Made by a program: the position numbers and the translations under genes. Below are positions 1 to 64,000 of a stretch of 64,000 nt of DNA, in pieces. Location: NCBI RefSeq assembly GCF_015709515.1, contig NZ_JADNQZ010000050.1:62001-126000 (forward strand), read 5' to 3'. The DNA is from Methylocystis sp. H62. GTDB taxonomy: Bacteria > Pseudomonadota > Alphaproteobacteria > Rhizobiales > Beijerinckiaceae. The notes under the pieces were generated by a model. The model had not been told where the DNA came from. It saw only the letters and a list, made by a program, of their open reading frames with translations, and made no database searches. Within the stretch, counting starts at the first letter, position 1. The number at the start of each line of letters is the position of its first letter.

Positions 1-925
<925 letters not shown>

Positions 926-1125
926 TCAAAATGGCCGGCGGCCGTTGCGAAGGCGAACTCCGCGGCGGCGGCCTCGGGCGTTCTCGCCTCAGCCGCGAGC
1001 GGGCGCAAAGGGCGCGCGCGACGGAATTACAGAAACAGGGCGCCTGAAGCAAGAGCGTGGGCGGGAACAGGCCGGACGGCGGCGCGCGCCGCCGTCGGCA
1101 GTGTCGAGAATTGGCGTTGGAACGC

Positions 1126-1470
1126 TTACGCCGGTTTGTCGGGCGGCGGCAGTTTGCCTTCCGGCGTCGCCTTGTCGATCACTTCCGGCAAATACTGAGC
1201 GAGAAGCGCTTTCGCCTTGTCGATGTCGACGCCGGCGCTCTTGGCGATTTCCATCAGCTTATCGGCGTTGACCACCTTGCCGATGTCCATTTCGCTGATC
1301 TTTTCATTGGGACCGAGGCCGACCCAGGAGTGGATCTGCTTCCCCAGTCCGGAGTTCTCGAAATTCTTGACGACGCCGTCGAGGCCGCCCTGCTTCTCCA
1401 CATAATCCTTAATAAGGTTGAGGGCTTCGGCGCCGATCACGCCGCCCGCGATGGCTTTAAGCCAACTCAT
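1126..1470 (-). CDS. YidB-like DUF937 family protein
   Basis: A 114-residue soluble protein of the YidB/DUF937 family, whose function is not established. Recognisable parts are GLDGVVKNFENSGLG near residue 30, SWVGLGPNEKIS near residue 48 and LLAQYLPEVIDKATPEG near residue 90, ending in a Pro-rich tail. An ATG two codons upstream (1476) touches the Shine-Dalgarno sequence GGGAG. The ATG at 1470 sits 6 bases beyond it, so I prefer the latter. It is a single gene; the tandem repeat at 1549-1620 lies upstream of it. Confidence 0.8.
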   Translation of the reverse strand: MSWLKAIAGGVIGAEALNLIKDYVEKQGGLDGVVKNFENSGLGKQIHSWVGLGPNEKISEMDIGKVVNADKLMEIAKSAGVDIDKAKALLAQYLPEVIDKATPEGKLPPPDKPA

Positions 1471-1548
1471 GGTCATCTCCCTTTTTAAAAAAGCGCGCGC
1501 TTCGCGCCGCGTTAGCTGAGATAAGGCGGGGCATAGGCTTTACAATGG

Positions 1549-1620
1549 CAAGGGATTGGGCAGGCGATCGGGCAGGCGATCGGGCAGGCGATCGGGCAAG
1601 GGATCAGGCAGGGGATCGCC
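1549..1620. repeat. Six 12-bp tandem repeats
   Basis: Six head-to-tail 12-bp units. Three are exact copies of CAGGCGATCGGG (1561-1596); the flanking ones (1549, 1597 and 1609) are degenerate. The array lies between the convergent-free 5' side of the DUF937 gene and the 3' end of the LOG gene, and encodes no supported protein. It may vary in copy number between strains. Confidence 0.85.
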
Positions 1621-1637
1621 GGCACAGCCTAAGGCCT

Positions 1638-2576
1638 TCATTCAAATAGGAGATCCGCCTTGCGTTCGCCCCAGCGCCGGATTTCTTCCCAAATGTCAGG
1701 GGCGGTTTCGGCGTAGCGGAAAATATCGCGGTCCCTTGGAGCGATGACGCCCTCATCGACCAGAAAGTCGACGTCAAAGGCGCGTCGCCAATAGCTTTCG
1801 CCGACGAGAATGATCGGGATCGGCTTGACCTTGCCGGTCTGCACCAGCGTGAGCGTCTCGAACAATTCGTCGAACGTGCCAAAGCCCCCCGGAAAGGCGA
1901 CCAGCGCCCGCGCCCGCAGCATGAAATGCATTTTGCGCAGCGCGAAGTAGCGGAAGCGCAGGCAAAGCGAGGGCGTGACATAGCTGTTGGGCAGCTGCTC
2001 GTGGGGGAGGGTGATGTTGAGCCCCACCGTCTCGGCGCCGGCCTCGAAGGCGCCGCGGTTCGCCGCCTCCATGATGCCTGGTCCGCCGCCGGTGACGATC
2101 GCCAGGCGCGGCTGGTCCCCGCTCTCGCGGGCGGCGCCGACGAGGCCGCCAAACTCGCGCGCGATTTGATAATAGCGTGAATTTTCGCGGGCGCGTTTCG
2201 CCGCCGCGAGCTGTCTGGCGAGGGCCGCGTCATTGGGATTGGCCGTCGCGCGCGCCTGCGATTCGGCGAGGCGGCTTTCCGCTAAAGCGGGCTCGACGAT
2301 GCGAGTCGAGCCGAAGACGACGATCGTATCGGTGACGCCATGGCGTCGCAGCAGCAGTTCGGCCTTGAGATATTCGAGCTCCAGTCGGGGACCGCGCGCT
2401 TCGGCCGACGTCAGGAAATGAATGTCCTCGTCGGCCTTGCGATAGGACGGACTGGAGAGGATCGCCTGCAGGCGCTTGGCGGCGGCGAGGTCCGGGATGT
2501 GCGGCGCCGGGAGTGCGGACGCGGCCGGCCCATCGGGCTCAGGCCGAGAATTTCGCTCTTCATCGCTTGCGCTCAA
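1638..2576 (-). CDS. LOG-family (TIGR00730) Rossmann-fold nucleotide hydrolase
   Basis: A 312-residue member of the LOG family, long annotated as lysine decarboxylase. Several members hydrolyse nucleoside monophosphates to base and ribose 5-phosphate (cytokinin activation or purine turnover). Both signatures are present: [13 protein letters not shown] and [13 protein letters not shown], the PGGxGTxxE motif. An N-terminal extension of about 90 residues makes it longer than the 190-residue plant-type enzymes and typical of the long bacterial branch. The start is TTG at 2576: AAAGGAG lies 7 bases upstream, and no in-frame ATG occurs before the catalytic core. The substrate cannot be told from sequence alone. 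Confidence 0.85.
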
Positions 2577-2698
2577 TCATACTCTCCTTTGGCGCCATAC
2601 TCTCCTTGGCGCTTTTCTTTATTTCCGGATACGTCCGGCGTATATCACCCGCCGGACGCCGGACGGCGAAGATTGATCGAGGAGCGGGGCGGGAGCGC

Positions 2699-3445
2699 AT
2701 GGCCGGGCATAGTCAATTCAAGAACATCATGCACAAGAAGGGCAAGCAGGACGCGATCCGCTCCAAGCTGTTTTCAAAGCTCGCCCGAGAAATCACCGTC
2801 GCCGCCAAGATGGGCATGCCCGACCCGAACATGAACGCGCGGCTGCGCGCCGCCGTTCTCGCCGCCCGGGCGGAGAACATGCCAAAGGACAACATCGAAC
2901 GCGCGATCAAGAAGGCCTCGGGCGCGGACGCCGAAAATTACGATGAAGTGCGTTACGAGGGATATGCGCCCGGCGGCGTCGCCGTCATCGTCGAGGCCCT
3001 GACCGACAATCGCAACCGCACGGCCGGCGAGGTGCGCTCCTATTTCACCAAGGCTGGCGGCGCGCTCGCCGAGACCGGCGCCGTCTCTTTCATGTTTGAC
3101 CGTGTCGGCCTCGTCGAATTCGATAAGAAGGCGGCGACGGAGGACGCGATGATGGAGGCGGCCATCGAGGCCGGCGCCGACGACGTCTCGACGACCGATG
3201 AGACGCATGAAGTGATCACGTCCGTCGAATCGCTGCGCGACGTCGCCAAGGCTCTCGAGGAGAAATTCGGCGAGCCGCGCAAGGCGGCGCTCGTCTGGCG
3301 CCCGCAGAACACGATCAAGGTCGACGATGAGTCCGGCGAGAAAATCCTCAAGCTCGTCGGCGCGCTCGAGGATAATGACGACGTTCAGACCGTCTACGCC
3401 AATTTCGAGGTCTCCGACGCGCTGGTCGCCAAGCTCTCGGGATAG
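2699..3445 (+). CDS. yebC: YebC/PmpR-family regulatory protein
   Basis: A 248-residue cytosolic protein of the YebC/PmpR family. Members have been described as DNA-binding regulators and, more recently, as factors that help ribosomes through difficult peptide stretches. The N-terminus [18 protein letters not shown] and the run [18 protein letters not shown] near residue 40 are family hallmarks, and the length is usual. An open frame extends upstream to about 2513, but the conserved N-terminus fixes the start at ATG 2699, with GGGAG just before it. It is divergent from the LOG gene and followed by an independent TetR gene. No ruvC is adjacent, unlike in many bacteria. Confidence 0.95.
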
Positions 3446-3488
3446 CCCGGCGACGGGGCGATGACGCCGATCCGCGCCGGGGTGAGAG

Positions 3489-4109
3489 ATGCACAATAAG
3501 CGAGGCTATCACCACGGGTCGCTCAAACAGGCGCTGATCGACGCCGCTTTGGACATTCTCGCCGAAGGCGGGCCATCGGCGCTGACGCTCACCGAGGCGG
3601 CGCGCCGCGCCGGCGTTTCGCCCGCCGCCCCCTACCGTCACTTCAGCGGACGCGACGCGCTGATGAGCGAGCTGGCGCGCCGCGGTTTCGAGACCTTTGG
3701 CGCACGAATTGAAACGGCATGGGACGAAGGCCGGCCCGACGCCAAGAGCGCGATGCGGGCGATGTGCGCCGCCTATCTCAAATTCGCGCGGGACGAACCG
3801 GGGCTTTACGCTGCCATGTTCGCGCAGGCGAAGACGCTTGCCGATCCCGGCGCGGGCGGCGCCGCCGACCATGCGCTGGAGATTCTTTGGCGCGCCGTGG
3901 TGGCCTGGCTGCAGCAGGCGGGCGCGCCGGCGCAGGGCGCGCGCTACGCGGCGCTGCAAATATGGTCGCTGGCGCATGGCGTCGCGATGCTGACCATCTC
4001 CGGCCATTTCGATCCCGTCAAAAGCGCGGATCCGGCGCTGGTGCTCGAGAGCGCCGCGCAAGGCGTCATGGAGAGCGCTGCGGCGCGCGCCAAAGCCGCC
4101 CCAACCTAA
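3489..4109 (+). CDS. TetR/AcrR-family regulator with WHG-type C-terminal domain
   Basis: A 206-residue transcriptional repressor. The helix-turn-helix spans about residues 10-55 (LTLTEAARRAGVSPAAPYRHF). The C-terminal ligand-binding part contains the WSLAHGVAML motif that names the WHG subclass. The ligand and targets are unknown. It starts 43 bases after yebC and runs in the same direction. The next gene, minC, is preceded by its own putative CtrA box, so this regulator is probably not part of the min operon. Confidence 0.85.
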   Translation: MHNKRGYHHGSLKQALIDAALDILAEGGPSALTLTEAARRAGVSPAAPYRHFSGRDALMSELARRGFETFGARIETAWDEGRPDAKSAMRAMCAAYLKFARDEPGLYAAMFAQAKTLADPGAGGAADHALEILWRAVVAWLQQAGAPAQGARYAALQIWSLAHGVAMLTISGHFDPVKSADPALVLESAAQGVMESAAARAKAAPT

Positions 4110-4152
4110 TCTCTTAATAAAGCGCGACCGGGCGCCAAATTACGCGCGCGCT

Positions 4153-4168
4153 TTAATCCTTCATTAAC
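4153..4168 (+). promoter_or_regulatory. CtrA-type box upstream of minC
   Basis: The 4+7+4 motif TTAA-N7-TTAAC matches the CtrA consensus exactly, 34 bases before the minC start codon. A further TTAAC follows directly. CtrA is the alphaproteobacterial cell-cycle master regulator, and min genes are reported CtrA targets in Sinorhizobium. Binding here is inferred from the motif and its position. Confidence 0.55.
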
Positions 4169-4202
4169 GTTAACGCCCTCAAATGACGCAAATCCTAATT
4201 GC

Positions 4203-5015
4203 GTGAGGGCTCCCGTGACGCAAGCGTCATCCCGACACATCCGCTTCAGAGGCAGGTCCTTCCCCGTCCTGACGCTGGAGCCCGAGCAGCCGATCGAAGG
4301 CTGGCTCGAGCAGCTCGACGCGCTGCTTGAGCAGTCGCCCGCCTTTTTCAGTCGGAAGTCGATCGTCATCGACCTCGCCAAACTGACTTTGGAGCGGCAA
4401 GAACTCATCGAACTTCTCGAAAATCTCACCCGGCGCGGCATACGCCTCATGGGATTGTCGGGCGTCGACCCGTCATGGGCCAGCGACGATCTGCCGCCGA
4501 TTCTGGCCGGTGGTCGCGCCACCCCGCAACCGCCGCCGGACGTCAGCGCAACGCGCGCCAAAGACGCAAGCCCTGGAACGCTGTCCCCAAGCGAAGAAGC
4601 AGCCTTCGAGGATATCGCCAACGCGCTCGGCGCCGGCGGCGCGCAATCCGACGATCCCAAAGCGTCCGAGCCGCCGGCCCCGACGGCTGCGCCGCTGATC
4701 CTGCTGGAGCCGGTGCGCTCCGGGCAGTCGATTTATCACCCGGACGGCGACGTGACCGTGATCGGCTCCGTCGCGTCGGGCGCGGAAATCATGGCGGGCG
4801 GCTCCGTGCATATCTACGGAACGCTGCGCGGCCGCGCGATGGCCGGCGCCTATGGGGAAAAACGCGCGCGAATTTTCTGCCGCAAGCTCGAAGCCGAGCT
4901 GCTCTCGGTTTGCGGCGTTTATCTCACTGCCGACGAGATCTCGGCGAATGTTCAGAGCCAATCCATCCAGGCCTGGCTCGAAAACGAGACGGTCAAGATC
5001 GCGCGGCTCGATTAA
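4203..5015 (+). CDS. minC: Septum site-determining protein MinC
   Basis: Inhibitor of FtsZ polymerisation that, with MinD, blocks division at the poles. It has 270 residues. The N-terminal domain covers about 10-105. A Pro/Ala-rich linker follows to about 165. The C-terminal beta-helix domain contains VRSGQSIYHPDGDVTVIG and GSVHIYGTLRGRAMAG, the dimerisation and MinD-binding surface. The start is GTG at 4203; no better start precedes the conserved FRGRSFPVL segment. It is the first gene of minCDE, with 13 bases to minD. Confidence 0.95.
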   Translation: MRAPVTQASSRHIRFRGRSFPVLTLEPEQPIEGWLEQLDALLEQSPAFFSRKSIVIDLAKLTLERQELIELLENLTRRGIRLMGLSGVDPSWASDDLPPILAGGRATPQPPPDVSATRAKDASPGTLSPSEEAAFEDIANALGAGGAQSDDPKASEPPAPTAAPLILLEPVRSGQSIYHPDGDVTVIGSVASGAEIMAGGSVHIYGTLRGRAMAGAYGEKRARIFCRKLEAELLSVCGVYLTADEISANVQSQSIQAWLENETVKIARLD

Positions 5016-5028
5016 GAGAGGACGAACA

Positions 5029-5844
5029 ATGGCCAAGACTTTGGTGGTGACCTCCGGCAAAGGAGGCGTCGGAAAGACAACGTCGACCGCGGCTCTCGGG
5101 GCCGCGCTGGCCCAACAGGGTCACAAGGTCGCGGTCGTCGACTTCGACGTCGGGCTGCGCAACCTCGATCTCGTCATGGGCGCCGAGCGGCGCGTCGTGT
5201 TCGACCTCATCAACGTCGCCCAGGGCGACGCCAAGCTGCATCAGGCGCTCATCCGCGACAAGCGCTTGAACAATCTCTATCTGCTGCCCGCGTCGCAGAC
5301 GCGCGACAAGGACGCCTTGACCGAAGAAGGCGTGCAGCGCGTCATCAATGAATTGCGCGAGAAGTTCGACTGGATCGTCTGCGACAGTCCCGCCGGCATC
5401 GAACGCGGCGCGACGCTCGCGATGCGCTTCGCCGACGTCGCGGTGGTCGTCGCCAATCCGGAAGTCTCATCGGTGCGCGATTCCGATCGCATCATCGGGC
5501 TGCTCGACGCCAAGACCGAACGCGCCGAAAAGGGCGAACGCGTCGAGAAGCATCTGCTGCTGACGCGCTATGACGCGCAGCGCGCCGGCCGCGGCGAGAT
5601 GCTCAGCGTCGACGACGTGCTCGAAATTCTCTCGATACCGCTGCTGGGGATCGTGCCGGAGAGCGAAGACGTTCTGCGCGCCTCGAACGTCGGCGCGCCC
5701 ATCATTCTTCACAACGCCATGAGCCCCGCGGCGCGCGCCTATTCGGAAGCGGCGAAGAGGCTGTGCGGCGAAAAACTGCCGGTGAATATTCCCGCTGACA
5801 AGAGGGGACTCTTCGTTCGGCTCTTTGGTCGGAGGGCGGCATGA
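5029..5844 (+). CDS. minD: Septum site-determining ATPase MinD
   Basis: Membrane-associated ATPase of the ParA/MinD family that recruits MinC to the membrane and is cycled off by MinE. It has 271 residues. The deviant Walker A motif KGGVGKTT is at residues 11-18, and the switch region DSPAGIE is near residue 119. The C-terminal amphipathic membrane-targeting helix is KRGLFVRLFGRR. The ATG at 5029 has AGAGAGGA upstream. Its last codons overlap minE (ATGA), so the two are translationally coupled. Confidence 0.97.
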   Translation: MAKTLVVTSGKGGVGKTTSTAALGAALAQQGHKVAVVDFDVGLRNLDLVMGAERRVVFDLINVAQGDAKLHQALIRDKRLNNLYLLPASQTRDKDALTEEGVQRVINELREKFDWIVCDSPAGIERGATLAMRFADVAVVVANPEVSSVRDSDRIIGLLDAKTERAEKGERVEKHLLLTRYDAQRAGRGEMLSVDDVLEILSIPLLGIVPESEDVLRASNVGAPIILHNAMSPAARAYSEAAKRLCGEKLPVNIPADKRGLFVRLFGRRAA

Positions 5845-6161
5845 ATATTTTCGGATTGTTCGGGCGTCGCGGCGCCACCGCGCCGGTTGCGCGCGAGCGC
5901 CTGCAGATCCTTCTCGCGCATGAACGCAAATCGGCGCGCGATTCGGATCTGATCGCCGTGCTGCACAAGGAAGTCCTCATCGCGATCTCCAAGCACATCA
6001 ACGTCGACCCCGAAAAGGTCATGGTGAAGATGCATCGCAAGGAAGACATGTCGCTGCTCGAAATCGACATCGAAATCGAGCCGGGGGCGACGCGCGAAAC
6101 GATCGCGCCGTTCGCGGATGACGCCGTGCTTGAAGATGATCTGAGCGGCAAGGCGGCCTGA
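5841..6161 (+). CDS. minE: Cell division topological specificity factor MinE
   Basis: Stimulates the MinD ATPase and drives the pole-to-pole oscillation. It has 106 residues. The N-terminal membrane-targeting stretch MNIFGLFGRR is followed by the MinD-binding segment APVARERLQILLAHER (about 17-32) and the C-terminal dimerisation domain (about 45-90). Its start overlaps the minD stop by four bases. A strong hairpin 24 bases after its stop closes the operon. Confidence 0.95.
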   Translation: MNIFGLFGRRGATAPVARERLQILLAHERKSARDSDLIAVLHKEVLIAISKHINVDPEKVMVKMHRKEDMSLLEIDIEIEPGATRETIAPFADDAVLEDDLSGKAA

Positions 6162-6185
6162 TTTCCCGACGCGAAGCGATTGACG

Positions 6186-6219
6186 GCGCCGCGCCAATTT
6201 TCTTGGCGCGGCGCTTTCC
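6186..6219 (+). terminator. Hairpin terminator after minCDE
   Basis: Perfect 12-bp arms GCGCCGCGCCAA and TTGGCGCGGCGC flank a 5-base loop and are followed by TTTCCCTT. The U run is short but the stem is very strong. It sits directly behind minE. Confidence 0.7.
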
Positions 6220-6299
6220 CTTGCGCCAATGTTAATGCATATTACATTGGTGTCGGCCCCGCTTGGCGGCGGGCGGCCGTTGACCAACTGGAGCCCATC

Positions 6300-6782
6300 A
6301 TGAGCTGCCATCGTTATTCTCGCATGTCGTCATCCGGAGAGGGCGGCTCGCCCTGGGGGCATCACGGACGAATGTCCTGGAGGCCCTACGAGATCGCGGC
6401 GGTGATCCTCGGCTTTTTCATCTTCTGGCCGCTCGGCCTCGCGATATTGGTCTGGAAGCTTTGGCAGCGCAGCCAGGGCTTTGAAGGCGATTTCTTCGCC
6501 TTCGCCCAGGAACAGGGCGCGCGGGTGAAGGACGCCGTGAGCGGCGTCGCTCGAGAGGGTTCGGCTGCCTGGGGCGGCCCGTCCTTCATGCGCTCGACCG
6601 GCAATGTCGCCTTTGATGAGTGGCGCGAAGGCGAACTCGCGCGTCTCGAGGAAGAGCGTCGCAAGGTCGCCGAAGCGGAGCGCGACTTCGCCGAACATAT
6701 CGACCAGCTGCGCCGCGCCCGCGACCGCGAAGAGTTCGAATCCTTTATGCGCGGCCGCAAAGGCGAGGATAAAGGCGCATAA
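6300..6782 (+). CDS. DUF2852 family membrane protein
   Basis: A 160-residue protein of unknown function typical of Hyphomicrobiales. One hydrophobic helix lies at about residues 30-50 (IAAVILGFFIFWPLGLAIL). A charged, probably coiled-coil C-terminal half follows (about 105-155, rich in Glu, Arg and Lys). The start is ATG 6300, with TGGAG 7 bases upstream; the frame is open further upstream but lacks a ribosome site there. It is a single gene between two terminator-like hairpins. Confidence 0.8.
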   Translation: MSCHRYSRMSSSGEGGSPWGHHGRMSWRPYEIAAVILGFFIFWPLGLAILVWKLWQRSQGFEGDFFAFAQEQGARVKDAVSGVAREGSAAWGGPSFMRSTGNVAFDEWREGELARLEEERRKVAEAERDFAEHIDQLRRARDREEFESFMRGRKGEDKGA

Positions 6783-6821
6783 CGCGGGTTAAGGCTGCGC
6801 AGGCGTCGACCTGAACAGAAG

Positions 6822-6860
6822 AGGCGCAAATCGGCATGTCCGATTTGCGCCTTTACTTTT
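6822..6860. terminator. Bidirectional terminator between convergent genes
   Basis: Arms AGGCGCAAATCGG and CCGATTTGCGCCT with a 5-base loop, followed on the + strand by TTACTTTTT. It lies between the convergent DUF2852 and SH3-domain genes and could serve both. Confidence 0.75.
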
Positions 6861-6903
6861 TGCCGGCTTCGCGCGCCGGCCTTTTCTCGCCTCGCCCGCG
6901 TTC

Positions 6904-7389
6904 TTAACGGGGAATGACGGACCGTTGGCGCGCCAAAAGACCGCCTCTGACGAATCCGGTCTTGCCTTGATAAGAGACGCGGCACCAGCCCCTGCCGAGA
7001 CCACTTCTACAGCGAAGGACGTCGACCTTTTTGCCGCCGGGAATGACCTCGATAACCGAGGAAAACATGCTCGCGCGCCGCTTGAGACTGGCGGCGTCGG
7101 TCGTCACGACGGGCGCGACGATGACCTGCGATCCCGACGTCCCGAGCGCAGGCGCGTTCACCCACCCGGTCTTCGAACCGTAGCGGATCTGGCACCAGCT
7201 GTGACGCCAGCCCGGGTTGCAGCTCAACACCTGCACATCGGCTCCGGCCGGGATTTGGGCGATTCTACGCCACGACGTTCCCGGTCCAGAGCGTAGCGTC
7301 GCCGGACTTTGAGCGGTGGCAGCCTGGGCGATGTCCTGGACAAGAAAAACGACGAGGCCGACCGTCGCTGCAGCGAGCATTTTTCGCAT
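6904..7389 (-). CDS. Secreted protein with two bacterial SH3 domains
   Basis: A 161-residue exported protein. The signal peptide (about residues 1-26) ends near AQAATA. Two bacterial SH3 (SH3_3-like) repeats follow, at about 30-85 and 92-150. Each has the pattern of a Ser/Arg start, a middle V-VL-C and a final GWV or GFV (KTGWVNAPALG, KTGFVRGGLL). Such domains often bind peptidoglycan or partner proteins; no enzymatic domain is fused. The ATG at 7389 has GGGAG 8 bases upstream; a TTG five codons earlier overlaps that site. Confidence 0.8.
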   Translation of the reverse strand: MRKMLAAATVGLVVFLVQDIAQAATAQSPATLRSGPGTSWRRIAQIPAGADVQVLSCNPGWRHSWCQIRYGSKTGWVNAPALGTSGSQVIVAPVVTTDAASLKRRASMFSSVIEVIPGGKKVDVLRCRSGLGRGWCRVSYQGKTGFVRGGLLARQRSVIPR

Positions 7390-7872
7390 GACTAAATCTC
7401 CCAAATGAACGTCAATGGACTTCTGTTTTCTCGCGTTGCGCCGACATATCAGGCGAGCGGATGGAGGGTTTTGCAGATCCGTTTAGAGGGTCTTTCAGCA
7501 ACGCTCCGACTCATTTGTTATTCGAGAGACAAGAAGAAGACAAATCGCAGCGCTTGATCGATTTCAGTTGGGATAGACCTGAAGCTTTTCTAGAGGGGTT
7601 GCACAACATTCTGAGATAGGAGCGCGCAATGCAGCATGCGTCTGCAAGCTGACTGATCGGCTCAAAATGGAATGTGGGCGCCCCGCCTCCGACCCTTACG
7701 AAGCGAGAGCCGGCGCCAGCAGAGGGAACGCGCATTTCATTCAACGGAAGCCGTTTTTCCTGCGGCACGGCGGCGACAGCGGACTCGCGAGGCGTAAATC
7801 GGCAATGTCCAGTTTGCGCCATCAGTGCGCCATTACGATGACTTCTTGCGGCTTTTGCGTTATAGGTAGCAA
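7390..7872. other. Gene-poor, lower-GC intergenic stretch
   Basis: About 480 bases with base composition lower in GC than the flanks. Open frames occur on both strands, but none has a convincing ribosome site, family match or consistent codon pattern. The part next to 7389 must contain the promoter of the SH3-domain gene. I see nothing else that can be named. Confidence 0.4.
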
Positions 7873-8046
7873 ATGTCCTTCGTCGCAGACGCTTGGACTG
7901 AGCGTCATGCCCAGGCGTTTTCTCAATACTCAATTACGCTTGTGCCGAGGCGGGTCTTTCGAGCGACCTTCCTTGCCATATACGTCAACAGAAAGATCTT
8001 CAGCTTCAATGCGCCAGCCCACTCGTCCGTTCATAACGGCATATAA
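7873..8046 (+). CDS. Possible small protein, 57 residues
   Basis: A short frame whose translation reads like a folded basic protein, with segments such as RRVFRATFLAIYVNRKIFSF. Its third-position GC (about 60 percent by eye) is better than in the overlapping frames. The ribosome site is weak (AGG 6 bases before the ATG). It overlaps the frame called at 8009-8581 and an antisense frame. I do not recognise a family, and it may be non-coding. Confidence 0.25.
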   Translation: MSFVADAWTERHAQAFSQYSITLVPRRVFRATFLAIYVNRKIFSFNAPAHSSVHNGI

Positions 8047-8581
8047 AGGTCGGTCTCCCAAATCTCGCACTTCGAATCCGTGGAAGATCAACGAGCCTGA
8101 AAATGCGAGTGGGAGTCCATCGCTTAATGGCTCCAGCGCTTCGGCCGCCCCTGAGGTCGAACGTGACGCCTCATATTTGGCGGCGCTAAACGCGGCGGAC
8201 GCGGTTTTCGGCGCCAAAGCGGCTGAACGTCCCCAGATTCTCTCGCCATCGACAGGCCTGCCGGGGCGCGTGCTCCCGAACCTCTTGCAGGAGGACGTCA
8301 TAAGCGATCCTCCGGCGCGAGGCGCATCAACTCGGACGCGTCGTGTGCGCCAGCCGGCCAAAGTTGCCGAGGCTGTTCCTGCGAAACCCAAAAAGGTGAA
8401 GCCGCAGACAGCAGTGGCGACCCCGATTCTCATGGCGCCGCGCGCGAAAGAACCGGAACCGGAAGTCATTCTCAAGACATCGTCGCGGGCGATCAGGACG
8501 ATTCGCAGGAAATGGGTGTTGAAGACCGAACTCAAGGCCGGCGAAACATGGAAGCGGCGCTTGAGCAAATTTGCGCGCTGA
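8009..8581 (+). CDS. Uncharacterised Pro/Lys-rich protein, start uncertain
   Basis: A 190-residue frame of unknown function. The C-terminal part is Pro/Lys-rich (PAKPKKVKPQ), then basic (RTIRRKWVLKTELKAGETWK), and reads like genuine coding sequence. The first 60 residues are much less convincing. The frame is open upstream to 7667 and no start has a good ribosome site. A 212-codon frame on the opposite strand (7930-8568) covers the same DNA and cannot be excluded. No domain, signal peptide or membrane segment is clear. Confidence 0.3.
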   Translation: MRQPTRPFITAYKGRSPKSRTSNPWKINEPENASGSPSLNGSSASAAPEVERDASYLAALNAADAVFGAKAAERPQILSPSTGLPGRVLPNLLQEDVISDPPARGASTRTRRVRQPAKVAEAVPAKPKKVKPQTAVATPILMAPRAKEPEPEVILKTSSRAIRTIRRKWVLKTELKAGETWKRRLSKFAR

Positions 8582-8729
8582 TCACGCCTCCCGCGCTACC
8601 GCGCTCATGAGCAGCGCATCCGCGCTGCTTTCCGCGGGGTGTGGATCGCCTGCCACAGTCCTCAAATATCTGAGCGTTAACCACAATTCTCGACCCTGAA
8701 TTAACGGCCCGGCGCCCATTCTCGCGGCC

Positions 8730-9671
8730 ATGGTCCGCCGCGCCCATCACTCGTTGCTCGTGCCGGCGCTCGTCGCGGCGACGCTTTCCGCTTGCTCGAT
8801 CGGGCAGAAGCCGCAGCGGCCGGCCTGGCGCACGCAGGCTGAAAACGCCTGTCTCGCGGAAAGACGCGTCAACCCTTCCGAATTCATCGCGCTCGCGCCC
8901 GAAGTCGACGGTCCGGGGATTTGCGGCCTCACCAGACCGTTCAAGGTGACCGCGCTGCAGGGCGGGGCGGTGTCCTTCAACGCGATCGCCACGCTCGACT
9001 GCTCGATGGTCGCCGAGCTCGACGCCTGGCTCGCCGACGCCGTCCAGCCCGCCGCGCAGGCGCGCTTCGGACAGCAGGTGGTTCAGATCAATTCAATGGG
9101 CTCTTATGCCTGCCGCGGCATGAACAATCAGCGCGGCGCGCAGCTTTCCGAACATTCCTTCGGCAATGCGCTGGACATCGGCGGCTTCGTGCTCGCCGAC
9201 GGCCGCGAGATCACGCTCGTGCGCGACTGGGGGCGCGGCGACGCGCAGACACGCGCCTTCCTGATGGACGTGCATCGCGGCTCGTGCGGGCATTTCTCGA
9301 CGGTGCTGTCGCCAGGCTCCAACGCCTTTCACTACAACCATATTCACGTCGATCTGGCGCTGCACGGCCGCTCGGGACGCAGCATCTGCAAGCCCGCGCC
9401 GCAAGAGACGCTGCCGCCGCCCGACCCATCGCCGCTGATCGCGCAGGGACGCGCGCCGCCTGCGCCGGATGACGAGACCGACAATGACACGACGGGCAAG
9501 CCGCCGCTCGCCGCGTTCGAAGGACCGGGAGTCGGCGCGCGGGACGGGTTCGGTCCCGTCGCCGGACCTGAGGCCTATGCGCCGCCGCCGCCGCCGCGCC
9601 GCGACGGCATCGGCCAGCTTATCGAAGATCCGGATCAGACGTCGAGCATCGGACGGCGCCGAACCTTTTAG
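8730..9671 (+). CDS. Extensin-like family lipoprotein
   Basis: A 313-residue exported protein of the extensin-like C-terminal family (PF06904), probably acting on or binding the cell wall. The lipoprotein signal ends in the lipobox LSAC, with Cys at about residue 22. The conserved core has SYACRGMNNQ, LSEHSFGNALDIGGF and FHYNHIHVDL. The His/Asp pattern SEHxxxxALD plus HxHxD resembles the metal site of LAS (VanY/DD-peptidase type) enzymes. A disordered Pro-rich tail follows from about residue 230. It stands alone; GTTAACC and TTAAC half-sites upstream are not spaced as a CtrA box. Confidence 0.8.
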   Translation: MVRRAHHSLLVPALVAATLSACSIGQKPQRPAWRTQAENACLAERRVNPSEFIALAPEVDGPGICGLTRPFKVTALQGGAVSFNAIATLDCSMVAELDAWLADAVQPAAQARFGQQVVQINSMGSYACRGMNNQRGAQLSEHSFGNALDIGGFVLADGREITLVRDWGRGDAQTRAFLMDVHRGSCGHFSTVLSPGSNAFHYNHIHVDLALHGRSGRSICKPAPQETLPPPDPSPLIAQGRAPPAPDDETDNDTTGKPPLAAFEGPGVGARDGFGPVAGPEAYAPPPPPRRDGIGQLIEDPDQTSSIGRRRTF

Positions 9672-9693
9672 ATCGCCGCCGGCTGGCCCTTTC

Positions 9694-9975
9694 TCATCGC
9701 TTGCTCGCGCCCACATTGACGAGCCGTAGAACGAGCCACGCCGGCACGACGAAGACCGCGCCGGCGAGCACATAGCTGACAAGCTCCCTCACAGCGCCGA
9801 ATCCCAACTGATAGATGCGGTCGAAGAAAGCTTGGACGCCGCGAAAAATGTCGATCGGCCGCAGTTCCAGCCACATCAGCAGGGCGCCCACGACCAGCGA
9901 AATGACGAGCAACCGCGCGAGAATGTTGAGCGGCGAGCCGCCGAGGAAATTTTCAAGCGTATTGTTCGACGCCAT
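9694..9975 (-). CDS. DUF6460 family small membrane protein
   Basis: A 93-residue protein with two hydrophobic helices (about residues 15-37, LNILARLLVISLVVGALLMW, and 65-87, YVLAGAVFVVPAWLVLRLV). This is the layout of a small Hyphomicrobiales membrane family of unknown role. I start it at ATG 9975, where AGGAA lies about 9 bases upstream and the family N-terminus begins. The frame continues upstream to 10104 with 43 further codons that do not look like family sequence. It is convergent with the extensin-like gene. Confidence 0.7.
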   Translation of the reverse strand: MASNNTLENFLGGSPLNILARLLVISLVVGALLMWLELRPIDIFRGVQAFFDRIYQLGFGAVRELVSYVLAGAVFVVPAWLVLRLVNVGASKR

Positions 9976-10140
9976 CGGGTTGGTTTCCTGTGATATTTTG
10001 TCGGAACTCGGCAGAAGCAGCACGTCATGCGCGGCCTCTGGCCGCTCAGGTCGGCCCGGCTTGTCGAGATGCGGCCAATTGGCGAAAGGTCCCTGATCAG
10101 CCATTGGGGCGCTCCTGCGGATACATCTTCCCTCTGGCCC

Positions 10141-10575
10141 TCACAGAGCGCCTCCAGGCGAGGTCTCTTCGCGGAAGAGGCGCATTATGCGGCGCAGAAA
10201 GCGCTCGGTAAAGGAGAGCGCGCGCTCGAATTCCTCTTCGCTCGGCGCCATGTTCGGCCTCGCCGCCGGGGGGACGGGCGCAGCCTCGGCGCGCGCTTTG
10301 AGCGCGGCGTTCTCCTTGCGCAGACGGTCGATCTCCGCCTCAAACGCGGCGCGCTCCTCGGCGCCGAGCCGGCACACAGTGACGCCGTCCTTCACTGAAC
10401 AATAGGACAGGGCGCCGGTCTCCTTGTTCAGCCGGACGTAGCCGCCCTCGGCGGGGGTCAGCGTGAAGCGTTCGCCTTCCGGCGCGATGATCGGCGGCGG
10501 CGTTTCGGCGATGGCCGGCGCTCCGAAGGACGCGGTGAGGATGCTCGCGAGGAAGATATGCTGTGCTTTGCCCAT
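10141..10575 (-). CDS. Periplasmic protein with coiled coil, unknown function
   Basis: A 144-residue exported protein. The signal peptide is about residues 1-23 (HIFLASILTASFGAPAIA). The segment at about 24-60 contains GGYVRLNKETGALSYC and a second Cys in TVCRLG, possibly a disulfide pair. A short coiled coil (about 62-85, AEIDRLRKENAALKARAE) and an amphipathic C-terminus follow. This pattern, a YVRLNKETGxxSxC segment followed by a coiled coil, recurs in unnamed alphaproteobacterial proteins. It starts 172 bases from the divergent hsp20 gene. Confidence 0.65.
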   Translation of the reverse strand: MGKAQHIFLASILTASFGAPAIAETPPPIIAPEGERFTLTPAEGGYVRLNKETGALSYCSVKDGVTVCRLGAEERAAFEAEIDRLRKENAALKARAEAAPVPPAARPNMAPSEEEFERALSFTERFLRRIMRLFREETSPGGAL

Positions 10576-10747
10576 GGTCGCCGCTCTTAAGGGGAAGCTT
10601 GCTCGCACATGGGCGTTTGTCGTTCGCGCGTCAATGGCGGGCGCGCGCATCGGCCGCGCTTGAATGGCGCGGCGGGCTCGGCCATATAGCTGGAGCCGGA
10701 GCGCTTCACGGGCTCGGCCGAAGAGGCGCCAACAGGGCTTCAACGAC

Positions 10748-11173
10748 ATGTCGCGTCCGCCGCTCAATTCGCCGTTCCTGCTCGGCTTCGATGAGATCGA
10801 ACGGGCGCTCGACCGCGTCGCCCGCACCGCCTCCGACGGCTACCCTCCCTATAACATCGAGCGCATTCCGCGCGCCGAGAGCGCGCCGGAGCGGCTTCGG
10901 ATCACGCTCGCCGTCGCGGGCTTCACCAGCGACCAGCTTGACGTCTCGCTCGAAGAAAATCAGCTTGTCGTCCGCGGGCGCCAAACCGAGGATCGCGAGC
11001 GGCATTTCCTGCATCGCGGCATCGCCGCGCGGCAGTTTCAGCGCGCGTTTCTCCTGGCCGAAGGGATGCAGGTGCTGGGGGCCGATCTCGTCAACGGGCT
11101 GCTCTCCATCGATCTGGCGCGGCCCGAGCAGGCGCGGGTCATCAAAAAGATCGAGATCGCGGTTCGCGACTGA
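10748..11173 (+). CDS. Hsp20 family small heat-shock protein
   Basis: A 141-residue alpha-crystallin-type holdase chaperone, probably cytosolic and of the IbpA class. The N-terminal arm is LLGFDEIERALDRVARTASD. The alpha-crystallin domain covers about 30-130, with LAVAGFTSDQLDVSLEENQLV and the late beta strand NGLLSIDLARPE. The expected C-terminal IxI-like motif is weak (KKIEIAV). The start is ATG 10748; the open frame upstream is Arg-rich and unlike the family. In many rhizobia a DUF1150 gene follows hsp20; here the DUF1150 gene is 1.6 kb away on the other strand. Confidence 0.85.
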   Translation: MSRPPLNSPFLLGFDEIERALDRVARTASDGYPPYNIERIPRAESAPERLRITLAVAGFTSDQLDVSLEENQLVVRGRQTEDRERHFLHRGIAARQFQRAFLLAEGMQVLGADLVNGLLSIDLARPEQARVIKKIEIAVRD

Positions 11174-11343
11174 GCGCTTCGCGATCACATGGAATCATGT
11201 GATGTAGTTTTCGGGCCGGTCGATTGCCCGCCTTCTCGGCAGGATCGCGCCCAGGATTACGCCCAGGCGACAAATGTCGTCGCCCTCACCGCGTGCCGAC
11301 GCCATTTGCTTGAGAGCCTGCGCAGAAAGCCCTATCAGGTGTC

Positions 11344-12663
11344 ATGTTCGAGCTAGCCGTCGCGCTTGTGTTGATAGTCATCAACGGGATTTTCTCGTTG
11401 TCAGAACTCGCCATCGTTTCGTCGCGCAAAGTGCGGCTGAAGACTTTGGCCGCCGAAGGTCGCCGCGGCGCCGCCGCCGCCCTGGCGCTGGCGGAAAATC
11501 CGGGACGCTTCCTCTCCACCGTTCAGATCGGGATCACGCTCGTTGGAGTCCTCGCAGGCGCCTTTTCAGGCGCCGCGCTCGGTCAGCGGCTTTCGCAAGA
11601 GCTGCGCGCGCTTGGTCTATCGGACGGTGCGGCGGATTGGATCGGCTATGGCGGCGTCATCGGCGTCATCACCTATCTGTCCGTCGTGATCGGGGAATTG
11701 CTGCCCAAAAACATCGCGCTGCGCCATGCGGAAGCCATCGCCTGCCGCATGGCCGCGCCGATGGCGTTGCTATCCACTCTGGTCACGCCGGTGGTCTGGC
11801 TGCTCGATGAGTCGACGAAGCTGATCTTGCTGTTCGTCGGCCAGGCCAACGAGCTTCAGTCCTGGGTCACCGATGAGGAAATCAAGACCTTCGTCGCCGA
11901 GGCGCATTCGGCGGGGGCGATCGAGGCCGACGAACAGCAGATGATCGCGGGCGTGCTGCGGCTGGGCGACCGCGCCGCGCGGGCGCTGATGACCCCGCGC
12001 ACCGAGGTGGACTGGCTCAATCTCAGCGAGCCGGAGAACATTCTGCGCGAGAGGCTCATCGAGACCTCCCACGCGCGTCTGCCCGTCAGCCGGGGCGATA
12101 TGGACGACATGATCGGCGTCCTGCTGATCCGAGACCTGCTTGGACCCGCGCTGCGCGGCGAGCCGCTCGACCTCGAATCCCATGTCCGGTCGGCGCCGGT
12201 CGTGCCCGATTCGATCGACGCGCTCGACGCGCTGAATGTTTTGCGCGAAGCCGAGACGCCGATGGCGCTCGTGCACGACGAATATGGCCATTTCGAAGGC
12301 GTGGTGACGCCGGCCGATATTCTCGACGCCATCGCCGGCGCGTTCAGATCCGACGAGGGGCATGAGGAGCCAGAGGCGCTTCAGCGCGAAGACGGCAGCT
12401 GGCTGCTCGCCGGCTGGATGCCGGTCGACGAAATGGCCGAGCTTTTGCACGTTGCGCTGCCCGAGAACAGGAGCTTTGAAACGGTGGCCGGCCTTGTCCT
12501 CGACGGGCTTATCCGCTTCCCGACCCTCGGCGAAACGGTGGAGAAGCTCGGATGGCGCTTCGAAGTCATCGACCTCGACGGACGCCGACTCGACAAGGTG
12601 CTCGCGTCCAAGCTCCTTCCCGAGAGCCATAACGGCGCCCGCTCGAGAGAAGCTAACGGCTGA
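11344..12663 (+). CDS. CNNM/CBS/CorC-HlyC membrane protein (hemolysin family)
   Basis: A 439-residue inner-membrane protein of the CorC/YfjD/TlyC class, probably in magnesium or other divalent cation export. The DUF21/CNNM domain with about four hydrophobic segments covers residues 1-190 (SELAIVSSRKVRL, GITLVGVLAGAFSGAALG, VVIGELLPKNIALRHAE). Two CBS repeats lie at about 205-330, and a CorC_HlyC cytosolic domain at about 345-425. The name hemolysin is historical. No partner gene is adjacent. Confidence 0.88.
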   Translation: MFELAVALVLIVINGIFSLSELAIVSSRKVRLKTLAAEGRRGAAAALALAENPGRFLSTVQIGITLVGVLAGAFSGAALGQRLSQELRALGLSDGAADWIGYGGVIGVITYLSVVIGELLPKNIALRHAEAIACRMAAPMALLSTLVTPVVWLLDESTKLILLFVGQANELQSWVTDEEIKTFVAEAHSAGAIEADEQQMIAGVLRLGDRAARALMTPRTEVDWLNLSEPENILRERLIETSHARLPVSRGDMDDMIGVLLIRDLLGPALRGEPLDLESHVRSAPVVPDSIDALDALNVLREAETPMALVHDEYGHFEGVVTPADILDAIAGAFRSDEGHEEPEALQREDGSWLLAGWMPVDEMAELLHVALPENRSFETVAGLVLDGLIRFPTLGETVEKLGWRFEVIDLDGRRLDKVLASKLLPESHNGARSREANG

Positions 12664-12743
12664 GTTGCGGGAGGGTCGTCGCCGAGCGTGTGACGTTTGC
12701 CCGGGTGGCAGGCGCGCCGGCGGGCGCGCCTCTGAGGGGACGG

Positions 12744-13013
12744 TTAGTGCAGGCTCACCATCTGCAGATGATTTTCACGAGCGTTGCCGATGCAGCCTTC
12801 TTCTGAATCCGCAAGCACGATCGGCGCGCCATCCGCTCCGAAAAGCGCAAAGATCGTCAGCCCTGGCGCAATCTGCGGCGCCTGCGGGTAAAGCCGGTTG
12901 ACGTCTTCCGAACTCATCGATCGCACATAAGCGATGAGGCCATCGCCAAGTTGCGCGAACTGCTCGGGCGTCAGCGGAGACTCTCTGGTTTCGGTGGCGG
13001 TTTTCATTTCCAT
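12744..13013 (-). CDS. DUF1150 family protein
   Basis: An 89-residue cytosolic protein of a family found almost only in alphaproteobacteria, usually near small heat-shock genes. Diagnostic segments are LGDGLIAYVRSMSSEDV, PQAPQIAPGLTIFALFGADG and the C-terminal ENHLQMVSLH. The ATG at 13013 has GGAGG 5 bases upstream; an upstream TTG overlaps that site. It lies between the CorC gene and sucB, and its function is unknown. Confidence 0.85.
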   Translation of the reverse strand: MEMKTATETRESPLTPEQFAQLGDGLIAYVRSMSSEDVNRLYPQAPQIAPGLTIFALFGADGAPIVLADSEEGCIGNARENHLQMVSLH

Positions 13014-13117
13014 CTCTACCTCCAAGGCGGTCCTTTCGTCCCCGCCGACGGCCCCATTAGCGGGCGCGCCGTCTGAAATAAGATGTGTAGCCTTTGGAGA
13101 TTTTGAAGGGGTCGGGG

Positions 13118-14413
13118 CTACAGGCCGAGCGCCAGCCGTGCAGGATCTTCCAGCAACTCTTTGACGCGCACCAGGAAAGTCACGGCTTCTTTCCCATCGA
13201 CAACACGGTGATCGTAGGACAGCGCCAGATACATCATCGGCCGCGCTTCGATCTTGCCGTCAACGACCACAGCGCGCTCCTGAATCTTGTGCATGCCGAG
13301 AATGCCCGATTGCGGCGCATTCAGGATCGGCGTGGACATCAGCGAACCATAGAAGCCGCCGTTGGAAATCGTGAAGGTGCCGCCCTGCAGATCGGCGATG
13401 TCGAGGGCGCCGTCGCGCGCTTTGCGGCCAAGTTCGGCGATGGTCTTTTCGATCTCGGCGAGCGACAGGCGGTCGGCGTCGCGCACCACCGGCACGACGA
13501 GTCCCTTCTCCGTGCCGACGGCGACGCCGATGTGGCAGAAGCGCTTGTAGATAATGTCCGTCCCGTCGATCTCCGCATTGACGGCGGGGATCTCTTCCAG
13601 CGCCTGGCAGCAGGCCTTCACGAAGAAGCCCATGAAGCCAAGCTTCACGCCGTGCCGCTTCTCGAACGCCTCCTTGTAGCGTTTGCGCAATTCGATCAGC
13701 GCCGACATGTCGACTTCGTTGAACGTCGTCAGAATGGCGGCGGTGTTTTGCGCTTCTTTCAGCCGGCGCGCGATCGTCTGACGCAAGCGCGTCATCTTCA
13801 CCCGCTCTTCGTGGCGGGCGTCTTCCTGCGGAACGGGGACGCGGGGCGTCGGCGCCTCGATCCGCGCTTCCTGGGCGGGAAGCTCCTGGGCGCGGCCTTC
13901 TTGCGCGGGCTGCGGGGCAGCCGCCTGACGCGCGGCGAATTGAACGACGTCCGATTTCAGCGCCTGGCCGCGCTTGCCGCTACCGGGAACCTGAGCCACG
14001 TCGATCCCTTGCTCGACGGCGATCTTGGCGGCTGACGGCGCGGGCGGCATCGTCGTCGCGGCCGGCGCGGGCGCAGCCGGCGCCGAAACTGACTTGGGCG
14101 CTGGCGCTGCGGGGGCCGGCGCCGGTTTAGGCGCGGGGCTTTTGCCAGCGGTCTCTCCGCTCTTCGCCGGAGCGGCGGCGCCTTCGGCGATCTGTCCGAG
14201 CAGCGCGCCAGGACCGACAGTTTCGCCCTCCTTGGCGACGATCTCGGCGAGCACGCCGGCGGCGGGGGCGTTGACTTCGAGCGTGACTTTGTCGGTCTCG
14301 AGCTCGGCGAGCGCCTCGTCGGCGCGCACCGCGTCGCCCGCCTTCTTGAACCAGCGGCCGATCGTCGCTTCAGTCACCGATTCGCCCAAGGTCGGCACGC
14401 GTATTTCAGCCAT
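13118..14413 (-). CDS. sucB: Dihydrolipoyllysine succinyltransferase (2-oxoglutarate dehydrogenase E2)
   Basis: Transfers the succinyl group from lipoyl to CoA in the 2-oxoglutarate dehydrogenase complex of the TCA cycle. It has 431 residues. One N-terminal lipoyl domain has the lipoylated Lys42 in ETDKVT. An Ala/Pro linker leads to the E1/E3-binding domain at about 145-180 ([16 protein letters not shown]). The catalytic CAT domain follows, with the active-site segment [13 protein letters not shown] near the C-terminus. It starts 27 bases after sucA. The E3 gene (lpd), often next in the cluster, is not present. Confidence 0.96.
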
Positions 14414-14440
14414 CGGTTCTCTCTTCGCTCGCGTCGCGTC

Positions 14441-17428
14441 TCAAGGCGCGAACGCTTCCTCCAGAAACAATTTCAGCTGTGCGAGGTGCCGGGACATGGT
14501 GCCCGTGGCCGTAGACGCCGAAGCGGCGCGTCCAACGTAGCGGGCGCGCTTCGACTTGCCGCCGATCTGCGTCAGCACCCATTCGAGATAGGAGTCGACG
14601 AAGGACCAGGCGCCCATGTTCTTTGGCTCTTCCTGACACCACACGACGTCGGCCTCCTTGAAGCGCCCGAGCGCCGCGACGAGACCCTTGAGCGGAAAAG
14701 GATAGAGCTGTTCGACCCGCAGCAGATACACGTCGTCGACGCCGCGTTTCTCGCGTTCGTCCAGGAGATCGTAATAGACCTTGCCCGAACACAAAATGAC
14801 CCGGCGAATGTATTCGTCGGCTTTGAGGACGAACGTCTCCGTCGGCGCCGTTTCGGCGTCGTCGAGGAGCAGCCGCTGGAAGCTCGAGGCCATGCCCATT
14901 TCGCCGAGCCGCGAGACGGCGCGCTTATGGCGCAGCAGCGATTTCGGGGTCATCAGCACCAGCGGCTTGCGGAAGCTTCTGTGCAGCTGACGGCGAAGGA
15001 TATGGAAGTAGTTCGCAGGCGTGGTGCAATTGGCCACCTGCATATTGTCTTCGGCGCACAGCTGCAGATAGCGCTCGAGCCGCGCCGAGGAATGTTCCGG
15101 ACCCTGGCCTTCGTAGCCATGCGGCAAGAGGCAGACGAGTCCCGACATGCGCAGCCACTTGCGCTCGGCCGATGAAATGAACTGGTCGAAGACGACCTGC
15201 GCGCCATTGGCGAAATCGCCGAACTGCGCCTCCCACAACACCAGCGCGTCGGGCTCGGCGAGCGAATAGCCATATTCGAAGCCGAGCACCGCCTCTTCGG
15301 AAAGCATCGAATTGACGACTTCGTAGCGGCCCTGGCCTTCGGCGATGTGATTGAAGGGCAGATAGCGCGCTTCGTTCTCCTGATCGATGAGCACGCTGTG
15401 ACGCTGCGAAAAGGTGCCGCGCTCGCTGTCCTGCCCGGAGAGCCGCACATTATAGCCTTCATAGAGAAGCGAACTGATCGCCAGCGCTTCGGCCGTCGCC
15501 CAGTCGATCGGCCCGCCATGTTCGATGGCCGCCTTCCGATTGTCGAGAAAACGCTGGATCGTGCGGTGCGCGTGAAAATCGGGCGGCGTCGTCGTGATCT
15601 CGGCGCCGATGTGCTGCAGCGTCTCGAGCGCCACGCCGGTCTGTCCGCGACGCTCGTTCTCCGAGAGTTGCCAGCCCGATTTCTTTCCCGCCCAGCGGCC
15701 GTCCAGCCAATCCGCCTTGTTGGGCTTGTAGCTCTGGCCCGCTTCGAATTCTTCGTTGAGCCGCGTGCGCCAGTCTTCCTTCATGCGATCGACGTCTTCG
15801 CGCGTCGTCACGCCTTCCGCGATCAGACGGTCCGCATAGATATCGAGCGCGGTGCGGTGCGCCCGGATTTTCTTATACATCAGCGGCTGGGTGAATCCCG
15901 GCTCGTCGCCCTCATTATGGCCGAAGCGGCGATAGCACCACATGTCGATGACGACGGGCTTTTGGAACTGCTGGCGGAATTCGGCGGCGACGCGCGCGGC
16001 GAAGACGACAGCCTCGGGGTCGTCGCCGTTCACGTGAAGAATCGGCGCCTCGACCATCTTCGCGACGTCGGACGGATAGGGCGAGGACCGCGAGTAGCGG
16101 GGGTAGGTGGTGAAGCCGATCTGATTGTTGATGATGAAGTGGATCGAGCCGCCGGTGCGATGCCCCTTCAATCCGGAAAGGCCGAAACATTCCGCGACCA
16201 CGCCCTGGCCGGCGAAGGCCGCGTCGCCGTGGATGAGGAGCGGCATCACCGAGCGGCGGTCGCCGTCGGCGCAATGATGCTGATCCTGCTTGGCGCGCAC
16301 TTTGCCGAGCACGACCGGATCGACGATCTCGAGATGCGACGGATTGGCGGTGAGCGAGAGATGCACCTTGTTGTCGTCGAATACGCGATCCGATGACGCG
16401 CCGAGGTGATATTTGACGTCGCCGGAGCCTTCGACTTCATCGGGCAGGAAGGAGCCGCCCTTGAATTCGTGAAACAGCGCCCGGTGCGGCTTCGCCATCA
16501 CTTGCGAAAGCAGGTTGAGACGGCCGCGGTGGGCCATGCCAAGAACGATTTCCTGCACGCCGAGCGCGCCGCCGCGCTTGATGATCTGCTCCAGCGCCGG
16601 AACAATGGATTCAGCGCCGTCGAGCCCGAAGCGCTTCGTGCCGGTGTATTTGACGTCGAGGAACTTCTCGAAACCTTCCGCCTCGACGAGCTTGTTGAGA
16701 ATGGCGCGCTTGCCTTCCTGCGTGAAGACGATCTCCTTCTTCGGGCCTTCGATGCGCGCCTGCAGCCAGGCCTTCTCCTCCGGATTGGAGATATGCATGA
16801 ATTCGAAGCCGATCGTCCCGCAATAGGTGCGGCGCAGGATCGTGACCATTTCAAACAGCGTGGCGTATCGCATCCCCAACACGCCATCGAGGAAGATTTT
16901 GCGCTCGTAGTCCTCGTCGGTGAACCCATAGGTCTGCGGATTGAGCTCGCCGTGATCGTAGCGCTGCTCCAGTCCGAGCGGATCGAGATTGGCGTGCAGA
17001 TGGCCGCGCATGCGATAGGCGCGGATCATCATCAGGGCGCGCACGGAATCGCGCGTCGCCCGCAACACGTCCTCGCCGCCGGGGGTCGGCGGGGCGACGG
17101 GAACGACTGGCGATTTAAGAGGCGCCGGCGCCTCGCCGACGATCGCGCTCACCCATTCGCCGTTCGGCTGCGGCCAGTCGCGTCGCGCCCAGCTCGGGCC
17201 GTCGGCGACGGCCTTCTCCTGCGGTCTGACGCCCATCTCGGCGAAGAAATTGCGCCAGTCGGCGCTGACCGAGGAGGGATCGGCCTCATAGGCCGCAAGC
17301 AGGCGCTCAATATAGCCCGCGTTCGCCCCCTGCAGAAACGATGTCGAAGCAAGAAAGTCATTTTGCGGCGAGCGCGCGCCCACCGGCGCGGCGGGTCCGG
17401 CGCCGCCATTGGTTTCAAAACGCGCCAT
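14441..17428 (-). CDS. sucA: 2-oxoglutarate dehydrogenase E1 component
   Basis: Thiamine-diphosphate-dependent decarboxylase that feeds succinyl groups to SucB. It has 995 residues, the usual length. Visible parts are the N-terminal E2-binding segment (FLQGANAGYIERLLAAYE), the ThDP pocket (IHGDAAFAGQGVVAECF and IINNQIGFTT) and the C-terminal half with QCQEEP-type WCQEEPKNMGAW. The ATG at 17428 has GGGAAAG upstream; a TTG five codons earlier overlaps that purine run. Order sucD-sucA-sucB on the reverse strand, 69 bases after sucD. Confidence 0.97.
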   Translation of the reverse strand: MARFETNGGAGPAAPVGARSPQNDFLASTSFLQGANAGYIERLLAAYEADPSSVSADWRNFFAEMGVRPQEKAVADGPSWARRDWPQPNGEWVSAIVGEAPAPLKSPVVPVAPPTPGGEDVLRATRDSVRALMMIRAYRMRGHLHANLDPLGLEQRYDHGELNPQTYGFTDEDYERKIFLDGVLGMRYATLFEMVTILRRTYCGTIGFEFMHISNPEEKAWLQARIEGPKKEIVFTQEGKRAILNKLVEAEGFEKFLDVKYTGTKRFGLDGAESIVPALEQIIKRGGALGVQEIVLGMAHRGRLNLLSQVMAKPHRALFHEFKGGSFLPDEVEGSGDVKYHLGASSDRVFDDNKVHLSLTANPSHLEIVDPVVLGKVRAKQDQHHCADGDRRSVMPLLIHGDAAFAGQGVVAECFGLSGLKGHRTGGSIHFIINNQIGFTTYPRYSRSSPYPSDVAKMVEAPILHVNGDDPEAVVFAARVAAEFRQQFQKPVVIDMWCYRRFGHNEGDEPGFTQPLMYKKIRAHRTALDIYADRLIAEGVTTREDVDRMKEDWRTRLNEEFEAGQSYKPNKADWLDGRWAGKKSGWQLSENERRGQTGVALETLQHIGAEITTTPPDFHAHRTIQRFLDNRKAAIEHGGPIDWATAEALAISSLLYEGYNVRLSGQDSERGTFSQRHSVLIDQENEARYLPFNHIAEGQGRYEVVNSMLSEEAVLGFEYGYSLAEPDALVLWEAQFGDFANGAQVVFDQFISSAERKWLRMSGLVCLLPHGYEGQGPEHSSARLERYLQLCAEDNMQVANCTTPANYFHILRRQLHRSFRKPLVLMTPKSLLRHKRAVSRLGEMGMASSFQRLLLDDAETAPTETFVLKADEYIRRVILCSGKVYYDLLDEREKRGVDDVYLLRVEQLYPFPLKGLVAALGRFKEADVVWCQEEPKNMGAWSFVDSYLEWVLTQIGGKSKRARYVGRAASASTATGTMSRHLAQLKLFLEEAFAP

Positions 17429-17497
17429 CTCAATCTTTCCCAAAAGCGCCGGCGCTCAAAGCCCCCGACGACTTTCGAAGCGATGAGCGGGCCAGCG

Positions 17498-18382
17498 CTA
17501 GCCCTTCAGCGCTTCGACCAAGGTCTTTCCCAGCCTCGCAGGCGAGGGCGACACTTTGATGCCCGCCGACTCCATGGCTGCGATTTTACTTTCGGCGTCG
17601 CCTTTGCCGCCCGAGACGATCGCGCCCGCGTGGCCCATACGGCGGCCGGGAGGCGCGGTGCGGCCCGCGATGAACCCGACGATCGGCTTCTTGCGGCCGC
17701 GCTTCGCCTCGTCTTTCAAGAATTGGGCCGCGTCTTCCTCCGCCGCCCCGCCGATCTCGCCGATCATGATGATGGACTTAGTCGCCTCGTCCGCGAGAAA
17801 CAACTCCAGCACTTCGATAAAATCCGTGCCTTTGACGGGATCGCCGCCGATGCCGACGGCCGTCGTCTGACCGAGGCCTTCGCGCGTCGTCTGGAACACC
17901 GCCTCATAGGTGAGCGTCCCGGATCGCGACACGACGCCGACCGAGCCGCGCGAGAAAATATTGCCCGGCATGATGCCGATCTTGCTCTCGCCGGCGGTGA
18001 CGACGCCTGGGCAGTTCGGGCCGATGAGGCGGGACTTGGAGCCGCAGAGCGCGCGCTTGACGCGGATCATGTCCTGAACCGGCACGCCCTCGGTGATGCA
18101 GACGATCAGCGGGATCTCCGCCTCGATCGCCTCGCAGATCGCGTCAGCGGCGCCGGGCGGGGGCACATAGACCACGGAGGCGTCGGCGCCGGTCTTTTCG
18201 CGCGCCTCGAGCACCGTGTCGAAGACCGGAAGATCGAGATGGATCGAGCCGCCTTTGCCGGGCGACACGCCGCCGACCATTTTGGTCCCGTAGTCAAGGG
18301 CCTGGACGGAGTGGAAGGTGGCGGTCTTGCCGGTGAAGCCTTGGGTGATGACTTTGGTGTTCTTGTCGATCAGCACGGACAT
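17498..18382 (-). CDS. sucD: Succinyl-CoA synthetase alpha subunit
   Basis: CoA-binding and phospho-His subunit of succinyl-CoA synthetase. It has 294 residues. The N-terminal CoA-binding part has [18 protein letters not shown], the middle [15 protein letters not shown], and the catalytic His lies in [16 protein letters not shown]. The start is ATG 18382; an open extension upstream is Arg-rich and not family-like. The beta subunit gene sucC, normally directly upstream and overlapping, is missing here: upstream are the rplA terminator and rplA. The malate thiokinase alpha subunit (MtkB) is a relative, but the sequence and the sucAB neighbours fit SucD better. Confidence 0.93.
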
Positions 18383-18592
18383 GAAGCGCAAATCCCGAAA
18401 CAAGCGAAAACGGCGCGCGCGCCTTTGAATAAGCGAAAAACCGGAGCCGCCGCCCGTCGTCGCCCGCGCGGAACCTATTGACAAAAGCTCAGCCGCACAA
18501 GGCGGAGAAGGCCCCTGCGACAGGGGGCCGCGTCGCGTTCTCGCCCGTCTGTTTTGGCGCGGCAAGCCTTTACGTTGGATGAACCAAAAACA

Positions 18593-18620
18593 AAAAGCCG
18601 GCGGTTTCCCGCCGGCTTTT
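18593..18620 (-). terminator. Terminator of rplK-rplA
   Basis: Nine-bp arms AGCCGGCGG and CCGCCGGCT with a 4-base loop and T runs on both sides. Read on the reverse strand it follows the rplA stop by about 20 bases, so it separates rplA from sucD. Confidence 0.85.
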
Positions 18621-18639
18621 GATGTCGAAGTTAATTCGC

Positions 18640-19344
18640 TCAGTGCGGGGCGGCGCCCAGGCTCGACACGTCGACCTTCACGCCCGGCCCCTGCGTGGAG
18701 CTGAGCGCAATGCGCTGAATATAGGTGCCCTTTGCGCCCTGCGGCTTCGCCTTGGCCACGGCGTCGACGAAGGCCTTGATGTTCTCGACGAGCTTGCCGT
18801 CGTCGAACGAGGCCTTGCCGATCGTGCCCTGCACGATGCCGGCCTTCTCGACGCGAAACTCGACCGCGCCGCCCTTACTGGCCTTCACCGCGCCGGCGAC
18901 GTCCATCGTCACCGTGCCGACCTTCGGGTTCGGCATCAGCCCGCGCGGGCCGAGCACCTTGCCGAGCCGGCCGACGAGCGGCATCATGTCCGGCGTCGCG
19001 ATGCAGCGGTCGAAGTCGATCGTTCCGCCCTGCACCGCCGTCACCAGATCCTCGGCGCCGATGACGTCGGCGCCCGCCGCCTTGGCTTCATCGGCCTTGG
19101 CGCCGCGGGCGAAGACGGCGACGCGCAGAACGCGGCCGGTGCCGTTCGGCAGATTGACGACGCCGCGCACCATCTGGTCGGCGTGTTTGGGATCGACGCC
19201 GAGATTCATGGCGATTTCGACGGATTCGTCGAATTTCGCCTTGGCGCGCTCGCGCACCAGCTTCACGGCGTCGTTGAGGGGATAGAGCTTCGTGCGTTCG
19301 ATGCCCTCGCGGGACTTGGCAATACGTTTTCCGACATGCGCCAT
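18640..19344 (-). CDS. rplA: 50S ribosomal protein L1
   Basis: Large-subunit protein of the L1 stalk; in many bacteria it also represses its own L11-L1 mRNA. It has 234 residues. It shows [14 protein letters not shown] at the start and the L1 signature [27 protein letters not shown]. The ATG at 19344 lies 4 bases after the rplK stop; the Shine-Dalgarno GGAG is inside the last rplK codons, so translation is coupled. rplJ, rplL and rpoBC, which usually follow, are not next: a terminator and sucD are. Confidence 0.97.
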
Positions 19345-19348
19345 GGTC

Positions 19349-19795
19349 TTACTCCACCACCTCAAGGCCCATCGCGCGGGCGGAGCCGGCGATCATCGAC
19401 ATCGCGGATTCGATCGAGGCGCAGTTAAGATCGACGATCTTCTTTTCCGCGATGTCGCGGATCTGCGCCTGTGTGATCGTTCCGACGACGTTGCGGCCCG
19501 GCAGTTTGGAGCCGGAGGCCGGCTTCTTGCCGATCTTGAGGCCCACCGCCTTCTTGAGGAAGAAGCTGACCGGCGGCTGCCTCATCTCGAAGGTGAAGGA
19601 GCGGTCCTGATAGGCGGTGATGACGACGGGGATCGGCGTCCCCTTCTCGATCTGTCCCGTCTTGGCGTTGAACGCCTTGCAGAACTCCATGATGTTGAGG
19701 CCGCGCTGGCCAAGCGCGGGACCGATCGGCGGCGACGGATTGGCCGCGCCGGCCGGCACTTGCAGTTTGATATAGCCGGAGATTTTCTTCGCCAT
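19349..19795 (-). CDS. rplK: 50S ribosomal protein L11
   Basis: Forms the GTPase-associated centre with 23S rRNA and is needed for RelA activation by uncharged tRNA. It has 148 residues. The N-terminal domain has [20 protein letters not shown], the rRNA-binding C-terminal domain covers about 70-145, and it ends GLEVVE. The ATG at 19795 has GGAGA upstream. First gene of rplK-rplA; the promoter should lie within 19796-19933, after the terminator of the nusG unit. Confidence 0.97.
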
Positions 19796-19933
19796 TGGTT
19801 TCTCCAACGTTTGGCGCCCGCCGCGATTTTTCACGCGTCGGCGCCGGTTGCAGTTCGTGGTCCGGTCTGAGGCTCCCCGATGGCGTCAGGGCAGACCCGC
19901 CACGTATGGTTTTCGCTTCCTTTGGAAGGAACG

Positions 19934-19958
19934 AAAAAAGCCCTCCGGAAGAGGGCTT
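19934..19958 (-). terminator. Rho-independent terminator after the nusG-downstream gene
   Basis: On the reverse strand, arms AAGCCCTC and GAGGGCTT with a 5-base loop run into TTTT. It lies 54 bases after the stop of the coiled-coil gene at 20013. It implies that secE-nusG and rplK-rplA are separate transcription units. Confidence 0.85.
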
Positions 19959-20012
19959 GCGACTTATACTGACGAGATCGGGAAAAGCAACTGATTGCTG
20001 CTGACGCGAGCC

Positions 20013-20360
20013 TCAATGCCCCTCGGGCGTGAGTCCTACATGTTCTTCGAGGCGGCGCAGGCGCTCCTCGAATTCGGTCAACAGCACGCCATGCCCGATT
20101 TGCGAGGAGTGATATTCCATCACCGAGCGGCGCAGACCTGAAATCTGGTCGCTCAGGCGCTTTTCCTGCGCCTTAAGGCGCTCATCGATGCGCTCTTCGA
20201 GGTTCATCAGGTCGGAGGCGACATCGGCGCGCAGCGAATGGACCTCGGAGCGAACGTCAGCGACGTCGCTCTTTGTCGACATCTCTTCGCGAAGGCCGTC
20301 CACCTTCGCGTCGATCTTGCGCAGCAGCGCCAGCGTGAAATTTTCGGGCTCGTCGCTCAT
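20013..20360 (-). CDS. Coiled-coil protein of unknown function between nusG and rplK
   Basis: A 115-residue, highly charged soluble protein. The pattern from about residue 10 to 105 is a long heptad coiled coil (LLRKIDAKVDGLREEMSTK, LERIDERLKAQEKRLSDQI). The SDVADVRSEVHSLRADV section resembles repeats in small alphaproteobacterial proteins and phage-tail-like coiled coils. The start is ATG 20360, with GGGAG 5 bases upstream; an ATG four codons earlier overlaps that site. It interrupts the usual nusG-rplK neighbourhood. No function is assigned. Confidence 0.65.
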   Translation of the reverse strand: MSDEPENFTLALLRKIDAKVDGLREEMSTKSDVADVRSEVHSLRADVASDLMNLEERIDERLKAQEKRLSDQISGLRRSVMEYHSSQIGHGVLLTEFEERLRRLEEHVGLTPEGH

Positions 20361-20450
20361 CGCGGCTCCCATCGCCGCCGAACACCGGGCGGCAATCCCT
20401 CATATCATGATTTTGCAAAAGCGCGGGACGAACCCAGTTGACCCGGGCGC

Positions 20451-20556
20451 CTACCTCCCCCTCGGGGGAGATCGGTCGCCGCAGGCGATCGGGTGGGGGA
20501 TGCTTTGCACCCCACCCGGCTTGCTGCGCAAGCCCCCTCCCCGTCAAGGGGAGAAC
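20451..20556. repeat. Dispersed palindromic repeat, family III (CTCCCC/GGGGAG type), copy 1
   Basis: Inverted pairs of CTCCCC-type and GGGGAG-type hairpins around GGGTGGGG and CCCCACCC, between nusG and the coiled-coil gene. Similar elements lie at 38459-38595 and 58550-58671. The shared parts are the TCCCC(N)GGGGA hairpin, the GGTGGGG spacer and CCCCACCCGGC. Confidence 0.7.
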
Positions 20557-20580
20557 GCGCCTCTTCCGGCAGCAGGCGGC

Positions 20581-21111
20581 TTAAACCTTCTCGACCTGGG
20601 CGAACTCCAGCTCCACCGGCGTCGGCCGGCCGAAGATCGACACGGCGACCTTGAGGCGCGAACGCGCCTCGTCGATCTCCTCGACGAGGCCGTTGAAAGA
20701 GGCGAAAGGCCCGTCGGCGACGCGCACCGTCTCGCCCACCTCGAACATGATCGTCGGCTTCGGCCGCTCGACGCCATCGGCGACCTGGCCCTTGATGCGC
20801 AGGGCCTCTTCCTCGCTGATCGGCATCGGCTTGTTGTCCGCGCCAAGAAACCCGGTGACCTTCGGCGTATTCTTGATGAGCGAGAACACCTGATCGGTGA
20901 GTTCGCATTTCACCAGCACATAGCCGGGGAAGAATTTGCGCTCGGCGGAGACCTTGCGTCCGCGTCGCACTTCCATGACCTGTTCGGTCGGGACCAGAAT
21001 CTCTTCGAATTGGTCGGCGAGCCCGCGCTGCCCCGCGCCCTCGCGGATCGCCTCGGCGACCTTCTTTTCGAAGTTCGAATAGGCGTGAACGATGTACCAG
21101 CGCATGCTCAT
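20581..21111 (-). CDS. nusG: Transcription termination/antitermination factor NusG
   Basis: RNA polymerase elongation factor that links to Rho and to ribosomal protein S10. It has 176 residues. The NGN domain covers about 1-110 ([35 protein letters not shown]). The KOW domain covers about 122-176 ([23 protein letters not shown]). The start is ATG 21111 or the ATG two codons later; the difference is trivial. It follows secE by 24 bases. Confidence 0.97.
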
Positions 21112-21135
21112 AGCGGCGCGACTAGCTCCAATTGT

Positions 21136-21327
21136 CTATCGACCGACGCCCAGCATCAGCCCGACGCCGAAACGCAGCGCCGAATCGACGACGACGAAAA
21201 AAAGGCTTGCGAATAGCACCATCAGGATGACGAGGCCGGTCGTGATGAGGGTCTCGCGCCGCGAAGGCCAGGTGACCTTGCCCGCCTCGGCGCGGACTTC
21301 CTGCAGGAATTGAAACGGATTGACCAT
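21136..21327 (-). CDS. secE: Preprotein translocase subunit SecE
   Basis: Essential single-span subunit of the SecYEG channel. It has 63 residues. The amphipathic cytosolic helix NPFQFLQEVRAEAGKVTWPS is followed by one membrane helix (LITTGLVILMVLFASLFFVV). The short alphaproteobacterial form is expected. The start is ATG 21327, at the conserved MVNPFQF; the Arg-rich upstream extension is not family sequence. I looked for the tRNA-Trp gene that often precedes secE in bacteria and see none in the next 200 bases. Confidence 0.95.
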   Translation of the reverse strand: MVNPFQFLQEVRAEAGKVTWPSRRETLITTGLVILMVLFASLFFVVVDSALRFGVGLMLGVGR

Positions 21328-21525
21328 TCGGCTACCGGGCTGTGCGGGGACGCGCGATCCACCCCTATGACTCACGTCACAAATGACTCGCGCCGTAAAA
21401 CGATCGCGGCGCGGGACCTGCCGGCCGCGCGCCACGAATTCAAGCGGCTTATAGCCCCTTAGCGCCGCGCCGCCAAGCGAAAAACGCGGGAGCCCCGGGC
21501 CACCGACGTCGGGTCGTCCCGCTGC

Positions 21526-22749
21526 TCACGGCGCCGCGTCGGCGGGCTGGCGGGCGGCGCTGGCCTTCGCCAGCTCGACGAGTTCGGGCGGCAGCAATCG
21601 CGCCTCCTCTTCGGTGATGGACGCCACTCTCCCCGCGAGGTTCGAGCCGAGGCGCGCCATCGCTTCTTTCAGGTTTGGAGGATCGTAGCGACTATTGGCG
21701 CCATAGATGTTGCAACTACGGCCAAGCTTGGCCAGCACGCTCCAATGGACCTTCTCATTGACCTGTTCCTCGGCGGGATCGCCGCTGGAGCTGAGAAGAC
21801 TATTGGCCGGGGCGCCGGCGGGAAACAACTCGCGGCTGCGCGGAAAATTCCTGTCGATCGGATATTTCTCGGCGGAATCGGGGATGTTTCCGTCGATGTT
21901 CGGTTTCAGCGCGCGCTTGATCGCCGCTTCGTCGAAGGAGAGTCCGGTGAGCGCCTGGGTGCGCGCTATCATCCAGATCAATGCGATGTCCGAAAGGCCC
22001 GATTCCGGATAGCCGCCGCCGACGTTGCAGTGGACGCCCGGAAACCAGTTCTGCTCGATGTTCGAGGGAAGCGGATCTCCCTTCTTCACCGTCCAGAAAG
22101 TCGGCGTAAAAGGACGGCGGCGCTCGTCGACGCCAATCGCGTGCAGCGCGTGGTCGACATGCGGACCGAGCTGCGTGTCCTCAAAGCCGCCGAACACCGC
22201 CAGCGTGACGTAGCGGCCGAGCGGCGCAAGCCCGCTGAACCCGGCGGGCACGCCATATGAGCCGACGGTGTCGAAAACGCCGAGCAGCTTGATGCGATTG
22301 TTCGCCTGAACGTCGGGACCGCTCGGCGGCGCGCCCGACTGGGAGGCCTTTTTCGCGCTCCTGTTGGCGCGAGCGATGCCGAAGATGCTTTTGTCTCTGG
22401 TCTTTCGGATGCCGCAGTCGCCGATCAGACCGGCCAAGGCGCGAGCCGCATAGGCGCCGCGCGAAAACCCGTAGATATACAGCTCCTGATCGTCGCGATA
22501 ATTGTCGACGACCCAATTGTAGGCGTCCTGCACGATGGTCCGCAGGCCGAGGCCGGCGGCGCCGCCGACGATTTTGAATCCTTCGGCGCCGACGCCGGAA
22601 AAGTAGCGGACATTCTGTTCGACGCCGTCCGCGCCTTTCGGAGGGATGAGCCTTTCGGCGACTTTCTCATCCCAGGACTTCTTGCAGATGCTGGTGAAAT
22701 CGCGCGGCGTATTCCATGTGCCGTCGAGCAAGATAATGTTGCGAATCAT
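21526..22749 (-). CDS. DUF2235 family alpha/beta hydrolase
   Basis: A 407-residue protein with the DUF2235 fold, an alpha/beta hydrolase family. Some members are type VI secretion phospholipase effectors (Tle1-like); many are housekeeping or unknown. It has the N-terminal strand and catalytic region IILLDGTWN, then YIYGFSRGAYAARALAG with nucleophile Ser96, and later HxD-type WFPGVHCNVGGGYPESGLSD. The ATG at 22749 has GGAGG 6 bases upstream; an earlier start overlaps it. No T6SS, immunity or chaperone gene is nearby, so an effector role is unsupported. It is divergent from the small lipoprotein gene. Confidence 0.85.
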   Translation of the reverse strand: MIRNIILLDGTWNTPRDFTSICKKSWDEKVAERLIPPKGADGVEQNVRYFSGVGAEGFKIVGGAAGLGLRTIVQDAYNWVVDNYRDDQELYIYGFSRGAYAARALAGLIGDCGIRKTRDKSIFGIARANRSAKKASQSGAPPSGPDVQANNRIKLLGVFDTVGSYGVPAGFSGLAPLGRYVTLAVFGGFEDTQLGPHVDHALHAIGVDERRRPFTPTFWTVKKGDPLPSNIEQNWFPGVHCNVGGGYPESGLSDIALIWMIARTQALTGLSFDEAAIKRALKPNIDGNIPDSAEKYPIDRNFPRSRELFPAGAPANSLLSSSGDPAEEQVNEKVHWSVLAKLGRSCNIYGANSRYDPPNLKEAMARLGSNLAGRVASITEEEARLLPPELVELAKASAARQPADAAP

Positions 22750-22921
22750 TTTTTCCTCCAGCAACTTGAGAAGCTTAAGCAACTGCGGACAAAAGAGCGT
22801 CAGGGCGCTTTGCGATGCTGACGCGGTTTGGCGGCGCCGGCAAGCGAAGAGGACAAATTTGCCCCCGAAGGGCGCTCGCCGTTATGAGAAGCCAAACTTC
22901 AGCCAAGCATTGGAGAAACGG

Positions 22922-23263
22922 ATGCGCGCAGGTTTGCTTTTCTTGGCCGCATGCGCCGCGGCCGGCCTCGCCGGCTGCAACGCGGCGCGCCAACCGCAGA
23001 TCGTTCCTCCGGGACCAGCGGGCCCGCCGCCGGCGCGGATGGGCGAAGCGCCTGCGCCGGACGCCCCGGGCTGCGCCGGCGCCGTGGCGCGCTATCGCTC
23101 CGTCATCGACAATGATCTCGCGATGGGTCACGTCAACAGGAGCGTCCATGCCCAGATCTCGAACGAGATCGGCGAGGCGGCGTCGGCCTGCTCCAGCGGC
23201 CAGGACGGCCGCGCGCTGTCGCTGCTGCGCGCCTCGAAGTCGCGGCATGGCTATCCAGGGTGA
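22922..23263 (+). CDS. Small lipoprotein of unknown function
   Basis: A 113-residue exported protein. The signal peptide ends in the lipobox LAGC (Cys at about residue 19), then comes a Pro-rich spacer (about 24-48). The C-terminal domain has CAGAVARYRSVIDNDLAMGHVN and IGEAASACSSGQDGRALSLL; the two Cys could form a disulfide. The ATG at 22922 has TGGAG 7 bases upstream. Similar small alphaproteobacterial lipoproteins are unnamed. It is followed after 123 bases by the cupredoxin gene, probably not in the same unit. Confidence 0.65.
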   Translation: MRAGLLFLAACAAAGLAGCNAARQPQIVPPGPAGPPPARMGEAPAPDAPGCAGAVARYRSVIDNDLAMGHVNRSVHAQISNEIGEAASACSSGQDGRALSLLRASKSRHGYPG

Positions 23264-23386
23264 GGCGCGCGCCCATGCGACATCAGCTTGGAAGCGATCC
23301 AGACTAGATTGATTGACCTCATGTTTTGGCCTTCTTACTTTCGGTGTGGACGCGGCGGGACCGTCGGCGCTCAGCGAACTCGGGAG

Positions 23387-23728
23387 ATGCGGTTTTTGAA
23401 GCGCGACCATTTTGTGGGGGTCCTCGTGGCCTCGGTCTTGGGCATGTCCGCCGCCGCTGCGGCTGAGAACGCCTTCACGCTCACGATCAAGGATCACCGC
23501 TTCGAACCGGCAGAACTTCGCGTTCCAGCCAATCAGCCGGCGACGCTGACGGTGAAGAATCTCGACGCCACGCCCGAAGAGTTTGAAAGCAAGAGCCTGC
23601 GGATCGAGAAGGTGATCCCCGGCAACAGCGAGGCGACCTTCACGCTTCGGCCGCTGAAAGCCGGCCGCTACAAATTCGTCGGCGAGTTCCACGAGGACGC
23701 CGCCAAGGGCGAGGTCATCGCGGAATAG
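23387..23728 (+). CDS. Periplasmic cupredoxin-like protein, FTR1 partner
   Basis: A 113-residue exported cupredoxin-fold protein. The signal peptide (about 1-26) ends AAAA-AE. The cupredoxin beta sandwich includes IKDHRFEPAELRVPANQP and GRYKFVGEFHEDAAKGEV. Its potential metal ligands are His in DHRFEP, Glu in PEEFES and His in EFHED. The Cys of blue copper sites is absent, so it is not a classic type 1 site. Two bases separate it from the FTR1 permease gene, so the pair resembles the FtrB/FtrC part of ferrous iron uptake. GGGAG touches the ATG at 23387; a TTG at 23396 would have better spacing. Confidence 0.8.
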   Translation: MRFLKRDHFVGVLVASVLGMSAAAAAENAFTLTIKDHRFEPAELRVPANQPATLTVKNLDATPEEFESKSLRIEKVIPGNSEATFTLRPLKAGRYKFVGEFHEDAAKGEVIAE

Positions 23729-23730
23729 CC

Positions 23731-24564
23731 ATGCTCGGCGCGCTCATCATCGTCTTTCGCGAGGCCATCGAGGCCGGCCTCATCATTGGCATCGTCCTCG
23801 CCGTGACGCGCGGCGTCGCCGGGTCGCGCGGCTTCGTCGCCGCCGGCGTTGGAATCGGCGCGCTGGGCGCGATTATCGTCGCCGCCTTCGCCGATCGACT
23901 CTCGCAAGCCTTCGCTGGCAGCGGCCAGGAGCTCTTTAACGCCTCGATCCTCGCGATCGCGGTCGTCATGCTCGTCTGGCACAACATCTGGATGGCGCAG
24001 CACGGGCGCGAGCTGGCGCAGAACCTTTCCGACGTCGGGCGTGCGGTGGCGCGCGGCGACGAGACGCTCTACGCGCTGACCGCCGTCGTCGGCCTCGCCG
24101 TGCTGCGCGAGGGCGCCGAGGTGGCGCTGTTTCTCTACGGCATTCTCGCCTCGGGCGAATCCGGCTGGGACGTCTTCGCCGGGGGACTGGCCGGACTGGC
24201 GCTTGGCGCCGTGACGAGCGTCGCGACATTCTATGGCCTCGTCGCGATCCCTCCGCGCCGCCTGTTCGCCGTAACGACATGGCTCATCACGCTGCTCGCC
24301 GCCGGCCTTGCGGCGCAATGCGTGGCTTTTCTGCAGCAGGCCGGCTTCGTGACGGCGCTCTCCGACACCGCCTGGGACACGTCATGGATGTTGTCGGATA
24401 AGAGCATCGTCGGCCGGGTGCTGCACACGCTGATCGGCTACGCCGACCAGCCTTCCGCGATGCAGGTCGCGGTGTATCTCGCGACGCTCGTCGTCATCGT
24501 CGCCGCCACGAAATTTTTCGCCGCGCGGCCGCCTTCGGCCCCGGTGCGCGCTCCGGCGGAGTAA
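23731..24564 (+). CDS. FTR1-family high-affinity iron permease
   Basis: A 277-residue inner-membrane permease with about seven hydrophobic helices. Both iron-binding motifs are present: REAIE at residues 10-14 and REGAE at 126-130. It probably takes up iron oxidised by a partner in the periplasm; the adjacent cupredoxin is the natural candidate. A p19/FtrA-type iron-binding protein and an FtrD-type ferredoxin are not in the cluster. It is convergent with the PBP gene. Confidence 0.9.
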   Translation: MLGALIIVFREAIEAGLIIGIVLAVTRGVAGSRGFVAAGVGIGALGAIIVAAFADRLSQAFAGSGQELFNASILAIAVVMLVWHNIWMAQHGRELAQNLSDVGRAVARGDETLYALTAVVGLAVLREGAEVALFLYGILASGESGWDVFAGGLAGLALGAVTSVATFYGLVAIPPRRLFAVTTWLITLLAAGLAAQCVAFLQQAGFVTALSDTAWDTSWMLSDKSIVGRVLHTLIGYADQPSAMQVAVYLATLVVIVAATKFFAARPPSAPVRAPAE

Positions 24565-24602
24565 GACGGCGAGATTGCTGACGCGGCTAGGCGTCTGCTC
24601 TC

Positions 24603-26852
24603 TTAGCCCCCGCCAAAGAGCTGCTCGAACACGCTTCTTTCTGGTGCGCCGCGTGTTTGCCGCGGCTGTTCGATCGAGCCGACCGTCGGGATGTCTTCGG
24701 GCGGCAGAAGATCGTCGATCGCGCGCGGCGGCGGCGACCTGGGCGGCGCGTCCCGCGGCGCGGGCGACGCCGCCGCTACGGGCGGCTGGTCTGGCGAGTC
24801 GGCGGGGATATGCGCCGGCGGTCGCGGCGCCGGCGCCGTGCGCGCGGCTTGCGGGCGGGCCGCGGGCCTCGACTCCCCGGTGAATAAGCCGATGAGGTCA
24901 TCCATCGGCTTGGCGATCTCCTCAGGGAGCGCAATCGTCTCCGACCGCCAGGCGCCCGAGGGCAGGCCGGCGACCGGCTGCCCCTTCAAGGCGACGCTCA
25001 TGAAGCGGCTCCAGATTTCGACCGGCAGATTGCCGCCGGAAGCCTTTTTCGTCGGCGAATTGTCGTCATTGCCGAGCCAGACGCCCGCGATCAGCCGGCC
25101 GGTGTAGCCGACGAACCAGGCGTCGCGGAAATCCTGGCTCGTGCCCGTTTTGCCGGCGGCGTTCCATCCCGGAAGCTCGGCCTTGCGGGCGGTGCCGGTA
25201 AGCAGCGTCTCGCGCATCATGTCGTTCATCATCGCCACATATTGCGGCGCGATGACGCGGCCGAGCGACGCATTCTTGCGCTGATAGAGAGTCTTGCCGG
25301 CGGCGGTCTTCACCTTGAGAATGACATGCGGTTGGACGCCGATCCCGCCATTGGCGAAAGGCGTATAGGCGGCGACGAGTTCGAGCGGCGTGACCTCGGA
25401 CGTGCCGAGCGCGATCGAGGCGTTCGCCTGCAGGTCGGACTGGACGCCGAGGCGATGCGCGGTCTTCGCCACGGCTTTGGGGCCGACTTCGAGGCCCACG
25501 CGCACGGCGACGGTGTTGAGCGACAGCGACAGCGCCTTGGTGAGGGTGACGGGTCCGAGATATTGACGGCTGTAGTTTTCGGGCCGCCAGCCTTTGACGT
25601 CGAGCGGACCGTCCTCGCGCACCGACTCTGGGGTAAGTCCCTGTTCGAGCCCGGTCAGATAAACAAAGGGTTTGAAGGCGGAGCCGGGCTGGCGTTTCGC
25701 CGAGACCGCGCGGTTGAACTGGCTGGCCGAATAGTCGCGTCCGCCGACGAGCGCGCGAATTGCGCCGGTGGGATCGAGGGCGACGATCGCGCCCTGGGCG
25801 ACGCCGAATTTTGCGCCTTTCTCGTCGAGCTCCTGCTTGAGCGCGCCTTCCGCGGCCATCTCCATGCGCGCATCGATCGTCGTCGTGACAACGATGTCCT
25901 GGTCAATCGCGCCGATCGTGTCGTCGAGCATGTCCATGACATAATCGGCCGCGTAATTGATCGCCCCCGCGCCGATGTCGCTCCGCGCGCGTGCAGAATG
26001 CGACAGCGCCGTCGTCGCCTTCGACTCGCTGATATGGCCTTCCTGCGCCATGGCGGCGATCACCTGCGCCGCGCGCTCGGCCGCGCCCTCCGGATTGCGA
26101 TCCGGCGCAAGCTTGCTCGGCGCCTTCATCAGCCCGGCGAGGACGGCGGCTTCAGACAAAGTGATGGTCTTCGCGCCATGGCCGAAGTAGCGCTCCGCCG
26201 CGGCTTCGACGCCATAGGCGCCGGAGCCGAAATAGACACGGTTGAGATAGAGTTCGAGGATCTGGTCCTTGGAATATTTATGCTCGAGCCAAAGCGCGAG
26301 GATCGCCTCCTGGATCTTGCGCGAGAGGGTTCGCTCCTGGGTCAGGAACAGGTTTTTGGCGAGCTGCTGCGTCAGGGTCGAGCCGCCCTGCATGCCGCCG
26401 CGTCCCGTGACGTTGCGGACGATGGCGCGGCCGATGCCGATCGGATCGACGCCCCAATGCGAATAGAAGCGGCGATCCTCGATGGCGATGAAGGCTTTGG
26501 GGACATAGGGCGGGAGGTCCGCGAGCCGGACCGCCGCGCCGCCGGTGTCGCCGCGGTTGGCCAGAAGCTCGCCGTTTGCGTCGAGGATGGCGATATTGGG
26601 CGGGCGCTTGGGCACCGCGAGCTGGTCGATCGGCGGCAGTCGCGCGCCGTAATAGACGGCGAGGCCGCCCCCGGCGATGGCTCCCCAGAGCGCCAGCGTG
26701 AAGCTCCAATAGATCAGCGCGCCAAAGAGCGAGCGCGAGCGCCGCGTTTTTTTGCGCGCGCGCGGGCGGGGCGGCGGACGGCGCTCGGCGCGCAATTCGC
26801 CGTCATCGTCGTCGTCGAACCGCGGTTCGCGACGCTTGTCGCTGCGCGCCAT
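24603..26852 (-). CDS. Class A penicillin-binding protein (PBP1A type)
   Basis: Bifunctional peptidoglycan synthase of 749 residues. A very basic, charged N-terminal cytosolic tail (about 1-40, RRPPPRPRARKKTRR) precedes one membrane helix (about 45-68). The glycosyltransferase (GT51) domain has EDRRFYSHWGVD, GGSTLTQQLAKNLFL and KDQILELYLNRVYFG. The transpeptidase domain has Ser391 in SAFK, SLN in LSLSLNTVAV, and KTGTS with Lys568. A Pro/Ala-rich tail follows from about residue 665. The polycationic N-terminus is longer than in E. coli PBP1A. A TTAA-N7-TTAA box lies 63 bases upstream. Confidence 0.93.
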   Translation of the reverse strand: MARSDKRREPRFDDDDDGELRAERRPPPRPRARKKTRRSRSLFGALIYWSFTLALWGAIAGGGLAVYYGARLPPIDQLAVPKRPPNIAILDANGELLANRGDTGGAAVRLADLPPYVPKAFIAIEDRRFYSHWGVDPIGIGRAIVRNVTGRGGMQGGSTLTQQLAKNLFLTQERTLSRKIQEAILALWLEHKYSKDQILELYLNRVYFGSGAYGVEAAAERYFGHGAKTITLSEAAVLAGLMKAPSKLAPDRNPEGAAERAAQVIAAMAQEGHISESKATTALSHSARARSDIGAGAINYAADYVMDMLDDTIGAIDQDIVVTTTIDARMEMAAEGALKQELDEKGAKFGVAQGAIVALDPTGAIRALVGGRDYSASQFNRAVSAKRQPGSAFKPFVYLTGLEQGLTPESVREDGPLDVKGWRPENYSRQYLGPVTLTKALSLSLNTVAVRVGLEVGPKAVAKTAHRLGVQSDLQANASIALGTSEVTPLELVAAYTPFANGGIGVQPHVILKVKTAAGKTLYQRKNASLGRVIAPQYVAMMNDMMRETLLTGTARKAELPGWNAAGKTGTSQDFRDAWFVGYTGRLIAGVWLGNDDNSPTKKASGGNLPVEIWSRFMSVALKGQPVAGLPSGAWRSETIALPEEIAKPMDDLIGLFTGESRPAARPQAARTAPAPRPPAHIPADSPDQPPVAAASPAPRDAPPRSPPPRAIDDLLPPEDIPTVGSIEQPRQTRGAPERSVFEQLFGGG

Positions 26853-26914
26853 CGGATACTCGCCTGTCGCCGCCGCACGGGCCGAAGTGCCTGATGAAGC
26901 GTAACGAAGGCCGT

Positions 26915-26929
26915 TTAAGGGCCGGTTAA
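26915..26929 (-). promoter_or_regulatory. CtrA-like TTAA-N7-TTAA box upstream of the PBP gene
   Basis: TTAA, seven bases (GGGCCGG) and TTAA, 63 bases before the PBP start codon. The 4+7+4 spacing fits CtrA, but the flanking C after the second half is replaced by G or A, so the match is weaker than the box before minC. Confidence 0.35.
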
Positions 26930-27193
26930 GGGGCGGGGGGACCCTTCAGCAGATAGTTTGGAATATTAGGCAACCAACAATGAAGGTAGAAGGATACTCC
27001 ATGCAAATTATGACGATCCCCCTCGCAGCAACAAGAGAGCCGAAATGAGGCGGTCGAAACCGGCGCTTACGCCTCGAACAGCCGCGCCAAGGCGCGGGAA
27101 GCTCACAGGGGGTGAGACCGCCCAATCTCACCCGCCATCAGCGTGAAGAGGCATTGCGCGATCTCGCAGGAGTACGATTTCGAGGTTATCAAT
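26930..27193. other. Boundary of an AT-rich segment
   Basis: From about 26945 the GC content drops visibly and stays low until about 28165. No gene is supported before 27194. The segment must hold the promoter of the following HEPN-like gene; no clear -10/-35 pair, integrase remnant or direct repeat was found. Confidence 0.4.
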
Positions 27194-28162
27194 ATGATTG
27201 AAAGCGAAGAATTCCTGCGGCACGTCGAAGAATTGAAGGAAAAGCGATATGCTTCTCGTGATCGCTTTATATTTGGCGAACCCCCTCTCTTTTTCGAGCC
27301 ATTTGAACAGCGTAGCCTGATTTCATCTCCAATTGCTCAAACGCTTTTATCATTCAAGAGCAATCTAAATTCAGCAATCCAGGTGGGGAGTATTCCATAT
27401 CGCTTGGCTCACGCGTCAATTCTTGACCAGAGATTCGCGCAACTTCATTCAGCAGAGAGGATTCGAGCCCTAAAAGTGTCTGAAGATAAAAGTGGAACCG
27501 AAAGCCCAGCACATGAGACGGCACGTCTAAGGATGTCGGAAGAGCTCAAAGACGGTAGCGTGATAATGTGGCATGCATGCCGAACGCTTGATTTGTTGGA
27601 TAAACATATAAATGAACCTGAATTTGATAGCTCAGCAAGTGAGCTTCTAAATCAGGTTATTGTTATGACTTGGGGTGCTTTTGAAACGCTAGTGAATGAT
27701 TCGATTAGATTTATGCTGAATGAACATCCGTCTATAGTATCTTGTTTTGTTACAAGTCGAACAAATAAAGATGCGCTGATAGGGAGGAATTTCATGCTTG
27801 ACGCATTACAAGAAAACAACTTCGATTTATCGAAAATGATGGGGGATATAGTTTGTAATGCTATGAAATTTGATTCAATTGGAAAGATACGAGACGCTGT
27901 TCGTTCATTATTAAATAATGATGAGATTGAGACGTCATTAAAAAATACAGAGTTATGGCTTGTCTCACAACGACGTCATCTTATTGTGCATAAACGAGCT
28001 GTAATTGATTCAAGCTACATCGCTAATACAATGGATAACGGGCAAATAGGTGAAAAGCTTTCACTAAAAGCGTCCTATGTCGAGGAAAGCTTGGTTTTGG
28101 TGCGCGATATTGGTCTTGCTTTTTTCGATGCGTGTGTTCTTAAGCATCAGGAGTTGAAATAA
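27194..28162 (+). CDS. HEPN-like protein, possible RNase toxin or defence gene
   Basis: A 322-residue soluble protein, strongly AT-rich in codon use compared with its neighbours. The C-terminal half resembles RiboL-PSP-HEPN-type proteins: VIVMTWGAFETLVNDSIRFML near residues 155-175, a helical middle, then an R-x4-H motif, RHLIVH, with Arg261 and His266. That motif is the RNase active site of HEPN domains. The N-terminal half (RDRFIFGEPPLFFEP) is unassigned. I choose ATG 27194, with GAGG 8 bases upstream; GTG 27143 is possible. Many such genes act in toxin-antitoxin or phage-defence settings, but no antitoxin (for example a MNT gene) is adjacent. Function is inferred from the motif only. Confidence 0.6.
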   Translation: MIESEEFLRHVEELKEKRYASRDRFIFGEPPLFFEPFEQRSLISSPIAQTLLSFKSNLNSAIQVGSIPYRLAHASILDQRFAQLHSAERIRALKVSEDKSGTESPAHETARLRMSEELKDGSVIMWHACRTLDLLDKHINEPEFDSSASELLNQVIVMTWGAFETLVNDSIRFMLNEHPSIVSCFVTSRTNKDALIGRNFMLDALQENNFDLSKMMGDIVCNAMKFDSIGKIRDAVRSLLNNDEIETSLKNTELWLVSQRRHLIVHKRAVIDSSYIANTMDNGQIGEKLSLKASYVEESLVLVRDIGLAFFDACVLKHQELK

Positions 28163-28644
28163 CGGTTTTTCTGCTTTTCTGCCGCTAGAGGCGTGCGCGA
28201 AAAGTTCTGGTGGTCTGATCGCGGCAAAGCGAATCAGTCATCGGGGGGATGGGTTATCACGCCCATGCTGCTCTCGACGCTCTGGGAAACCCGTACGCGG
28301 TTTTAAGAACAGTGCAGCAGGTCAACCGCACACCATGCCCCGAGATAGGCTGATCGACGGAGATCGGGCGTCCCTCACCGCCCCCGGCACGGCAGCGTCG
28401 TTTCTGGAGCTCGGCCCACAGCACGCATACGATCGAAGGCCGCTGCTTATTGTCTAGTAATTATCTACCTCAGCCGGATAGCTGTCGACCCGGAAGCTTG
28501 GCTGAGCTGAGGGGCCGACACTTATGCACAATCGCCGACTCGGTTAATCCGCCGCGCCCTTGCGCTTCCAGCGCTGCCGCGCCAAAGTCTTGGCCCCCGG
28601 CGCGGCGGCCTGCCGCGCCGCAATCATATGCGGATTTTCCGGCG
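28163..28644. other. Long leader region of dnaN
   Basis: 480 bases without a supported gene. GC content recovers after about 28165. A DnaA box (28522-28530) and a GACTC CcrM site (28537-28541) lie about 105-120 bases before the dnaN start. dnaA itself is not upstream, unlike in the common dnaA-dnaN arrangement. Confidence 0.5.
28522..28530 (+). promoter_or_regulatory. DnaA box (TTATGCACA)
   Basis: Exact match to the relaxed DnaA consensus TTATNCACA. I find only this one copy between 28163 and 28644. It more likely regulates the dnaN promoter than marks an origin. Confidence 0.45.
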
Positions 28645-29763
28645 ATGAAGGTCACCATCGAGAGAGCGGCGCTGTTGCGGGCGCTCGGCCATGTTCACCG
28701 CGTGGTGGAGCGACGCACGACCATTCCGATCCTGGCGAACGTGCTGCTGTCCGCCAAGGACGGCGCGCTGACGCTCAAGGCCACCGATCTCGACCTGGAA
28801 ATTACCGAGAAGACCGCGGCGGAGGTCTCCCAACCCGGCGCGACGACGCTGCCGGCGCATACGCTTTACGACATCGTGCGTAAACTGCCGGAGGGCGCGC
28901 AAGTCTCTTTGGAGGCGACCGGCGACGCCGGGCAGCTGACGCTGCGCTCCGGACGCTCGCGATTCAATCTCTCCAGCCTTCCCGAGAGCGATTTTCCTGA
29001 CGTCACCTCAGGCGACTTCAGCCACAAGTTCACGCTCCCGCCCGCTGACCTCAAGCGGCTGATCGAAAAGACGCAATTCGCCATCTCTTCCGAAGAGACG
29101 CGCTATTATCTCAACGGCATCTATCTCCACACGCTCGACGTCGAAGGCCGGCCCATGCTCCGAGCCGTCGCCACCGACGGCCATCGTCTGGCGCGGCTGG
29201 AGCTTCCCGCCCCTGAAGGCAGCGCCGGCATGCCGGGAATCATCCTGCCGCGCAAGGCCGTCACCGAAGTGATGCGTCTCATCGAGGACGCGCAGGGCGA
29301 GGTTTCGGTCGAGCTTTCGATCAACAAGATGCGCTTCACCTTCGGCGACGCGCTGCTGACGACGAAACTGATCGACGGCACATTTCCAGATTACGGGCGC
29401 GTCATTCCCGCCGGCAACGACAAGCGGCTCACCGTCGAGCGCGACGTCTTCGCCAAGGCGGTCGATCGCGTCTCGACGATATCCTCCGAGCGCGGCCGCG
29501 CCGTCAAACTCTCGCTCTCCGAGAGCAAGCTCGTTCTATCCGTCACCAATCCCGACCAGGGCTCGGCGGTCGAGGAGCTCGAAGCCGATTATGACGGGCC
29601 GCCGCTCGATATCGGCTTCAACGCCCGCTACCTGTTGGACATCACCCAGCAGCTCGACAGCGATACGGCGCTCTTCAAGCTCGCCGACCCCGGCTCGCCG
29701 ACGCTGGTGCAGGACCGCGACGGGGCCACGGCGCTCTATGTCTTGATGCCGATGCGCGTTTAG
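28645..29763 (+). CDS. dnaN: DNA polymerase III subunit beta (sliding clamp)
   Basis: Ring-shaped processivity clamp of the replicative polymerase. It has 372 residues, the usual length for three clamp domains. It starts MKVTIERAALLRALGHVHRVV and ends with the family C-terminus ALYVLMPMRV. Other marks are RRTTIPILANVLL, ATDGHRLARLELP and GFNARYLLDI. The frame is open upstream to 28450, but the conserved N-terminus fixes ATG 28645. recF and gyrB do not follow; an OmpA-like gene does. Confidence 0.97.
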   Translation: MKVTIERAALLRALGHVHRVVERRTTIPILANVLLSAKDGALTLKATDLDLEITEKTAAEVSQPGATTLPAHTLYDIVRKLPEGAQVSLEATGDAGQLTLRSGRSRFNLSSLPESDFPDVTSGDFSHKFTLPPADLKRLIEKTQFAISSEETRYYLNGIYLHTLDVEGRPMLRAVATDGHRLARLELPAPEGSAGMPGIILPRKAVTEVMRLIEDAQGEVSVELSINKMRFTFGDALLTTKLIDGTFPDYGRVIPAGNDKRLTVERDVFAKAVDRVSTISSERGRAVKLSLSESKLVLSVTNPDQGSAVEELEADYDGPPLDIGFNARYLLDITQQLDSDTALFKLADPGSPTLVQDRDGATALYVLMPMRV

Positions 29764-29801
29764 CTCTTGGAGAGACGCCTCCAGCCCGATAGGGTCGGCG
29801 C

Positions 29802-30653
29802 GTGCTTGTTGAATTCTCTCGCCTCTGGCCGTGGCTTCTCGCCTGTTTCGCCATCGGGGCCGCCGCCGGGGCATTGACCGGGCGCGCGCCCGAAAACGGC
29901 CTCGTCGCCCGCTGGCTGGTGTGGACCGCGCTCGCTTTCGGCGTCGGCCTCCTTCTCGTCCGCCTCGGCGCGCTCGACGCCGCCGCGCCCTTGGTCGAGG
30001 GCGCGCTCGCGGCCTATGCCGTCTTGATGATTGGCGCCGCGCTCGGCGCCTTGGCGCGGCGCCGGTCGATCTGGGCGCATGAGGGCTGGGCCGTAGGGCT
30101 GGTCGCCGCATCACTCCTCTGGGTCGGCGCGGTCGTGATCGGCCAATCCGACGGCGAACAGGGTCGCCGCTTTGCCGCGCCGACAAAAAGCGCGGGGGCG
30201 GACATGCCAGCTGCGCCGTCCCCGCCTGCCGACGAAACGCCAACCGCCCGCGCGACCATATCGCCCGTCCACGCGCAAGCGCCGAGCGCGCCAGTCACGG
30301 CAGTATCGGCCGGCATGACGCTCGCCGATTGCCAGACGGCCCTCGCAGCCTCTTCGACGCCCGGCGTACTGGTCTTTCGCAAAGGCAGCGCGCAACTCAC
30401 CCCGTCGGCGACGCGCGCGCTCGAAAAGGCGGCGACGATCATTCGCCGGTGCCCGGAAAACGCGACGATCGAGGTCAGGGGCCACGTTCGTGGTTCGGGC
30501 GCGAAAGCGCCCAATGATGCGCTGGCGCAGAGGCGCGCGGAGGCGGCGACGGGTTATATCGAGGGCCAGGGCGTCGGCGGGCGCCGCCTCGTCGCATTCC
30601 CCGGCGAAGCGGATCAGGCGGAAAACCGCGCCCTCACCTTTGAGGTTCGATGA
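29802..30653 (+). CDS. Membrane protein with C-terminal OmpA-like domain
   Basis: A 283-residue protein. Four hydrophobic helices cover about residues 5-120 (WLLACFAIGAAAGALTG, WTALAFGVGLLLVRLG, AYAVLMIGAALGALA, AVGLVAASLLWVGAVV). A Pro/Ala linker and an OmpA/BON-like C-terminal domain follow at about 185-283 (LVFRKGSAQLTPSATRALEKA, ATIEVRGHVRG, LAQRRAEAATGYI). The domain normally binds peptidoglycan from the periplasmic side; one key Asp/Arg position is not obvious here. The start is GTG 29802, 38 bases after dnaN. No family name is offered. Confidence 0.6.
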   Translation: MLVEFSRLWPWLLACFAIGAAAGALTGRAPENGLVARWLVWTALAFGVGLLLVRLGALDAAAPLVEGALAAYAVLMIGAALGALARRRSIWAHEGWAVGLVAASLLWVGAVVIGQSDGEQGRRFAAPTKSAGADMPAAPSPPADETPTARATISPVHAQAPSAPVTAVSAGMTLADCQTALAASSTPGVLVFRKGSAQLTPSATRALEKAATIIRRCPENATIEVRGHVRGSGAKAPNDALAQRRAEAATGYIEGQGVGGRRLVAFPGEADQAENRALTFEVR

Positions 30654-30773
30654 GCAGCTCTCGGCGCCTCAACTTCAGGCGCCGGCGCGGCCCGTAGCGC
30701 CAAATTCCAATTCTACTTACAACAGCGGCCTCTAAGACCTGCCGGGAACGCCGTCCGTCGCGAAAGGATCGCC

Positions 30774-33227
30774 TTGAACGCTTTTGACCCGCCCGAGGCC
30801 GCCCATAAGGCCGTCGTCGCCGCGCTGCGCGACGACGTGCAGCGGCGTCTCACCTATACGGTCGGCAAGGACAACGCCGACGCCAGTCCGCGTGACTGGT
30901 TCGTCGCGACCGCGCTGGCGACCCGCGACCGGCTCGTACCGTCTTGGCTCGCGTCGACGAAGCGCAATTATCGGGAAGACCGGCGCCGCGTTTATTATCT
31001 CTCGCTCGAATTTCTCATTGGCCGTCTGCTCATCGACACGCTGACCAATCTCGGTCTGACCGAGGCGATGCGCGACGCGCTCGCCGAACTTGGCGTCGAC
31101 CTCGATATGCTGCGCGCGCTCGAGCCCGATGCGGCGCTCGGCAATGGCGGGCTCGGGCGCCTCGCCGCCTGTTTCATGGACAGCATGGCGACTCTCGAAA
31201 TCGCCGCCATGGGATATGGCATTCGTTACGACCACGGCCTGTTTCGCCAGACGCTCAAGGACGGCTGGCAGCACGAATATCCCGAAAACTGGCTCTCCTT
31301 TGGCAATTCCTGGCAGTTCCCGCGGCCGGAAATCACCTATGACGTCGGCTTTTTCGGCCATGTCGAAAGTTCGCGCCTCGCCGACGGCATGCTGGCGCAT
31401 GTGTGGCGGCCGGGCGAAACCATCGTCGCCGTCGCCTATGACACGCCTGTCGTCGGGTGGCGCGGCAAACATGTCAACACGCTGCGCCTGTGGTCGGCGC
31501 GAGCGCCTGACGCGCTGCGCCTCGACGCTTTCAATCAGGGCGATCATGTCGGGGCGCAATCGGAGCAGGCGCGCGCCGAAGCGATTTCCAAAGTTCTTTA
31601 TCCAAGCGATTCGACGCCGGCGGGACAGGAGCTGCGGCTGCGGCAGGAATATTTCTTCGCCTCGGCCTCGCTGCAGGATCTGATCCGCCGTCACATCAGG
31701 CAGACCGGCGACATCCACAGGCTCGCCGACAAGGTGGCGATCCAGCTCAATGACACGCATCCGGCGATCGGCGTCGCCGAGCTGATGCGGCTTCTCGTCG
31801 ACGTCCACGGCGTTGAATGGCAGGAGGCCTGGCGCATCACCCAGGCGACCTTCTCCTACACCAATCACACGCTCTTGCCGGAAGCGCTCGAAACCTGGCC
31901 GGTGCAGCTGATGGAGCGACTGCTGCCGCGCCACATGCAGATCATCTATCTCATCAACGCCATGCACCTCGACTGCCTGCGCGCCAAAGGCGCGAGCGAC
32001 GCGGCGACGCTCTCCTCGGTGTCGCTCATCGACGAACGTAACGGACGGCATGTCCGTATGGGCCATTTGGCGTTTCTGGGTTCGCACAAGGTGAATGGCG
32101 TCTCGGCGCTGCATAGCGCGCTGGTCAAGGAGACGGTGTTCAAGGATTTCAATCGGCTCTATCCAGACCGCATCGTCAATAAGACGAACGGCGTCACCTT
32201 CCGCCGCTGGCTGCTCGAGGCCAATCCGCCGCTGTCGCGATTGCTCAGGGACACGATCGGCGCTGGCGTTTTCGATGATCCGGAGCGGCTGATCGAGCTC
32301 GAGAAATTTGCCGACGACGCAGAGTTCCAAAACAAATTTGCGGCGGCCAAGCGCGAGAACAAGGCGCGTCTCGCAGCGACAGTCTTCGAGCGCGTCGACG
32401 TCAGGATCGATCCCGCGGCGCTCTTTGACGCGCAGATTAAGCGCATCCATGAATATAAGCGCCAGCTTTTGAACGTGCTTGAAGCCGTCGCGCTCTATCA
32501 GGACATCCTCGCGCAGCCCGGGCGCGAATTTTCGCCGCGGGTGAAGATCTTCGCCGGCAAGGCGGCGGCGAGCTATCATCAGGCGAAGCTCATCATCAAG
32601 CTCGCGAACGATGTGGCGAAAGTCGTGAACGCCGATCCGGCGACGCGCGGCCTTTTGAAGATCGTGTTCCTGCCGAATTACAATGTGAGCCTCGCCGAGA
32701 CGATCATCCCGGCGGCCGATCTTTCCGAGCAGATTTCGACCGCCGGCATGGAGGCGTCAGGCACCGGCAATATGAAATTCGCGCTCAACGGCGCGCTCAC
32801 CATCGGCACGCTGGACGGCGCCAATGTCGAAATCAGGGAGCGAGTCGGCGACGACAACATCTTCATCTTCGGCCTCACGGCGCAGGAGGTGGAGGAGAGC
32901 CGCGCGAAGGGCATCGACGCGCGCGAGACGATCGCCGCCAGTCCGCGTCTCGCCGAGGCGTTGCGGGCCATCGCCGCCGGCGTCTTTTCGCCCGACGATC
33001 CGCATCGCTACGCGCAGCTTGTCGATACGCTGACCTACTACGATCACTTTCTGGTCGCCAAGGACTTCGACGCCTATTGGGAGGCGCAGCGCCGCGTCGA
33101 CGCGCGCTGGCGGGACCAGAAAGCATGGCGGCGGTCGAGCATTCTCAACACGGCGCGGGTTGCATGGTTTTCCTCCGACCGCACGATCCGCGAATATGCG
33201 CAAGAGATCTGGAATGTCGCTGTGTAG
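30774..33227 (+). CDS. glgP: Glycogen phosphorylase
   Basis: PLP enzyme that releases glucose 1-phosphate from glycogen ends. It has 817 residues, the usual length. Recognised segments are YYLSLEFLIGRLL, NGGLGRLAACFMDSMATL, YGIRYDHGLFRQ and the PLP site EASGTGNMKFALNGALTIG with Lys668. The start is TTG at 30774, with AAAGGA 5 bases upstream. It is the first gene of a five-gene glycogen cluster. A palindromic repeat fills the 112 bases to glgB. Confidence 0.97.
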   Translation: MNAFDPPEAAHKAVVAALRDDVQRRLTYTVGKDNADASPRDWFVATALATRDRLVPSWLASTKRNYREDRRRVYYLSLEFLIGRLLIDTLTNLGLTEAMRDALAELGVDLDMLRALEPDAALGNGGLGRLAACFMDSMATLEIAAMGYGIRYDHGLFRQTLKDGWQHEYPENWLSFGNSWQFPRPEITYDVGFFGHVESSRLADGMLAHVWRPGETIVAVAYDTPVVGWRGKHVNTLRLWSARAPDALRLDAFNQGDHVGAQSEQARAEAISKVLYPSDSTPAGQELRLRQEYFFASASLQDLIRRHIRQTGDIHRLADKVAIQLNDTHPAIGVAELMRLLVDVHGVEWQEAWRITQATFSYTNHTLLPEALETWPVQLMERLLPRHMQIIYLINAMHLDCLRAKGASDAATLSSVSLIDERNGRHVRMGHLAFLGSHKVNGVSALHSALVKETVFKDFNRLYPDRIVNKTNGVTFRRWLLEANPPLSRLLRDTIGAGVFDDPERLIELEKFADDAEFQNKFAAAKRENKARLAATVFERVDVRIDPAALFDAQIKRIHEYKRQLLNVLEAVALYQDILAQPGREFSPRVKIFAGKAAASYHQAKLIIKLANDVAKVVNADPATRGLLKIVFLPNYNVSLAETIIPAADLSEQISTAGMEASGTGNMKFALNGALTIGTLDGANVEIRERVGDDNIFIFGLTAQEVEESRAKGIDARETIAASPRLAEALRAIAAGVFSPDDPHRYAQLVDTLTYYDHFLVAKDFDAYWEAQRRVDARWRDQKAWRRSSILNTARVAWFSSDRTIREYAQEIWNVAV

Positions 33228-33235
33228 TAAGACTG

Positions 33236-33317
33236 CGTCATTGCGAGCGAAGCGAAGCAATCCAACGTCGTTCGATCATATCTGGATTGCTTCGTCGCTT
33301 CGCTCCTCGCAATGACG
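33236..33317. repeat. Dispersed palindrome, family I (CGTCATTGCGAG), copy 1
   Basis: An 82-bp imperfect palindrome that begins CGTCATTGCGAGCGAAGC and ends GCTCCTCGCAATGACG, with the inner pair GAAGCAATCCA and TGGATTGCTTC. It sits between glgP and glgB. A second full copy of the same length is at 57459-57540 and a half copy at 63399-63429. Confidence 0.9.
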
Positions 33318-33339
33318 ATGCGGCTTCAAGGACGTTAGA

Positions 33340-35547
33340 GTGACAAAAGCCGACTGGCGCGCTTCCGCAGACGACATCAACGCCATCCTCGGCGCGCGTC
33401 ATGGCGATCCTTTCGCCGTGCTCGGCCTGCATGAAACGCCAGCGGGCTATGTGATCCGCGCGTGCGTTCCAGGCGCGACGAGCGTGGAGGCGATTGCGCC
33501 CGACGGCGGCGTGGTCGCGCCGCTGGGTCGCGTTCACGCCGATGGCTTCTTCGAAGGGTTGACGCCGCTGAAGCGTCGCGCGCTTTATCGCCTTGTCGCC
33601 TCGAACGACGCGGCGCGATGGGAATTCGCCGACCCTTACTCCTTTTCGCCGGTGCTTGGTCCCACAGACGACCATCTGCTCGTCGAAGGCGCGCATCAGA
33701 AGCTCTATGACAAGCTCGGCGCGCATATGCTGACCCATGAGGGCGTCGAAGGAACCCATTTCGCCGTCTGGGCGCCGAACGCGAGGCGCGTCTCCGTCGT
33801 CGGCGACTTCAACCAATGGGATGGGCGACGCGCGCAGATGCGCAAGCGGATCGACAGCGGCGTCTGGGAGATCTTCATTCCTGGCGTCGGCGCCGGCGCG
33901 AATTACAAATATGAAATCATCGGGCGCCATGGCGAGCTCTTGCCGCTCAAGGCCGACCCGCTCGGCTTCGAGGCGGAGCTGCGCCCCTCGACCGCGTCCG
34001 TCGTCGCCTCGAACGCGCCCTATCACTGGGGCGATGAGGTTCACATGCGCGCGCGCGCTGAAGTTGACCCGCGACGTTCGCCCATGTCGGTCTATGAAGT
34101 GCATCTGCCGTCGTGGCGGCGCGGCGAGGATGGGCGCTTTCTGACCTACGACGAACTCGCCGATCAGCTCGTGCCCTATGTCGCCGATCTCGGCTTCACC
34201 CATATCGAGCTGATGCCGATCAATGAGCATCCGCTCGACGCCTCCTGGGGCTATCAGCCGATCGGGCTCTTTGCGCCGACGCGGCGGCACGGCGATTCCT
34301 ATGGCTTTCGCCGTTTCGTCGATCGCGCGCATCAGGCCGGCCTCAGCGTCATTCTCGACTGGGTTCCGGCGCATTTTCCGACCGACGAACATGGCCTCGC
34401 GCAATTCGACGGCGGGCCGCTCTATGAGCATTCTGATCCCAAGCGCGGTTTTCATCCCGACTGGAACACCGCGATCTATGATTACGGGCGCCGCGAAGTG
34501 GCGAATTTTCTCATCGCCAGCGCGCTCTATTGGCTCGACCGCTTCCACATCGACGGGCTGCGCGTCGACGCCGTCGCCTCCATGCTCTATCTCGACTATT
34601 CGCGAAAGCCGGGCGAATGGTCGCCCAATCCCGACGGCTCCAACGACAATCGCGACGCGGTCGCCTTTCTTCAAAGGTTCAATGAACGCGTCTATGCGCT
34701 CTATCCCGGCGTCGTGACCATCGCCGAGGAATCGACCGCCTGGGGCGGCGTCACGCGGCCGACATATGCGGGCGGACTCGGCTTCGGCTTCAAATGGAAC
34801 ATGGGGTGGATGAACGATACGCTGCGCTATCTTTCGTCCGAACCCGTCCATCGCAAATGGCGCCATAGCGAGCTGACCTTCGGTCTGCTCTACGCCTTCA
34901 CCGAGAATTTCGTGCTGCCCATCTCTCATGACGAGGTCGTGCACGGCAAGGGTTCGGTGATCGGTAAAATTCCCGGCGATGAATGGCGCCGTTTCGCAAC
35001 AGCGCGCGCCTATTATGGATTCATGTGGGGCCATCCCGGCAAGAAGCTCCTGTTCATGGGTCAGGAATTCGGCCAGACGGGCGAGTGGAATTTCGCGAGC
35101 AGCCTCGACTGGTGGTTACTGGATTTTCCCCCGCATCGGGGACTTCAGGCGTTTATCCGAGATCTGAACCGCGTCTATCGCGATCACGAGGCGCTCTATG
35201 CGCGCGACTGCGAGGCCGAAGGCTTCCAGTGGATCGTCGCGGACGACGCGGAGAGTTCGGTATTCGCCTTCGCGCGTTTTGGCGCGGATCGTTCCCGCGC
35301 GATCGCCGTCATATCGAATTTCACGCCGGTGACGCGCAGCGCCTATCGGCTCGGCCTGCCGCGCGCCGGACGCTGGCGTGAACTCGTCAATTCCGACGCT
35401 GCGGTCTATGGCGGCTCTGGACTTGGCAATCTCGGCGCCATTCATGCGCGCGCCGAAGGATTCCGCGACTTTCCCGCGAGCGCCGAGATTCTTTTGCCGC
35501 CGCTTTCGACTCTCTTCTTCGCATTCGAAAGCGATGAATTAGAATGA
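33340..35547 (+). CDS. glgB: 1,4-alpha-glucan branching enzyme
   Basis: Introduces alpha-1,6 branches into glycogen (GH13). It has 735 residues. The order is an N-terminal CBM48-like double domain (NARRVSVVGDFNQWDGR near residue 150), the catalytic barrel, and the C-terminal beta domain. Catalytic residues are Asp410 in LRVDAVASMLYLDY, Glu463 in IAEEST, and the HD pair in LPISHDEVVHGKGS. The start is GTG 33340, directly after the palindromic repeat. A second type of repeat follows the gene. Confidence 0.97.
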   Translation: MTKADWRASADDINAILGARHGDPFAVLGLHETPAGYVIRACVPGATSVEAIAPDGGVVAPLGRVHADGFFEGLTPLKRRALYRLVASNDAARWEFADPYSFSPVLGPTDDHLLVEGAHQKLYDKLGAHMLTHEGVEGTHFAVWAPNARRVSVVGDFNQWDGRRAQMRKRIDSGVWEIFIPGVGAGANYKYEIIGRHGELLPLKADPLGFEAELRPSTASVVASNAPYHWGDEVHMRARAEVDPRRSPMSVYEVHLPSWRRGEDGRFLTYDELADQLVPYVADLGFTHIELMPINEHPLDASWGYQPIGLFAPTRRHGDSYGFRRFVDRAHQAGLSVILDWVPAHFPTDEHGLAQFDGGPLYEHSDPKRGFHPDWNTAIYDYGRREVANFLIASALYWLDRFHIDGLRVDAVASMLYLDYSRKPGEWSPNPDGSNDNRDAVAFLQRFNERVYALYPGVVTIAEESTAWGGVTRPTYAGGLGFGFKWNMGWMNDTLRYLSSEPVHRKWRHSELTFGLLYAFTENFVLPISHDEVVHGKGSVIGKIPGDEWRRFATARAYYGFMWGHPGKKLLFMGQEFGQTGEWNFASSLDWWLLDFPPHRGLQAFIRDLNRVYRDHEALYARDCEAEGFQWIVADDAESSVFAFARFGADRSRAIAVISNFTPVTRSAYRLGLPRAGRWRELVNSDAAVYGGSGLGNLGAIHARAEGFRDFPASAEILLPPLSTLFFAFESDELE

Positions 35548-35604
35548 AGATCGAATCGAGCAGGGCGATGAAGATGTCCGCTTCAAGAGATCGGGGCAAA
35601 GATT

Positions 35605-35668
35605 TCCTCATCCTGAGGAGGCCCGAAAGGGCTTCGAGACGCCTGCTGCGCAGGCTCCCCAGCATGAG
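35605..35668. repeat. Dispersed palindrome, family II (TCCTCATCCTGAGGAG), copy 1
   Basis: Begins TCCTCATCCTGAGGAGGC and continues with GCTTCGAGACGCC and CTCCCCAGCATGAG, between glgB and glgC. Related copies are at 52204-52308, 52355-52408 and 60555-60685. A frame that crosses it (35544-35738) is not a gene. Confidence 0.8.
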
Positions 35669-35724
35669 CGCGAAGGCGCCCCATTCGCGCGATCACCACG
35701 TCATCGATCTGATGGGAACTGGCG

Positions 35725-36987
35725 ATGTCGGCCTTTGAAAATCCGCCCCTGGCGCGCCACGCCATGGCCTATGTCCTCGCCGGCGGCCGCGGCGCGCGGC
35801 TGATGGAACTGACCGACAGGCGCGCCAAGCCCGCGGTTTATTTCGGCGGCAAGTCGCGCATCATCGACTTCGCGCTCTCCAATGCGCTCAACTCCGGCAT
35901 CAGGCGCATTTGCGTCGCTACGCAATACAAGGCGCACAGCCTCATCCGCCATTTGCAGCGCGGCTGGAGCTTCTTTCGCACCGAGCGAAACGAGAGCTTC
36001 GACATTCTGCCGGCGAGCCAGCGCGTGTCCGAAGACCACTGGTATCTCGGCACGGCCGACGCCGTCTATCAGAACCTCGACATCGTCGAGAGCTATGATC
36101 CCAAATATATCGTGCTGCTCGCGGGCGATCACGTCTACAAGATGGATTACGAGCCCATGCTGCAGCAGCATGTGGACTCCGGCGCCGATGTGACGATCGG
36201 CTGTTTCGAGGTGCCGCGCGCAGAGGCGTCCAGTTTCGGCGTCATGCATGTCGACGAAAACGACCGCATCATCTCCTTCATCGAAAAGCCGCGCGATCCG
36301 CCGGCAATGCCGGGACATCCGGACCGCGCGCTCGTCAGCATGGGCATCTATGTGTTCGAGGCGAAGTTTCTTTACGAGCAATTGCGCCGCGACGCCGCTG
36401 AGACGCTCTCGACGCATGACTTCGGCAAGGATTTGATCCCCTACATCGTCTCGCATGGCAAAGCCGTCGCGCATCATTTCGAGCGCTCCTGCGTGCGCGC
36501 GGCGAGCGAGCCCAACGCCTATTGGCGCGACGTCGGCACGGTGGACGCCTATTGGGCGGCCAATATCGATCTCACCGACTTCACGCCGCAGCTCGATCTT
36601 TACGATCGCAACTGGCCGATCTGGACATATGCCGAAATCACCCCGCCGGCGAAATTCGTGCATGATCAGGTCGGACGGCGCGGACAGGCGCTGTCCTCGC
36701 TCGTTTCGGGCGGCTGCATCGTTTCCGGTTCGACGCTGCGCCGAACGCTGCTCTTTACCGGCGTGCGCGTGAATTCCTACGCAACCGTCGAGAACGCCGT
36801 CGTCCTGCCCTATGTCGACGTCGGCCGCTCGGCGCGGCTCACCAATGTCGTCGTCGACCGCGGCGTGCAGATCCCGCAGGGCCTCGTCGTCGGGGAGGAC
36901 CCGGCGTTCGACGCCGCGCGTTTCCGCCGCACCGAGGGCGGGATCTGTCTCATCACCCAGCCGATGATCGACAGGCTCGGCGCATGA
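35725..36987 (+). CDS. glgC: Glucose-1-phosphate adenylyltransferase
   Basis: Makes ADP-glucose, the committed step of glycogen synthesis. It has 420 residues. The nucleotidyltransferase domain shows [33 protein letters not shown] and [18 protein letters not shown]-terminal left-handed beta-helix domain for allostery follows from about residue 300. The N-terminal Arg-rich activator site region is short. Its stop overlaps the glgA start (ATGA), so the two are coupled. Confidence 0.97.
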
Positions 36988-38441
36988 GTGCGCTGCGCGC
37001 GCTCGCCATCGCTTCGGAGATGGCGCCTTTCGCCAAGACCGGCGGACTCGCCGATGTGGTCGGCGCGCTGCCGTATGCGCTCGCCGCCGAAAACATCGAA
37101 CTGCGCACGCTCATTCCGGGCTATCCCGACGTAATCGCTGCGTTGCGCGTCGGAGAGACGGTTTTTGAGTTTGACGACCTTTTCGGCGGACCCGCTTGGA
37201 TTCATGCCTCCCGCCATCAGGGCGTCACGATTTATGCGCTCATCGCGCCGCATCTTTATGCGCGCGAAGGGGGACTCTATACGGGACCGGACGGCGCGGA
37301 TTATCACGACAACGCCTTCCGCTTCGCGGCGCTCGCCTGGGCAGGCGCGCAGATCGGGCTCGGCGCGCTCGACGGATTTACGCCCGACGTCGTGCATGCC
37401 CATGACTGGCAGGCGGCGCTCGCGCCGGCCTATATGCATTATGCGGCGCGGCCGCGCCCGGCGACGATCGTCAGCATCCACAACATCGCCTTCCAGGGAC
37501 AATTCCCCAAAGAACTGCTGCAGCCGTTGCGACTGCCGCCGCGCGCGTTCGATATCGACGGCGTCGAATATTACGGCGCGATCGGTTTCTTGAAGGCCGG
37601 CCTGCAGCTCGCCGACCGGATCACCACCGTCTCGCCAAGCTATGCGCGCGAGATCGAGACGCCGGAATTCGGCATGGGCCTCGAGGGCCTGTTGCGGGCC
37701 CGCGCGGATCGCGTGAGCGGCATTTTGAACGGCGTCGATGAAGAGACGTGGGATCCGGCGACCGACGCGCATCTTGGAACGCGCTATGATCATTGGAGCC
37801 TGCCGTCGCGCGCCAGGAACAAGGCGGCTTTGCAGAAACGTCTGCGACTGCGCGTCGATCCCGACGCCTTTCTCATCGGCGTCGTCAGCCGGCTGTCCTG
37901 GCAAAAGGGGCTCGATTTACTGCTCGACGTTTTGCCGCAGCTGATGCGCGGCCGCGCGCAACTTGCGTTGCTCGGCGCTGGCGATAAAGCGCTGGAGGAA
38001 GGATTTGTCGCTGCAGAAGCCGCGCATCCCGGCCGCGTCGGCGTTCATATCGGCTATAGCGAAGAGCTTGCGCATATGGTCCAGGCGGGCGTTGACGCGT
38101 TCCTCGTGCCGTCGCGCTTCGAGCCATGCGGACTGACGCAGCTGTATGCGCTGCGTTATGGCGCCGTGCCGATCGTTTCGCGCGTCGGCGGTCTGAAAGA
38201 CACCATCGTCGACGCCAATGAAATGGCGCTGCAGGCCGACGTCGCGACCGGCCTGCAATTTTCGCCGACGACCGCCGAGGCGCTCGCCCTCACGCTGCGC
38301 GAAGCGGAACGTTTGTTTGAGGACGCCGAGACGTGGCGCAAGATTCAGGTCAATGGCATGAGAACCGACGTTTCCTGGCGCAATCCGGCGCGCCGCTACG
38401 CGAAGCTTTTTGAGGACGCGGTCGCCGCGAGAGCAGGGTGA
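36984..38441 (+). CDS. glgA: Glycogen synthase (ADP-glucose)
   Basis: GT5 glucosyltransferase that extends glycogen from ADP-glucose. It has 485 residues. The N-terminal substrate motif [13 protein letters not shown] (Lys18) is clear, and the C-terminal nucleotide domain has [13 protein letters not shown] and [21 protein letters not shown]. Translational coupling with glgC through a 4-base overlap. It is followed by a repeat element and then the debranching fusion gene. Confidence 0.97.
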
Positions 38442-38458
38442 CTGTTTCGGCAACAAAG

Positions 38459-38595
38459 CCCCCTCCCTGTCCCTCCCCCGCTTTCGCGCGAGAGGGGACC
38501 CCAACGATCGGCGTCGCGCACGGTGTGCGACCTGCGCTGCGTCTGCCTCCCTCTCCCGCAAGCGAAGCGCAGCGGGGGAGGGTTGGGGAGGGGGC
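38459..38595. repeat. Dispersed palindromic repeat, family III, copy 2
   Basis: CCCTCCC and GGGGAGGG type inverted pairs between glgA and the glgX-malQ gene. The last part, GGGGGAGGGTTGGGGAGGGG, ends at the start codon of the fusion gene and supplies its Shine-Dalgarno sequence. Confidence 0.7.
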
Positions 38596-41500
38596 ATGAT
38601 CGGCCGCCTCACCGATGGCGCGCCGGAGCCGCTCGGCGTCACGCCGGATGAGCGCGGCGCCAATGTCGCGGTGTTTTCGGCTCACGCCGAAGCGATCGAG
38701 CTTTGTCTCTTCGATGACGCCGACGAAGAGATCGCCCGGATAAAATTGCCCACGCGCAGCGGCGACGTTTTTCATGGCTATATCGAAGGCCTCAAAGAAG
38801 GCCAGCGCTACGGCTTTCGCGCCTACGGACATGATGCGGCGGACGCCGGCCATCGCTTCAATCCGGCGAAACTTCTCGTCGACCCTAACGCGCTCGCGCT
38901 CGATCGCGCTTTCACGCTGCACCCTTCGCTATTCGCTTATGGCGACGCCGCGCACGTCGACAGCGCCGCGCATCTGCCGAAAGCAATTGTCACGAAGCCC
39001 GTCCCTGCGGAGTCGCCGCGGCCAAAGCATCCCTGGCGCGATACGCTCATCTATGAGCTTCACGTCAAGGGTTTCACCGCCACCCATCCCGACATTCCGC
39101 AACATCTGCGCGGGACCTTCGCCGGCCTCGCACATGATGCGGCGATCGCGCATCTAAAACGGCTCGGCGTCACGACGTTGGAGCTTCTGCCCTGCGCGGC
39201 GTGGATCGACGAGCGTCATTTGCCGCCGCTCGGGCTCTCCAACTCCTGGGGGTACAATCCCATCGCCATGATGGCGCCCGACCCGCGCCTCGCGCCGGGG
39301 GGCTGGCGTGAAGTGCGGGAAGCTGTCGGCAGGCTTCACGACGCCGGGCTCGAAGTCATTCTTGATGTCGTGTTCAACCATACCGGCGAAAGCGACGAAT
39401 TCGGACCGACGGTCTCGTTCCGAGGACTCGACAACGCCAGCTATTACCGACTCGCCGACGACCGCGCGCGTTATGTGAACGACTCCGGCTGCGGCAATAT
39501 TCTCGACTGTACGCGCGCGCCTGTCGTGCGGCTCATCATGGATGCGCTGCGCGCCTGGGCGCTCCATGGCGGCGTCGACGGCTTTCGCTTCGATCTCGCG
39601 ACGACGCTCGCGCGTCGCCCCTCGGGCTTCGATCGCGACGCGCCATTTCTTTCCGCGATCCTGCAAGACCCCGTGCTGCGGGACTTAAAGCTCATCGCCG
39701 AACCCTGGGATTTGGGCCCGGGCGGCTATCGGCTGGGCGATTTTCCCGAGCCTTTCGCCGAATGGAACGATCGCTATCGCGACAGCGCGCGCGGCTTCTG
39801 GCGCGGCGACTCTCACGGCGTCGCCGAGCTTGCGACGCGCGTTGCCGGCTCGCAGGACGTGTTTGCGCGCAGGCGCCCATCACGCAGCGTCAATTTCATT
39901 GCGGCGCATGACGGCTTCACTTTGCGCGATCTCGTTTCCTACGCGCATAAGCACAATGAAGCGAATGGCGAAGAGAACCGTGACGGCGCCGACCACACTC
40001 TTTCCTGGAACAATGGCGTCGAAGGCGAGAGCGAGGACACGGCGATCATTGCAGCGCGCAAGCGGGACGCGCACAATCTGCTCGCGACGTTGCTGTTCTC
40101 GCGCGGAACGCCGATGCTGGCCATGGGCGCGGAACTTGGGAAGACGCAGTCCGGCAATAATAACGCCTATGCGCAGGACAACGCGCTTTCATGGATCAAT
40201 TGGGCGCGCGCCGATGAAGAACTGATCGACACGACGGCGAAGCTCATCGCGCTGCGCAAGCGACACTTGGCCTTGCGTGAGGATCGCTTTCTCGACGGCG
40301 CGCCGCGTGACGCTTCGCTTATCCCCGACGTCGAATGGCTGCGTCCTGACGGCGCGCCGCTGCGCGAAGACGACTGGCGCGACGGCGAGGCGCAAACGCT
40401 TGTGGTCGTGCTTTATGGCGAAGGCGATCGCGTCCTCGTCATTCTGCATCGCGGGCCTGACGAAATTGTCGTGCGGCCGCCGCCCGCTCGCGATGATCAC
40501 GGCTGGAGATTGGCGTTCAGTTCGACGAAGGACGGCGCGGATGAAGACGTCGAAGGATGCATCTCTGTCGCGCCGCGCTCGGTTACGCTCCTCGTTGAGG
40601 AAAAGCGTGCATCCCGTCGGTCTATTGCGTCTGCTTCGGAAGAGATTATCTCGCGTCTCGCCGTGGCGACGGGCGTTGAACGACAATGGCGCGACGTCGA
40701 AGGCGCGCAGCACGACGTCCCGCACGAGACGGTTTGCGCGCTGCTGGCGCAGCTCGGCTTTCCGGCTGGAACGCTCAGCGATGCGCGCGAGAGTCTTGCG
40801 CGGCTTTCGGATTTCCGCGACAGACAGACCCTCCCCGCAAGTTTGTCGGTGAAGGAGGATGAGGCTTTCACGTTGCGGCTCGCCGCGCGCGACGGCCGCA
40901 CGCCAGGCTGGATCGTCGTCACGCAGGAAGACGGAAGCTGTTCGCGCATCGCCCTGCGTGGGGAGAAGGCCACGCCGATCACATGGCGCGGACTGGATGG
41001 TCGGCGTTGCGACGGCGTCGCGGCGCGGCTGCCGCCGATGCCCGCCGGTCGTCATCATTTGTCGATCAACAGCGGCGAGAGCTGTGCGCTTACCGTCGCG
41101 CCGCGGGGTTGTTTTTTGCCAGACGACGCGCGACGCGAATTCGGCCTCTCCGCGCAGCTTTATTCGGTGCGCCGCGACGGCGATCAGGGGATCGGCGACT
41201 TCTCGACGCTTGGCGAACTCGCGCGCGTCGCCGCCAAGGCCGGCGCCGCGCTCATCGCCGTCAATCCGCTGCACGCCCTGTTTGCGCAAGACCGCACGCG
41301 CGTCAGTCCGTACTATCCGTCCGACCGGCGTTTCCTCGATCCGCTCTATATCGATGTCGCTGAATTGCAGCGCATGCTCGGCGCGCCGATTGATCTCGAC
41401 GAGAGCGCCGTGGCCGCTCTACGCGTCGGCGCGGATGTCGACTATCCCGGCGTGCATGCGCTGAAGATGGCGGCGCTCGAACGGGCCTTCGCAATCTTCC

Positions 41501-42816
41501 TTGATCTGTCGCGCCGCCAGCCTGACGCCGCACCGGTCGCCTCATTCTCGCGCTTTGTCGCCGAGGGCGGGGCGGCGCTCGCGCGCTTCTGCGTCTTCGA
41601 GGCGATCAGCGAGGCGCGCAACGGCCAAAGCTGGCGGATGTGGCCGCAAGAGCTGCGCGAGGCGCGCCCTGCGGCGTTGAGCGCCTTCGCGCGCGAACAT
41701 GCGACGCGCGTCCAATTCCACCAATTTCTGCAATGGCTCGCCGATGCGCAATTTGGGCGATCCGCGCAGGATGCGCGCGCCGCCGGTCTGTCGCTCGGAT
41801 TCTGCCGCGACCTCGCCATCGGCGCGGCGCCTGACGGCGCCGAGTGCTGGAGCCGCGCGGGAAGTTTCGTGGACGGCTTCTCGATCGGCGCGCCGCCCGA
41901 CGCCTTCAGTCGGGAGGGCCAGAATTGGGGCTTGCCGCCGCCAAATCCGATCGACATGGAGAAAAGCGGCGGCGCCGATTTCGCGGCGCTGCTGCGCGCC
42001 AACATGCGCCACCCGGGCGCGCTGCGCATCGACCACGTCATGGGGCTCGCGCGGCTTTTCGTCATTCCGGATGGCGAAAAGCCAGCCGCCGGCGCTTACG
42101 TCAATTACCCGTTCGAGACCTTGATGGGTCAGCTTGCGCTCGAAAGCCGACGCGCGCAGTGCGTCGTCATCGGCGAGGATCTCGGCACGGCGCCATGGGG
42201 ATTCCGTGAGCGTATCGAACGCGCCGACGTGCTGAGCTACCGGGTTCTATGGTTCGAACGTTCGGGAGAGGGCTTCGCGTCGCCGGCGCACTATCCGAAG
42301 AAGGCCATGGCCTGCGTCTCGACGCATGATTTGCCGACGCTCGAAGGCTGGTGGGCGGCGGCGGACATCGCCGAGAAGGAAGCCTTGGCGCTGATCGCGC
42401 CCGACGTGGCCGAAGCCGCCCGCGCCGCGCGGCGCGCGGAAAAAGACGCGCTCCTCGAAGCGCTTCGCGCGCAGGGGCTGATCGACGGCGCGCATCACGC
42501 AACAAGCGCCTTCGACGACGCCTTGGCTTGGGCGCTCCATGCCTTCATCGCGCGCACGCCGTCCTTGCTCGCCATGGCGCAACTCGACGATCTCGCGGGG
42601 GAAACGCAGGCGATCAACTTGCCCGGCACCGATCGCGAACGCTTGAACTGGCGCCGCAGACGGCCAGAATCGATCGACGCGCTCCTTGATTCGCGCCGCG
42701 CCCGCGCGATCCTCGCCGGGCTTCGCCGCAATGTGGACGCGATTGCCGGCGCATATCGGTCTCCGGGCGAAATTGATGCCGCGGACGGACATGAGCGTTT
42801 CGAGCATGGCGGGTAA
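38596..42816 (+). CDS. GlgX-MalQ fusion: glycogen debranching enzyme plus 4-alpha-glucanotransferase
   Basis: A single open frame of 1406 residues without frameshift. Residues 1 to about 665 form GlgX: CBM48-like N-terminus (GANVAVFSAHAEAIELCLFD), then the GH13 barrel with Asp333 in FRFDLAT, Glu369 in LIAEPWDLGPG and Asp439 in AAHDGFTLRDL. About 680 to 1406 form MalQ (GH77), with LSAQLYSVRRDGDQGIGDF, Asp1146 in LRIDHVMGLARL, Glu1194 in VIGEDLGTAP and Asp1245 in STHDLPTLEGWW. All six catalytic acids are present. GlgX removes short branches and MalQ recycles the released oligosaccharides, so the fusion joins two consecutive steps. ATG 38596 is 62 codons inside the open frame; the upstream part is repeat DNA. 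It overlaps the next gene by 26 bases. Confidence 0.92.
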   Translation: MIGRLTDGAPEPLGVTPDERGANVAVFSAHAEAIELCLFDDADEEIARIKLPTRSGDVFHGYIEGLKEGQRYGFRAYGHDAADAGHRFNPAKLLVDPNALALDRAFTLHPSLFAYGDAAHVDSAAHLPKAIVTKPVPAESPRPKHPWRDTLIYELHVKGFTATHPDIPQHLRGTFAGLAHDAAIAHLKRLGVTTLELLPCAAWIDERHLPPLGLSNSWGYNPIAMMAPDPRLAPGGWREVREAVGRLHDAGLEVILDVVFNHTGESDEFGPTVSFRGLDNASYYRLADDRARYVNDSGCGNILDCTRAPVVRLIMDALRAWALHGGVDGFRFDLATTLARRPSGFDRDAPFLSAILQDPVLRDLKLIAEPWDLGPGGYRLGDFPEPFAEWNDRYRDSARGFWRGDSHGVAELATRVAGSQDVFARRRPSRSVNFIAAHDGFTLRDLVSYAHKHNEANGEENRDGADHTLSWNNGVEGESEDTAIIAARKRDAHNLLATLLFSRGTPMLAMGAELGKTQSGNNNAYAQDNALSWINWARADEELIDTTAKLIALRKRHLALREDRFLDGAPRDASLIPDVEWLRPDGAPLREDDWRDGEAQTLVVVLYGEGDRVLVILHRGPDEIVVRPPPARDDHGWRLAFSSTKDGADEDVEGCISVAPRSVTLLVEEKRASRRSIASASEEIISRLAVATGVERQWRDVEGAQHDVPHETVCALLAQLGFPAGTLSDARESLARLSDFRDRQTLPASLSVKEDEAFTLRLAARDGRTPGWIVVTQEDGSCSRIALRGEKATPITWRGLDGRRCDGVAARLPPMPAGRHHLSINSGESCALTVAPRGCFLPDDARREFGLSAQLYSVRRDGDQGIGDFSTLGELARVAAKAGAALIAVNPLHALFAQDRTRVSPYYPSDRRFLDPLYIDVAELQRMLGAPIDLDESAVAALRVGADVDYPGVHALKMAALERAFAIFLDLSRRQPDAAPVASFSRFVAEGGAALARFCVFEAISEARNGQSWRMWPQELREARPAALSAFAREHATRVQFHQFLQWLADAQFGRSAQDARAAGLSLGFCRDLAIGAAPDGAECWSRAGSFVDGFSIGAPPDAFSREGQNWGLPPPNPIDMEKSGGADFAALLRANMRHPGALRIDHVMGLARLFVIPDGEKPAAGAYVNYPFETLMGQLALESRRAQCVVIGEDLGTAPWGFRERIERADVLSYRVLWFERSGEGFASPAHYPKKAMACVSTHDLPTLEGWWAAADIAEKEALALIAPDVAEAARAARRAEKDALLEALRAQGLIDGAHHATSAFDDALAWALHAFIARTPSLLAMAQLDDLAGETQAINLPGTDRERLNWRRRRPESIDALLDSRRARAILAGLRRNVDAIAGAYRSPGEIDAADGHERFEHGG

Positions 42817-44143
42817 CGAAGCCACCGAGCGCGGGCTCATCTCTGCGGCGCTCCTGGCGATTTCTGTCGCATTTTCCGCGCATGCCGAACAACAGGGTCC
42901 GGACGCCAAAGACATTTCGTCGAAGCAGCAGGAATTGCGCGGCGTCGAAGACACGATGGGCGCCGCCCGGGAGCGCGCGCGTCGACTCGAAGAGCAGCTT
43001 GTCGATCACGCCGCCGCGCGCGAAAGGCTGAATGGCGCGCTCATCGAAGCGACGCTGCGGCTGCAGGAAACGGAAGAGCGCGCGGCCGAGATCGAAGAGC
43101 GGCTTTCGGCGCTCACCGAGAATGAGCGCAAGATCGTCGCTTCGCTCGACAGCCGCCGCGGATTGATCATGGAGATTCTTACCGTCCTGCAACGGATGGG
43201 CCGTAAGCCGCCGCCGGCGCTGATCGCGCGTCCCAACGAGATTCTCGAGGCCGTCCGGGCGTCGCTCGCGCTCGGCGCCCTGTTGCCGCAAATGCGCGCC
43301 GAAGCGCGCCAGCTGCAGCGCGATCTTTCGGAACTCGAGCAGGTGCGCGATGGCGTTCGGCGCGAGCGCGAACGCCTCGCGGAGCAGCAGGCGAGCCTCA
43401 ACGTTCAGCGCGAAAGGCTTGCCCCGATGATCGGCGAACGTCAGGAGGCGCTTTCCACCGCGCAAAGCGCCTTGCAGGCGGAGACGGAGCGCGCGCGCAC
43501 GCTGGCGCAGCGCGCCACAAGCCTCAAGGACCTGATCTCGCGCATGGAGGCGGACAGCGCGGCGGCGCGGCGCGCGGCGGAGGCGGCGCGCAAGGCCGAC
43601 GACGAGCGGGCCAAAGCTCAAGCGATGCTTTCCGAGCGGGAGCGGCTCAAAGCGTTGTCTGCGCCGTTCAAGGATCCGGCGCGGCTTGCGCCCGCCGTCG
43701 CTTTCATGGATCTTAAAGGCCGGCTGCCGGCCCCGGCCGCGGGATCGGTGGTGCGGCGTTTCGGCGCGCCAGACGGTTTTGGCGGCAAGGAGAAGGGCCT
43801 GTCGATCGCGGCGCGCGAGAGTGGGGTGGTTATCGCCCCTTGTGACGGATGGATCGCTTTTTCAGGGCCTTACCGAAGTTATGGACAACTCTTGATCATT
43901 AACGCCGGCGGCGGTTATTATGTGGTCCTGGCCGGCATGAGTCGCACCAATGTGAACGTGGGACAGTTCGTTCTCGCAGGTGAGCCGATAGCCAGCATGG
44001 GAGACGGAGCCGCGCAAACCGCGGCGACCATCGCAATCGGCGCGAAACAACCCATTCTTTATGTTGAGTTCCGCAAGGACGGAGCGTCAATCGACTCGGG
44101 CCCATGGTGGGCAAAGTCAGACAGTCGGAAGGTCGGCGGATGA
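42791..44143 (+). CDS. EnvC-like LytM-domain murein hydrolase activator
   Basis: A 450-residue periplasmic protein. The signal peptide ends near SAHAEQ (about residue 33). Long coiled coils follow (about 45-110 and 180-310, very rich in Glu, Arg and Ala), then a C-terminal LytM/M23 domain (about 320-450). The domain has SYGQLLIINAGGGYYVVLAG and LYVEFRKDG, but the first zinc His motif (HxxxD) and the HxH motif are replaced. It therefore fits the catalytically dead EnvC class that activates amidases at division. The ATG at 42791 lies inside the end of glgX-malQ; ATG 42806 is an alternative. ctpA follows with a 4-base overlap. Confidence 0.88.
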   Translation: MSVSSMAGNEATERGLISAALLAISVAFSAHAEQQGPDAKDISSKQQELRGVEDTMGAARERARRLEEQLVDHAAARERLNGALIEATLRLQETEERAAEIEERLSALTENERKIVASLDSRRGLIMEILTVLQRMGRKPPPALIARPNEILEAVRASLALGALLPQMRAEARQLQRDLSELEQVRDGVRRERERLAEQQASLNVQRERLAPMIGERQEALSTAQSALQAETERARTLAQRATSLKDLISRMEADSAAARRAAEAARKADDERAKAQAMLSERERLKALSAPFKDPARLAPAVAFMDLKGRLPAPAAGSVVRRFGAPDGFGGKEKGLSIAARESGVVIAPCDGWIAFSGPYRSYGQLLIINAGGGYYVVLAGMSRTNVNVGQFVLAGEPIASMGDGAAQTAATIAIGAKQPILYVEFRKDGASIDSGPWWAKSDSRKVGG

Positions 44144-45504
44144 TTCGCAAAACAGTCCTTATCGCCACAGGAATAGCAATTGGAGCGGGATGCGCCACGC
44201 TTGGCCAGCAGGCGCGCGCCGTCATCGGCGCTCCGGCTCAAGCCGCTTCCGCCGACACCTACAAGAACCTCAGCCTGTTTGGCGACGTGTTCGATAAGGT
44301 GCGCGCCGACTATGTCGAGAAGCCCGATGAGCAAAAGCTCGTCGAAAACGCCATCAACGGCATGCTGACCTCGCTCGATCCGCATTCGAGCTACCTTGAC
44401 GCCAAGGCCTTCAAGGACATGCGGACGCAGACCGAGGGCAAGTTCGGGGGCCTCGGCATCGAGGTCACGCAGGAAGACGGGCTCGTGAAGGTCGTCACGC
44501 CGATCGACGACACCCCGGCGTCGCGCGCCGGGATCATGTCCGGCGATCTCATCGGCGCCATCGACGACGAGACCGTGCAGGGCATGACGCTCAATCAGGC
44601 CGTCGACAAAATGCGCGGCGCGATCAACACGCCTGTCAAGCTGACGCTCTTCCGCGGCAAGAACAAGGACAAGGTCGAGGTCAAGCTCGTCCGCGCCGAG
44701 ATCCACATCAAATCCGTGCGCTCGCGCAAGCAGGGCGACGACATCGCCTATGTCCGCATTTCGCAGTTCAATGAAGAGACCGCGGAAGGCTTGCGCACTG
44801 CCATGGCGAAGGCGCAGCAGGACATCCCCGCGGACAAGTTCAAAGGCTACATCCTCGATCTGCGCAACAATCCGGGCGGCTTGCTGGACCAGTCGATCCA
44901 GGTGGTCAACTCCTTTATCGACAAGGGCGAGATCGTGTCGACGCGCGGCCGCAACGCCGACGAAACCCAGCGCTACAACGCCCGCGGCTCCGGCGATCTG
45001 TCGAAGGGCAAGCCCGTCGTCGTGCTGATCAACGGCGGCTCGGCCTCGGCGTCCGAAATCGTCGCCGGCGCTTTGCAGGATCACAAGCGCGCGACGCTGA
45101 TCGGCACGCGGTCCTTCGGCAAGGGCTCCGTGCAGACCATCATCCCGCTCGGCGGCTCGAGCGGCGCGCTGCGGCTGACGACGGCGCGCTATTACACGCC
45201 GTCCGGCCGCACGATCCAGGCCAAGGGCATCGATCCCGACATGATCATCCTGCAGGACGTGCCGGACGAGCTCAAAGGCAAGGACGACACCAAGGGCGAA
45301 GCCTCGCTGAAGGGCCATCTCAAGACGGGCGACGAGGAAAAGACCGGCTCGCAGGCCTATGTCCCGCCGGATGAGGCGAAGGACAAGCAGCTCAACGCGG
45401 CCGTCGAACTTCTGCACGGCAAGCCGAGGGCGCAGATCCTCGCCGAGCAGTCCAAGGAAGTCGCCAAGGACACGACCAAGCCGCCGTCCAAGGCCGCCAA
45501 TTGA
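44140..45504 (+). CDS. ctpA: S41-family carboxy-terminal processing protease
   Basis: Periplasmic serine protease of the CtpA/Tsp family, 454 residues. It has an N-terminal signal or anchor (about 1-37) and a PDZ domain at about 95-175 (GKFGGLGIEVTQEDGLVKVV). The catalytic core has DLRNNPGGLLDQSI, Ser303 in GGSASASEIVAGAL and Lys328 in FGKGSVQ; the 25-residue spacing matches known members. It starts in an ATGA overlap with the EnvC-like gene, a pairing common in alphaproteobacteria and related to cell wall processing. The C-terminal 60 residues are charged and low complexity. Confidence 0.95.
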   Translation: MIRKTVLIATGIAIGAGCATLGQQARAVIGAPAQAASADTYKNLSLFGDVFDKVRADYVEKPDEQKLVENAINGMLTSLDPHSSYLDAKAFKDMRTQTEGKFGGLGIEVTQEDGLVKVVTPIDDTPASRAGIMSGDLIGAIDDETVQGMTLNQAVDKMRGAINTPVKLTLFRGKNKDKVEVKLVRAEIHIKSVRSRKQGDDIAYVRISQFNEETAEGLRTAMAKAQQDIPADKFKGYILDLRNNPGGLLDQSIQVVNSFIDKGEIVSTRGRNADETQRYNARGSGDLSKGKPVVVLINGGSASASEIVAGALQDHKRATLIGTRSFGKGSVQTIIPLGGSSGALRLTTARYYTPSGRTIQAKGIDPDMIILQDVPDELKGKDDTKGEASLKGHLKTGDEEKTGSQAYVPPDEAKDKQLNAAVELLHGKPRAQILAEQSKEVAKDTTKPPSKAAN

Positions 45505-45552
45505 CGCTGATGGCCGTGCAGCTTAGACGGTCGGCGGGAGTTTCCGGCGGTC

Positions 45553-46317
45553 ATGAGCTTTCTGTCCACTTACGCTAATCCAACGCGCTTTCTGCGTTTC
45601 GCAGAACGCGCGTTGCCGTGGCTCTCAAGCGCCACGGCGCTTCTGCTGGCGATCGGGCTCTACGGCGCCTTCACGGCGCCGCCCGATTATCAGCAGGGCG
45701 AAACCGTCCGGATCATGTACATCCATGTTCCGTCCGCCTGGCTCGCGATCTTCGCCTATATCGTGATGACCTCGGCGTCGCTCGGCGTTCTGGTGTGGCG
45801 TCATCCCCTCGCCGACGCGGCGCAGAAAACCGCCGCCAGCCTCGGCGCCGCCTTCACCTTCATCTGCCTCGTCACGGGCTCGCTGTGGGGCAAGCCGATG
45901 TGGGGAACGTTCTGGGTGTGGGACGCGCGCCTCACCTCGATGCTCGTTCTCTTTCTCCTCTATCTCGGTCTCATCGCCGTCAGGCAGACGATGGACGACA
46001 CGCCGCGCGGCGCGCGCATCGCGGCGATCATGACGCTCGTCGGGGCCATCGACATTCCGATCATCAAATATTCGGTCGACTGGTGGAACACGCTGCACCA
46101 GCCGGCCTCGGTGTTTCGCATTGACGGACCGGCGATCTCCGGATCGATGCTGTGGCCGCTCATCGTCATGGCGCTCGCCGCGACGCTGCTGTTCTCGACG
46201 CTGCATATCATGGCGATCCGCAACGAAATCCTGCGGCGACGCCTCGCGCGCTTGTCGATGCAGGCCGTCCGCGCCGGTGAAGTCGCCGGAGACGAAAGCA
46301 TGGAGGCGGCGGAATGA
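45553..46317 (+). CDS. ccmC: Heme exporter protein CcmC
   Basis: Six-helix membrane protein of cytochrome c maturation system I that hands heme to CcmE. It has 254 residues. The conserved Trp-rich signature WGTFWVWDARLTS and the flanking periplasmic His residues are present (HVPSAWLAIF, WWNTLHQPASV). The ATG at 45553 follows ctpA by 48 bases. ccmA and ccmB, which normally precede ccmC, are not here. Confidence 0.95.
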   Translation: MSFLSTYANPTRFLRFAERALPWLSSATALLLAIGLYGAFTAPPDYQQGETVRIMYIHVPSAWLAIFAYIVMTSASLGVLVWRHPLADAAQKTAASLGAAFTFICLVTGSLWGKPMWGTFWVWDARLTSMLVLFLLYLGLIAVRQTMDDTPRGARIAAIMTLVGAIDIPIIKYSVDWWNTLHQPASVFRIDGPAISGSMLWPLIVMALAATLLFSTLHIMAIRNEILRRRLARLSMQAVRAGEVAGDESMEAAE

Positions 46318-46472
46318 GCGGCCACGGGTTCTACATCGCCGCCGCCTATGGCGTGACGGCCGCGACGCTCGGCGTCGTGACCTTGCGCATCGTCCTCGAC
46401 TATCGCCGCCTGCGCGCGGCGCTGGCGCGCTTTGGCGCGGCTGGCGCGCGCGATGAAGGAGAGGGCGCGTGA
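46314..46472 (+). CDS. ccmD: Heme exporter protein CcmD
   Basis: A 52-residue small membrane protein that helps release holo-CcmE from CcmABC. The sequence SGHGFYIAAAYGVTAATLG, one hydrophobic helix and the basic stop-transfer LDYRRLRAALARFG are typical. It overlaps ccmC by 4 bases (ATGA) and ccmG by 4 bases (GTGA), so all three are coupled. Confidence 0.93.
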   Translation: MSGHGFYIAAAYGVTAATLGVVTLRIVLDYRRLRAALARFGAAGARDEGEGA

Positions 46473-47065
46473 GCGACGCCGTCGCGCCGCGCTCGGCGCT
46501 GCGCTTTCTGCCGCTGGCGCTCTTCGCGTTGCTGGCGCTCGTCTTCCTGGTGCGGCTGTTCTCCGGCGACGCGTCGCGCATCCCCTCGGCGCTGATCGGT
46601 AGGCCGGCGCCGGCTTTCGATCTGCCCGCGCTTGAAGGATTGGCCGGCGTTCCGGGTCTGTCGACCGAAGACTTGCGCAAGGGTCACGTGAGCCTCGTCA
46701 ACGTCTTCGCCAGCTGGTGCGGACCCTGCCGACAGGAGCATTCGGCGCTCATGGCGATGGCTGGCGATCAAGCGCTCAAGGCCAAAGGCGTCGAGCTCTA
46801 CGGGCTCTCCTACAAGGACGAGACGGCGAAGGCCCTAGGTTTTCTTGAGGAGGGCGGCAATCCTTTCGCGCGCGTCGGCGTCGACCCTGCCGGCCGCACG
46901 GCGATCGACTTCGGCGTTTATGGAGTGCCCGAGACGTTCGTAATCAAGGGCGACGGAACCATCGCCTATAAATTCGTCGGACCGCTGACGCCTTCGGCGA
47001 TCGCGACGACGCTCATTCCGGAGATCGAAAAGGCGATGGCGGGCGGGACGGCCACGTCGCGCTGA
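46469..47065 (+). CDS. ccmG: Thiol:disulfide interchange protein CcmG/DsbE
   Basis: Membrane-anchored periplasmic thioredoxin-like reductant of apocytochrome c haem-binding cysteines. It has 198 residues. An N-terminal anchor (about 10-32) precedes the thioredoxin fold, with WCGPC at residues 83-87 and the cis-Pro loop GVYGVPETFVI. The start is GTG 46469, overlapping the ccmD stop. It ends the ccmCDG unit and is convergent with the TSUP gene. ccmEFH are not in the window. Confidence 0.95.
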   Translation: MSDAVAPRSALRFLPLALFALLALVFLVRLFSGDASRIPSALIGRPAPAFDLPALEGLAGVPGLSTEDLRKGHVSLVNVFASWCGPCRQEHSALMAMAGDQALKAKGVELYGLSYKDETAKALGFLEEGGNPFARVGVDPAGRTAIDFGVYGVPETFVIKGDGTIAYKFVGPLTPSAIATTLIPEIEKAMAGGTATSR

Positions 47066-47083
47066 ACGCGTCGGGCGCCCGGA

Positions 47084-47824
47084 TTATGGCGCTCTGAGGA
47101 AGAGGCCGACGGTCAGCGCGGCGCCGACCACGACGATGAAGATGCGCAGGATTTTTTCGTCGATGTGATGGATCAGGCGCGCCCCCATGATCCCGCCGAT
47201 CGTCGCGCCCGCGCTCGTCACCAGCGCCTGCGGCCAGTGCAGATCCGGCGAGAATAGGAAGATCGCGACGGCGGAGGCGTTCATGACGCCGGCCAGAACG
47301 TTTTTGGTGGCGCTGGCGACGCGCACGCCCTGTCCGGCCATGGTCAGCGCGGCGACCATGAGGAAGCCGATGCCGCCGCCGAAATAGCCGCCGTAAACCG
47401 AAATCAGAAATTGCGCGAGGGCTGCGCGCGGCCGGCCGAGATGGCTATGGGTTTCGACGGGCTTGCGGAAGAAACTGCCCCAGGCGAAGACCACCGTCGC
47501 AAAGAGCACGAGCCATGGCACGAGACGCGCGAAGAGTCCGCGCGGCGTGCCCAGCAACACCGCCGCGCCGACGGCGCCGCCGACGATGCTGATCACGAAC
47601 AGCGTGCGCAGCGAAAGCCCGTTGGCGCCCCTCGCCAGCTTGCGGCCGGTCCAGCCGGTCGCGACCTGCGCCGGGAACAGCGCCGCGCATGACGTGATAT
47701 TGGCGGCCAGCGCGTCCATGCCCGTGAACATCAGGGTGGGAAGCGTGAGGAAGGAGCCGCCGCCGGCAAGCGCATTCTGCGCGCCCGCCCAGGTCGCTAC
47801 GGCAAACAGCAGAATGTAAGTCAT
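47084..47824 (-). CDS. TSUP (TauE/SafE) family permease
   Basis: A 246-residue inner-membrane protein with about seven to eight hydrophobic segments. The family marks are GAQNALAGGGSFLTLPTL near the N-terminus and VYGGYFGGGIGFLMVAAL in the second half. TSUP proteins move sulfite, sulfoacetate, sulfonates or other small organic anions; the substrate here is unknown. It lies 25 bases after a TetR gene on the same strand, so the regulator may also control it. Confidence 0.88.
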   Translation of the reverse strand: MTYILLFAVATWAGAQNALAGGGSFLTLPTLMFTGMDALAANITSCAALFPAQVATGWTGRKLARGANGLSLRTLFVISIVGGAVGAAVLLGTPRGLFARLVPWLVLFATVVFAWGSFFRKPVETHSHLGRPRAALAQFLISVYGGYFGGGIGFLMVAALTMAGQGVRVASATKNVLAGVMNASAVAIFLFSPDLHWPQALVTSAGATIGGIMGARLIHHIDEKILRIFIVVVGAALTVGLFLRAP

Positions 47825-47849
47825 GCGCGCCTATGTCAGCTCGCGCGGC

Positions 47850-48476
47850 TCAAATCAAGCGGGCCGACTCCATCATCAGTCCCGCTGCGAGAAGCCGTAT
47901 CAGCACGCCGAGCTGCTCATCCAGCAACTTTGGCGGGGTCTCGGCGATCTTCTCCTCGAGCCCCAGCGCCACGACTCCATGCACGGCCGAAAACAGCGTG
48001 CGCGCCAGCGCGGCGCGCGCCGTCGCGTCCCTGCCCGGGAGTAGTTGCGCAAGCGGCGCGTCCAACCGACCGAACAGGCGGTTGCGCGCGTCCGCATACC
48101 AGGCCGGCACGGGCGCGCCAGGGGGCAATCGGTGCTCGAACAGCGCGCGCCAGCTCGGCTCCTCTTTTCTCGCAAAGCTCAGATAGGCCCGCGCCATGGC
48201 TTCGAGCGCCTGCTCCGCCTCTGCATCCACGAACGCCGCGTCGAGCGCGGCCTCCAGGCGCGCCAGGGTGCGCGCGTTAACCCGCAGGATCAGCTCGTCG
48301 AGGTCATGAAAAGCGGTATAGATCGCGCCGAGCGCGCAACCGGCCGCGGCGGCGAGATCGCGCGCCTTAAGCCCGGCGAGACCCTGCGCCGCCACCGTCT
48401 CCTGCGCGATGTCGATAAGCCGGTCACGCAATTGCGACCGGCGGTCGGCTCCCGCGTCGGCGTTCTTCTCGTTCAA
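47850..48476 (-). CDS. TetR/AcrR-family regulator
   Basis: A 208-residue repressor. The helix-turn-helix is at about residues 10-60 (GLAGLKARDLAAAAGCALGAIYTAF). The C-terminal domain carries a WHG-like segment (TLFSAVHGVVALGLEEK). The start is TTG 48476, with GGGAG 6 bases upstream. The ATG at 48497 is also in frame, but it lies within a palindrome that looks like the operator and has no ribosome site. The gene is divergent from the acyltransferase fusion gene and upstream of the TSUP gene. Both are plausible targets. Confidence 0.8.
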   Translation of the reverse strand: MNEKNADAGADRRSQLRDRLIDIAQETVAAQGLAGLKARDLAAAAGCALGAIYTAFHDLDELILRVNARTLARLEAALDAAFVDAEAEQALEAMARAYLSFARKEEPSWRALFEHRLPPGAPVPAWYADARNRLFGRLDAPLAQLLPGRDATARAALARTLFSAVHGVVALGLEEKIAETPPKLLDEQLGVLIRLLAAGLMMESARLI

Positions 48477-48495
48477 AGGCGTCTCCCAATTCGGC

Positions 48496-48510
48496 ATGAA
48501 CACCGTTCAT
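48496..48510. promoter_or_regulatory. Palindromic operator 1, ATGAAC-N3-GTTCAT
   Basis: A perfect 15-bp inverted repeat with arms ATGAAC and GTTCAT around ACC, just upstream of the preferred TetR start. A second palindrome with the same core TGAAC-N3-GTTCA lies 56 bases away centre to centre. Confidence 0.65.
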
Positions 48511-48552
48511 TTTCTTGTTGACGGCAGAGCAAAAGCGCTGCAGTCTCCATAT

Positions 48553-48565
48553 TGAACATAGTTCA
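48553..48565. promoter_or_regulatory. Palindromic operator 2, TGAAC-N3-GTTCA
   Basis: Arms TGAAC and GTTCA around ATA, on the side of the acyltransferase fusion gene. Same core as the palindrome at 48496-48510. A TTGACG at 48518-48523 between them could be a -35 element, but no well-spaced -10 follows. Confidence 0.65.
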
Positions 48566-48588
48566 TGGCGAAAGGCTGACCTTCGATC

Positions 48589-48624
48589 CGATTGCAACGC
48601 CGATCGCAACGCCCATTGCAACGC
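48589..48624. repeat. Three 12-bp tandem repeats
   Basis: Three consecutive 12-bp units with consensus CGATTGCAACGC (one to two changes between units), in the 5' leader of the acyltransferase fusion gene. Confidence 0.8.
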
Positions 48625-48690
48625 GTCCGACTTGACCGAACCTTAAGGGTCATCGGCGAAAGTCACGACGCATCTCCCGGAAACTTCGAC

Positions 48691-51600
48691 ATGACGCATT
48701 CGCTTCTCGCTTCGCGGCGTTTCGCGCCATTGTTTTGGCGTCAGTTCTTCGCGGCCTTCAACGACAACTTCTTGAAGAACGCTCTGGTGCTCTTGATCCT
48801 GGCGCACGCGGCCGAGGGCGGCGCGTCGCTTGTGACGCTCGCCGGCGCGGCCTTCATCGCGCCGTTTTTTCTTCTGTCGGCGATCGGCGGCGAGCTCGCC
48901 GACAAATATGACAAGGCGCGGGTCGTGCGCTGGGTGAGCCTCGCGGAGATCGCCGTCGCGGCATTGTCCGCGACCGGCTTTCTGTTCGCCAATATCCCGA
49001 CGCTCTTTGGCGCGCTCATTCTCTTCGGCGTCACCGGCGCGCTGTTCGGCCCCGTCAAATACGGCATCTTGCCCGACCATCTGACGCGCGACGAACTTCC
49101 GGCGGGCAATGCGCTCGTCGAGAGCGCGACCTTTTTCGCAATTCTCAGCGGCACGGTCGCCGGCGGCATGGCGTTGCATGTCGGCGACGGGGTGATCCTC
49201 GCCGCGGGAGTCATGGGCGTCGCGGCGCTGGCGCTTGGCGCGGCGTGGCTAATTCCCCCAACGAGGCGCGCCGATCCCGATCTTGCGATCGACGCCAACG
49301 TCTTCCGCTCAACTTTCAAATTGCTGCGGCATTTGCGCGGTCAACGAGAACTGCGGCGGCTCGCCGTGGTGACGAGTCTCTTCTGGCTCTTCGGCTCGAT
49401 CGCCATGTCGTTGACGCCCTCGCTCATCACCCAGACGCTGCATGGCGCGGAGATCCTCGTCAGCATTCATCTGGCGCTGTTCGCCGTCGGCATCGCCATC
49501 GGATCGGGGCTCGCCGCCTTCCTGCTCAAGGGCAAGATCGTGCTGCTGCCGACTGCCGTCGGCGCGGCGCTCGTCGCTTTTGCGTCCGCGGACCTCGGGC
49601 TCGCGCTGCTCCTTTCGAATGCGCCCGCCGCAGCGACGGCGCTGGCGCCGCAGGCCTATTTCGCTCAGCCGCTCGCCTGGCGCGCCGCGATCGATCTTTC
49701 ACTGCTCGCGGTCGCCGGCGGGCTGATGATCGTTCCGTCCTTCGCCGCCATTCAGGCGCAGAGCGCGCCGCAGCAGCGCGCCCGCACCATCGCCGCCGTG
49801 AATGTGCAGAACGCCGCCTTCATGGCGCTTGGCGGCCTCGGGGTTGCGGGTCTGCAGAGCTTGGGCGTCTCTTTCGCGGCGCTGCTGATTGGCCTGGCCG
49901 TCGTCGCGCTCGTCGCGTCGATCTGGATCGTCACGGCGGTCGTCGCGTCGCCGTTGCAGGATCTGCTCTCGATCTACTTTCGCGCCTTCTATCGTCTTGA
50001 GGTGAAGGGGTTCGAAAATTTCGAGAAGGCGGGACCCAATCCGATCGTCGCGCTCAACCATGTGAGTTTTCTCGACGCCGCGGCGATTTTCGCCGTCATG
50101 CCAAAGCAGCCGGTCTTCGCCGTCGACCGCGCAATCTCGCAGACGTGGTGGGCGAAGCCGTTTTTGAAATTCATGCGCGTGATCCCGCTCGATCCGGCCA
50201 ATCCGCTTGGCGCGCGCGCGCTGATCAATGCGGTCAAGGACGGGAATCCGCTGGTCATCTTCCCGGAAGGCCGGCTGACGGTCACCGGCAGTCTGATGAA
50301 AGTCTATGACGGAGCGGGGCTGATCGCGGAAAAATCCGGCGCGATGGTCGTCCCGGTGCACATCGACGGCGCCGAGGCGACGATGTTCTCGCGGCTGACG
50401 CGCGAACAGGCGCGCCGGCGGTGGTTTCCGAAATTCACGCTCACCGTGCTCGAACCTATTCGCCTCACGGTCGATGACGCGCTGAAAGGCAAGGCGCGGC
50501 GGATGGCGGCCGGCGCGGCGCTCTATCAGATCATGTCGGATCTCGTCTTCCGCGCGACTAACGCCGATCGCACGCTTTTCGAAGCCGTGGTCGAAGCCGC
50601 GCGCACGCACGGGCTGTCGCGCGTCGCTCTCGAAGATCCGATCGCCGGCAAACTCAGCTATCGCAGGCTGCTGATCGGGACGCGCGCGCTCGCCGGCAAG
50701 ATCGCCGCGATCGGCAGGCCGGGCGACGCGATCGGACTGATGCTGCCGAACGCCAATGGCGCCGGCGTTTCGTTCCTCGCGGTCGTTTCAGCCGGCCGCG
50801 CGCCGGCGATGATCAATTTCACCGCCGGCGCCGCCAATATTCTGGCGGGCTGCGAGGCGGCGCAGGCGAGGACGATTTTGACGTCGCGCGGCTTCATCGA
50901 GAAAGCCAAGCTCGAAAAGCTTGTCGCAGCGCTCGAAGAGAAAGTTGCGCTCGTCTATCTCGAAGACATGCGCGCGCGCATCTCCTTCGCCGACAGGCTG
51001 GACGCGCTCCGACGCTTCCGCAAGCCCGTCGTGGCGCGCAAGGCCGCGGAGATGGCGGCGATCCTTTTCACCTCGGGGTCGGAAGGCGCGCCGAAGGGCG
51101 TCGCCTTGTCGCATCGAAACATGCTCGCCAATGCGGCGCAGGCCGCCGCGCGCATCGACTTCGGCCGCACGGACAAGGTCTTCAACGTGCTGCCGATGTT
51201 CCATTCCTTCGGTCTGACGGTCGGCTTCACGCTGCCGCTGATCTCCGGCGTTCCGATCTATCTTTATCCCTCGCCCTTGCACTATCGCATCGTGCCGGAG
51301 CTGGTTTACGGCTCAAACGCCACGATTCTTTTCGGGACGGACACTTTTCTCGCCGGTTACGCGCGACCGGCGCACGCTTATGACTTCCGGTCGATACGTT
51401 ATGTCGTCGCCGGCGCCGAGCCGGTGAAACAATCGACACGCGATTTGTGGATGGAGAAGTTCGGCGTCCGCATCCTTGAAGGTTACGGCGTGACGGAAGC
51501 GTCGCCGGTCCTCGCGCTCAACACGCCGATGTTCAACAGATTTGGCTCCGTCGGACGCCTGATGCCGGGCGTCGAACATCGGCTCGAACCCGTTCCCGGC

Positions 51601-52149
51601 GTGGAGGACGGCGGCAGGCTCTTGGTGCGAGGGCCGAATGTGATGATGGGCTATCTCAAGATCGACAAGCCCGGCGTGGTGCAGCCGACCGAGAACGGCT
51701 GGCATGATACGGGCGATATCGTCGCCATCGACGCGCAGGGCTATGTGACGATCAAGGGGCGCGCCAAGCGCTTCGCCAAGGTCGGCGGCGAGATGGTGTC
51801 GCTCGCGGCGATCGAACAGCTGGCGGCGGAACTTTGGCCCGACGCGCTGTCGGCGGCGGCGACCGAGGTCGATCCGCGCAAGGGCGAGAGGATCATTCTT
51901 GTCACGCAGCGCAAGGACGCGACGCGCGCCGATTTTCAGGCCTACGCGAAATCGAAGGGCGCCTCCGACCTGATGATTCCGGCGGAGGTCGCGATCGTCG
52001 AGCAAGTGCCGCTTCTGGGCTCCGGCAAGCTCGATTTCGCGGCGGTGACCAGAATGGTGCGCGAGCGCGGGCGCTATATTCTGCCCAATCCGCGCCTGCC
52101 CAACGGTCTGCAGGGACGCATCGACGGCAACGCCGCTGCGCCTGCGTGA
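48691..52149 (+). CDS. aas: Acyl-ACP phospholipid O-acyltransferase/synthetase fused to LplT-like transporter
   Basis: A three-part protein of 1152 residues for re-acylation of lysophospholipids. About 1-415 is an MFS/LplT-type flippase domain with around 12 helices (WRQFFAAFNDNFLKNALVLLI). About 430-620 is a PlsC acyltransferase with His457 in NHVSFLD and Glu526 in FPEGR. About 660-1150 is an AMP-forming acyl-ACP synthetase with TSGSEGAPKG at about 794 and YGVTEASPV. In enterobacteria LplT and Aas are separate proteins. ATG 48691 begins the conserved N-terminus; the upstream open frame is repeat-derived. The promoter region holds the TetR-type palindromes. Confidence 0.93.
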   Translation: MTHSLLASRRFAPLFWRQFFAAFNDNFLKNALVLLILAHAAEGGASLVTLAGAAFIAPFFLLSAIGGELADKYDKARVVRWVSLAEIAVAALSATGFLFANIPTLFGALILFGVTGALFGPVKYGILPDHLTRDELPAGNALVESATFFAILSGTVAGGMALHVGDGVILAAGVMGVAALALGAAWLIPPTRRADPDLAIDANVFRSTFKLLRHLRGQRELRRLAVVTSLFWLFGSIAMSLTPSLITQTLHGAEILVSIHLALFAVGIAIGSGLAAFLLKGKIVLLPTAVGAALVAFASADLGLALLLSNAPAAATALAPQAYFAQPLAWRAAIDLSLLAVAGGLMIVPSFAAIQAQSAPQQRARTIAAVNVQNAAFMALGGLGVAGLQSLGVSFAALLIGLAVVALVASIWIVTAVVASPLQDLLSIYFRAFYRLEVKGFENFEKAGPNPIVALNHVSFLDAAAIFAVMPKQPVFAVDRAISQTWWAKPFLKFMRVIPLDPANPLGARALINAVKDGNPLVIFPEGRLTVTGSLMKVYDGAGLIAEKSGAMVVPVHIDGAEATMFSRLTREQARRRWFPKFTLTVLEPIRLTVDDALKGKARRMAAGAALYQIMSDLVFRATNADRTLFEAVVEAARTHGLSRVALEDPIAGKLSYRRLLIGTRALAGKIAAIGRPGDAIGLMLPNANGAGVSFLAVVSAGRAPAMINFTAGAANILAGCEAAQARTILTSRGFIEKAKLEKLVAALEEKVALVYLEDMRARISFADRLDALRRFRKPVVARKAAEMAAILFTSGSEGAPKGVALSHRNMLANAAQAAARIDFGRTDKVFNVLPMFHSFGLTVGFTLPLISGVPIYLYPSPLHYRIVPELVYGSNATILFGTDTFLAGYARPAHAYDFRSIRYVVAGAEPVKQSTRDLWMEKFGVRILEGYGVTEASPVLALNTPMFNRFGSVGRLMPGVEHRLEPVPGVEDGGRLLVRGPNVMMGYLKIDKPGVVQPTENGWHDTGDIVAIDAQGYVTIKGRAKRFAKVGGEMVSLAAIEQLAAELWPDALSAAATEVDPRKGERIILVTQRKDATRADFQAYAKSKGASDLMIPAEVAIVEQVPLLGSGKLDFAAVTRMVRERGRYILPNPRLPNGLQGRIDGNAAAPA

Positions 52150-52203
52150 ATAAGGGGTTGCGCGGGGGAACGCTGCATCGCAAACCTTTGGCGTCGCGGT
52201 CCT

Positions 52204-52308
52204 AGTCCTTCGAGACGCCGCCTTGGATCTCGGGATTGCCCGAGATCGACATTCAAATTCGCAAGTCGGGTAAACCCCACTTGCGGACGGCTCCTCAGGA
52301 TGAGGACC
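52204..52308. repeat. Dispersed palindrome, family II, copy 2
   Basis: Bounded by AGTCCTTCGAGACGCCGCC and GGCTCCTCAGGATGAGGACC in inverse order relative to copy 1. It lies in the 457-base region between the acyltransferase fusion gene and hss, which otherwise holds no gene. Confidence 0.75.
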
Positions 52309-52354
52309 GCTTACCAACATGTCGTTTGCGTCATCCAAGACGCCAGAACCCCAA

Positions 52355-52408
52355 GGTCCCTCATCCTGAGGAGCCCTCGAAGAGGGCGTCTCGAAGGACG
52401 AGGGGCCC
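52355..52408. repeat. Dispersed palindrome, family II, copy 3
   Basis: GGTCCCTCATCCTGAGGAGC, then CCCTCGAAGAGGG, then GCGTCTCGAAGGACGAGG. It is the most regular copy, in opposite orientation to copy 2 just upstream. Confidence 0.8.
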
Positions 52409-52606
52409 TTGCGCATCTTCATCACTCGATGAGCCAAGCCCGGATGTCGTCGAAGACGCCCAACTGGCCTGCGTGTCGCCGAGCGCGATGCAAAAACGCG
52501 CACCCAGCGCCGCGCCATGCGCCCGCCGCCGATCTCTCAAGCTCTTGATTAATACGTCCGCGCTTGCTTTATCGCGGCGCAATATCTTTCTCGGGAGCTG
52601 CGCCTC

Positions 52607-54040
52607 ATGTCGACTTGGCCAAATTACGGCAAAATCACCGGTCCGATCGTGCTGATCGGCTTCGGCTCCATCGGCCGAGGCATTTTGCCGCTGATCGAGC
52701 GCCATTTCGATTTCGACACATCGCGCGTCACCGTCATCGACCCTGTCGATACGCATCGCCGTCTGCTCGACGAGCGGGGCATAGCTTTTCTCAAAACCAA
52801 GCTGACGCCGGAGAACTACCGCGAAGTATTGACGCCGCTTTTGACCAAGGGTGAGGGCCAGGGATTTGTCGTCAATCTCTCGGTCGACGTTTCTTCGCTC
52901 GCGATCATCAAGCTCGCGCGCGAATTGAACGCGCTGTGCGTCGACACGGTGGTGGAGCCATGGCCGGGCTTCTACTTCGACAAGAGCATGTCCAATGAAG
53001 CGCGCACCAATTACGCCCTGCGCGAGACGGTGCTCGAAGAGCGCCGCAAAAATCCCGGCGGATCGACGGCGGTTTCCTGCGTCGGCGCCAATCCCGGCAT
53101 GGTGTCCTGGTTCGTGAAGCAGGCGCTCGTCGATATCGCGCGCGACACCGGCGCCTTCGACAAGGAGCCGGAAACGCGCGCCGAATGGGGCGCGCTCGCG
53201 CAAAAGCTCGGGGTCAAGGGCGTTCACATCGCCGAACGCGACACCCAGCGCGCGCGCGATCCGAAGCCGCGCAATGTCTTCGTCAACACCTGGTCGGTCG
53301 AGGGCTTCGTCTCCGAGGGCCTGCAGCCCGCCGAGCTCGGCTGGGGCACGCATGAAAAATCCTTGCCCGACATCGGCCGCACGCATCCGGCCGGCTGCGG
53401 GGCGGCGATCTATCTGCTGTCGCCCGGCGCCAATACGCGCGTGCGCTCATGGTGTCCGACGCCGGGGCCGCAATATGGCTTCCTCGTCACCCACAATGAG
53501 TCGATCTCGATCGCGGATTATCTCACGCTGCGCGACGAGAAGGGTCAGGCGATCTATCGTCCGACCTGTCACTACGCCTATCATCCCGCCGACGACGCGG
53601 TGCTGTCTTTGCACGAGATGTTCGGCGCCGCCGGCAAGATGCAGGAGAGCTGGACGATTCTCGACGAACACGAGATCGTCGATGGAATCGACGAACTCGG
53701 GGTGCTGCTCTACGGCCACGCCAAGAACGCCTACTGGTACGGCTCGCAGCTCTCGATCGAGGAGACCCGCGATCTCGCGCCCTATCAGAACGCCACCGGA
53801 CTGCAGGTGAGTTCGGCGGCGCTCGCCGGCATGGTCTGGGCGCTGGAGAATCCGCAGGCGGGAATCGTCGAAGCCGACGAGGTCGACTACAAGCGCTGCC
53901 TCGAAGTGCAACTGCCCTATCTCGGCCCGGTGAAGGGCTATTACACGGATTGGACGCCGCTCGAGGGACGTCCCGGGCTGTTCCCGGAAGATATCGACGA
54001 AAGCGATCCCTGGCAGTTCAGGAATATTCTGGTGCGGTGA
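52607..54040 (+). CDS. hss: Homospermidine synthase
   Basis: NAD-dependent enzyme that makes sym-homospermidine from putrescine; this polyamine is common in alphaproteobacteria. It has 477 residues, the usual length. The Rossmann motif GFGSIGRGILP is near residue 18. Also present are VEPWPGFYFDKSMSNEARTN, VGANPGMVSWFVKQAL and PTCHYAYHPADDAVLSLHEM. The ATG at 52607 has GGGAG 9 bases upstream. It is monocistronic, with repeat DNA before it. Confidence 0.96.
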   Translation: MSTWPNYGKITGPIVLIGFGSIGRGILPLIERHFDFDTSRVTVIDPVDTHRRLLDERGIAFLKTKLTPENYREVLTPLLTKGEGQGFVVNLSVDVSSLAIIKLARELNALCVDTVVEPWPGFYFDKSMSNEARTNYALRETVLEERRKNPGGSTAVSCVGANPGMVSWFVKQALVDIARDTGAFDKEPETRAEWGALAQKLGVKGVHIAERDTQRARDPKPRNVFVNTWSVEGFVSEGLQPAELGWGTHEKSLPDIGRTHPAGCGAAIYLLSPGANTRVRSWCPTPGPQYGFLVTHNESISIADYLTLRDEKGQAIYRPTCHYAYHPADDAVLSLHEMFGAAGKMQESWTILDEHEIVDGIDELGVLLYGHAKNAYWYGSQLSIEETRDLAPYQNATGLQVSSAALAGMVWALENPQAGIVEADEVDYKRCLEVQLPYLGPVKGYYTDWTPLEGRPGLFPEDIDESDPWQFRNILVR

Positions 54041-54204
54041 AGGCGCCTCAAGCGCAGCATTAGGAGGCGTCGAGAGTCGGCGCGCTTTTTTGTTCGGAAG
54101 GCCGCTTGCGCCGATAGCGTGTTCTCTATATGTTCTGATTAGCGTCAAGTTCTGAGCGGTCGCCACGGCGATGCTCGGGGCGACGCTGGGCAGAGGTTGC
54201 GAAC

Positions 54205-55332
54205 ATGGGTGCGGCTCAGGCGTCGACAGAGATAACGGGCGCGCCGCAGCCGATCGACGCTGCGGCCCTCATCGAGGCCGGTCGCCGGCGCGGCCGCGGC
54301 GCGTTGTCGAAGCGCAGCGGCCGGTTCGAGAAGGAGACCCGCGAGGAGGCCGACGACGGCTGGGGGTCGCTCGAGAGTCTGCCGGCGCTCAAGACCAATT
54401 TCCACGTCGAGAAGCCGCGCACCATCATCACCAGGAATGATTCGCCGGACATTTCTTTCGATCGCTCGATCAACCCCTATCGTGGCTGCGAGCATGGCTG
54501 CGTCTATTGCTTCGCGCGGCCGACGCACGCCTATATGGGCTTTTCGCCCGGCCTTGATTTCGAGACCGAGATCTTCGTCAAGGACGGCGCGGCGCAGCTT
54601 CTCGAACGCGAATTGTCGGCGCCGCGCTACGTTCCCAAGACGATCGCCATCGGCACCAACACCGATCCCTATCAGCCCGCCGAGAAGAGCCATCGCGTCA
54701 TGCGTTCGATCCTCGAAGTGCTGGCGCGCGCCAATCATCCGGTCGGCATCGTGACGAAGTCCGCGCTCGTCCTGCGCGACCTTGATCTGCTTGCGCCAAT
54801 GGCGGCCAAGGGCCTCGCGAAGGTCGCGATCTCGGTGACGACGCTCGACCGCAAGCTGGCGCGGCTGATGGAGCCGCGCGCCGCGACACCCGAGTTGCGG
54901 CTCGAAACCATCGAAAAGCTCAGCGCCGCCGGCGTGCCGACGGCGGTGATGACGGCGCCGATCATTCCCGCCATCAATGACGACGAGATCGAGCGAATCT
55001 TGACGCGGGCCCACGCCGCCGGCGCGCGCGAGGCGGGCTATGTGATGCTGCGGCTGCCGCACGAATTGCGCGATCTTTTCACCGAATGGCTGGCGACGCA
55101 TTTTCCTGACCGGGCCCGCCGCGCCCTCGCGCTGGTGCGTTCGACGCGAGACGGCAAGCTTTACGATGCGTCTTTCGGGACCCGCATGAAAGGCGATGGG
55201 CCCTACGCCTGGATGATCGGCCGGCGTTTCGAGCTTGCGGCCGCTCGGCTCGGTTTTGCGCAGAAAACAAGATTGCGAACGGATCTGTTCGAGCCGCCCC
55301 GACGCGCGCCGCAGCAGCTCAACCTCTTCTGA
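54205..55332 (+). CDS. PA0069-family radical SAM protein
   Basis: A 375-residue radical SAM protein of the PA0069/Rv2578c family, related to spore photoproduct lyase; the reaction is unknown. The 4Fe-4S motif is RGCEHGCVYCFARP (C-x3-C-x2-C) near residue 95, followed by IGTNTDPYQPAEKSHRVMRS and VSVTTLD-type ISVTTLDRKLARLMEPRA. The ATG at 54205 has GAGG 8 bases upstream. Upstream of rnhB and ccrM, a conserved neighbourhood in Hyphomicrobiales. Confidence 0.88.
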   Translation: MGAAQASTEITGAPQPIDAAALIEAGRRRGRGALSKRSGRFEKETREEADDGWGSLESLPALKTNFHVEKPRTIITRNDSPDISFDRSINPYRGCEHGCVYCFARPTHAYMGFSPGLDFETEIFVKDGAAQLLERELSAPRYVPKTIAIGTNTDPYQPAEKSHRVMRSILEVLARANHPVGIVTKSALVLRDLDLLAPMAAKGLAKVAISVTTLDRKLARLMEPRAATPELRLETIEKLSAAGVPTAVMTAPIIPAINDDEIERILTRAHAAGAREAGYVMLRLPHELRDLFTEWLATHFPDRARRALALVRSTRDGKLYDASFGTRMKGDGPYAWMIGRRFELAAARLGFAQKTRLRTDLFEPPRRAPQQLNLF

Positions 55333-55519
55333 GCCCATCCTAGGCTGGTCTCCGCCGAGCTTATCGCGCTCGCGCGGGCCGAGAATTCTTTGGACGCCGC
55401 CGCAAACGCCGTCTTTCCGGTTGCCAGCCCCCCGCGCACCGCGCTTTATTCGCTGCGCGGTTCTGCGCTGACGCCACTGTTGCGCGGCGCCCTTAGCGAT
55501 CAGCCCGGGGGGAGCGTTG

Positions 55520-56131
55520 GTGACGGCGAAGGGGCCTCATTTTCGGCTGGAAGCGCAGCTGCGCCGGAAAGGCGTCTGGCCGATCGCCGGCGTCGACGAG
55601 GTCGGACGCGGGCCGCTCGCGGGTCCGGTGGCGGCGGCGGCGGTGATTCTCGATCCCGAACGACGGCCGCGGGGCCTCGATGATTCGAAGGCGCTGAATC
55701 AGGCGCAGCGCGAAGAAGCGTTTGAGCGCATCATGGCCAGCGCTCTCGCCGTGAGCGTCGCCTTCGTCGCGCCCGCGGAAATCGACCGCATCAATATCCG
55801 CCAGGCGACGCTCGCGGCGATGGCGCGGGCCGTCGCCGGCCTTTCCCAGACGCCGGCCTATCTTCTCATCGACGGCAACGACCGGCCGCCGGTCAACTGC
55901 CCTTGCCAATTGATCATCAAGGGCGACGCGACCGCGCTTTCGATCGCCGCAGCCTCGATCGTCGCCAAGGTCGCGCGCGACGCCATGATGCGCCGCCTCG
56001 CCGTCCATTATCCGCACTATGGTTTTGAGACCAATGTCGGCTACGCCGTGCAGCGTCACCTTGACGCGCTGGCGCTGCACGGCGCGAGCCCGGCGCATCG
56101 CGTCAGCTTCGCGCCCGTGCGCGAGGCGTGA
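55520..56131 (+). CDS. rnhB: Ribonuclease HII
   Basis: Cuts RNA in RNA-DNA hybrids and at single misincorporated ribonucleotides. It has 203 residues. Catalytic Asp/Glu lie in [15 protein letters not shown], then LDDSKAL, and [26 protein letters not shown] 55520 is 5 bases after GGAG in GGGGAG; a TTG one codon earlier is too close. Followed by ccrM after 146 bases. Confidence 0.95.
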
Positions 56132-56214
56132 GGCCTTCGTCAACTATTCGCTAACCTTTTTACTTCTTTAAGACTTCCGTTCGAAAAAGAGACGTCGGCG
56201 TTTTGCCAATCTAA

Positions 56215-57450
<1,236 letters not shown>

Positions 57451-57458
57451 TTAATATC

Positions 57459-57540
57459 CGTCATTGCGAGGAGCGGAGCGACGAAGCAATCCAGAGTCGT
57501 GGGTGCCACTCTGGATTGCTTCGCTTCGCTCGCAATGACG
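57459..57540. repeat. Dispersed palindrome, family I, copy 2
   Basis: An 82-bp palindrome between ccrM and uppP with the same ends as the copy after glgP (CGTCATTGCGAG and CGCAATGACG) and the same inner GAAGCAATCCA and TGGATTGCTTC. The central loop differs. Confidence 0.9.
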
Positions 57541-57543
57541 GCC

Positions 57544-58416
57544 TTACGCCAAAAAGCCCGCGTAGAAGCCGACGAGCAGCACGATTCCGATGAAGGCGCG
57601 GTAGAAGACGAAGGGCCAGGCGGAGAAGCGCTCGAGAATCCGCAGCAAGCCCCAGATCGCGACAAAGGCGGAGATCGAGGCGACGAAAAGCCCGAGCGTC
57701 AGCACCGCCCAGCCGTGGAAATCGAGCTGCGCCTTATGTAGCTCCCACAGCTCCTTGAGGCCCGCGAGGGCGATCGCCGGCAGGCCGAGCAGGAAGGAAA
57801 AGCGCGCCGCTTCCTCCCGCTTCAGGTCGAGAAACATCGCCGCCGTCAGAGTCGAGCCCGAGCGCGACACGCCCGGAATGAGCGCGCCGACCTGCGCGAA
57901 TCCGACGATCATCGCGTCCTTCAGGCTGACATGTTCGAGCGTGCGCTTGTGATTGCAATAGAGCTCGGCGATGGCGAGCAGCGCCGCCATCACGATGCAG
58001 GAAATGCCGATCACCGGCAGGGTGCGCAGCGGCGAGCCGCAGGTGTTGAGCGTATGCGACAGCGCGAGGCCGGCGATGCCGATCGGGACGGTCGCGAGCG
58101 CGATCCAGACCACGAAGCGAAAGGTCCAGTCGTTGAAATCGCGTCGCACCAGCGCCCGTACGGAGCCCTCGGCGAGCGCGCGAATGTCGCTCCAGAAATA
58201 GCTGACGACGGCGGCGAGCGCCGCGAGCTGCATCGCTGCTGAAAAGGCGGAGCCGGGATCCTTCCAGCCGAGCAGCGCCGGCACGATGCGCATATGCGCG
58301 GTGGAGGAGATCGGCAGAAGCTCGGTGATGCCCTGCACCACGCCAAGAACGGCGACTTTCATATAACCGAGATCGACAAAACCGGTGTCGAGCCCATTCG
58401 TGCAAGCGGTCGCCAT
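57544..58416 (-). CDS. uppP: Undecaprenyl-diphosphatase
   Basis: Integral membrane phosphatase (BacA/UppP) that recycles undecaprenyl diphosphate to the lipid carrier for cell-wall synthesis. It has 290 residues with about eight helices. Both active-site signatures are present: GVVQGITELLPISSTAHMRI and LIPGVSRSGSTLTAAMFLDL. The ATG at 58416 has GAGG upstream; Met19 is an alternative start. Its 3' end is next to the family I palindrome. Confidence 0.95.
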   Translation of the reverse strand: MATACTNGLDTGFVDLGYMKVAVLGVVQGITELLPISSTAHMRIVPALLGWKDPGSAFSAAMQLAALAAVVSYFWSDIRALAEGSVRALVRRDFNDWTFRFVVWIALATVPIGIAGLALSHTLNTCGSPLRTLPVIGISCIVMAALLAIAELYCNHKRTLEHVSLKDAMIVGFAQVGALIPGVSRSGSTLTAAMFLDLKREEAARFSFLLGLPAIALAGLKELWELHKAQLDFHGWAVLTLGLFVASISAFVAIWGLLRILERFSAWPFVFYRAFIGIVLLVGFYAGFLA

Positions 58417-58549
58417 AGAGGCCCTCGTCTCGTTTGTCGGCCCCGCGACGAATCACGAAGGCGCCAAGCGACTCCGACTTCTGGCAAACAAGCCGGCCGC
58501 GATCAAGGCGAGGCGCAGGCAATCGCGCGACGCCTGTGCGTTTGCGCAT

Positions 58550-58671
58550 CCCTCCCCTTTACGGGGAGGGTGGCCCCGCGAAGCGGGGGCGGGTGGGGTG
58601 GCATTCCACTCGATCTGATACGCCAAGCCCCACCCGGCGGGCTGTGCCCGCCGACCTCCCCGCAAGGGGCA
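58550..58671. repeat. Dispersed palindromic repeat, family III, copy 3
   Basis: Hairpins CCTCCCCTTTACGGGGAGG and CCCCGCGAAGCGGGG, then GGGTGGGG, CCCCACCCGGCGGGC and CTCCCCGCAAGGGGC. It occupies the 336-base space between uppP and the OFA transporter gene, where no gene is seen. Confidence 0.75.
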
Positions 58672-58753
58672 GGTATTTTGCGCCAACATTTAGGACTGTT
58701 GTTCGCCGAATACGCTGAGGGAAGTGGCGTCGAAGAACGGCGCCTTCACAAGA

Positions 58754-60475
58754 TCAGTGAAACAGCGCGGCGGTTTTGAGAAGTGTCGTCCAGACGCCCC
58801 AGGCGAGGGGGACGCCAACGGCGGCCCAGGCGAAAACCAGCAGCAGCGATCCGCCCTTTGAGCCGGGCGACGGGCGCGCGGGGGCCGGCGGATCGGCGTC
58901 GGTCGGGGCGGGGTCCAACCCTTCTTCGACAAAATCCTCGAAGTCGGCGTGGGTTTCGTCTTCTTCCTTGACGACCTCGGCGACCGTGATGTGCTTTTGC
59001 GCCGCGACCTCTTCGTCGCTCATGTAATATTTCTCGGCGCAGGGCCGCACGAGCAGATTGCAGACGAGACCGCAGAGCAGCAGGCCCGCGAGCACATACA
59101 TCGTCTGATTATAGGCGTCTTCGCGCGGCGCGCCGACGCTCAGCTGATATTCGCGAATGTAATTGACAAGCACGGGTCCGAGCACGCCCGCCGTCGACCA
59201 GGCGGTCAGAAGCCGGCCGTGGATGGCGCCGACATGATGCGTGCCGAAAATGTCGGCGAGATAAGCGGGAATGGTCGAAAAGCCGCCGCCATACATGGTG
59301 ATGATGACCGCAAAGAGCAGGACGAAGAGGCCGACCATGCCGCCCTTCGCCGCGAAGGGTTCCGCCGAATAAAGCGCGATGCCGACGACGAAAAAGATCG
59401 CGTAAGTGAGCTTGCGGCCGAACTTATCGGACGCCGAGGCCCAGCCGATGCGCCCGCCGATGTTGCACAGGCTCAACAGGCCGGTGAAGCCCGCCGCGAT
59501 CGCCGCGATCTGCTTTTTCTGATCGGCGTTGAGTTGATCGAACCCCATGTCCAGGCCGATCAGCCTGCCGCCGAAGACTTCCTGCAGCATCGGCGAGGCC
59601 ATGCCCAGGACGCCGATGCCGGCGGAGACGTTGAGACAGAGCACGGCCCAGAGCAGCCAGAATTGCGGCGTCTTCCATGCGACGTCGAGATGCACATGAC
59701 GATGCGTCACCATGGCGTTCTTGGCCGCCGTGGGCGGCGTGAATCCTTCCGGCGCCCAACCTTCGGGCGGCACCCGATAGCTGAGCGCGCCGGCGACCAT
59801 GAAGGCGAAATAAATCGCCGCGAGCGTGACGAACGTCTGCCAGACGCCCGGCGAAGCCGGCGTCGCATAGAAGCCCATCAGCCGGTCGGCGAGCGGCGCG
59901 CCGATCATCGCGCCGCCGCCAAATCCCATGATGGCGAGACCGGTCGCGAGGCCCCGCCGGTCCGGGAACCATTTGATGAGCGTCGAGACCGGCGAGATAT
60001 ATCCAAGCCCGAGACCAATGCCGCCGATCACGCCGGAGCCGATCCACAACATCCAGATCTGATGGAGATAGACCCCGAGCGCCGAGATGAGCAGGCCGCC
60101 GCACCAGCAGCAGGCCGCCGCGAGCCCGGCCTTGCGAGGTCCGGCCGTCTCCAGCCAATGGCCGAAGACCGCCGCCGAGGAGCCCAGAAACACGAAGAAC
60201 AGCGTGAACGTCCAGCCAAGCCAGCTGACCTTCCAGTCGCAATTGGTCGCCACGAGCGTGGCGAAAAACCCGAGCGTCTCAGGGCATTCCTTCGGCTGCG
60301 CGCCGCCAATGATCCGCGACAGCGGCAGCCAGAAGACGGAAAACCCATAGGCCATGCCGATGCACAGGTGAATGGCGAGCGCCGCCGGCGGCACGAGCCA
60401 GCGATTGAATGTCGGCGCAGCGACCGTGCGCTCCCGGCTGAAGAAATCGGGTGGGGCGATGGCGTCGGCAGTCAT
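58754..60475 (-). CDS. OFA-family MFS transporter (oxalate/formate antiporter type)
   Basis: A 573-residue permease of the major facilitator superfamily with about 12 helices. It resembles the oxalate:formate antiporter family: N-terminal HLCIGMAYGFSVFWLPLSRI, GLGLGYISPVSTLIKWFPDRRG and GIGVLGMASPMLQEVFGG. Two features exceed the usual 400-430 residues. One is an insert in the central loop; the other is a long acidic tail (VVKEEDETHADFEDFVEEG) with an extra hydrophobic segment at the very end. The substrate is unproven; formate or another small acid would suit a C1-metabolising organism. ATG 60475 follows a TTG by one codon. Confidence 0.85.
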   Translation of the reverse strand: MTADAIAPPDFFSRERTVAAPTFNRWLVPPAALAIHLCIGMAYGFSVFWLPLSRIIGGAQPKECPETLGFFATLVATNCDWKVSWLGWTFTLFFVFLGSSAAVFGHWLETAGPRKAGLAAACCWCGGLLISALGVYLHQIWMLWIGSGVIGGIGLGLGYISPVSTLIKWFPDRRGLATGLAIMGFGGGAMIGAPLADRLMGFYATPASPGVWQTFVTLAAIYFAFMVAGALSYRVPPEGWAPEGFTPPTAAKNAMVTHRHVHLDVAWKTPQFWLLWAVLCLNVSAGIGVLGMASPMLQEVFGGRLIGLDMGFDQLNADQKKQIAAIAAGFTGLLSLCNIGGRIGWASASDKFGRKLTYAIFFVVGIALYSAEPFAAKGGMVGLFVLLFAVIITMYGGGFSTIPAYLADIFGTHHVGAIHGRLLTAWSTAGVLGPVLVNYIREYQLSVGAPREDAYNQTMYVLAGLLLCGLVCNLLVRPCAEKYYMSDEEVAAQKHITVAEVVKEEDETHADFEDFVEEGLDPAPTDADPPAPARPSPGSKGGSLLLVFAWAAVGVPLAWGVWTTLLKTAALFH

Positions 60476-60554
60476 CAAACTTCCGGGCTTGGTTTCGTAG
60501 GTCGGTTATTGCGCATGCGCGGCGCGCGGCACAAGCCCAAGCCGTCCGAAGCAA

Positions 60555-60685
60555 TCCTCATCCTGAGGAGCCGCCGAAGGCGGCGTCTCGAAGGACGAGG
60601 ACTGCGATGCCGACAGCTCGCGATTTCGGGAAACGGTCCCTCGTCCTTAGAGACGCGCGCTCCGCACGCTCCTCAGGATGAGGGA
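60555..60685. repeat. Dispersed palindrome, family II, copies 4 and 5
   Basis: Two elements facing each other. The first (60555-60600) reads TCCTCATCCTGAGGAGCC to TCTCGAAGGACGAGG. The second (60637-60685) is its inverse, from TCCCTCGTCCTTAGAGACGC to GCTCCTCAGGATGAGGGA. Confidence 0.8.
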
Positions 60686-60770
60686 CCTTCCGTTGCACCC
60701 TCTCGCATGGCGGGGAAGCAGGACAAGTGACTGCACCTGAGATTACAACAGCCGCAACGTCGGGTGCGCC

Positions 60771-60863
60771 GTCATGGCCGGGCTTGTCCCGGCCATCGCC
60801 ACTTATGCGGCAGGCCGACTGAACTGGCGCTGCGTGGATGCCCGCGACAAGCGCGGGCATGAC
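60771..60863. repeat. Dispersed palindrome, family IV (GTCATGGCCGGGC)
   Basis: Starts GTCATGGCCGGGCTTGTCCC-GGCC, contains a second hairpin GCCCGCGACAAGCGCGGGC, and ends GGGCATGAC. It has the look of a common alphaproteobacterial intergenic palindrome; only one copy is in the window. It lies directly before the displaced meaA 3' end. Confidence 0.6.
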
Positions 60864-60885
60864 GCGGAGAGGTTGCGATGCGCGC

Positions 60886-61245
60886 CTAAGCCGCCGCCTT
60901 CTCGATGATGTGGGCAAGGTCGGTCATGATGGCGTTGAGGTCGTAGTTCTTCGGCGTATAAACCGCCGCGACGCCCGCTTCGCGCAAGAGCTTTTCGTCG
61001 GCCGGCGGAATAATGCCGCCGACGACGAGCGGCGCCTCGACGCCTTGCTGCTTCATCAGCTTGATCACTTCATGGGCGAGCGCCACATGCGAGCCCGAGA
61101 GAATGGAGAGGCCGATGCAATGCGCGCCTTCCTTCTTCGCCGCCTCGACAAGTTCGGCCGGCGTCGAGCGGATGCCGGCGTAGATCACGTCGAAGCCGGC
61201 GTCCCGCGCGCGGACCGCGATTTGTTCCGCGCCATTCGAATGGCC
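60886..61245 (-). pseudogene. Displaced 3' end of meaA (last 120 codons)
   Basis: In-frame coding for the last 120 residues of the cobalamin-binding domain of MeaA/ethylmalonyl-CoA mutase, from GHSNGAEQIAVRARD to IIEKAAA and a TAG stop. It matches 63456-63815 at about 90 percent by hand count (about 35 mismatches), mostly synonymous. Homology ends at 61245, one base past a 14-bp palindrome, and the codon directly before is a stop (TGA). It lacks the mutase barrel and the Asp of the DxHxxG cobalamin motif, so it cannot make a working protein. Confidence 0.85.
61231..61244. other. Putative recombination site, left (14-bp palindrome)
   Basis: GCCATTCGAATGGC is a perfect palindrome, shared with 63801-63814. 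Sequence identity to meaA stops one base beyond it here. It is proposed as the crossover core of the cassette; no integrase gene supports this. Confidence 0.45.
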
Positions 61246-61441
61246 TCACTTCACTCTTTCCAAGCGAGGAATCGACACCCATATCGAAAGGGTGTGGAAG
61301 GTTTTGGGCCATTGCATTTTTTGCGCGGGCGTGGGAATCTTGCGCGGGCGGTGTGGATTCGCTATCGCATCTCGCCTGTCAACCAAACGCTAACCTTCGT
61401 TTGGCATAAGATTGGCCAGCGATACGAACAGGAACTCGACA

Positions 61442-61498
61442 ATGCAGAACAAGATGAATGAAACCATTCTCGCCAGATTCCCTTTCGTGGAAGACTGA
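61442..61498 (+). CDS. Possible 18-residue leader peptide or truncated gene start
   Basis: An ATG with AGGAA 8 bases upstream opens an 18-codon frame, MQNKMNETILARFPFVED, ending at TGA three bases before the convergent RelA/SpoT-domain gene stop. An inverted repeat CCAAACG-N8-CGTTTGG (61384-61405) lies upstream, as an operator or attenuator might. This could be the 5' remnant of a gene cut by the cassette insertion, or chance. Confidence 0.25.
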   Translation: MQNKMNETILARFPFVED

Positions 61499-61501
61499 GT
61501 G

Positions 61502-63100
61502 CTATCTGGCAGGGATCTCTCTTATCTCGCAGTCGAGTAAGCGCAATCTGGCGCAGTGTTCATGCAAGTCATGAAGCAAATCAGGAAGCGGCCCCAGAGA
61601 TGGAGGCCGCTTTTTCTTGACTAAGTCCAGCATAGTTAACGCTTCTTGAAGTTCATAAGCAGTTTCTGCTGTTTGAATTACAACAAAAATTGCATTGTCA
61701 ATCGAATTAAACAGTCGATCCTCGTTTTCCGCTACGAACGGCGCGTCGATGATGCTCGACCAATTTGACGTCCCAATGGGCACAAGTTGCATCTCAACGA
61801 GACATTCTAGACTTATTTTACTAAAATATTTCGCCCTCTCGATTGAGCGGCGTTTTACTCCTTCATCGGCGCCAATTAATTCCGCAAAATAATAAGATAA
61901 AGAACTTGCAATCGAGTTCTTTTTGCGCAGAGCTGCCAGCTTGTTAGTTGAGTCGATAGCTCCCGAGCAGAGAGTCTCCACTTCATCAAATATTGATTCA
62001 GCTATATCGATTGCATTGCCTATATCTCCAAAACAAAAGTGAGCGATATGCGCGTATTGATGGGCTACTATTCGCTTTTCATGATCTTTCTCACTACACC
62101 ACATGTCAATGCGCTCAAGAGCAGCCAATTCGGATGAATTGTCTCCAGATAATGCCGCAACTGCGCTTAAAAAAAGACTGCTACAGGCGTGCTCTCCCTG
62201 ATCGTACAAAGATATTGCCTCCTCTCGCAACTCAGCGACTTCGCCAAGCCCGATCGATAGGACGTAGTTTGGCTGGATTGCGGCACGCATCTTATCGACG
62301 AAGGCTTTCGCTTCTGGGAGAGGCGACTTATCAGCGACATGGCTAGCGGCAAGCATAATTGTCTCGGATTGCACAGACGATCTCTTTGAATCCCGGAGTA
62401 CGCTGCTTCTTCTTATTGAATTTCTTAGACACTCGCTCTGCCTATCCAGCTGAGAAAGGACATTACCAAGCAAAGCAAAGTGCTCTTTGTCCGATTCTGC
62501 AACTGGAAATGAATTTTTATACGTCAAATCGTGCGTTTTTAGCTCCCATGCGTCATGAAGAATAGTTTTTATTTGTACCTCAACAATTGGCTCCTCGCTG
62601 CCATTTCGCATCCGGAGCCGATAATGGCAGGCAAAATAGCTGTTTTTATTATCTTCTACGACCTCGCCGTATATGGTTTTGGTCGTTCTATTATTATTCT
62701 GCTCTATGTTTCTATTTTTGTCGTATATTTGTGGATATACAGCTTTGCGCTCACATAGGGCATCTATCATGGCGCAAACTGTATTTATATCAGATGGATA
62801 TGTAACAGAAATAGTAATGCCTACGATGTCTGGCATACTATATACGTTTGACTTAATTAGGTTGTTGTCCAAACAATACTTATCATGTTTCAATCTAATT
62901 TTACGCGGATGCTTAATTTCGTTTCCGCCATTCTTATCCCCTCGAGAGTAAATGCTGTAAATGCATGCAAGATTTGCATGTTCGTTTCTGGCCTTTACGA
63001 TGAGCGTTCTAACGTGCGAGAGAGCTTCTATATACCTCTTGCCAAATTTCGAAATAAAATGCTCAATTTCTCTTGCGCTTGCAGGAGAAGATATGTCCAT
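61502..63100 (-). CDS. RelA/SpoT-domain protein with unknown helical C-terminal domain
   Basis: A 532-residue AT-rich gene. Residues about 20-200 resemble the (p)ppGpp synthetase (RelA_SpoT) domain: SRGDKNGGNEIKHPRK (52-67), Asp91 in MPDIVGI, NKNSYFACHY (151-160) and EVQIKTILHDAWELKTHDLTYK (174-195) with Glu174, matching the EIQIRT site but with Lys178 for Arg. There is no HD hydrolase, TGS or ACT domain, so it is not the housekeeping Rel. Residues about 210-532 are helical and repeat-like, without a recognised family. It could be an alarmone synthetase, a toxSAS-type toxin that modifies tRNA or nucleotides, or a CapRel-like defence sensor. ATG 63100 has GAGG 8 bases upstream. No antitoxin gene is adjacent. 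Confidence 0.75.
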   Translation of the reverse strand: MDISSPASAREIEHFISKFGKRYIEALSHVRTLIVKARNEHANLACIYSIYSRGDKNGGNEIKHPRKIRLKHDKYCLDNNLIKSNVYSMPDIVGITISVTYPSDINTVCAMIDALCERKAVYPQIYDKNRNIEQNNNRTTKTIYGEVVEDNKNSYFACHYRLRMRNGSEEPIVEVQIKTILHDAWELKTHDLTYKNSFPVAESDKEHFALLGNVLSQLDRQSECLRNSIRRSSVLRDSKRSSVQSETIMLAASHVADKSPLPEAKAFVDKMRAAIQPNYVLSIGLGEVAELREEAISLYDQGEHACSSLFLSAVAALSGDNSSELAALERIDMWCSEKDHEKRIVAHQYAHIAHFCFGDIGNAIDIAESIFDEVETLCSGAIDSTNKLAALRKKNSIASSLSYYFAELIGADEGVKRRSIERAKYFSKISLECLVEMQLVPIGTSNWSSIIDAPFVAENEDRLFNSIDNAIFVVIQTAETAYELQEALTMLDLVKKKRPPSLGPLPDLLHDLHEHCARLRLLDCEIREIPAR

Positions 63101-63144
63101 GGTAAGTCCTCATTCATTAACTCGTGAAACTGGAAAATCGATTA

Positions 63145-63171
63145 ATTATACGGGCTGAGAAGACTTAACAA
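63145..63171 (-). promoter_or_regulatory. Promoter of the RelA/SpoT-domain gene
   Basis: On the reverse strand: -35 TTGTTA, 15-base spacer, -10 TATAAT (perfect consensus), about 45 bases before the ATG. Such a housekeeping-consensus promoter differs from typical GC-rich alphaproteobacterial promoters, in line with foreign origin. Confidence 0.55.
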
Positions 63172-63398
63172 GGTGCCCTGTGATTAAGGGATTGCGGTGT
63201 CGGCCCCCAAAGCGTGAATAAGGTTATATATCGGAGGCGCATTTGATATCGCTTCGCTGAGGACATTAAACGGCAAGTGAGGCGAAAACGGCAGATAATC
63301 CGATTACGCTGACTGACTTACGATGAACACCAAGTGCTGTTCGACTTGCAATTGCAAACGTCTGGAGACAATCCGGAGCTGTAGGACAGCCGCTGGGA
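63172..63398. other. Non-coding part of the cassette
   Basis: About 230 bases of mixed composition between the promoter of the RelA/SpoT-domain gene and the meaA end. No gene, terminator or repeat is recognised. Confidence 0.4.
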
Positions 63399-63429
63399 CT
63401 GCTTCGTCGCTTGGCTCCTCGCAATGACG
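63399..63429. repeat. Half copy of family I palindrome
   Basis: CTGCTTCGTCGCTTGGCTCC then TCGCAATGACG: only the right arm of the 82-bp palindrome found at 33236 and 57459. It lies just after the stop of meaA, at the cassette edge. Confidence 0.7.
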
Positions 63430-63455
63430 ACTGCGGCGTGGCGCGCGAAAGTCGA

Positions 63456-64000
63456 TCAGACCGCCGCCTTTTCGATGATGTGGGCGAGGTCGGTCATGAT
63501 GGCGTTGAGGTCGTAGTTCTTCGGCGTGTAGACCGCCGCAACGCCGGCGTCGCGCAGAAGCTTCTCGTCGGCGGGCGGAATAATGCCGCCGACGACCAGC
63601 GGCGCGTCGACGCCTTCCTGCTTCATCAGCTTGATGACTTCATGCGCCAGCGTCACATGCGAGCCGGAGAGGATGGAGAGGCCGATGCAATGCGCGCCTT
63701 CCTTCTTCGCGGCCTCGACGAGTTCAGCCGGCGTCGAGCGAATGCCGGCGTAAATCACGTCAAACCCCGCGTCGCGGGCGCGCACGGCGATCTGCTCGGC
63801 GCCATTCGAATGGCCATCGAGGCCGGGCTTGCCGACCAAAAATTTCGCCCGCTTGCCGAGCTTTTGCGACACGCGCTCGACTTCGCCGCGCACGGCGTCG
63901 AGCGCGCCGCCGACCTGTCGGGCCGTCGAGGAGACGCCGGTCGGGGCGCGATACTCCCCGAACACCCCGCGTAAAACATTGCCCCATTCGCCGGTGGTGA
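63456..64000 (-). CDS. meaA: Ethylmalonyl-CoA mutase (MeaA), C-terminal part
   Basis: Coenzyme B12-dependent mutase of the ethylmalonyl-CoA pathway, used for glyoxylate regeneration or acetyl-CoA assimilation. The last 181 codons are visible, entering from beyond 64000 (TTGEWGNVLRGVFGEYRAPT). The cobalamin-binding domain has GKPGLDGHSNGAEQIAVRA with the DxHxxG motif, then GLSILSGSH and VVGGIIPPADE. The DGHSNG form separates it from methylmalonyl-CoA mutase, which has DGHDRG. The codons from GHSNGA to the stop are duplicated in diverged form at 60886-61245. This 3' end may itself have been brought in by the cassette. Confidence 0.88.
   Translation of the reverse strand, partial: TTGEWGNVLRGVFGEYRAPTGVSSTARQVGGALDAVRGEVERVSQKLGKRAKFLVGKPGLDGHSNGAEQIAVRARDAGFDVIYAGIRSTPAELVEAAKKEGAHCIGLSILSGSHVTLAHEVIKLMKQEGVDAPLVVGGIIPPADEKLLRDAGVAAVYTPKNYDLNAIMTDLAHIIEKAAV
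63801..63814. other. Putative recombination site, right (14-bp palindrome inside meaA)
   Basis: GCCATTCGAATGGC within the codons for the cobalamin-binding DGHSNG motif, identical to 61231-61244. Sequence upstream of it in meaA is present only here, sequence downstream in both copies. Confidence 0.45.

Follow-up and report, generated by a model that had tools for sequence, protein, structure and literature searches.

The window, i.e. the whole 64-kb stretch of DNA that was analysed, ends within the gene for an acyl-CoA mutase with a B12-binding domain (Table 1). Its name, meaA, is taken from an earlier note on this DNA, and the family models reach only the acyl-CoA mutase family (MM_CoA_mutase match for the whole gene, E 3.7e-131). 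The annotation "protein meaA" is carried by related plasmid genes in at least two rows among the matches listed. The intact meaA reading frame is open over 665 aa, and its last 120 codons, reported in the earlier note to be duplicated, indeed occur twice, both times on the minus strand.

Table 1. Features around the duplicated meaA end (positions in the window)
Feature	Positions	Strand	Observations
MFS transporter gene, commonly found downstream of meaA	58754-60478	-	Pfam MFS_1, E 3.6e-28
Resident intergenic flank, from headless copy to MFS gene	60486-60885		contiguous with meaA in G106
Displaced (headless) meaA 3' end	60886-61245	-	contiguous with ancestral flank as in G106
First 45 bases of headless copy, adjoining the joint	61201-61245	-	G112-like, unlike close relatives
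Palindrome GCCATTCGAATGGC at the joint (cobalamin motif codons)	61231-61244		from the sequence
Joint of imported DNA and meaA	61245-61246		in-frame TGA immediately precedes headless copy
Imported stretch, joint side	61246-61501		18-codon plus-strand ORF at 61442-61498
Gene for 532 aa protein: RelA_SpoT small-alarmone-synthetase domain, then all-helical TPR-like C-terminal part	61502-63100	-	
Imported stretch, RSH gene start to meaA stop	63101-63455		63369-63437 matches dispersed genus repeat
3' end copy in present use by meaA	63456-63815	-	321/360 bases agree with 60886-61245; close-clade allele
Intact meaA (acyl-CoA mutase, B12-binding domain), 3' part	63456-64000	-	Pfam B12-binding, E 2e-22; gene runs past the window
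Second GCCATTCGAATGGC palindrome, within intact meaA	63801-63814		from the sequence

Comparison of the two copies puts their divergence at 10.8%, in line with the previous estimate of about 10 percent, mainly synonymous. The 39 base differences include 34 at third positions, and the differing codons comprise 32 synonymous changes and 5 replacements, so that 115 of the 120 codons, stop included, agree by residue. Such synonymous-dominated divergence fits an allele acquired from a relative, and the end copy of the intact gene is nearest to those of G117, G109 and G106 (93%). A DNA search of the complete assembly (G000; 4.54 Mb, 59 contigs) gives only these two copies, the second one far above chance level (E 6.5e-137), and both lie deep within one contig (C50) of 183,514 bases. 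Against a refutation considered in the earlier note, neither the DNA nor the protein search matched the headless copy to a second full mutase gene in this genome; the protein search yielded two more matches, the one listed being 38% identical and located in another mutase-length frame.

Homology between the copies ends one base past GCCATTCGAATGGC, and a TGA stop codon abuts the headless copy, both as previously described. GCCATTCGAATGGC is a perfect palindrome built of Gly-His-Ser-Asn-Gly-Ala codons, part of the conserved cobalamin motif. Its only two occurrences in the window are at 61231 and 63801, and the window holds 14 other perfect 14-base palindromes (16 in all). Identical palindrome letters are found in G133, G127 and G113, each with a single full-length meaA end, and the peptide GHSNGAEQ is present in all 29 family loci examined. 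For a random joint, a position one base from the palindrome would be roughly a 1-in-1000 coincidence, calculated post hoc. Origin of the insert as a restriction fragment, via the TTCGAA contained in the palindrome, is disfavoured because a second TTCGAA lies within the cassette at 63048.

The DNA between the copies, 2.2 kb in length, has 45.3% GC vs 63.5% for the window and holds just one large ORF, matched by the Pfam RelA_SpoT model (E 9.4e-9). This bears out its description as AT-rich DNA with a single large RelA/SpoT-domain (RSH) gene. When the joint-side part was compared with 38 other genus genomes, nothing was detected but a 37-base match in G131 (E 0.009). At the other side, comparison within the genus revealed a dispersed genus repeat about 20 bases past the stop of the intact-gene copy, which points to a donor genome in this genus. 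No donor in which this RSH gene comes after meaA was found, the genus search giving only a 28% relative located elsewhere in G102. In agreement with the reported absence of an integrase, the cassette has no tyrosine or serine recombinase match; a profile search of the genome found 19 tyrosine (PF00589) and 15 serine (PF00239) recombinase matches, of which the sole PF00589 match on the same contig sits about 121 kb away and none of the PF00239 matches is on this contig.

The cassette gene product is a member of a rare alarmone-synthetase family with a TPR-like part. Its Pfam RelA_SpoT match is above the cut-off, the best three Foldseek rows are 5ded/3l9d (TM by target 0.70-0.74), and the profile match to 3l9d has E 7.8e-14; its score against the NCBIfam YjbM equivalog is 24 bits vs a cut-off of 320. 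The protein shares the synthetase fold and the motifs DIVG, Y-x-A-x-H and E-x-Q-x-K-T with small alarmone synthetases (YjbM/RelQ, RelP) and the toxSAS/CapRel proteins, which we take to be relatives, and its Asp91 and Glu174 are invariant. It differs from them in its long TPR-like C-terminal part and in that the cassette contains no second gene of size and gives no PADLOC match; the protein also has no match in the defence library up to E 1. Judging from the fold and these presumed relatives, the most likely role of the protein is alarmone synthesis, or modification of a nucleotide or tRNA, in response to a stress or phage signal sensed by its helical part. A phage or plasmid carrier was also considered for the RSH gene, which has no match in PLSDB (E 1e-8), INPHARED (1e-5) or IMG/VR. 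Likewise, relatives of the meaA end number zero in IMG/VR, two weak matches (55% and 40%) in phage records, and reach at best 64% in plasmid records.

The empty site is seen in G106, which has a single meaA end and matches positions 59403-61245 of the window without a large break. It thus corresponds to the strain proposed in the earlier note as a check, one that lacks the cassette and has one meaA end continuous with the flank at 60.8 kb. Because relatives such as G106 have the empty site, the headless copy is, by synteny, the native end displaced by the import, and the arrangement supports the idea that donor DNA brought in its own form of the meaA end, which took the place of the resident one. 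A tree of both 3' ends, suggested earlier as a means to name the native copy, was ambiguous: it joins the intact end to G106 with weak support (78) and places the headless end near G121 and G107, and the meaA gene body is nearest G106 and G117. Identity tiles along the gene and flank are likewise ambiguous, and it is synteny that settles the question. In 21 of the 35 relatives' loci (a fragment in G113 included), the MFS gene follows meaA and points in the same direction, and the gap between the two genes is just some 220-230 bases in G117, G108 and G109.

The headless copy itself is a chimera, with sequence of a distant lineage, similar to G112, at the joint and close-relative sequence beyond. 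Counted from the joint, bases 0-45 have 2 differences to G112, 4 to G131 and 6-9 to 13 close-clade genomes, whereas at bases 66-357 G112 differs at 41 positions and the close clade at 12-30. The evidence spans about 45 bases. Among 3936 overlapping control windows, 3, at two places, show a contrast between G112 and the close clade as large as this, compared with 4 of 55 headless windows, and these four all start at bases 0-18, by the joint. The switch to close-clade sequence falls between ~61205 and ~61159, so an exchange would have occurred about 40-86 bases inside meaA, with some probability left for one at the palindrome itself. The intact copy shows just an ordinary close-clade allele and not a G112-like end; hence more than one exchange would be needed. 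A private patch in the region 463-583 bases upstream of the palindrome has no near source among the genomes compared.

Of the explanations considered, integrase-free insertion-duplication by accidental joining and homologous crossover is, in our opinion, the best account and a probable one. A fragment from another strain of the genus, containing a meaA end, the downstream repeat and the RSH gene, would have had its non-homologous end accidentally joined to meaA within the codons of the conserved cobalamin motif; the simplest route would be that the fragment, partly degraded, closed into a circle. Crossing over between homologous sequences in the 360-base shared stretch would then have inserted it at a resident meaA, leaving this gene whole with a partly foreign end and moving the resident end 2.6 kb downstream. 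As expected for insertion-duplication, a homologous stretch is duplicated and the imported DNA lies between its two copies. Crossing over within this stretch would also leave a headless copy that is donor at the joint and resident beyond, which accounts for the chimera, and an intact copy of the reverse order, of which only the ordinary close-clade allele is seen. The model builds on the arrangement of the locus, the empty site in a relative, the mixed ancestry of the headless copy and the cassette's lack of a match to either recombinase type, all of which are established, and on two parallel duplications described below; the circular intermediate, RecA, the donor and the more than one exchange are the parts that we infer. 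Some observations stand against it. The palindrome at the joint has no role in the model and stays unexplained, a pure G112-like donor should leave a G112-like end on the intact gene, which is absent, and the donor was not found among the genomes searched; in G112, the cassette's left 256 bases gave no match.

There is a small chance that the flanking direct meaA ends act as portable handles, so that RecA alone could excise the cassette as a loop and put it back into any meaA within the genus. If so, accessory genes such as this alarmone synthetase gene would circulate via one housekeeping locus with no integrase, meaA would stay whole each time, and the gap after meaA would serve as an exchange site. 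The locus may be seen as a small natural record of the way in which single accessory genes can come into a housekeeping neighbourhood of a methanotroph and leave it undamaged.

No second case of this arrangement was found among 397 family genomes, the motif being present in 218. In addition, of the other genus genomes, 35 have a match, and none of these has a second long copy of the meaA end (downstream DNA, partly in short stretches, was examined in 33 of them). However, other gene-end duplications occur in the same meaA-MFS gap in G121 and G102, with joints elsewhere. In G121, a weakly TonB-like ORF (E 0.0067, below the cut-off), which directly follows meaA in G107, G127 and G123, is joined to meaA at base ~96 with 3-4 shared bases. 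In G102, a small-ORF unit, also present in the same gap in G122, G128, G127 and G124, is joined to the start of the MFS gene with 5 shared bases (CTGCC), and the MFS 5' end is duplicated, the copies being 92% identical. In other strains, the DNA joined in each of these two cases is found next to meaA or to the MFS gene. Excluded from the tally of gene-end duplications were G042 (L100), with dozens of between-repeat hits in one stretch, and G078 (L099), where the second copy of a repeat lies before meaA and no gene end is involved.

These data bear on the possibility of a small integrative element, or its integrase-less remnant (a CIME), which would have used the cobalamin-motif codons of meaA as its attachment site, brought along a meaA end that restores the gene, and been moved by a recombinase acting in trans. 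Restored and displaced gene ends are indeed present as direct repeats at both sides, a perfect palindrome lies right at the joint, the target is strongly conserved, and the genome encodes many recombinases elsewhere. Prophage e14 in icd is an example of an island that restores a gene end. A CIME by definition has no recombinase of its own, so its absence from a cassette with only the RSH gene as a large ORF counts against an intact element only. Still, we consider this explanation unlikely. A site-specific element with the palindrome as its target is not supported: the earlier note had named other cassettes at the same palindrome as support, but no recurrence at this core was seen in the family genomes, the headless copy resembles G112 over the roughly 40 bases that adjoin the joint on its gene side, its switch lying inside meaA, the parallel cases have their joints at other places, and no carrier was seen in IMG/VR, phage or plasmid records. 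Restored-plus-displaced ends are often taken to indicate an integrative element; at meaA, homologous recombination explains them better, and an ancestry switch within the displaced end provides a test able to tell the two apart.

Even less likely is classical homology-facilitated illegitimate recombination or template switching, with a homologous anchor somewhere in meaA and a jump back onto the recipient at the palindrome, possibly on the sister chromosome. It would account for homology at one end and none at the other and for the 3-5 shared bases at the G121 and G102 joints, 3-10 bp of microhomology being what such joints would be expected to show; it has been invoked for displaced gene ends in Vibrio T6SS loci (excerpt of PMC5361080), and inter-chromatid integration yields duplications in pneumococcus (PMC3784515, in the part available). 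Its usual product, according to the portion of PMC3240628 at hand, combines an insertion with the loss of a similar length of DNA, whereas this locus has a duplication and no deletion of resident DNA at the insertion, the resident end and flank being retained, and the chimera would require a further exchange. Tandem duplication in the lineage, with the RSH gene later inserted between the two ends, or else an error of assembly, has nothing in its favour beyond the arrangement itself and is highly improbable, given that the copies differ from each other more than either does from its nearest relatives, lie well within one 183 kb contig, and have joint-side bases of different ancestry.

Among known systems, islands in tRNA genes leave the restored end on one side and the displaced end on the other (excerpt of PMC4383910). 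These islands and SGI1 at trmE resemble the meaA case in this respect but, as far as the extracts of PMC4383910 and PMC8409611 describe them, use an integrase at a fixed core, and at meaA neither an integrase nor recurrence was found. The displaced 3' ends of Vibrio T6SS loci are similar in their one-sided homology, displaced resident ends and repeated events at one locus; in the available text of PMC5361080, their cargo consists of effector-immunity modules, unlike that of the meaA cassette. Classical homology-facilitated illegitimate recombination differs in the deletion in its product. The preferred insertion-duplication has a counterpart in the lacZ-end system of E. coli, where, in the section of PMC3240628 available, most of 60 recombinants meant for one-sided integration had a gene-end duplication instead, attributed to circular, partly deleted DNA and one crossover. 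Both systems have a duplicated gene end, a joint at a ragged point of the homologous end, foreign DNA between the copies and no integrase. The E. coli DNA was a laboratory plasmid that entered by conjugation, whereas the meaA case arose in nature and, unlike the E. coli system as presented there, has a displaced end of mixed ancestry and a joint by a palindrome.

The meaA gene lies on the minus strand and runs past the end of the window, and its last 360 bases recur as a headless copy, a second meaA end without the rest of the gene (see table). The two ends agree at 321 of 360 bases and, by residue, at 115 of 120 codons, stop included; 32 of the 37 differing codons are synonymous. The earlier note had reported both the repetition and the mostly synonymous divergence, and it was also correct that homology stops one base past a perfect palindrome and that a stop codon, an in-frame TGA, stands immediately before the headless copy. 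Searched at the DNA level, the 4.54 Mb genome gave only these two copies, both on one 183.5 kb contig, and no full second gene that could have served as the source. Family models identify the whole gene as an acyl-CoA mutase; the name meaA is taken from the earlier note, and two related plasmid genes carry the same annotation. The genome also encodes a particulate methane monooxygenase subunit, consistent with a methanotroph.

Coordinates of the meaA ends, their neighbours and related features (L, loci extracted from compared genomes, G)
Feature	Position	Strand	Remark
meaA last 360 bases, intact copy	63456-63815	-	recurs as headless copy 60886-61245
RSH gene, cassette cargo	61502-63100	-	
MFS gene	58754-60478	-	
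28% relative of the RSH protein	L135 = G102:C1:2544592-2545707		
Decayed second meaA piece behind weakly TonB-like ORF	L066 (G121) 690-820, 955-1323, 1331-1454		
MFS gene start duplicated around small-ORF unit	L075 (G102) 1228-1383, 1368-2076		

The meaA end has a match in 36 of the 39 genomes of the genus, with two long matches only in the source genome; G121 has a second piece that is short and decayed. Downstream DNA was compared in 33 of 35 other genus genomes and in two of the sister genus, several of these loci spanning only a few kilobases. As the earlier note had anticipated for a strain without the cassette (the DNA between the two copies), the single meaA end of G106 continues into the flank up to the locus limit, window 59403. 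In 21 of 35 loci, counting a fragment in G113, the MFS gene stands downstream of meaA and reads the same way; it is inverted in G128, about 7 kb from meaA, and was not found in 13. Because the G106 end and the MFS-gene synteny in relatives match the flank of the headless copy, the latter is, by synteny, the resident end, and the G106 locus supports import of DNA with its own meaA end that displaced it. In G103 and G104 (L082, L084) and in G127, G124 and G128 (L068, L073, L078), the DNA downstream of meaA differs from the window's arrangement by replacement or inversion.

A repeat dispersed in the genus (63369-63437) starts about 20 bases beyond the stop codon of the intact copy, and the imported end therefore probably arrived with genus-type chromosomal DNA, the repeat having been sought within the genus only. 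Cassette DNA has a match in 31 of 39 genus genomes; among the matches listed, all but the cassette itself fall in or beside this repeat, often several per genome. Apart from a 37-base match (E 0.009), nothing in the 38 other genus genomes corresponds to the cassette's left 256 bases. On this joint side, 61442-61498 (plus strand) holds an 18-codon ORF that has a plausible ribosome-binding site and may be another gene's truncated beginning.

The cassette encodes a 532-residue RSH protein with a small-alarmone-synthetase domain (Pfam E 9.4e-9; profile match to 3l9d, E 7.8e-14). Foldseek placed 5ded and 3l9d in its top rows, with TM-scores by target length of 0.70-0.74, and the NCBIfam YjbM score was 24 bits at a cut-off of 320. 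The remainder is all-helical, with profile similarity to consensus TPR proteins; the structure model has a mean pLDDT of 82.8 and a pTM of 0.63. D91, Y155, H159 and E174 are invariant across ten aligned sequences, and residues of this kind serve catalysis or nucleotide binding in known synthetases. Within the genus the protein has a match in 2 of 39 genomes, the source genome and G102, whose 28% relative lies elsewhere in the chromosome; at E 1e-10 it has one in 3 of 397 order genomes, source genome included. A single-sequence scan of 84,980 species returned none, and an alignment-based scan returned 14 loci, of which L118 and L131 are apparently contigs already in the alignment. GC is lower by at least 0.10 than in the whole locus at 5 of the 10 RSH loci listed (L118, L120, L121, L122, L127) and hardly different at L119 and L123. 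PMC11559606 implicates toxSAS enzymes in antiphage immunity; the RSH protein has no PADLOC match.

A tree of the two 3' ends, which was to have identified the native copy, is ambiguous, as are nearest neighbours. Both ends resemble ordinary close-clade alleles, apart from the first 45 bases of the headless copy at the joint (61245/61246). Among 36 genomes, with the intact copy excluded, differences over bases 0-45 number 2 for G112, 4 for G131, 5 for G120 and 6-9 for 13 close-clade genomes; over bases 66-357 they number 41 for G112 and 12-30 for the close clade. Windows of 36 bases with at least four more differences to the close clade than to far genomes account for 4 of 55 in the headless copy, all starting at bases 0-18 on the joint side, versus 3 of 3936 overlapping control windows (two places). 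The change of ancestry falls somewhere from about base 40 to base 86, where the sequence first contradicts G112. This pattern suggests that the recombining DNA carried donor meaA sequence next to the joint, on its gene side, and exchanged with a resident meaA roughly 40-86 bases into the gene; a homologous crossover within the shared stretch gives such a chimera. Had a recombinase acted site-specifically at the palindrome, donor bases would not be expected to remain in this position. Because the end of the intact gene does not resemble G112, one event with one pure donor does not suffice. A stretch of meaA beyond the window, 463-583 bases upstream of the palindrome in the intact gene (L003, about 4278-4398), has 15 private differences within 120 bases, for which the genus genomes compared contain no near source, and is likely another recombination tract.

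The palindrome at the joint, a coincidence of roughly 1 in 1000, post hoc, has no explanation in the recombination account. It can be a by-product of coding, because it is made up of cobalamin-motif codons and recurs in relatives with a single end, and because the window holds 16 perfect 14-base palindromes. GHSNGAEQ was found in 29 of 29 family loci checked; its Ser-Asn codons are TCC AAC in most relatives and TCG AAT, hence the identical palindrome, in G133, G127 and G113, each with a single full-length meaA end (in G133 a contig end interrupts the DNA behind meaA). Of 397 family genomes, 218 contain the motif-codon pattern, five of them twice; in the four besides the source genome (G607, G646, G663, G711) the two occurrences are on separate contigs or some 2 Mb from each other. 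No second cassette at the meaA site was seen among the 397, in a motif-based check blind to motif-less headless copies such as that of G121. The genome has 19 tyrosine-recombinase and 15 resolvase matches, one on the same contig about 121 kb off, and the cassette has none of either type. Among the papers listed in a literature search on meaA or ethylmalonyl-CoA mutase, with most subscription journals outside it, none was by its title and the opening of its abstract about islands in meaA.

Self-comparison for direct repeats of at least 110 bases within 15 kb covered 37 sequences (608,044 bases: the window, the overlapping L003 and 35 relatives' loci). Besides the window, it yielded two cases only, with the G042 and G078 loci set aside, and both lie in the meaA-MFS gap. 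The G121 case has a weakly TonB-like ORF (match at E 0.0067, below cut-off) joined inside meaA about 96 bases past the motif start, with 3-4 shared bases at the joint; after it come the decayed meaA piece, which is an older gene-end displacement, a serine-carboxypeptidase-like gene and the MFS gene. The weakly TonB-like ORF stands directly after meaA in G107, G127 and G123. The G102 case has a unit whose small ORF matched no known family; the unit joins the MFS gene roughly 50 codons past the start of that gene, sharing CTGCC, and a second MFS start follows. The same unit occupies the gap in G122, G128, G127 and G124, with a nearly identical left boundary behind different preceding DNA, and may itself be a small mobile unit. 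In this gap, then, DNA that forms part of the neighbourhood in other strains has been added, the joints varying and gene ends becoming duplicated; because the meaA finding guided the choice of loci, this is no more than a hint of a hot spot. Given these parallel joints, the donor bases at the joint and the lack of a further case among the 397 family genomes checked, the site-specific element at the palindrome proposed in the earlier note is not supported.

We favour, with moderate confidence, a natural insertion-duplication; its two loose ends are that no donor was found and that the joint lies at a palindrome. According to PMC3240628, transformable bacteria can take in DNA by homologous recombination at one end and an accidental joint at the other, usually with deletion. 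That E. coli study found a duplicated gene end in most of 60 recombinants and the one-sided kind in 4 of 60; its authors explain duplicated ends by circular, partly deleted DNA integrated via one crossover. Two further papers propose displacement via one-sided recombination for Vibrio T6SS loci (PMC5361080) and model and test duplication through the sister chromosome in pneumococcus (PMC3784515). The E. coli duplicated-end product shares its anatomy with the meaA locus.
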